Assembly: GCA_027064085.1 (NCBI GenBank)
Contig: JAMOQH010000177.1
Coordinates: forward strand, 1 to 27,463
Source: a bacterium
Lineage (GTDB): Bacteria; UBP6; JAFGXH01
Direction of reading: 5' to 3'
DNA: 27,463 nucleotides
This document shows, in pieces, positions 1 to 27,463 of this stretch. Position numbers and translations under genes: made by a program. How positions within the stretch are numbered: the first letter of the stretch is position 1; each line of letters opens with the position of its first letter. The notes beneath the pieces are model-generated. The model did no database searches, was not told the DNA's origin, and was given only the letters and a program-made list of their open reading frames with translations.

Positions 1-1
1 C

Positions 2-106
2 AAACTAGATATAATTTTAGAAAAAGCCATTGAAAACAATGCTTACATCTACGATGTTATTCGTTGTAATAAAGATTTAGTGAAATCTAGCTTACAAAAA
101 AAGTAG
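2..106 (+). CDS. C-terminal fragment of an unidentified gene (5' end outside window)
   Basis: An open frame runs in from the left edge and ends at the TAG at 104-106, giving 34 residues beginning KLDIILEKAIENN and ending SSLQKK. The codon use matches the A+T-rich neighbours. It precedes the pheS promoter with no visible terminator hairpin. The short charged helical tail does not identify a family. It faintly resembles the C-terminal tail of rotary or secretion ATPases (a 'D.AI....I..FL' pattern), but this is too weak to name. Confidence 0.5.
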   Translation, partial: KLDIILEKAIENNAYIYDVIRCNKDLVKSSLQKK

Positions 107-146
107 TAAAAATGCACGGTAATTTTAAACATAAAATAAAAAACTC

Positions 147-175
147 TTGATTTTTTGATACAATTAAATTAAAAT
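147..175 (+). promoter_or_regulatory. Sigma70-like promoter of pheS
   Basis: The -35 TTGATT (147-152) and -10 TAAAAT (170-175) are separated by exactly 17 nt and lie 24 nt upstream of the pheS start. An AGGAG Shine-Dalgarno follows at about 189-193. The -35 is part of TTGATTTT, which recurs upstream of 1326 and 10660. Confidence 0.55.
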
Positions 176-198
176 CCTGCATCTTTTTAGGAGTTATA

Positions 199-1209
199 AT
201 GAGTATAGAAAATATAAAAAAAGATTTTGAAACAGAGCTAGCAAATTGCCACACTCTATCAAGTCTTGAAGAATTAAGAATTAAATATAGAGGTCAAAAA
301 GGAATTATCACCCTTTTATCAAGAACAATCAAAGACCAACCTAAAGAAGAAAGAGGAGCTTTTGGCAAAAATGTAAACATACTAAAAAATAATGCTGATA
401 ACTTGTTAAATAATAAAAAAGAAGAATTAAAAGTTATTGAATTAGAAAGTAAAGTTGAAAGTGAATGGATAGACCCAACAATAGATATAAAACTTGAAAA
501 AGGTCATCTTCACCCGTTAAGTGAAATCCAAAATAAAATAGAAGATATTTTTACATCAATGGGATTTGTAGTCCTTGATGGTCCCGAAACAGAAACCGAA
601 GAAAACAACTTTGAGGCATTAAATATTCCCAAAGACCACCCTGCAAGAGATATGCAAGATACATTTTGGACTACAGATGGTAACTTATTAAGAACTCATA
701 CTTCTGCTATACAAGTAAGAGGAATGAAAAATCTTAAACCTCCATTTAAAGTAATAGGTCCTGGTCGCGTTTTTAGATATGAAGCACTTGATGCATCTCA
801 TGAAAACACATTTTATCAGGTTGAAGGAATGGTTGTTGATAAAAATATTTCTGTTGCAAATTTAATAGCATCAATGAAAACACTTTTAAAAGAAGTTTTT
901 GAAAAAGATGTAAAAGTAAGACTTCGCCCTGGATATTTTCCATTTGTTGAACCTGGTTTTGAACTTGATATTTCATGCTTAATATGCAATGGAGAAGGAT
1001 GTTCTGTCTGCAAGCAAACGGGCTGGGTAGAATTACTTCCATGCGGTTTAGTGCACCCCGAAGTATTAAAACACGGTGGAATAGACCCAAATGAATACTC
1101 TGGCTTTGCATTTGGTTTAGGATTAAATCGTCTTGTAATGATGAAATATGGCATTAATGATATAAGACATTTCCAATCTAGTGACTTGAGATTTGTAAAA
1201 CAATTCTAA
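199..1209 (+). CDS. pheS: Phenylalanyl-tRNA synthetase alpha subunit
   Basis: This is the catalytic alpha subunit of the (alpha-beta)2 phenylalanine-tRNA ligase, which charges tRNA-Phe using ATP in the cytoplasm. At 336 residues it has the usual bacterial length. The N-terminal coiled coil (about 1-95) is followed by the class II catalytic core: RTHTSAIQVRGM (motif 2 region), GRVFRYEALDASHENTFYQVEG, RPGYFPFVEPGFELD, the four-Cys CLIC...GCSVCK segment and the motif 3 GLGLNRLVMMKYGI near the C-terminus. A clear AGGAG lies 5 nt before the ATG. The gene has its own promoter and is followed by a separately promoted cluster. The usual pheT partner is not adjacent, so the beta subunit must be encoded elsewhere. 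Confidence 0.97.
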   Translation: MSIENIKKDFETELANCHTLSSLEELRIKYRGQKGIITLLSRTIKDQPKEERGAFGKNVNILKNNADNLLNNKKEELKVIELESKVESEWIDPTIDIKLEKGHLHPLSEIQNKIEDIFTSMGFVVLDGPETETEENNFEALNIPKDHPARDMQDTFWTTDGNLLRTHTSAIQVRGMKNLKPPFKVIGPGRVFRYEALDASHENTFYQVEGMVVDKNISVANLIASMKTLLKEVFEKDVKVRLRPGYFPFVEPGFELDISCLICNGEGCSVCKQTGWVELLPCGLVHPEVLKHGGIDPNEYSGFAFGLGLNRLVMMKYGINDIRHFQSSDLRFVKQF

Positions 1210-1267
1210 CTTTAACCTCCCAAAAATGGTAATTTATCACAATTTTTCTATTTTTAATTATATAGTA

Positions 1268-1297
1268 TTGATTTTGTGTTAGTAAATATGATATAAA
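1268..1297 (+). promoter_or_regulatory. Promoter of the 1326-7480 cluster (extended -10)
   Basis: The -35 TTGATT (1268-1273), an 18-nt spacer and -10 TATAAA (1292-1297) are preceded by TGA, giving an extended -10 (TGnTATAAA). TTGATTTT and TAAATATGAT are both repeated in the promoter at 10607-10635. The start codon of the small first gene lies 29 nt downstream of the -10. Confidence 0.5.
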
Positions 1298-1325
1298 TTC
1301 AGAAGTTTATTACTAGGAGTTTAAT

Positions 1326-1466
1326 ATGAAATATGACGAAAATTTAGAATTTGATGTAAGATTACTTGATAAATTCAAAGAGGATAAAGAATATATGAAA
1401 AAATATCAAGAATATCTTAAAAACTTAGAAGATCATACTTATAATATTCAAGAGGTTGAAATTTAA
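1326..1466 (+). CDS. Small 46-residue acidic/charged protein, first gene of cluster
   Basis: A 46-codon frame starts at ATG 1326 behind an AGGAG (1315-1319, 6-nt spacing) and ends at TAA 1464-1466. The protein begins MKYDENLEFDVRLLDKFKED and is highly charged, with many Lys, Glu and Tyr and a predicted amphipathic helix. It has no signal peptide, no TM segment and no Cys. The good ribosome site, the promoter just upstream and the 20-nt gap to the next start support it as a real gene. I do not recognise a family. A helical adaptor or partner for the next product is possible but is inference. Confidence 0.65.
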   Translation: MKYDENLEFDVRLLDKFKEDKEYMKKYQEYLKNLEDHTYNIQEVEI

Positions 1467-1486
1467 AGAATTTTGATGGGGGATAT

Positions 1487-1747
1487 ATGAATAATTTATC
1501 GGATTTTTCATCATTTATTCTATCTTTAGCTTCTTCGGCATTTTATTATATGGGAGAATCTCCAGATTCAAATACTAAAGGTGAAATTAATTTAGATATT
1601 GCAAAACATACAATTGATACAATTTCTATGCTAGAAAATAAAACAGAAGGTAATCTACAAAAAGAAGAAATAGAGTTAATTGAGGATATCTTGTATAAAT
1701 TAAGAACAAAATTTATAAAATTAAAAAAAATCAAAAATCAAAAATAG
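1487..1747 (+). CDS. DUF1844 family protein
   Basis: This 86-residue protein matches the DUF1844 pattern recalled for deltaproteobacteria and Acidobacteria: an N-terminal 'FSSFILSLASSAFYYMGE' helix, then 'EINLDIAKHTIDTISMLENKTEGNL' and 'EEIELIEDILYKLRTKF' helices. The family has no established function. A GGGGGA ribosome site (1478-1483) precedes the ATG. It ends 4 nt before the next start, so it is almost certainly co-translated with the TPR membrane protein. The C-terminus is a Lys/Ile-rich tail with no further domain. The family assignment is from memory of the motif and is quite sure. Confidence 0.85.
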   Translation: MNNLSDFSSFILSLASSAFYYMGESPDSNTKGEINLDIAKHTIDTISMLENKTEGNLQKEEIELIEDILYKLRTKFIKLKKIKNQK

Positions 1748-1751
1748 AGGA

Positions 1752-2615
1752 ATGATGACCAAAAAAAATGAAACCAATGAAGTTATAAATAAGAAACTTG
1801 AAGATAAATCTTTAATGATAAAAATTGACAATAGCTTAAACAGAATAGATGCAGCAATTAATAATTACACTCAATTATTAACATCTCTTGAGAAAAAATT
1901 ATTTATTAACTCCGTTTTAGTATATATTATTTTCTTAATTTTAGTTATTAGTTTCTTATATATAATCTTTGATCAAAAAAATAAATCTCTTGAAGATAAT
2001 AACAAGTTGCTAAAAGTAGCTATAAATAAAAATACTGAAGAAATAAAAATTTATAAAGAAAAGATTAATGGCTATAAAACAACGAAATCTAAAATAAAAT
2101 TATTATTACAAGAGTTTCAAGATACAACATCTGACTCTAAAAAATTGGTTGATGATTTTAGGGCTATGGATAAATCATTTTTCTCTGATGTAGAAGAATT
2201 ATTTTTTGAGAAGAAAGTTAATAAACTTAAATCTGAGCTTAGTATTAAATTTTATGAAAATGGGAAATCAGCATTTCAATCAAATTCATATAGTGAAGCG
2301 ATTAAGAAGTTTACAGAATCACTTAAGTATAACTCCAAAAACCCATATATAAATGAAATAAACTTTTATCTTGGTGTTTCATACTTAAGAACTAAAAAAT
2401 ACTCTGTTGCCGTTAAGTATCTTCAAAAGTCTATGGTTAATAATTTTGATAGAAAAAAAGCAGATGATATATTATTCTTCCTTGGAAATGCTTATGAAAA
2501 GCTATCAAACACAGTAAAAGCAAGAGAGTACTATAAGAAAATTATAGAAGAGTATTCTACAGGTGATAAGTATTGGGATGCAAAAAGAAGATGGAATGTT
2601 TTGAATAAAAAATAA
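1752..2615 (+). CDS. Membrane-anchored TPR protein (YbgF/BamD-like repeats)
   Basis: This 287-residue protein has a charged N-terminus of about 50 residues, one strong transmembrane helix (about 51-73), a coiled-coil stretch (about 75-160) and a C-terminal TPR array (about 168-287). The array contains typical repeat signatures such as YENGKSAFQSNSYSEAIKKF, INFYLGVSYLRTKKYSVAVKYL and ILFFLGNAYEKLSNTVKAREYY. The TPR part should face the periplasm and bind partner proteins. The ribosome site AGAGG is very close to ATG 1752, and ATG 1755 is an equally good start. It lies 4 nt after the DUF1844 gene and 57 nt before the pseudokinase gene. Its architecture resembles CpoB/YbgF-type envelope scaffolds, but no specific role is shown. 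Confidence 0.8.
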   Translation: MMTKKNETNEVINKKLEDKSLMIKIDNSLNRIDAAINNYTQLLTSLEKKLFINSVLVYIIFLILVISFLYIIFDQKNKSLEDNNKLLKVAINKNTEEIKIYKEKINGYKTTKSKIKLLLQEFQDTTSDSKKLVDDFRAMDKSFFSDVEELFFEKKVNKLKSELSIKFYENGKSAFQSNSYSEAIKKFTESLKYNSKNPYINEINFYLGVSYLRTKKYSVAVKYLQKSMVNNFDRKKADDILFFLGNAYEKLSNTVKAREYYKKIIEEYSTGDKYWDAKRRWNVLNKK

Positions 2616-2672
2616 ATTATAACATCTAATCATTTATAGCATTAACTTGCTATTATAATTGTGAGGGATAGA

Positions 2673-5468
2673 ATGAAATGTTTTAAATGTGGTACATTAA
2701 TAGATAGTGATACAACAAACTGCCCTAATTGTGGCCAGAATCTTCGTAAAATAAAGAAAGGCTTTTCTCCAAATATGTACAATAAAATAAAGTCCATCTC
2801 TTCTAATAAATCTCAAAAATCAATTCCAATGGATATATCTATTGGGGACAGTATATCCGAACAATATATAATTCACGAATATTTAAATGATGATTTAATT
2901 TTCTATTCTTTTATTGGTATAGATAGTTTCAATAAACAAAAAGTTCAAATTGATTTTATAAAGCCAACTCTTTTAAAAACAGAGTATGACAAGTCCCAAT
3001 TTATTAACTCTTTAAGAGAAGAAAAGTTTAGACAACATGAAAACTTAGCTATCATTTATGATTATGGTAAACACAATAGTAATTATTATATAGTTTCTGA
3101 ATACATTGAAGGAATTACACTTAGAGAAATAATTGACACTAAGCAAGAAAATTTTACACTTGATGAAATTGAGCCAATTATTGCACAAATAACAGATGCC
3201 CTAACAGATATACATGAAGATAGTTTAGTTGGCTATTTAATACCTGAAAATATCATTATCATGAAAAATATTCTAAAAATAAGAAATACTTTTTGGTTTA
3301 GATGTTTTAACCATAAAACAGTTTTAAAATATTTTTCATCTGATTCACCATCTTATCATTATTTAGCACCAGAGTTACGAGGTGGCTCCCCCAAGCTAAT
3401 TAATGCTACTGATTTGTATTCAATAGGTGTTATTTTATCTTCTTTACTAGTGGGTAAAATATACAAAGGTGTTCCATTTAATCTTAGTGAATATAATAAT
3501 AGCTTACCAACTGATATAGATATGCTATTTTTAAAGCTTGTACATAAAAATGCAAATAAAAGGTTTCAAAATGTAGAGAATTTCTTAATTTATTTTGATA
3601 AATTATTTTCTTTTACTCCAATTGATCACAATGAGACTACAAGAGTAGTTAATACATCTGACATATTATCTATAGAAGAAGAAAACTTTGACTTTGAAGA
3701 TGAAATGGAAACATCTATGATAGATAGAAGTCATACCCAAAATGTTATAACCAAATTTGATGATGATGAACCAGAAACAACGGTTATGCCTAAAAAAGAA
3801 ACTTCCTCTGTTCCAGCCAAGGAAAAGAAAGAAACTTTTGAAGAAGACGAACCGGAAACAAAGGTTATACCTAAAAAGAAAAAAAAGCCTATAAAATCAC
3901 AAAAGCCTCACTCTCTAAAAGCTAAAACAGAAGAAGTTCTAGAAAAACAAGAGGAAAAAGAGAAAAAAGATTCAAATACTTCTTTTAATTCTTACAAAAA
4001 TCCTTTTTATCAACCAGAAGAAATAAAAAAAGAACAAGAAAACTTTCAACAACAAAAAGAATTTCAAGAATATCAAAAGTCAGTATATCAACAACTATCA
4101 GATTTTCAGGAAAGAGATAATAAAAAGAATCTGTTAATGATAGTAGGATTTTTTGCATTTGCATTAATTATAATTGTATTAATTTTAGTTATGTTTTTAA
4201 GGCCCAACAACACAGTTTCTTCTAATGATGCTAAATTAATGGCAACAATAAAAAAACAAAATGAAATGATAGATAAAATGAATAAAAAATTTGATGCTTT
4301 AGAAAGGCAAAAACAAAAAAGTAAAGAAGAGGTTTTACTTGCCAAAAAAGAAAGAGAAAAAAAAGAAAATGAATTAATAGAACAAGAAAAGAAAATAAAA
4401 GAACTTGATAATAAAAAAATAGAAAAGTCTAATGAAAAAGAAAAGAAAAAGCTTGAAGAAGAAAAAAAAGCTGCTCAACTAGAAAAAGAAAAATTACAAA
4501 AAGAATTAGAAGCAAAAAAGAAAAAAGAAGAAGAAAAAAAGAAAAAACAAAAAGAGTTAAAAGCAAAACTAAAAACAGAACAAGAACTTTTAGCAAAAAA
4601 GAAAAGAGAAGCACAAAATAAAAAAGCTCAACAAAGTAGATTAATAAAAAATAAAAATCTAAGTAAAAAATTAGAAGAAGCAAAGAAAAGGGAAGCCCTC
4701 AAATTAGCAAAGAAAAAGAAGGCTGAAAAATTGGCAAAGAAGAGAGAAGCAGAAAAGTTAGCAAAGAAAAAAGAGCAAGAGCGTCTTGCAAAAAAGAAAG
4801 AAGAAAAAAAGAAACTTGAACAATCTAAAAAGAAAAAAAGTTTAGATGCTGAAGCAGATGCTTTATTAGCAGCTGCAATGGAAGAAAATAAAAAAGAAAC
4901 TGTTGTAAAAAAAGATGGAAAATGCCCAAAAGGGATGATAAAAATAAAAGAAGGCAGTTTTAAATATGGTAGTCCTGCATCTGACCCAACAAGAGGGCCA
5001 TCAGATCCATTACTAAAAACAATAAACTTGAATACTTATTGCATTGATAGATATGAATCCAAAGGACCTATTAGTTTTACACAAGCAGAAGCAAGATGTA
5101 AAAGAAAGAAAAAAAGAATTTGTACAACTCAAGAATGGGAAAAAGCTTGCAAAGGTAAGTACAATAGAAAGTTTCCTTATGGAAATAAATTTAATGCAAG
5201 TAAATGTAATACTGCTGATGCGGATGGTGAACCAAGAAAATATAAAAGAACAGGCTCATTTAAAAAATGTAGATCTCCTTATGGTTTATATGATATGAGT
5301 GGAAACTTATCAGAATGGACCAAAAGCGGAAACTCTTCAAGGCAGATTTTAAAAGGTGGTAGCTATAAGTCTGAAGATTTTGATGCAAAATGTTCTAGTG
5401 TAAAAAAAGCATCTAAAGGGAGCCGTAAATCTACTTATGGATACCGTTGTTGCAGTAATTTAGAATAA
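2673..5468 (+). CDS. Transmembrane pseudokinase with zinc ribbon, coiled coil and FGE-sulfatase-like domain
   Basis: The start is placed at ATG 2673, behind GAGGG (2663-2667), rather than the in-frame GTG at 2661 that contains this ribosome site. That gives 931 residues. Domains are: a zinc ribbon (C3, C6, C17, C20); a protein-kinase fold (about 57-310); an acidic/basic linker; a TM helix (about 487-509); a Lys/Glu-rich coiled coil (about 515-745, TolA-like); and an FGE-sulfatase domain (about 751-931) with YGLYDMSGNLSEWT, KGGSY and YGYRCC. The kinase looks dead: the beta3 Lys position is Asp94, HRDLKPEN has become VGYLIPEN, and DFG has become about NTF at 205-207, while YLAPE is kept at 230-234. 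The last domain has ten Cys, consistent with a periplasmic, disulfide-bonded state. It lacks the Cys-rich active-site segment expected of true FGE, so a binding role is more likely than sulfatase activation. Confidence 0.85.
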   Translation: MKCFKCGTLIDSDTTNCPNCGQNLRKIKKGFSPNMYNKIKSISSNKSQKSIPMDISIGDSISEQYIIHEYLNDDLIFYSFIGIDSFNKQKVQIDFIKPTLLKTEYDKSQFINSLREEKFRQHENLAIIYDYGKHNSNYYIVSEYIEGITLREIIDTKQENFTLDEIEPIIAQITDALTDIHEDSLVGYLIPENIIIMKNILKIRNTFWFRCFNHKTVLKYFSSDSPSYHYLAPELRGGSPKLINATDLYSIGVILSSLLVGKIYKGVPFNLSEYNNSLPTDIDMLFLKLVHKNANKRFQNVENFLIYFDKLFSFTPIDHNETTRVVNTSDILSIEEENFDFEDEMETSMIDRSHTQNVITKFDDDEPETTVMPKKETSSVPAKEKKETFEEDEPETKVIPKKKKKPIKSQKPHSLKAKTEEVLEKQEEKEKKDSNTSFNSYKNPFYQPEEIKKEQENFQQQKEFQEYQKSVYQQLSDFQERDNKKNLLMIVGFFAFALIIIVLILVMFLRPNNTVSSNDAKLMATIKKQNEMIDKMNKKFDALERQKQKSKEEVLLAKKEREKKENELIEQEKKIKELDNKKIEKSNEKEKKKLEEEKKAAQLEKEKLQKELEAKKKKEEEKKKKQKELKAKLKTEQELLAKKKREAQNKKAQQSRLIKNKNLSKKLEEAKKREALKLAKKKKAEKLAKKREAEKLAKKKEQERLAKKKEEKKKLEQSKKKKSLDAEADALLAAAMEENKKETVVKKDGKCPKGMIKIKEGSFKYGSPASDPTRGPSDPLLKTINLNTYCIDRYESKGPISFTQAEARCKRKKKRICTTQEWEKACKGKYNRKFPYGNKFNASKCNTADADGEPRKYKRTGSFKKCRSPYGLYDMSGNLSEWTKSGNSSRQILKGGSYKSEDFDAKCSSVKKASKGSRKSTYGYRCCSNLE

Positions 5469-5490
5469 TTCAATATCACAGGAGGATATT

Positions 5491-6399
5491 ATGAAAATAA
5501 CTTTAATACTTATAACCATTTTAATGTCGTTTAGTTTATTTGCTAAAAAAGTTTTGATTATAAAATCAAAAAATATTTCTACCTATGATGCTTTAGTAAC
5601 AGGATTTTCAATAAAAACCAAAGCAAAAATAAAGGTAATCTCCTTAAAAAAGAATTCAGATCTAAAAAAGATTTTGAATGAAATAAAATCAAATTTTGAT
5701 ATGGTTTTTGCAATTGGTGACAAAGCACTTAAACTTGCATTAAAACAAAAAGATAAACCTGTTATATTTGCAATGGTGTTAAACTATAGAAAATATAACA
5801 TTGATATTACTAAAGTAACAGGAATAAAAATTAAATTATCTGCTAAAACTCAAATTGGAGCTATTTCATCAATGTTTAAAGCTGAAACAATTGGAATTAT
5901 ATCAAGTTCTTCTGCAATTGAGAACTTAATAGCAAAACATAGAAAAATCGCATCTCTTTTTGGAATAAAATTAAAAACTATTTCTATTGAAGATGGAGAT
6001 TTATTATCTGCCTTAGGAAAACATAAAGAAGACATAGATGCTCTATGGATGCTTCCTGATAAATCAATTTTAAACTTAAAAGGTTATAATATTTTAAGTA
6101 AATTTGCACTACAATATAAAAAGCCTCTTTATGTGTTATCTAAAGGTTTAGTAAAAAAAGGTGGATTGTTATCCTTATCTCCTAACTATCTATTAGTAGG
6201 AAAACAAGCATCAAGAATTGCCAATAAAGTATTGTTTAACAATGTACCTATTAAGTATATCCCTATCTCAGATCCAGATTCATTTACTTTAACCTTAAAT
6301 TATACAATTTTACAAAGATTGAATATGTTAAAAGAAATTGCTCCTAAAGTATTGTCTTTTGCTGCTTCGAAAGAATTTATGATTGAGGTTGTAAAATAA
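5491..6399 (+). CDS. ABC_sub_bind (TrpX-like) periplasmic solute-binding protein
   Basis: This 302-residue exported protein has a signal peptide (MKITLILITILMSFSLFAKK, cleavage likely after Ala18). Two alpha/beta lobes are suggested by VFAIGDKALKLAL, PVIFAMVLN, TIGIISSSSAIENLI, IDALWMLPDKSIL and KPLYVLSKGLVKKGGLLSLSPNY. The pattern is that of the ABC transporter substrate-binding family PF04392 (TrpX-like). AGGAGG (5480-5485) is a strong ribosome site. No permease or ATPase is adjacent, so it may serve as a sensor input instead of transport. It is followed 4 nt later by the TPR lipoprotein gene. The ligand cannot be told from the sequence. Confidence 0.8.
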   Translation: MKITLILITILMSFSLFAKKVLIIKSKNISTYDALVTGFSIKTKAKIKVISLKKNSDLKKILNEIKSNFDMVFAIGDKALKLALKQKDKPVIFAMVLNYRKYNIDITKVTGIKIKLSAKTQIGAISSMFKAETIGIISSSSAIENLIAKHRKIASLFGIKLKTISIEDGDLLSALGKHKEDIDALWMLPDKSILNLKGYNILSKFALQYKKPLYVLSKGLVKKGGLLSLSPNYLLVGKQASRIANKVLFNNVPIKYIPISDPDSFTLTLNYTILQRLNMLKEIAPKVLSFAASKEFMIEVVK

Positions 6400-6403
6400 T
6401 AAA

Positions 6404-7480
6404 ATGAAATTTTATTATTTATTAATAACATTTTTACTTATATCATCTTGTAAAAACAAAAATATTCCTAAATCTCCTGATAATAACACCGTAAAGACGC
6501 ATAATTATGCGTCTCAGACAAATGGAGATAAAAAATATAAAAAAGCATTTGAAAATTTCAAAAATAAAAAATATAATGAAGCATATAAAGATTTTATTGA
6601 ATTAATCAAAAAATATCCCAATGACCTAGAGTTAAATTATAGCATTGGTTTTATTGCAGCAAAATTAAACAACTTAGCTATTGCTAGAAAATTCCTAGTT
6701 AAAACTATATCAATAGATAAAACTAAATGGGAGGCTTATAGAGAATTAGCAGCATTATATAAATCTATTTACAAATACCAAGAAGCACTTAAGTGGGTAA
6801 AAAAGGTCTTTATATATGAACAAAATGATCCCTTATCTAATTTTATTATGGCTTATCTATCAAATAAACTAGAAAAAAACGATAATGCCTACATATACTA
6901 TGAAAGAGCTATTAAAGCAAGTTCAACATATATGCTTGCATACATACATTATGGGGAATTTTACTTTTCAAGAAAACAATATAATAAAGCAGAAAAAGTA
7001 TGGATTGAAGGCTTAAATAAAAGATATTCTACTACTATAGCTAAAAGATTAGGTAGTTTATATACAAAAACAAAAAAATATGATAAAGCAATAAAAATAT
7101 ACAATGAATTATTACTTAAATACCAAAATAATGTAGAACCCTATTTTCATATTGGCAAAATATATGAATTAAAGAAAAATTACGAGAAGGCAATAGAATT
7201 ATACAACAAAGCATTATCATTAAACAAAAACTATGCTAGCCCTAAAATAGCACTAGCAGAAATATATACACAACAGAAAGAGTATGCTAAAGCTTTAATT
7301 CTCTATAAAGAATTAAATAAACAACTGCTTAATAAAACAACTTTCTATCTGTATAAACAAGCCATCATATTAAAAAAACAAAAAAAGCAAAATGCTTATA
7401 ATAAAATTATAAAAGAATTAAAGTCAAATACTCTCCAACAATCAAAAGATTATTTAAAATTATTATCAAAGATTAATTGA
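6404..7480 (+). CDS. TPR-repeat lipoprotein
   Basis: This 358-residue protein has a type II signal peptide ending LISSC (lipidated Cys16; Lys at +2, so probably outer-membrane by the E. coli Lol rule). A low-complexity linker (about 17-45) contains a palindromic DNA insertion. Seven or more TPR-like repeats follow, for example KKAFENFKNKKYNEAYKDF, ALKWVKKVFIYEQNDPLS and KAIELYNKALSLNKNYASP. The TPR array suggests a periplasmic scaffold. There is no good Shine-Dalgarno within 12 nt, and the start lies 4 nt after the preceding stop, so translational coupling is likely. It ends the cluster that began at 1326, and the next promoter's -35 overlaps its stop codon. Confidence 0.85.
   Translation: MKFYYLLITFLLISSCKNKNIPKSPDNNTVKTHNYASQTNGDKKYKKAFENFKNKKYNEAYKDFIELIKKYPNDLELNYSIGFIAAKLNNLAIARKFLVKTISIDKTKWEAYRELAALYKSIYKYQEALKWVKKVFIYEQNDPLSNFIMAYLSNKLEKNDNAYIYYERAIKASSTYMLAYIHYGEFYFSRKQYNKAEKVWIEGLNKRYSTTIAKRLGSLYTKTKKYDKAIKIYNELLLKYQNNVEPYFHIGKIYELKKNYEKAIELYNKALSLNKNYASPKIALAEIYTQQKEYAKALILYKELNKQLLNKTTFYLYKQAIILKKQKKQNAYNKIIKELKSNTLQQSKDYLKLLSKIN
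6495..6514. repeat. 20-bp perfect palindrome inside lipoprotein gene (possible dispersed mobile repeat)
   Basis: The arm AGACGCATAA is followed at once by its exact reverse complement TTATGCGTCT. It lies in the linker codons of the TPR lipoprotein gene (in frame as THNYAS) and is much richer in G+C than its surroundings. From memory, GAGACGC...GCGTCTC palindromes occur as dispersed repeats in some cyanobacterial and Bacteroidetes genomes. Copy number in this genome cannot be seen here. Confidence 0.6.
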
Positions 7481-7505
7481 CAGAAGCCATCATTTAAAAT
7501 ATAAT
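7477..7505 (+). promoter_or_regulatory. Consensus sigma70 promoter for the amidohydrolase gene
   Basis: TTGACA (7477-7482), a 17-nt spacer and TATAAT (7500-7505) match the canonical housekeeping promoter exactly. The -35 contains the TGA stop of the upstream lipoprotein gene. The start codon lies 27 nt past the -10, behind GAAGG. Confidence 0.75.
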
Positions 7506-7532
7506 AACTTATTTTTTAGAGAAGGTAATACA

Positions 7533-8696
7533 ATGAGCATATTAATAAAAAATGGAAAACTTATTAGAATGACTTCTGAAAACAATGATTTACTAGCTGA
7601 CATACTAATAGAAGATGGAAAAATAATAAAAATTGATGAAAATATCAAACATCAAGAAGGCTATTTGTTAATTGATGCCAAAAACAATTATATCACTCCA
7701 GGTTTAATAGACCCTCATTGTCATATTGGTATGTGGGAAGATGGAATGGGATTTGAAGGAGCAGATGGTAACGAAGTAACAGATCCTATAACACCAAATC
7801 TAGATGCAATTTATGGAATCAACCCATTAGACCCTTGCTTTAAAGAAGCATACAAAGCAGGCATTACAACTACAGTTACAGGTCCAGGTAGTGCAAATGT
7901 AATTGGAGGTACCTTTACAGCAGTAAAAACTTATGGTAATGACTTAGAAGAAATGATACTAAAAACTCCTGCAACAATGAAATCAGCATTAGGAGAAAAT
8001 CCTAAAAGAGTTTATTCTTCTCAAAATAAAACCCCCTCAACAAGAATGGCAACAGCTGCACTTTTTAGAGAAACTTTAATAAAAACTAAAGAGTATTTAC
8101 AGCAAAAAGAAAATGTTAAAAACAAAGATAAAGATTTTAAAATAAATTTTAAATTTGAAGCACTAAAAGATGTTCTTGAAAATAATATGTTAATAAAAAC
8201 TCATGCTCATAGAGCAGATGACATCATGACAGCAATAAGAATAGCAAAAGAGTTCGATTTAAACATGACTATTGAACACTGCACAGAAGGACACTTAATA
8301 ACAAATATTCTTAAAAAAAACTCAGTAAAACCAATTTTAGGGCCACTAATAACAGAAAGATCTAAAATAGAACTAAAAAATTTATCAATGAAAGCCCCTT
8401 CAATTTTAGAAAAGGCAAATATAAAGTTTGCTCTAATGACTGATCATCCTGTTATACCGATACAATACCTTCCTATTCAAGCAGCATTGGCCGTTAGAGA
8501 AGGCTTAAACGAATTAACCGCACTAAAGTCAATAACAATTACTGCAGCTAAGTTTACTGGCATAGATGATAGAGTTGGCTCCATTGAAGAAGGAAAAGAT
8601 GCCGATTTAGTTATTTGGAATAATTTTCCATTAGATTGGCAAGCTATTCCAGAATATGTATTAATTAACGGAAAAATTGTACATAAAAAAAACTAA
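7533..8696 (+). CDS. Cytoplasmic amidohydrolase (imidazolonepropionase-like superfamily)
   Basis: This 387-residue metal-dependent hydrolase has no signal peptide. The N-terminal small beta domain ends in YITPGLIDPHCHIG, with the metal-binding HxH at 62/64. Further candidate metal or catalytic residues are in KTHAHRADD (H224, H226), IEHCTEGH (H249, H254) and LMTDHP (D304). The C-terminal GSIEEGKDADLVIWNNFPLDW and VLINGKIVHKKN complete the composite beta-sandwich. These are the hallmarks of the amidohydrolase superfamily (COG1228-like). The substrate is unknown, likely a cyclic amide or a peptide-like compound. It has its own very strong promoter and is not obviously related to its neighbours. 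Confidence 0.88.
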   Translation: MSILIKNGKLIRMTSENNDLLADILIEDGKIIKIDENIKHQEGYLLIDAKNNYITPGLIDPHCHIGMWEDGMGFEGADGNEVTDPITPNLDAIYGINPLDPCFKEAYKAGITTTVTGPGSANVIGGTFTAVKTYGNDLEEMILKTPATMKSALGENPKRVYSSQNKTPSTRMATAALFRETLIKTKEYLQQKENVKNKDKDFKINFKFEALKDVLENNMLIKTHAHRADDIMTAIRIAKEFDLNMTIEHCTEGHLITNILKKNSVKPILGPLITERSKIELKNLSMKAPSILEKANIKFALMTDHPVIPIQYLPIQAALAVREGLNELTALKSITITAAKFTGIDDRVGSIEEGKDADLVIWNNFPLDWQAIPEYVLINGKIVHKKN

Positions 8697-8753
8697 AATG
8701 AATATTTTATGCTATATAAAGTCTAATATATATGTTTCATTTACGAGGTAATC

Positions 8754-9836
8754 ATGAAAACAATAATACTTTTGCTAACAACACTAATAACGCTCTCACT
8801 GTTTGGCTCTATTGGAATAATAGATGAAATTGATGGAACGGCTTTTATTAAACAAGAAATGACTAAAGGTTTTAAAAAACTAAAGCCTAATACTACTATT
8901 AACAAAGGAGATATAATTAGAACAACTAGTAATTCTTTTGTTAATATAGCTTTTAACGATAAATCAACCTTAAAAGTTTATCCTAAATCAATAGTTAAAA
9001 TAGATAAAAATATTACAGCTAAAAATAATTCTAACTCTATTACTCTATTTTCAGGAAAACTTTGGGCAAGAGTTCATAAAAGAATCACTAAAAAGAACTT
9101 TTTCAAAATCAATACTCCTACAGCAACAGCAGGAGTTAGAGGAACAAGTTTTGGTGTAGTTGTTTCACCTAATGGTTCATCACTAGTAAGAGTAAGTACA
9201 GGGAGAGTTCTTTTTGATTCAGATATAGATCCTAGAGTATTAAAAGAAGAAAAAAAAGAAAAAAAAGAAATTACTCCTAAGTCTAATGATTTAATGAAGC
9301 CACAAGAGTTAAAAATATCAACATCAAAAATCAATAGAGTTGACAATTCAATTGATACCGATATTGTTACAGGAATAAAAAGAAAATCTCTTGTACTAAG
9401 AAAAAACTCTACAGCATCATTTAGACTGGAAAAAGGACTTAAACCTGAGGCACAAATACCTATTACTCAATTTGAAACAGAAGAAAATATGCCCGAAGAT
9501 CCTCAAAAAAGAAAAGAAATTATAACTTGGCATATATCAAATTTAAAACATAGAGTTAAAACAGCTAATCAATTAGTCTTTAAAGTTACTAAAATTGCAG
9601 GTGGAATAGAATCAATGAAATCAGACAAAAAGTTTTCTGTTGAACAAATATCAGCAACAACTAAAAAAGGTAAAAAGGAAATGGACCATATAGCAGAAAC
9701 AGTAGAAAACATGGAAAACTCAATGGAGGCTCAATTATATTTTCTAGAAAACTATGCTAAAGACGATCCTGATGCAAAAAAAGTTCTAGAAGAACATAAT
9801 AAATTCGTAGAGGAAAAGAATAAAGTTATAAAATAG
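8754..9836 (+). CDS. Secreted FecR-domain protein with coiled-coil C-terminus
   Basis: This 360-residue protein starts with a signal peptide (MKTIILLLTTLITLSLFGSIG). The FecR domain (about 22-155) includes INKGDIIRTTSNSFVNIAF, LFSGKLWARV and the signature TPTATAGVRGT (121-131). The second half has a Lys/Glu-rich stretch and helices likely to form a coiled coil (about 250-360). It has no FecI-type sigma factor or TonB receptor nearby, no TM helix and no anti-sigma N-terminus. It is therefore probably a free periplasmic FecR protein, a type common in deltaproteobacteria and spirochaetes, and not an iron regulator. GAGGT precedes the ATG. Its stop codon directly abuts the stop of the opposing ABC ATPase gene. 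Confidence 0.85.
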   Translation: MKTIILLLTTLITLSLFGSIGIIDEIDGTAFIKQEMTKGFKKLKPNTTINKGDIIRTTSNSFVNIAFNDKSTLKVYPKSIVKIDKNITAKNNSNSITLFSGKLWARVHKRITKKNFFKINTPTATAGVRGTSFGVVVSPNGSSLVRVSTGRVLFDSDIDPRVLKEEKKEKKEITPKSNDLMKPQELKISTSKINRVDNSIDTDIVTGIKRKSLVLRKNSTASFRLEKGLKPEAQIPITQFETEENMPEDPQKRKEIITWHISNLKHRVKTANQLVFKVTKIAGGIESMKSDKKFSVEQISATTKKGKKEMDHIAETVENMENSMEAQLYFLENYAKDDPDAKKVLEEHNKFVEEKNKVIK

Positions 9837-9848
9837 TTATCTTATTTT
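9817..9848. terminator. Possible bidirectional terminator hairpin at abutting stop codons
   Basis: Reading from the loop (9832-9836), ATAA/TTAT (9828-9831 with 9837-9840) pairs, then G9825-C9841 and the A/T pairs out to 9817-9848, with a two-base and a one-base bulge. The outer flanks are T-rich on both strands. The stem is weak and nearly all A/T. It is suggested mainly because the two convergent genes leave no other room. Confidence 0.25.
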
Positions 9849-10547
9849 CTCCATATAGTAATCTTCAAGAGTTTTATTCATATTTTTTAAATCAAGTAAT
9901 TTACTTTCATCTAAAAACTCTATTATATAACCATTTTTCATCATAATAATTTGATCACATAACTTTTCTACTGATTCTAAAATATGGGAAACAAATATTA
10001 TTGTTTTACCTTTTTTTATTAAATTTTTTAATAATATTTTAAAATCATATACAGCAACAGGATCTAAGCCTGAAAATACTTCATCAAGAATTAAAATATT
10101 TGCATCTGAAATTATTGCTGCAATTAAAACTATTTTTTTTATCATTCCTTCTGAATATTCTACCATTAATCTTTTAGAATCTTCTAGTATATCAAACTTT
10201 TTGAGTAAGTCTAAAAAATTATTTTTTACATTATAAATACTTGAAATCCAGTTTAAATATTCAAAACCTGTTAAGTACTCATAAAAGATAGGTTTTTGAG
10301 GTATATAAAAAAAATTCTTTTTATAAGTATAATTATCAACATTAATTTCTTTATTATCAAATAAAATTTTACCAGAAGTCGGTAAAATTTCACCAATAAT
10401 CGATTTAATTGTAGTAGATTTTCCTGCTCCATTTTGTCCAATAATTCCAACAAATTTATTTTTATCTATTTTAAAGCTTATTTGCTTAACAGCCTCTTTT
10501 TTGCCGAATATTTTTACTAAATTGATTACTTCTATCATAAAATCCAT
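9837..10547 (-). CDS. ABC transporter ATPase (ABC-2 export type), no permease nearby
   Basis: This 236-residue nucleotide-binding subunit has Walker A GQNGAGKST (37-45), a Q-loop YIPQKPIFYEYLTG, a divergent signature VEYSEGMIKK, Walker B ILILDEVFSGLDP and the H-loop FVSHILESVEKLCD. The short form and 'EVFSGLDP' resemble ATPases of ABC-2 exporters (CcmA/EcsA-like). It is transcribed alone on the minus strand between two plus-strand units, so its membrane partner is encoded elsewhere. ATG 10538 (MIEV) is an alternative start, and neither ATG has a strong ribosome site. The replacement of LSGGQ by YSEGM occurs in this exporter class and does not imply loss of function. Confidence 0.9.
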   Translation of the reverse strand: MDFMIEVINLVKIFGKKEAVKQISFKIDKNKFVGIIGQNGAGKSTTIKSIIGEILPTSGKILFDNKEINVDNYTYKKNFFYIPQKPIFYEYLTGFEYLNWISSIYNVKNNFLDLLKKFDILEDSKRLMVEYSEGMIKKIVLIAAIISDANILILDEVFSGLDPVAVYDFKILLKNLIKKGKTIIFVSHILESVEKLCDQIIMMKNGYIIEFLDESKLLDLKNMNKTLEDYYMEKIR

Positions 10548-10559
10548 ATAAAAAACTTA

Positions 10560-10589
10560 TTTTTAGCACATAAAGATTAATTATTCCAA
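10560..10589 (-). promoter_or_regulatory. Weak candidate promoter for the ABC ATPase gene
   Basis: On the minus strand, TTGGAA (10589-10584) is followed by an 18-nt spacer and TAAAAA (10565-10560), about 12 nt before the start codon. It sits back to back with the mrdA promoter in the 112-nt divergent gap. Confidence 0.3.
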
Positions 10590-10606
10590 TTTTTTTAATA
10601 AAGTTA

Positions 10607-10635
10607 TTGATTTTTATAACTAAATATGATTTAAT
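10607..10635 (+). promoter_or_regulatory. Promoter of the mrdA-rodA operon (extended -10)
   Basis: TTGATT (10607-10612), a 17-nt spacer and TTTAAT (10630-10635) are preceded by TGA, giving an extended -10. The stretch shares TTGATTTT and TAAATATGAT with the promoter at 1268-1297. A GGGG ribosome site (10648-10651) follows before the GTG start. Confidence 0.5.
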
Positions 10636-10659
10636 TACCTAGGGTATGGGGTTGATTTA

Positions 10660-12555
10660 GTGTACAAAAACTTTCTTGTAAAAACTAGAGTATTTCTATT
10701 TGTTATATTTTCATTTTTTTTAGTGATAATTCTTAGATTATATAACCTGCAAATAATTAAAGGTGCGTATTATTCCCAAAAAGCACAAAACAACTTTCTT
10801 GATACTGTAAAAATAAAAGCACAAAGGGGTAATATTTACGATAAATATGGTAAAGTGTTAGCTAAAAATATCGCTCAGTTTAATTTATATGTAAATCCTA
10901 AACTAGTAGATGATAAAACAATTAAATTTTTGAAAAAATCATTAAAACTATCAATTCAAGAAAAATTTAATTTTGAAGAAATAATTAAAAAAAATAAATA
11001 CAATAAAAAAGAAATACTAATAAAGTCAAAATTATCCAAAAAAGAACTATCTATGATTGAAGCTAGAAAATATCGCTTACAAGGTGTTTCTATTGTAACA
11101 AAAACCTTTAGATATTATCCTCAACATGGAATAGTTGCACATATTGTTGGATATATAAATAGAATAAATCAAAAAGAATTATCAAAAAGAAAAAACTATC
11201 AAGCAGATAATAATATTGGTAAAATAGGTGTTGAAAATTATCTTGAAAATTCACTAAGGGGAAAATCAGGTAAAAAAATTGTGTTAAGGAGTAAAAATAA
11301 AAAATTAAAAAATGATAAATCTCTTGAAAAACTTATAAAACTTAAAAATAAAGACTTTCCTCCAGTAAAAGAAGGTGATAATATATATTTAACAATAGAC
11401 CTAGAGCTACAAAAAAATATTGATGACATATTCTTTGATGTAAAATCAGGTGCAGCTGTTGTTTTTGATACAAATACAGGAGATATTCTTGCGATGTACT
11501 CTAAACCAACATTTGACCCTAACATTATAGTAAGAGGTAAAAATAAAAATTATATTAAAGAAATTTTTAATGATAAATTACAGCCAACACTTAATAAAGC
11601 ATATAAACAATTTTTCCCAGGCTCTGTATTTAAAGTTGTCACAGCAATAGCAGCATTAGACTTAGGTATAATAGATGAAAAAGAAAAACTTGATTGTCCT
11701 GGTTATGAAATGTACGGAAAAAGTAAATTTAGATGTTGGAAGCACTCAGGGCATGGTAAAATGGATTTAAAACATGCTCTTGCACAGTCCTGTGATGTTT
11801 ATTTTTATAAACTAGCTAAAAAAGTTGGCCTTGATAACATTAACAAATATGCAAAAAAATTAGGTATAGGTACAACATTTACTGATTTTATATCATATAT
11901 CCCAAAAGGCTTTGTTCCAAATAGAAAATGGTATTACAACAGATATGGCAGGTACAATAAAGGTACTGCATTAAACTCTGCAATAGGTCAAGGAGATGTT
12001 TATTTATCTCCTTTTAAAGTAGCCGAAATATACTCAATAATAGCTAATTATGGAATTAGAAAACGAATTAATGTTGTAGATAAAATAGTTACTCCAAATA
12101 ATAAAGTAAAATATAAAAGAAAAATTATTTTAAAATCATCAGATATCCCAACAGAAGTATTTCAAAAGGTTGCAAAAGGCTTATTTGATGCTGTAAATAC
12201 TCCAGGAGGAACAGCATATTATCATAGACTAAAAAACATATTAGTTTCCGGCAAAACGGGCACCGCTCAAGTTGCATCAAAAAGGAATTCCGAATATGAA
12301 TTTGAAATACCTTGGAAATTTAAACATCATGCTTGGTTTGCGTCATTTGCTCCTAGTTACAAACCAGAAATAGCAGTTGTTGTATTAGTAGAACACGGTG
12401 AACATTCTAGCCTTTCCGCAAGATTAACTATGGAAATAATTAAAGCTTATGAAGACTTGAAGGTAAAAAGACTACAAGCACAATTTACTAAAGAAAGAAA
12501 TAAGTTTAGAGTAGAAAATAAATTTAAATCAATAGTAAATACAGATGCTGAATAA
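10660..12555 (+). CDS. mrdA: Penicillin-binding protein 2 (elongasome transpeptidase)
   Basis: This inner-membrane class B PBP cross-links peptidoglycan during side-wall growth together with RodA. Its 631 residues match the usual length. An N-terminal TM helix (about 10-30) precedes the pedestal domain containing RGNIYDKYGKVLAKN. The transpeptidase domain carries the active-site motifs S322-V-F-K325 (in FPGSVFKV), S377-C-D379 and K532-T-G534 (in SGKTGTAQ). The GTG start is used: the upstream in-frame TTG at 10654 would run into a stop, and GGGG lies 8 nt before. The gene overlaps rodA by 11 nt, so the two are translated together. The presence of this pair implies a rod-shaped or elongating cell. 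Confidence 0.95.
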   Translation: MYKNFLVKTRVFLFVIFSFFLVIILRLYNLQIIKGAYYSQKAQNNFLDTVKIKAQRGNIYDKYGKVLAKNIAQFNLYVNPKLVDDKTIKFLKKSLKLSIQEKFNFEEIIKKNKYNKKEILIKSKLSKKELSMIEARKYRLQGVSIVTKTFRYYPQHGIVAHIVGYINRINQKELSKRKNYQADNNIGKIGVENYLENSLRGKSGKKIVLRSKNKKLKNDKSLEKLIKLKNKDFPPVKEGDNIYLTIDLELQKNIDDIFFDVKSGAAVVFDTNTGDILAMYSKPTFDPNIIVRGKNKNYIKEIFNDKLQPTLNKAYKQFFPGSVFKVVTAIAALDLGIIDEKEKLDCPGYEMYGKSKFRCWKHSGHGKMDLKHALAQSCDVYFYKLAKKVGLDNINKYAKKLGIGTTFTDFISYIPKGFVPNRKWYYNRYGRYNKGTALNSAIGQGDVYLSPFKVAEIYSIIANYGIRKRINVVDKIVTPNNKVKYKRKIILKSSDIPTEVFQKVAKGLFDAVNTPGGTAYYHRLKNILVSGKTGTAQVASKRNSEYEFEIPWKFKHHAWFASFAPSYKPEIAVVVLVEHGEHSSLSARLTMEIIKAYEDLKVKRLQAQFTKERNKFRVENKFKSIVNTDAE

Positions 12556-13657
12556 TTTAAAACTATTAAAAAATACTCATTGGTTTTTAGTAATAATAAC
12601 ATATATTATTTTAATTATAGGTGTATTAAATCTGTATAGCTTACAGTTAAATCAGGGTGGTAATTTTTATATTATGCAATCTTTTTGGGTTTTAATAAGT
12701 AGCATTATTTTTATACTCATAACTTTAATTGATTATAGATTATTTTTTGAATCTTCAATAATATTATATATTATTAATATATTAATGCTATTTGCAGTAT
12801 TTTTATTTGGAGTAACAAGAAATGCTTCTACAAGATGGTTAAATTTTGGTTTATTTTTATATCAACCATCAGAATCTATGAAATTAGTTTTAGCATTAGT
12901 ACTTGCAGCATATTTTGCTAAAAATTCAAAAGAAAGCTTAGGTTTTAAAAAACTAGCATATCCATTTTTTCTAACATTATTACCTGCAGTCTTAATAAAA
13001 ATACAACCAGATTTAGGCTCTGCGGTTATTTTATTTATTGAATTTGGTGTATTAATGTTTTTTGCAAAAATAAAAAGGAGTGTTTGGCTTACTTTAATTA
13101 TATTGTTTATTGTATTAATTCCAGTTATGTGGTTTTTTGTTTTAAATGATTACCATAAAAAACGATTTGATGCTTTTTTAAACCCTGAAAAGTTTGCTAA
13201 AACAACAGCTTACCAAACGATTCAAGCTAAATTTGCAATAGGTTCAGGAAAAACTTATGGTAAAGGATTTACTAAAGGTCCTATTTCAAAAGGAAAATTT
13301 GTTCCTGAACAAGAAACTGATTTTGCATTTTCTGTATTAGCTGAAGAATTTGGTTTTTTGGGTTCAGTTATTTTAATTTCATTATACATTATATTTTTAT
13401 TTTTATTAATAAGTATACTAAAATATGCTTTTGATCCATTTGGGTTTTATTTAGGAATAATTATCGTATCATATTTTACTTTTCAAATACTAATGAACTT
13501 ACTTATGGTAACAGGATTGTTTCCTGTTATAGGAGTACCCTTACCTTTTTTTAGCTATGGAGGTACAAACTTGTTAATATCTATGGCTTCATTAGGAATA
13601 ATAATGAGTCTTTATATTAGAAGATATTTTTTTGATTATAATCCGGAGGCTTTATGA
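12545..13657 (+). CDS. rodA: RodA, SEDS-family peptidoglycan glycosyltransferase
   Basis: This 370-residue polytopic membrane protein has about ten hydrophobic helices and polymerises lipid II into glycan strands for cell elongation. Family motifs include RNASTRWLNFG, YQPSESMKL, KIQPDLGSA and VPEQETDFAFSVLAEEFGF. Asp259 in the last corresponds to the catalytic Asp of SEDS enzymes. GVPLPFFSYGGTNLL is the conserved C-terminal loop. The start lies inside mrdA (11-nt overlap) and the stop overlaps the next ATG by 4 nt (ATGA), which fixes it in a four-gene operon. The RodA assignment over FtsW rests on the adjacent PBP2 gene and on the short N-terminus. Confidence 0.95.
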   Translation: MLNNLKLLKNTHWFLVIITYIILIIGVLNLYSLQLNQGGNFYIMQSFWVLISSIIFILITLIDYRLFFESSIILYIINILMLFAVFLFGVTRNASTRWLNFGLFLYQPSESMKLVLALVLAAYFAKNSKESLGFKKLAYPFFLTLLPAVLIKIQPDLGSAVILFIEFGVLMFFAKIKRSVWLTLIILFIVLIPVMWFFVLNDYHKKRFDAFLNPEKFAKTTAYQTIQAKFAIGSGKTYGKGFTKGPISKGKFVPEQETDFAFSVLAEEFGFLGSVILISLYIIFLFLLISILKYAFDPFGFYLGIIIVSYFTFQILMNLLMVTGLFPVIGVPLPFFSYGGTNLLISMASLGIIMSLYIRRYFFDYNPEAL

Positions 13658-14232
13658 AAACAAAAAAAAGATTAAATATTGTAATGTATTTACTGCTGTC
13701 TATATTTATATTTTCTTGTAACAATTCTACTGATCAAGCAAAAGAAAATGATGAAAACTGGATAAATACTAATGATATACAAGTTTATTTTTCTCCAAAT
13801 CAAAATATTGATTTAATTATGATTAAAGAAATTGAAAAAGCAAAAACAAAAATTTCAGTTGCAATATATGACATTACAAATAAAAAAATAACAGATGCAT
13901 TGATTAATGCACATAAAAAAGGAATATCAATTAGGTTATATACTGATAAAATAATAAATAATGATTATGAGCAACCATTATTAGACGACTTAGAAGCTAA
14001 TAATATAGAAGTAAAAGTCGCAAATCCAGAAAACTGGAGCAATGTACAAGCCTACCGAGCTATTATGCATAATAAATTTATTGTAATTGATGAAGATATT
14101 GTTATCACAGGTTCTTATAATTTTACAACAAATGCAGAAGAAAATAATAGAGAAAACTTAATTATTATTCCCAATAAGATTATTGCAAAAAAATACTATG
14201 AGCAATTTAATATATATTGGGATAATCCGTGA
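13654..14232 (+). CDS. Phospholipase D-like (single-HKD) lipoprotein
   Basis: This 192-residue protein has a lipoprotein signal ending IFSC (Cys22; Asn at +2). One HKD motif occurs as H139-N-K141...D146, followed by GSYNFTTNAEENNREN, the standard continuation in PLD-family nucleases and lipases. Proteins with one motif, such as Nuc endonuclease, act as dimers. The enzyme should sit on the periplasmic face of the envelope and cleave a phosphodiester in DNA or a phospholipid. A GGAGG ribosome site lies inside the end of rodA, and the ATG overlaps the rodA stop. Being co-translated with the elongasome pair is unusual and hints at an envelope substrate. Confidence 0.88.
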   Translation: MKTKKRLNIVMYLLLSIFIFSCNNSTDQAKENDENWINTNDIQVYFSPNQNIDLIMIKEIEKAKTKISVAIYDITNKKITDALINAHKKGISIRLYTDKIINNDYEQPLLDDLEANNIEVKVANPENWSNVQAYRAIMHNKFIVIDEDIVITGSYNFTTNAEENNRENLIIIPNKIIAKKYYEQFNIYWDNP

Positions 14233-15236
14233 TAGAAAACAATACTCCAGAATATGATATTATTAAAAAATTAAACAAAATAGGACTATTTTTTAAATAC
14301 CTATTTTTTCTTATTGTATTATTGATAGCTACATATTTAATTTATATACTTACTTTTAAAATGGATAAAGTTACACCAAATGGAGATAAAAATACATATA
14401 AAAAAGCGATAATAAATATATCATTTAACTCTAAAAAAGATTTTGAAATTTCTAAAAATTACTTAAAAAATTATAATGAAATATTCTACAATAAAACAAA
14501 TTCTAAAGTTAGTTTACCCAATCATACGCCAATTTACCAAATTAATCTAAAAAATAAAGGAAGTTTATTTTTATTAAGCCCCAACTTTCATATAGAAGAT
14601 TTATATAAAAAAAAAATATTTTATTTCTTTAAACATTACCAAGATGAAACAGCTTATAAAAGAGGAAATATTTTTTTACCCAAACTAGAAGAATTATATA
14701 GTGGAAAAGTAGTGTTTGAATCATTTTTTAAAAGCTCATACTTAGATTTTATAAATTTAATTGCAGGCATAATTTTTTCAGATGATTTATATACTTACAA
14801 ATATTCAGAACAAATAAAAAGAGTAGTATTTCAAACAATAAAAAAAAGAAAATCATATTTAATTTCTTCTTATAACAATAAAGACTCATCAACACATAAA
14901 AATTTATTAAAAGCATATAGCATTTATTATTTAGGAAATTCGTTAAAGCAAGCATTGTTAATGGGAAAATATTATTTAGCAAATGAACTAATTGCAAGTG
15001 CAAGGTATTTTAATTTTCAGCTTAAAAAAAATGTTTTTCAATATAATATTAATTTCAAAGAAAAAGTTTTTATTATTTTTATATTTAAAGATGGAAGATT
15101 AATAAGAAAACTTAAAAAGCTCCATTTCAATACTAATTTAGAATCAGGATCATATAAGATTGTTATTTTAAAAGAAGAAGATACTTTATTTGGTAGGAAA
15201 GAACTTTTTTGGATTTACTTAAATTTTAGAATTTAG
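14229..15236 (+). CDS. Unknown single-pass membrane protein
   Basis: The start is GTG 14229, overlapping the stop of the HKD gene by 4 nt (GTGA). The 335-residue product has a short cytoplasmic N-terminus, one TM helix (about 20-43) and a long, probably periplasmic, Lys/Tyr/Phe-rich domain. I recognise no family. The middle contains helix-rich stretches (KLEELYSGKVVFESFF, LLKAYSIYYLGNSLKQALL) and the end has beta-like segments (EKVFIIFIFKDGRLI, SGSYKIVILKEEDTLFG). Its place as fourth gene of the mrdA-rodA operon suggests an envelope role. The stop overlaps the stop of the convergent protease gene. Confidence 0.75.
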   Translation: MIENNTPEYDIIKKLNKIGLFFKYLFFLIVLLIATYLIYILTFKMDKVTPNGDKNTYKKAIINISFNSKKDFEISKNYLKNYNEIFYNKTNSKVSLPNHTPIYQINLKNKGSLFLLSPNFHIEDLYKKKIFYFFKHYQDETAYKRGNIFLPKLEELYSGKVVFESFFKSSYLDFINLIAGIIFSDDLYTYKYSEQIKRVVFQTIKKRKSYLISSYNNKDSSTHKNLLKAYSIYYLGNSLKQALLMGKYYLANELIASARYFNFQLKKNVFQYNINFKEKVFIIFIFKDGRLIRKLKKLHFNTNLESGSYKIVILKEEDTLFGRKELFWIYLNFRI

Positions 15237-16378
15237 AAATTATCATAATCATCTTCACCAGGAATTTCATCACTTTCCCAATCACCTAGCTTATTATTCA
15301 TTCTTTTATGAGCTTTTCCTGCTCTAAATTTAACAATATCTTCGCCTGTAAATGTTTGACCAGACTTAACACTTGATTCCACTTTTACTTTTTTAGGTCT
15401 TGTTTTATATTTTCTAGTTGGTTTCTTTTCTATTTTAAATACAACCTTTACTTTAACATTATTGCTTATTTTAGCTGTTTTATGTTTATTATCATGAACA
15501 ACTAATTTAAGTCTAACATCTTTTTTGTTAGCTACTTTACTATTATTTCTTCTTGGGGAAGAGGCAATATTGTTAGAATTATTTTTAGGTGCTTCTTTTG
15601 TAGCTACTCTTTTTTCTACAACAGGAGTTGCAACATTACCATCATTTTTAACTATACCAACATAAACATCATGTTCTGCCATCCATTTTACAGCTACATC
15701 AGCTTTAATTGCAAAGTTAATACCAACAATAGCTAAACCATCTTTTGACTCTCTAGCAATCATTGAATTAATACCAATTAAGTAACCTCTATAGTCAAGA
15801 AGTGGCCCTCCACTATTCCCTCTGTTAACTGCAGTTTCCATTTGAAACACATTTTTACCTTTTGTTCCATTAAAATCATCAATTTCAGCAGAAATAGCAC
15901 CAGTAGTTAAACTCCAACGACTTCCCTGCTCTGGATGTCCAATAGCAGCCGTTGCTTCTCCAATACCAATAGTATCCGTATCTGCAATAGGAATAGGAAC
16001 TAAATTACTAGGAGCGTTTATCATTTTAACAACAGCTAAATCCATTATTTCATCATATGCAACAACTTTTACTTTTTGGTTATTTTTTAAATCATTTGAA
16101 TTTTTACCATTAACTCTTTTAGGCTTTAAAAAAGCAGATAAATATTTATATGGTTTATGTGTTGACGCATTAATTACAACATGAGCATTTGTTAAAATTG
16201 TTCCATCTTCTTTTACAATAGAACCAGTTCCAGTAGAGCCCGTTTTACCATTTGTTCCAAATAATAACACTACTCCTGGTGCAGCTTCCTTATAAATTTG
16301 TTTGTAATTGATTCTAACTTGAGCAACAATAATTGTGCTTACTAACAGTGACAAAATTACTATCAATTTTTTATTCAT
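15233..16378 (-). CDS. HtrA-like trypsin-fold serine protease without PDZ domain
   Basis: This 381-residue exported protein has a signal peptide (MNKKLIVILSLLVSTIIVAQ). The trypsin-like domain (about 25-235) has the full catalytic triad: H66 in TNAHVV, D113 in DEIMDLAVVK and S189 in NRGNSGGPLL. The HtrA/DegP PDZ domains are missing. Instead there is a low-complexity linker and a basic C-terminal tail (about 250-350, many Lys) ending in an acidic GEDDYDNF. It is probably a periplasmic quality-control or processing protease, and the tail may bind an anionic partner. GGGG lies 9 nt before the ATG. It is the last gene of a minus-strand set of three envelope proteins, 60 nt after the thioredoxin-like gene. 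Confidence 0.88.
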   Translation of the reverse strand: MNKKLIVILSLLVSTIIVAQVRINYKQIYKEAAPGVVLLFGTNGKTGSTGTGSIVKEDGTILTNAHVVINASTHKPYKYLSAFLKPKRVNGKNSNDLKNNQKVKVVAYDEIMDLAVVKMINAPSNLVPIPIADTDTIGIGEATAAIGHPEQGSRWSLTTGAISAEIDDFNGTKGKNVFQMETAVNRGNSGGPLLDYRGYLIGINSMIARESKDGLAIVGINFAIKADVAVKWMAEHDVYVGIVKNDGNVATPVVEKRVATKEAPKNNSNNIASSPRRNNSKVANKKDVRLKLVVHDNKHKTAKISNNVKVKVVFKIEKKPTRKYKTRPKKVKVESSVKSGQTFTGEDIVKFRAGKAHKRMNNKLGDWESDEIPGEDDYDNF

Positions 16379-16438
16379 AGTGATACCCCTTAAATATATA
16401 CAAAAATATTAGACTTTATTTTTAACATTTTATTCATT

Positions 16439-16990
16439 TTACTTTTTCTTATTTAATTTTTTATAAATTTCTTCTATATTTTTTTCATAACCTGATATTA
16501 TTTTAATAATATTACTATTATTAGCATCAATAATAAATAACTTAGGTACAGAAATAGAAGTTCCTTCTTTTACATTATAAAATTTTGCAACAGCTGAATA
16601 TAAGTCTAAACCAATATCATAACTAATACTTTCATCTTTTATAATTTTTTTTATATTTGCACTAAATTCACTAATTGTTTCATCTTTAGGATTTCTAACT
16701 GCAATAAAAAAAGGAATAATATCAGTATATTTTTTAGCTAGTTTAATTATTTCAGACCTTTCTTTAGAACAATACTTACAAGAAGTTGTAAAAAATATTA
16801 AAAATATTTTTTTATCTTTATTTGCATTTCTTATCTTCCTTAAACTTTTATATCTTCTTTTAAGAGTTACCAAAGTAAAAGGATGTGCCTTTTCACCTTC
16901 CTTTATTTTGCTTATAGCTGGTTCAGCCTTAGCAAAAGTTAGTACAGAAGATAACAGTGCCAATATTACTAAAATATTCATTTTATACAT
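16439..16990 (-). CDS. Exported thioredoxin-fold (TlpA/ResA-like) protein
   Basis: The start is set at ATG 16990, behind GAGG (17003-17000). A longer in-frame TTG at 17005 contains this ribosome site, and ATG 16981 is a second option. The 183-residue product has a signal peptide (about 1-21) and a thioredoxin fold with C71-K-Y-C74 in FFTTSCKYCSKE and a cis-Pro loop, ISVPKLFIID. It should act in the periplasm as a thiol-disulfide oxidoreductase of the TlpA/ResA kind. Possible clients are the Cys-rich exported proteins of this window, but that is inference. It lies 45 nt downstream of the LPP20-like lipoprotein gene. Confidence 0.85.
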   Translation of the reverse strand: MYKMNILVILALLSSVLTFAKAEPAISKIKEGEKAHPFTLVTLKRRYKSLRKIRNANKDKKIFLIFFTTSCKYCSKERSEIIKLAKKYTDIIPFFIAVRNPKDETISEFSANIKKIIKDESISYDIGLDLYSAVAKFYNVKEGTSISVPKLFIIDANNSNIIKIISGYEKNIEEIYKKLNKKK

Positions 16991-17035
16991 AATTAATAAC
17001 CTCAAAACAAAAATTTAGACTATATCAATTCAACT

Positions 17036-18265
17036 TTATTCAATATCTTTATAATCTTTCATATAATTAATCATTCTTTTTTTAATAATAGGAGAAAGTT
17101 TCTTTATTGATTTTTTCATGGCCTCATTTAGATTAATATCCACTGCTTTAGTTCTAGTTGATGTTTGACCTTCGACAGAAAAATAAAATAATTCATCTTT
17201 ATTTTCTAAATTATAAGCTTTAACATCTACACCTGTTCTACAATAATAAAAAGCCTTATCATAAGAGCATTTATATAATAATGAAAGACTAATAACGACT
17301 TTGTCTTTACCCGAATTATTTATTTTTTTTATAATTTTATCTAAATCACTTCTTTTTATCATTTTTTTAGAATTATAATCAAATTCAGATAATTCAAATG
17401 TATTAAATTTTTCATTTCTTATTGTTTCGTAAACAACTCTTGTTAATTCTTTATTTTCTATATAATTCTTTCTGTTTTCATCATTATCCCTTAAAATCCA
17501 AGAATTATCTTTAGGTGCTTTTTTAGTAGCATTAATAAAATCTTTTTTGCTTATTTTATTGTAAATACTGTATATATACCAAGACTGATTAAGCTTTTCT
17601 TTGTATAATTTATTTAAATCATTTATATTTTGCGTTACATTGTATTTTTCATATATTTTAGGATCATTTAAAACTGTAGAGTAGTTAATAAGAATGGTAT
17701 CATAATTAAAAGCATCCTTAATTAATTCTTTTTTTATTTTCTTAAATTCTTTTATATTTAATTTGCCTAACATTTCTGTTGCTATTTCATATTTTTTCTT
17801 AAATCTTTTATTAGCAACGGCCATTTCTGTTTCTAAAATAGAAGCATATTTATCTCTGTTTAAAACAGCAAATGCGTAGTGTTTATTGTTTCCATCATAA
17901 TATCGATTAACTATTTCAATTAATTCGTTATGTGAAAAATTAGATTCAACCTCAATTACTTGTTTAATTTTCATTGAATTACCAATTAATTCAGAATTCT
18001 CTAAAAAAGCCTTTTTAATACTAGTAGATTTTGCATTAATAGTAGATGAAATTTTATTAATTAACTCTTTCCTTGCAGCTAAATCAGCAGCCTTTTCACT
18101 TTTATCAAAAGAATATGCTGTAATGTATTTATCTTCGGGATAAGATATGTGTTTGCCTGTTTTATACATGAAGGGTAAACTTCTTTTTGATGTCTTTTTC
18201 ACTGAGACACAGGATGATAAAAATATTATCAACAAAATAATTAAAAATTTAAAATAAAGTTTCAT
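17036..18265 (-). CDS. LPP20-like lipoprotein
   Basis: This 409-residue protein has a lipoprotein signal ending FLSSC (Cys19; Val at +2). Residues about 44-140 fit the LPP20 family pattern: EDKYITAYSFDKSEKAADLAARKELINKI followed by an HYAFAVLNRDKY strand. The remainder is a helical region (about 140-265), then a C-terminal alpha/beta part with KVVISLSLLYKC and GVDVKAYNLENKDELFYFSVEG, possibly a second domain of CsgG/LpoB-like fold. The role is unknown; it is likely anchored in the outer membrane. GAGGT lies 5 nt before the ATG. It is the first gene of the minus-strand trio and has its own promoter in the divergent gap. Confidence 0.75.
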   Translation of the reverse strand: MKLYFKFLIILLIIFLSSCVSVKKTSKRSLPFMYKTGKHISYPEDKYITAYSFDKSEKAADLAARKELINKISSTINAKSTSIKKAFLENSELIGNSMKIKQVIEVESNFSHNELIEIVNRYYDGNNKHYAFAVLNRDKYASILETEMAVANKRFKKKYEIATEMLGKLNIKEFKKIKKELIKDAFNYDTILINYSTVLNDPKIYEKYNVTQNINDLNKLYKEKLNQSWYIYSIYNKISKKDFINATKKAPKDNSWILRDNDENRKNYIENKELTRVVYETIRNEKFNTFELSEFDYNSKKMIKRSDLDKIIKKINNSGKDKVVISLSLLYKCSYDKAFYYCRTGVDVKAYNLENKDELFYFSVEGQTSTRTKAVDINLNEAMKKSIKKLSPIIKKRMINYMKDYKDIE

Positions 18266-18288
18266 TATAACCTCAAAAAACTATACTA

Positions 18289-18317
18289 GATATACCATAT
18301 CTCGGATAAAGATTCAA
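18289..18317 (-). promoter_or_regulatory. Promoter of the LPP20-like lipoprotein operon
   Basis: On the minus strand TTGAAT (18317-18312), a 17-nt spacer and TATATC (18294-18289) are placed 23 nt before the start codon. It is divergent from the promoter at 18343-18371. Confidence 0.45.
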
Positions 18318-18342
18318 TATTCGAAAGTTTTAAAGACAATTA

Positions 18343-18371
18343 TTGACATTTATCAATAAATAATATATTCT
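18343..18371 (+). promoter_or_regulatory. Promoter of the lipoprotein-rsfS-cyclase-rsmA operon
   Basis: TTGACA (18343-18348) is a perfect -35. After 17 nt comes TATTCT (18366-18371); TATATT with a 15-nt spacer is an alternative. The spacer contains TAAATA at a similar position to the promoters at 1268 and 10607. Confidence 0.45.
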
Positions 18372-18394
18372 CAATAAGAATTTTAAGAGGCTTT

Positions 18395-19465
18395 ATGTAT
18401 AAAATAATTCCTTTACTTTTGATAACATTAGTCCTTTCTTGTAGCCCTAGACAAGAAAATATCGATGCTAAAAAAAAATTAATAAATGGTAAGAATATTA
18501 ATCCGTATAATCCACCTATAAAATCCTTAGAAATTCAACTATCTGAATTGAAAGCAAGCAATAAAAAAGCTATAGGCAAAATCCTAGAAAGTCCTTATAG
18601 ATATTTGTCAGAAAAGCTAAAAGCTCATAAAAGTAAAACATTTGCAAAACTTACATATTCTAGAGTAACTAAAGTAGAAATACCTAAATATAAGCCTGTT
18701 ATTCCTAAAAAGGACCAGGGTGCTTCTGACAGAAAACTCCCCCCTAAAGTTAATAATTTTTTATCTCTATCTGAAAATATATACATTGAACATGATAAAG
18801 CTAATAACTTCATGGTTAAACTTGACAATTCAATGGGATACAAAAAAGATATTCGTTGGATTAATAAAGTTTTATATATTAATGATGATAGTGATAGATA
18901 TACAACAAGAAAATCTGTTGATAACGAACACTTAAAAACTTTAAATGAACCAAGTTTACTTTTTTCTAAAGTTTTAGAAATGATTTCATATAAAATTACT
19001 GCTTTATACCAAGAAGATAAAACTTATAATAATAGAAATGTATTAGTATTTAATTTCAAACAACTTGAAACCCCGTACAAAAAAGTAAAGGTAAATAAAA
19101 AGTCTAAAATTAAAGAAATAAAAGGAAGTTTATATGTAGACAAAGAAACTTATGCCCCTATATTCATTGATTTAACTATCAAATGGAGATTTGAATCAAG
19201 AATAAAAAATAAAAAAACAAATAAACCTGAATTTATAGATGCAAATTTTACTATAAAAAGAGATACAACAAATATTGGAGATAGCTCAATAGATATTAAA
19301 ACACCTGAACAAGATAAAGTTTTAACAGTAAAAATAGCACCTTCTGAAGCTGATGCAGAAGAAAAGATACTAAATTTTAAAAAAGGACATTCAGCAATTG
19401 ATAAATTAAGAAGAGAAAAAGAAAAAAGAGAAAAATTATTAGGTATAACCAAAAAGAAAAAATGA
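18395..19465 (+). CDS. Lipoprotein of unknown function (possible LolA-like fold)
   Basis: This 356-residue protein has a signal peptide ending LVLSC (Cys16; Ser at +2). The centre contains strands such as NVLVFNFKQLE and IKGSLYVDKETYAPIFIDLTIKWRF, which recall the curved-sheet lipoprotein-carrier folds of LolA/DUF4292-like proteins. I cannot confirm this from motifs alone. The C-terminal 60 residues are charged and helical, ending in a Lys-rich tail. AAGAGG precedes the ATG. It opens an operon with rsfS, whose ribosome site overlaps this gene's stop (TGAGG). Confidence 0.7.
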   Translation: MYKIIPLLLITLVLSCSPRQENIDAKKKLINGKNINPYNPPIKSLEIQLSELKASNKKAIGKILESPYRYLSEKLKAHKSKTFAKLTYSRVTKVEIPKYKPVIPKKDQGASDRKLPPKVNNFLSLSENIYIEHDKANNFMVKLDNSMGYKKDIRWINKVLYINDDSDRYTTRKSVDNEHLKTLNEPSLLFSKVLEMISYKITALYQEDKTYNNRNVLVFNFKQLETPYKKVKVNKKSKIKEIKGSLYVDKETYAPIFIDLTIKWRFESRIKNKKTNKPEFIDANFTIKRDTTNIGDSSIDIKTPEQDKVLTVKIAPSEADAEEKILNFKKGHSAIDKLRREKEKREKLLGITKKKK

Positions 19466-19472
19466 GGTAACA

Positions 19473-19817
19473 ATGGAAATTGAAAAAAAAATTGATTTAG
19501 TAGTAAATTCTGCATTAGACTTAAAAGCATTTAATATCAAATCATATGATTTAAGAGGTTTATCAACTTATGCAGATTATGCACTTTTAATTTCAGCAAG
19601 TTCTGATAGACAAGCAAAATCAGTATCTGATAAAATTAAATGGGATATGAAGCAACATAAAGAAACTCCATTAGGAATCGAAGGAACACAACTTGGGGAA
19701 TGGGTTTTAATGGATTACGATGATTTAATTATCCATATTTTTCAAGAAGATAAAAGATTTCACTATGACTTAGAAAGATTTTGGGAAAAATTACCGCATA
19801 AATCATATTCTAACTAA
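19473..19817 (+). CDS. rsfS: Ribosomal silencing factor RsfS
   Basis: This 114-residue protein binds ribosomal protein uL14 on the 50S subunit and blocks subunit joining when nutrients are short. The family pattern is clear: DLKAFNIKSYDLRGLSTYADYALLISASSDRQAKSVSDKI, then PLGIEGTQLGEWVLMDYDDLIIHIFQEDKRFHYDLERFW. The length is typical. It starts 7 nt after the lipoprotein gene with GAGG overlapping that stop. The common neighbours nadD, proA or obgE are absent; the next genes are a nucleotide cyclase and rsmA. Confidence 0.95.
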   Translation: MEIEKKIDLVVNSALDLKAFNIKSYDLRGLSTYADYALLISASSDRQAKSVSDKIKWDMKQHKETPLGIEGTQLGEWVLMDYDDLIIHIFQEDKRFHYDLERFWEKLPHKSYSN

Positions 19818-19825
19818 AGGATGTT

Positions 19826-21442
19826 ATGAATAATTTTGAAAAAAATTTCTTACAGGAATGTATTAGCCTTAATGCATTTGTAGATGAAATTATTGAAAGA
19901 TGTCAAAGAGAGCAAATCAGCCTTCCTTATACTTTAAATATATTACTTAAAGAATTTATCAAAAAAGTAGGTTTTTTAGCAGGGTTCATTTATACTTTTG
20001 ATGAAGAACTAAATAAAAAATTCTTTTACAAAGGTGATAAAACTATACTCGAAAAATATAATTTAAAAATGCTTAAAGATATTTCAATTTCAATTTCTTT
20101 AAAAAAAGATAATAAAATCATATTTGCTCAACCAATAGATGTTGCAGGAGAACAAATCGGTACTCTTGGTTTTATATTTGAAAAAACAGAAGAAGAAAAT
20201 CAATCTGAAAAAGGTCAACAAAGAATAGATATATTTTCAGAACAACTTGATAACTATCTTTACAATAATAACAATGCTAGAAAAAAACAACAATTAATAA
20301 AAGAACTTAATATAGTGCTAAGAAATCCAATATTATCACTAGGGATAAAAGAAGCTGTTGATATATTAAGTAAAGAATTAAACTTTAAAAACTTAGCTAT
20401 TATTTATAAGAATATAGAAAACTTAGAAAATTCTTGGAGTTATAAAGTATTTGAGGGCAATAAAATTTTATTTGATAATTCTGATAAATCATTAATTGAT
20501 AAAAATTTATCTCAAAAACTACAAGAAATGAAAGATAATAAAATTGAGTCTTCTTTTTTTACAAATATTTTTAGCTCAACAGACTATATTGAATCAACTC
20601 TTATTACTGGCCAAGTAAATAACGAAAGTTTAGGTAAAATTTTTATTTCATCAAAAGAGAATAAAGGATTTAATACTTATGCAAGAGATTTAATTGAGTT
20701 ATTTTCTCAAATAATGACTTATAGATTTTTAGACTTCACAAAAGAAATAAAAAAATTAAGAAGATATTTCTCTGTTGAGGCTACTTCTAAATTACTTTCT
20801 GTACCAAATTATAATGAATTATACCTAAGACCCAAAATTAAGGATTGCCTTATATTATTTACGGATTTAAATAGTTTTACAAAGATATCAGAACAAGTTT
20901 TTGAAAGTCCTACAGATTTAGGTGTATTTATTGATAGATGGAGTGGCGAAGTAATTGATATCATTTATAAATACAATGGGGTTTTTGATAAAATGGTTGG
21001 AGATTGTGTTATTGGTATATTTGGACCACCATTTTTTGAAGATAATAAACATAAATTAATAGAAAATGCAATTAAAGCAATTAAAGAAATTAAAGAATTT
21101 ACTATTTCACTAGAAGATGAATTTCCTATTATTAAAAATTCAGGCATAGTTAAAGGCTTAGGAGTTGCAACAGGTATAAATTATGCCCCTTTAAATGTTG
21201 GTTTCTTTTGTAGATATGAAGATTACACGGGGTTTTCAAGTGGGATGAATAATACAGCGAGACTACAGTCACTAGCTGGTTATAGAGAGACATTTATTAT
21301 GGAAAATATTAAAGAAGCTTTACAAGAATTAATAAATTCTAATAAGTTTGATTTTAATGTTAAAATTAAAGAAAATGAACATACAAATGTTAAAAATGTT
21401 AAAGAACCATTATCTTACTATCCAATAAGCTTTAAAGAATGA
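19826..21442 (+). CDS. GAF-type sensor with class III adenylate/guanylate cyclase domain
   Basis: This 538-residue soluble protein has a GAF-like sensor half (about 20-300, possibly two GAF modules: 25-150 and 165-300), then a helical linker and a class III cyclase catalytic domain (about 335-510). Metal-binding Asp347 lies in LFTDLNSFT and Asp393 in KMVGDCVIGIFGPP. The purine-contacting pair K389 and D466/T468 (DYTGFSSG) favours ATP, and N475...R479 (MNNTARLQ) gives the transition-state Arg. All key residues appear present, so cAMP synthesis is likely. There is no signal peptide or TM. AAGGATG precedes the ATG. It lies 8 nt after rsfS and overlaps rsmA by 4 nt, so it is co-translated with ribosome-biogenesis genes. 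Confidence 0.9.
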   Translation: MNNFEKNFLQECISLNAFVDEIIERCQREQISLPYTLNILLKEFIKKVGFLAGFIYTFDEELNKKFFYKGDKTILEKYNLKMLKDISISISLKKDNKIIFAQPIDVAGEQIGTLGFIFEKTEEENQSEKGQQRIDIFSEQLDNYLYNNNNARKKQQLIKELNIVLRNPILSLGIKEAVDILSKELNFKNLAIIYKNIENLENSWSYKVFEGNKILFDNSDKSLIDKNLSQKLQEMKDNKIESSFFTNIFSSTDYIESTLITGQVNNESLGKIFISSKENKGFNTYARDLIELFSQIMTYRFLDFTKEIKKLRRYFSVEATSKLLSVPNYNELYLRPKIKDCLILFTDLNSFTKISEQVFESPTDLGVFIDRWSGEVIDIIYKYNGVFDKMVGDCVIGIFGPPFFEDNKHKLIENAIKAIKEIKEFTISLEDEFPIIKNSGIVKGLGVATGINYAPLNVGFFCRYEDYTGFSSGMNNTARLQSLAGYRETFIMENIKEALQELINSNKFDFNVKIKENEHTNVKNVKEPLSYYPISFKE

Positions 21443-22239
21443 AAAAAGCAAAGGATCTATTAGAAAAATATAATTTAAATCCCAAAAAGAAGTTTGGACA
21501 AAATTTTTTAATTGATGATAATATTTTAAGAAAAATTTCTAAAAACTATAATCCTGATTTTCCCATAATTGAAATTGGTCCCGGAACGGGAGCAATGACG
21601 CAATATTTTTTAGAAAAAAATCAACACAGTGTATACTTAGTTGAATTTGATACAGATATGATAGAGATACTAAATAAAGAATACTCTAATATCAAAGAAA
21701 TTTTTCATGCAGATGCTTCCAAATTTGATTTTTCTGAAATACTAAATAAAGAAGTTAAAGAATTCATAATCTTTGGTAATTTACCATATAATGTATCAAG
21801 CCAAATTATATTTAATTTGGTTAAAAATATAGATAGAATTAACACATGTTATTTTATGGTACAAAAAGAAGTTGCAAAAAGACTTACTGAAAATAAAAAC
21901 AATAAAAATTATTCAAGATTAACGGTTATGACTGACCTTTATTTTGATAAAAAGATTTTATTTGATGTAAAACCAAACTCCTTTTTACCTGCACCCAGAG
22001 TTGATTCATCAATAGTTCAGTTTAAAAAGAAAGATAAACTACTAAATAAACTAAAAGATAGAAATAAATTTGCAGAAATCGTAAAAGAAGCATTTTCTCA
22101 AAGAAGAAAAATGCTTAGAAATAATCTAAAAAAATACAAAGAATATAATTTAGAAAATATTATTGATTTAAAACAAAGAGCAGAAAATTTATCTGTTGAA
22201 GATTATGTAAATATTGTAAATTATCTTTTAAACATCTAA
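21439..22239 (+). CDS. rsmA: 16S rRNA (adenine1518-N6/adenine1519-N6)-dimethyltransferase
   Basis: RsmA (KsgA) dimethylates two adjacent adenosines in helix 45 of 16S rRNA using S-adenosylmethionine, late in 30S assembly. At 266 residues it has the normal length. It carries KKKFGQNFL (17-24), motif I EIGPGTG (45-51), an acidic SAM-binding YLVEFD, motif IV NLPYNVSS (114-121) and the C-terminal AFSQRRKMLRNNL. The ATG overlaps the stop of the cyclase gene (ATGA), which supports coupled translation. It ends the rsfS operon. A fresh, poorly defined promoter probably precedes the FKBP gene. Confidence 0.97.
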   Translation: MKKAKDLLEKYNLNPKKKFGQNFLIDDNILRKISKNYNPDFPIIEIGPGTGAMTQYFLEKNQHSVYLVEFDTDMIEILNKEYSNIKEIFHADASKFDFSEILNKEVKEFIIFGNLPYNVSSQIIFNLVKNIDRINTCYFMVQKEVAKRLTENKNNKNYSRLTVMTDLYFDKKILFDVKPNSFLPAPRVDSSIVQFKKKDKLLNKLKDRNKFAEIVKEAFSQRRKMLRNNLKKYKEYNLENIIDLKQRAENLSVEDYVNIVNYLLNI

Positions 22240-22294
22240 AAAAACTAGTAATTCAAGTTAAAATATAGTATAAAGTTCTTTTTTGGAGAATAAA

Positions 22295-22768
22295 ATGGAA
22301 AATATAGTAAAAAAAGGTGATAAAATTAAAGTTCACTATACAGGTAAATTTGAAGATGGAACAATTTTTGATTCATCAGAGGCTTGTCATCATCATCATG
22401 AAGAAGGTCACCATCATCATCATAGTCATGAACCACTTGAAGTTGAAGTTGGAGCAGGATATGTAATACCAGGTTTTGATAATGCTTTAGTTGGAATGAA
22501 AATAGGTGATAAAAAAACTGTTACAATCACTCCAGAAGAAGGCTATGGGCAACCAATAGAGCAAATGGTAATAAAAGTTAAAAAAGAACAATTTCCAGCA
22601 GAACCAATTCCTGCAATAGGAATGGATTTAGAATTAAGTGGACAAGATGGTTCTGTTATTCCTGCAACAATTACCCATATAGAAGGTGATGATGTTACCA
22701 TCGATGCCAATCATCCACTAGCAGGAAAAACACTTATCTTTGACTTAACATTAGTTGAAATTCAATAA
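22295..22768 (+). CDS. slyD: SlyD-type FKBP peptidyl-prolyl isomerase with internal His cluster
   Basis: The start is placed at ATG 22295, behind GGAG (22285-22288); an in-frame TTG at 22283 overlaps that site. The 157-residue protein joins an FKBP core (IKVHYTGKFEDGTIFDSS, VIPGFDNALVGMKIGDKK, EEGYGQ) to an IF chaperone insert, and ends in the SlyD signature DANHPLAGKTLIFDL. It catalyses proline cis-trans isomerisation and acts as a folding helper in the cytoplasm. Unusually, ten His fall within residues 32-45, in the loop between the first strands of the FKBP core, where E. coli SlyD instead has a C-terminal His/Cys-rich tail. Cys31 adjoins the cluster. Nickel or zinc binding is likely. Confidence 0.9.
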   Translation: MENIVKKGDKIKVHYTGKFEDGTIFDSSEACHHHHEEGHHHHHSHEPLEVEVGAGYVIPGFDNALVGMKIGDKKTVTITPEEGYGQPIEQMVIKVKKEQFPAEPIPAIGMDLELSGQDGSVIPATITHIEGDDVTIDANHPLAGKTLIFDLTLVEIQ

Positions 22769-22800
22769 CTCATTATAACATACTAATAAGTAAAGACCAT

Positions 22801-22822
22801 AATTATTAATATATTAATAATT
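22801..22822. repeat. 22-bp perfect A/T palindrome in convergent gap
   Basis: AATTATTAATA is followed directly by its reverse complement between the convergent slyD and transglutaminase genes. It is pure A/T, so chance is a fair explanation. It could extrude as a cruciform or help to stop transcription. Confidence 0.4.
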
Positions 22823-22837
22823 TGTACTGAACGGTAT

Positions 22838-22865
22838 AAATTTAAACTTCTTTAAGGTTAAATTT
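22838..22865. terminator. Candidate bidirectional terminator hairpin
   Basis: AAATTTAAACTT (22838-22849) pairs with AAGGTTAAATTT (22854-22865) around a CTTT loop, with one A/G mismatch and a G-C pair near the loop. It lies midway in the 174-nt gap between convergent slyD and the transglutaminase lipoprotein gene. It has A- and T-rich arms but no long U tract, so confidence is modest. Confidence 0.4.
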
Positions 22866-22942
22866 AGCTTGCAATAGATTTATTTATAAAGCTATGAAAA
22901 GCAACAAAAGTCTTATATAAGTTATTAAAATTTAAGAGATTT

Positions 22943-25531
22943 TTATTTAATTCTTAATAAACTAGCTGGAACTAATTTTTTGAGTGTTGACCATTTAAGA
23001 TAAGCATTTTCTGAGCCACGGCTACTATCATAGTTACTATAAGGAATCCATGCGAAATCAGGATGTTCATCATCTTGTCCCCATACTCCATTACCAATTA
23101 TATTACCCTTTTTATCTGTTGTAAGAGTATAAGAATAATCTTTTGTTTCTGAAGAATCCTTTAATTCTCCGGCAAAATCTTCTGCATAAGAATCAGATGC
23201 CATGTAAAGAGTAAAAGCTATTTCAAAAGTTCTTTTTGAAGGAGTTTCAAATCCTACGGAAATATGATTTTTAATTTTTTTAAATTTTGTTTTAGTAATA
23301 TATTTAACATTCATTATATCTTCAATTTTTTGAAAAGGTCCATTGTGTTCTCTGTATGCAATAATATTTTCTGCAGTTGTCTTACCTACACCATTTAAAG
23401 AATCTAGTTCTTTTGCACTAGCAGTGTTAATGTTAACTTTATCACTTACAAAAGTATCTCCTGTTGTTTCTAAAATTGTAAAATCATATCCATAAACAGG
23501 GAAATTCCAAACCTGGCTTCCAGCATAAGTATCAAATACAAATGGAATCTGTCTGTCTCTTAGGTAAATAGACACTAGTTTATGAAATGAAGATGGTACC
23601 AAATCTTTAATTTTATCATGGTCATTTTCCCGGTCATTATATCTTGAACCATAAAAATGAGATGCTCCACTATAAAAACTTTCTGTTAATAAACCTTTTA
23701 AATCACCTATATCAAAAGTTATTGTTTCTCCATCTATTAATTCTTTTTCTACTTTACCACCCTCTAATGTGGCAGGGTCTCTTACAAAAATAGTTGCACC
23801 ACTCCAACCATTACAGTGCCCCCACCATCCTGTTCCAACCATAGGATGATATGAATTTAATATTTCCCATGCGACAATTAGAAATGGATTTTTAACAATA
23901 TAAGAACTAGGTTGTGTATAATGATACCAAATAGCATATTTCATCATTGGAGATTGTTTATCTAAATCAAAAGACCATATTTCTGTATCATTTTCATCAT
24001 AACCAATAATTTTACCATCATGAATTTGAATAGGCCCTTCGTTGTCTTTGTGCATATCTGTTTTCAAAATAGTAAAAAACTTACTCATTGCCTTTGTCAT
24101 TTCACTTCTAAGCTCATTTCTTTTTGTTCTTATTTCTGAAGTTGCATCACCATTTTGAATGTCTTGATAAAGCGCATCTGCTTGAGACGCTAGCCTTTGA
24201 GTTTCTTCACATAAAGTTTCTTCATTATTTTCAGGAGTAACTAGTTTATCATCTTTTACTATTAAATTCATTAATGAATTATCACAACTCATACTTTCAT
24301 CAACATTAATTTTTTCATCTTTTAAAGGGTGGTCATATTTTTTATTAAAAATAATTTCATTTTTAGCATCATGGCTTTCATCGCCAGCATAACCATAAGC
24401 TAAACTTGCTGTATCAAGAGGCCAATAAGAACCACTCCAGGGTAAATACTCATCTGGAACCCTAACTGATGTTTCTGCAATTCCTTCATTTTCTTTAAGG
24501 TCTTCTAAAATTTTATCAGAGAGCTTCAACCTTTTTCCTAAATTAACAGCTTGCATTAATTTACTTTTAAAATTATCATTAGGAGTATTTAGTTTTACAG
24601 TTCTTCTTTTTGTTTTTCTTAACCTTTTAACTTCATCTCTAGTCATTAAAGTTGATTTCATTTTAGAAGTAATGGTTTCTTTTGCCCAAACACCATTATC
24701 ATCCCATTTTTGTAAAATAGAAGTTCCATCTAATTTATTAGTATAATTAACTTCTATCGAGTTATTACTGTAAGTTGATTTAAAAGGAGAGCCATCTTCA
24801 AGTTTTATATCTTGATTTTCTTTTTTAAGTGGAAAGGAAGGCATATAACTAGGAAGAGCAAACATTGAAGTTGTAGATAAGAAATTAGCCTTCTGACTTG
24901 GGTCATCTAAATCATAAGCCTCACTTGTTCTTTTACAACTTGTATCACTTTCAATAATATTGCCATTTTCATCTAATCTACAGTTTTGATATTGAAAATA
25001 AACAGCACCAACAATTCTTCCTAAATCTTCTCTAATTATTAAATAAATTGCAGGTTTAACTGCATCTAAACTATCATCATCACTTTGAATATCATCAGCA
25101 AGTTCACCTTTAATTATAGTCAAAAATGACTTTTTACCATTTAAGTTGGCATATTTATATAGTTCATCACCTTCTTGAGGCATCAAACCACTGTTAACGA
25201 CTTTATACTTTAAATAAAAATCACCACTCCATTCAGAAACAACTTCGTCTTTAAGTTCTCCATCATCAGTTTTCGTAGCTGCTTTTTTTAGTTCGTCTGT
25301 AGTAAGAGCAACTGTGTCTCTTCTATTGAGAGTTCTAATTTGTTGTTTAATATAGAAAGTATTAGTATCTACATTATTCATATCCCACTTAGGTTTAACA
25401 TAGTTATCTGAATTAAACTCAATAGGTAAAACATTATCTTCATTTTCAGTATCATTGTTTGCATTGCTATCACCACAACTAAACATTAATACTACCAAGA
25501 GAGAGAGCAAGATAATTAAAGATTTTTTCAT
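22943..25531 (-). CDS. GP42/Pep-13-type transglutaminase lipoprotein with inserted helix-hairpin-helix
   Basis: This 862-residue lipoprotein (signal ends MFSC, Cys19, Gly at +2) has an N-terminal half of unknown fold with several beta segments. From about 368 it follows the oomycete transglutaminase-elicitor family: LPWSGSYWPLDTASLAYGYA, then GTGWWGHCNGWSGAT with Cys573, FHKLVS with His650, FVFDTYAG with Asp667, and VWNFPVYGYDF at 674, close to the Pep-13 core VWNQPVRGF. HPDFAWIP and a YLKWSTLKKL tail close the domain. A ComEA-like HhH (about 697-760; INTASAKELDSLNGVGKTTAENII) is inserted between the last two parts. The predicted activity is Gln-Lys cross-linking, or proteolysis by a related Cys-His-Asp triad, at the cell surface. 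GAGGTG is the ribosome site. Confidence 0.8.
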   Translation of the reverse strand: MKKSLIILLSLLVVLMFSCGDSNANNDTENEDNVLPIEFNSDNYVKPKWDMNNVDTNTFYIKQQIRTLNRRDTVALTTDELKKAATKTDDGELKDEVVSEWSGDFYLKYKVVNSGLMPQEGDELYKYANLNGKKSFLTIIKGELADDIQSDDDSLDAVKPAIYLIIREDLGRIVGAVYFQYQNCRLDENGNIIESDTSCKRTSEAYDLDDPSQKANFLSTTSMFALPSYMPSFPLKKENQDIKLEDGSPFKSTYSNNSIEVNYTNKLDGTSILQKWDDNGVWAKETITSKMKSTLMTRDEVKRLRKTKRRTVKLNTPNDNFKSKLMQAVNLGKRLKLSDKILEDLKENEGIAETSVRVPDEYLPWSGSYWPLDTASLAYGYAGDESHDAKNEIIFNKKYDHPLKDEKINVDESMSCDNSLMNLIVKDDKLVTPENNEETLCEETQRLASQADALYQDIQNGDATSEIRTKRNELRSEMTKAMSKFFTILKTDMHKDNEGPIQIHDGKIIGYDENDTEIWSFDLDKQSPMMKYAIWYHYTQPSSYIVKNPFLIVAWEILNSYHPMVGTGWWGHCNGWSGATIFVRDPATLEGGKVEKELIDGETITFDIGDLKGLLTESFYSGASHFYGSRYNDRENDHDKIKDLVPSSFHKLVSIYLRDRQIPFVFDTYAGSQVWNFPVYGYDFTILETTGDTFVSDKVNINTASAKELDSLNGVGKTTAENIIAYREHNGPFQKIEDIMNVKYITKTKFKKIKNHISVGFETPSKRTFEIAFTLYMASDSYAEDFAGELKDSSETKDYSYTLTTDKKGNIIGNGVWGQDDEHPDFAWIPYSNYDSSRGSENAYLKWSTLKKLVPASLLRIK

Positions 25532-25536
25532 AAAAA

Positions 25537-25579
25537 CACCTCATAATAAACATAAACGATAATATTATATCATAAGGTG
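25537..25579 (-). promoter_or_regulatory. Inverted repeat that could mask the transglutaminase ribosome site
   Basis: On the minus strand CACCTTATGATA (25579-25568) can pair with TATTATGAGGTG (25548-25537), 10 of 12 positions, and the second arm contains the GAGGTG ribosome site. A TATAAT also lies between the arms; if that is the -10, the first arm would not be transcribed and the effect vanishes. Confidence 0.3.
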
Positions 25580-25636
25580 ATTTAAAATAAAAGCATTTTC
25601 TCTATAGATTAAATATTATTATCTGGTAATTAGTAG

Positions 25637-25650
25637 AGATACAAGTATCT
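25637..25650. promoter_or_regulatory. Short dyad, possible operator
   Basis: AGATAC-AA-GTATCT is a perfect 6-bp inverted repeat flanked by a TAATTA on each side. It is located upstream of the transglutaminase lipoprotein gene and downstream of the Cys-rich lipoprotein gene. An operator is possible, but nothing else supports it. Confidence 0.25.
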
Positions 25651-25716
25651 GTAATTATTATAAATTTTATATTATTCTACTCCGACTTTTAAACTTATTT
25701 TGTATATAATTTTAGC

Positions 25717-27396
25717 TTATTTATTTAATATCTTTTCAGTAACTTTTACATCATCAATGTAAATATACCCATCTCCTGCACCCTCATCATCAGATAACCT
25801 GATACCAACTCTCATAGTTTTAATAGTATCAATTTGCTCATCAGGAACTTTTGAATATATATCCCATGAATCAGGATAAGTATATTCCTTCCATTCATTA
25901 GTATTTGTAGTATAACCATTTGTCATTCCAGTCATTCCATTAGAATGCCCTGTTTCATCATAAAATTTAAAATAAATTCTGGCCTTTACATTAACATCAT
26001 TATCATAAAGTTTCATACTAATATTATATTGTTTTGTATTATCTATAGTAAAAGCAGGTGAAAGAAACTCATTTTTTTTACCACTTGTATTAACACTAGA
26101 ATCAACTTTTTTTACTTTTGCAGAAAAGCTACCTTCAAAAACAGTACTTGATTCCTTATTGGAGGTTGTTCCAGCCTCATTATTATATTCAAAAATCCAA
26201 CCATTAGCTTCGGTACCTGATAACCAATCTTCCAAATCACCATTTGGAACTAAATTAGTCCCTTCATGATTTACACATAAATGGTCTTCACAAGTTTGTG
26301 TACTGATACAATCAGCTTCAGTTTCACACATTCCTTCTTTTAGTTTACAACTAGGATTTCCCTCTAGCATTCTGCATTCTTGAAAATCTTCACAAACAGG
26401 ATCACAAATTAATTCTTTTAAAGAAATATCTCCTGCTTCACGAGGTATTAATTTAAATTTATCATGATTAAATGTTAAAACACCCTGAACATTAGTTAAA
26501 ATGTCATCTTTTACTAAATCTAAATTATATATTGAATCAAATAAGAAAAAAGGAGTACCCGATTTGTCTTCTATAGTATAATTATGGTTAGTCACATCAT
26601 TTACAGGAGGAGCTTTCACCACAACAAAATCCGGATTATCAAGTTTAATTAACATTGATTCAAAGTTTTCTAGTGTTTTAACTCCCGAACCAATAACTTT
26701 AAATTCAGGTAAATCATTATTTGACGAATCAGTAGTAATGTCAAGATTAACAGTATTATCAGGATTTTCCTCATCTACAAAATATGTCAACTCGTTTAAA
26801 CCATAGTAAATTTTATAAACACCTATAACAGTAACTTTATCTCCTACTTTCTGTGCAGTAAAACTATCGTTACCCAAATTCTGATATACATAAATTCCTC
26901 TATCGCTTTCATCTTGCATAAAAAAGCCATCATCATCAATAGCAGTAACTATACCATGTGTAGTATAGGTATTCCCTTCTATTCCCATGTCTTTTATTTG
27001 CCTTATTGTAACAGTTTGGTTATTATTATCAGCAACACATTGATGTACTGAACTGCAAACAGGTTTTTCTCCTGAACAATCATTACTTGTTGCACACATT
27101 CCCGTTTTAGTTTCACAAACACCAGAACTACAAATTTGATAACTATCATCACAACTAGGATTACAAGTTAAATCTTTTGCAACACATTCATTTGCATCAC
27201 AAATAGGCTTATCATCAGAACAATCATTATCATCTTTACACATACCCGTTTTTAATTCACATTCTGCATTCTCATTACATGACTCATAAGCCTTACACTC
27301 TGGAGTACAAGTATTTTTACTAGAACTTGCATCATCACTACATGCTGTGAATAAACCCAATATTACCGATAAAATAATAAACCAAAATTTTTTCAT
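25717..27396 (-). CDS. Cys-rich, OB-fold surface lipoprotein with C-terminal jelly-roll-like domain
   Basis: This 559-residue protein has a lipoprotein signal ending FTAC (Cys19; Ser at +2). Cys-rich modules at about 30-71, 78-120 and 331-374 repeat a pattern of CxPxC....C and GMC...NDC...KPxC, as in EGF-like stalks of deltaproteobacterial lipoproteins. Between them, about 128-327, lie OB-fold-like modules (THGIVTAIDDDGFFMQDES, VGDKVTVIGVYKIYYG) of the type attached to extracellular nucleases. The C-terminal 380-555 begins NLVPNGDLEDW and ends GYIYIDDVKVTE, typical of CBM-like jelly rolls that bind glycans. There is no catalytic domain. GGGAG precedes the ATG. It is likely a surface binding or adhesion protein, with the disulfides formed after export. 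Confidence 0.78.
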   Translation of the reverse strand: MKKFWFIILSVILGLFTACSDDASSSKNTCTPECKAYESCNENAECELKTGMCKDDNDCSDDKPICDANECVAKDLTCNPSCDDSYQICSSGVCETKTGMCATSNDCSGEKPVCSSVHQCVADNNNQTVTIRQIKDMGIEGNTYTTHGIVTAIDDDGFFMQDESDRGIYVYQNLGNDSFTAQKVGDKVTVIGVYKIYYGLNELTYFVDEENPDNTVNLDITTDSSNNDLPEFKVIGSGVKTLENFESMLIKLDNPDFVVVKAPPVNDVTNHNYTIEDKSGTPFFLFDSIYNLDLVKDDILTNVQGVLTFNHDKFKLIPREAGDISLKELICDPVCEDFQECRMLEGNPSCKLKEGMCETEADCISTQTCEDHLCVNHEGTNLVPNGDLEDWLSGTEANGWIFEYNNEAGTTSNKESSTVFEGSFSAKVKKVDSSVNTSGKKNEFLSPAFTIDNTKQYNISMKLYDNDVNVKARIYFKFYDETGHSNGMTGMTNGYTTNTNEWKEYTYPDSWDIYSKVPDEQIDTIKTMRVGIRLSDDEGAGDGYIYIDDVKVTEKILNK

Positions 27397-27422
27397 AAAA
27401 ATCTCCCAAACAAAGTATTATA

Positions 27423-27450
27423 AATATAAGGTTTATTAAAAAAAAGTCAA
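27423..27450 (-). promoter_or_regulatory. Promoter of the Cys-rich lipoprotein gene
   Basis: On the minus strand TTGACT (27450-27445), a 16-nt spacer and TATATT (27428-27423) lie 26 nt before the start codon. The run of T within the spacer could bend the DNA. Confidence 0.5.
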
Positions 27451-27463
27451 ATCATAAATAAAT

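Follow-up and report, generated by a model that had tools for sequence, protein, structure and literature searches.

The gene discussed here raises the question of what a nucleic-acid-binding-type HhH module is doing within a transglutaminase-like domain that is predicted to lie at the bacterial surface. The gene occupies positions 22943-25531 on the reverse strand of the window, a stretch of 27,463 nucleotides that is one complete contig of a draft genome (3.65 Mb in 195 contigs). According to the open reading frame list it begins with ATG, and it encodes a predicted lipoprotein of 862 amino acids. As a member of the TGase_elicitor family (PF16683) the protein is ordinary, but on the evidence of its sequence the domain arrangement is real and unusual. 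Our preferred reading, to which we give a probability of about 45%, is a lipid-anchored acyl-transferase or cross-linking enzyme of the GHCNG type with an HhH graft that possibly binds extracellular DNA.

The proposal of an earlier note that this is a surface lipoprotein is supported, as regards the lipoprotein, by the predicted leader. The N-terminus, MKKSLIILLSLLVVLMFSC, is of the lipoprotein type by pattern, with a signal peptide and lipobox (LMFS-C19; 25475..25531, reverse strand, as are all features of the gene given below) that place the Cys near residue 20. Lipid anchoring and exposure at the surface are both probable. By a crude lipobox test about half of 74 PF16683 members start in the same way, and a lipoprotein context is ordinary among the bacterial members. 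Another predicted lipoprotein, with Cys-rich repeats, is encoded on the same strand (25717-27396), 185 bases upstream, and is a possible partner; by eye it has an OB-like stretch, and its match to CBM_4_9 is below threshold. Also in the window are an FKBP-type prolyl isomerase with a histidine-rich HHHHEEGHHHHHSH (22283-22768, forward strand), for which SlyD-like metal binding is possible, and a protein (2661-5468, forward strand) that looks, by eye only, like a kinase-type domain joined to a coiled coil rich in K/E and to a sulfatase-modifying-enzyme-like domain at the C-terminus.

The relation to the GP42/Pep-13 transglutaminase that had been proposed from a few motifs is upheld by both Pfam and alignment to the solved GP42. 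The match to PF16683 (E 2.4e-21, 76.4 bits against a curated cut-off of 25 bits) falls in two collinear stretches flanking a match to HHH_3. The first spans residues 568-687 (23471..23830; profile 117-239), or 23468-23830 (profile 117-240) as located by a genome profile search, which puts the second (profile 259-355) at 22970..23251. Phytophthora sojae GP42 (3tw5) was recovered by phmmer and by a profile of the relatives, which had it as its only match in the PDB (1.8e-76). The motifs lie at the residues originally quoted and in the same order: GHCNGW with Cys573 (23813-23815), SFHKLV with His650 (23582-23584), FVFDTYAG with Asp667 (23531-23533), the Pep-13-equivalent strand VWNFPVYGYDF with Asn676 (residues 674-684; 23480..23512), aligned to VWNQPVRGFKV of 3tw5, and HPDFAWIP (residues 823-830; 23042-23065), aligned to HPDFLWLP of 3tw5. 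Cys573 aligns with the mutated nucleophile position of 3tw5. The window contains a single GHCNG-coding pattern, and 0 of 100 shuffles contain one.

The N-terminal half, described earlier as long and unknown, proved to be only partly so. Residues of about 20-355 (24467..25474) are orphan: with residues 21-360 as the query there were no matches in 385 other genomes and nothing above cut-off in Pfam. Part of the remainder carries family motifs: LPWSGSYWP (363-371) and SPMMKY (527-532; 23936..23953) align with the N-terminal region of other members. The homology begins at PWSGSYWP (364-371; 24419..24442), which corresponds to SPWAGPYWP of 3tw5 and PWSGxYWP of the family, and SPMMKY is the counterpart of the family SPxEKYD; in the family alignments a large insert separates the two. 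AlphaFold models made without relatives were unusable for both segments modelled, with a mean pLDDT of 34 for residues 546-862 and 42 for residues 21-360.

That a ComEA-type HhH splits the catalytic domain was also read correctly. The (HhH)2 domain (residues 697-757; 23261..23443) matches HHH_3 (E 6.9e-21, 74.6 bits against a cut-off of 27) and the NCBIfam ComEA HhH repeat TIGR00426 (E 1.9e-19, 69.5 bits against 53.1). It stands in place of a loop of roughly 20 residues directly after the Pep-13 strand, where relatives have a short element (e.g. EISAQDALSLIRVGGTSWPFNAAASKFYLV) leading to the next strand, and family homology restarts after it at FETPSKRTFEI, matching FNPxAKxxxxV of the relatives. 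The spacing from Asn676 to Trp828 of the HPDFxW motif is 152 residues, whereas in 73 relatives the median is 96 and none exceeds 124; at the level of sequence the insertion is therefore real. None of these 73 aligned relatives has an HhH. In the phylum where PF16683 is most abundant, 56 genomes were compared, and none of the listed PF16683 matches coincided with one to HHH_3. Strong HHH_3 matches in those genomes were mostly in open reading frames of about 800-900 amino acids, which we read as Tex from their size and HHH content. The genome-contig scan for relatives yielded HhH-matched loci only. The combination, which had been thought new, was found neither among the relatives nor in the literature searched. 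Only a single occurrence was found, and the gene is absent from both other genomes of its bacterial family, which weakens our preferred explanation.

The HhH segment has a pI of 9.3 whereas the other segments range from 4.6 to 5.2, making it a basic insert in an acidic protein. Its first hairpin, NGVGKTTAENII, has an intact GVG, while the second has YIT instead of the GIG that most HhH of the same lineage retain. DNA binding should not be assumed given a second hairpin without GxG, and the loss of GIG may have weakened it. Such a change would be in line with the HhH being a structural or protein-contact spacer in an active family enzyme, its nucleic-acid binding lost; the insertion site, a variable loop in all relatives, fits with this as well. 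However, the first hairpin is intact and the domain is still basic, and we consider the spacer somewhat unlikely, though a serious candidate.

The predicted active site was assessed from an alignment of the 74 PF16683 members. Cys573 and His650 are each kept in 72 of 74, Asp667 in 71 (two have Glu), Asp610 (23702-23704) in 71 (three have Glu), Trp675 in 72 and Asn676 in 70. The 862-residue protein retains all six, with Cys573 in the context W-x-G-x-C, and the His650-Asp667 spacing is 16-17 in every aligned member, which together argue against a decayed gene. For GP42 a review describes an active site in which the His directly following the Cys (the "CH" motif) is paired with Asn or Asp (PMC10318531). 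The protein studied here has Asn after Cys573 and His before it, and this replacement of the published catalytic His weakens the acyl-transferase reading. At the position after the Cys, 34 of the 74 members have His, 29 have Asn and 10 have Asp; the CH histidine of GP42 varies across the family, and the histidine that the family shares is His650. Which of the two is the catalytic base is not decided by conservation alone.

This variability bears on whether the protein is a transglutaminase at all. The family belongs to the papain-like superfamily (PMC10318531), and its name might reflect GP42 only, in which case the protein would be a peptidase, a deamidase or a pseudoenzyme. The H/N/D variation after the Cys and the existence of Cys-less members (L142, L159) are in keeping with such chemistry, but the retention of every near-invariant residue makes it unlikely for this protein. 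In the phylum rich in PF16683 (L086-L163) the active-site variants include GHCNG, GICHG, GHCHG and GLCDA, besides the two Cys-less proteins. In a quick maximum-likelihood tree 38 rows, including a Vibrio protein, form a CH clade that is set apart from the rest with support of 97; GP42 was left out of the tree, its CH motif being taken from the alignment and the review (PMC10318531). The 862-residue protein falls outside the CH clade; its branch is long, and the members closest to it by path are of the GHCNG type. Of the claim that it is oomycete-like, membership of the GP42 family therefore stands, while placement on the oomycete and Vibrio side does not.

The source of the HhH was probably a different exported HhH protein of this lineage. 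The nearest copies come from the same bacterial family, where they occur in an exported MBL-fold/HhH protein and in exported tandem-HhH proteins. Within the same genome the closest belongs to an MBL-fold protein with predicted export (G000:C75, L177; 65% identity over 43 residues), making a domestic origin plausible. That HhH is of the same type; unlike the insert, it has an intact second hairpin and is the C-terminal part of a protein with a ComEC-like MBL fold. The genome and those of its family-mates encode several predicted exported ComEA-type HhH proteins (G000:C75, C101 (L175) and C127 (L166)), and exported architectures in the lineage comprise MBL-fold with HhH, tandem HhH, and HhH with an unknown domain. 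Horizontal transfer, suggested by the raw GC of the gene (0.30, against 0.26 for the window), was dropped since the GC3 agrees with that of the neighbouring genes. In every segment of the gene GC3 is 0.10-0.16, and given this agreement with the neighbours the insert looks resident, neither foreign nor chimeric. An assembly or recombination artefact joining an HhH piece in frame to a TGase gene is highly improbable: a draft of 195 contigs and a single occurrence would allow it, but the reading frame is kept across both junctions, the family alignment picks up again immediately past the insert, base composition at third positions is uniform, and the genome has no near-identical donor copy of the HhH.

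Under our preferred reading of a lipid-anchored GHCNG-type enzyme, the protein would belong to the GP42-like papain-fold transglutaminases and reside in the envelope or at the surface. Cys573 would be the nucleophile, with His650, Asp667 and Asn676 as its best-conserved partners, for a Cys-dependent acyl transfer on extracellular proteins, either Gln-Lys cross-linking or hydrolysis/deamidation. Such activity is most likely retained and may depend on Ca. From its place in the loop that follows the Pep-13 strand, the grafted (HhH)2 would put a basic patch, possibly for DNA binding or protein contact, beside the substrate side of an acidic enzyme, and this patch may localise the enzyme to extracellular DNA or matrix. 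The more specific idea of a DNA-targeted or DNA-switched transglutaminase gluing proteins onto an eDNA matrix is decidedly unlikely. With a nucleic-acid-binding-type module placed in a predicted extracellular enzyme of the papain fold, the idea that DNA guides protein modification at a bacterial surface becomes directly testable. As the histidine assigned to the active site of GP42 is not family-wide, the catalytic mechanism of the class can be addressed by mutagenesis.

Homologues of GP42 have been reported from oomycetes and Vibrio only (PMC4915311). The range of PF16683 is wider. Only 4 of 386 broadly drawn genomes have a match above cut-off, as do none of the 27 other genomes of the phylum of the window, and no member was found in the viral contigs and phages scanned, but in one bacterial phylum the family is widespread (52 of 58 genomes, with up to 12 matches per genome). 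GP42-like proteins are thus a large bacterial family.

Among known proteins, P. sojae GP42 (3TW5), the source of Pep-13, is in the same Pfam family and aligns with the 862-residue protein at the Cys, the DxKAL Asp, the FH His, the FxxD Asp, VWN and HPDFxW. It has CH rather than CN preceded by His, and has neither the HhH nor the orphan N-terminal region. A plasmid protein of Vibrio owensii (L085, WP_233902700.1) likewise shares PF16683 and all core motifs; it belongs to the CH branch and has a C-terminal ricin-type lectin domain as opposed to an internal HhH, indicating that added binding modules do occur in PF16683, at a terminus rather than internally. The GHCNG-type lipoproteins of the 58-genome phylum (e.g. 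L093, L098 and L105) have the same signature and often a lipobox, with about 28-33% identity over the core. They have a conserved Cys pair that the 862-residue protein lacks, and are shorter (about 500 amino acids), with a short loop at the HhH site and a C-terminal extension of their own.
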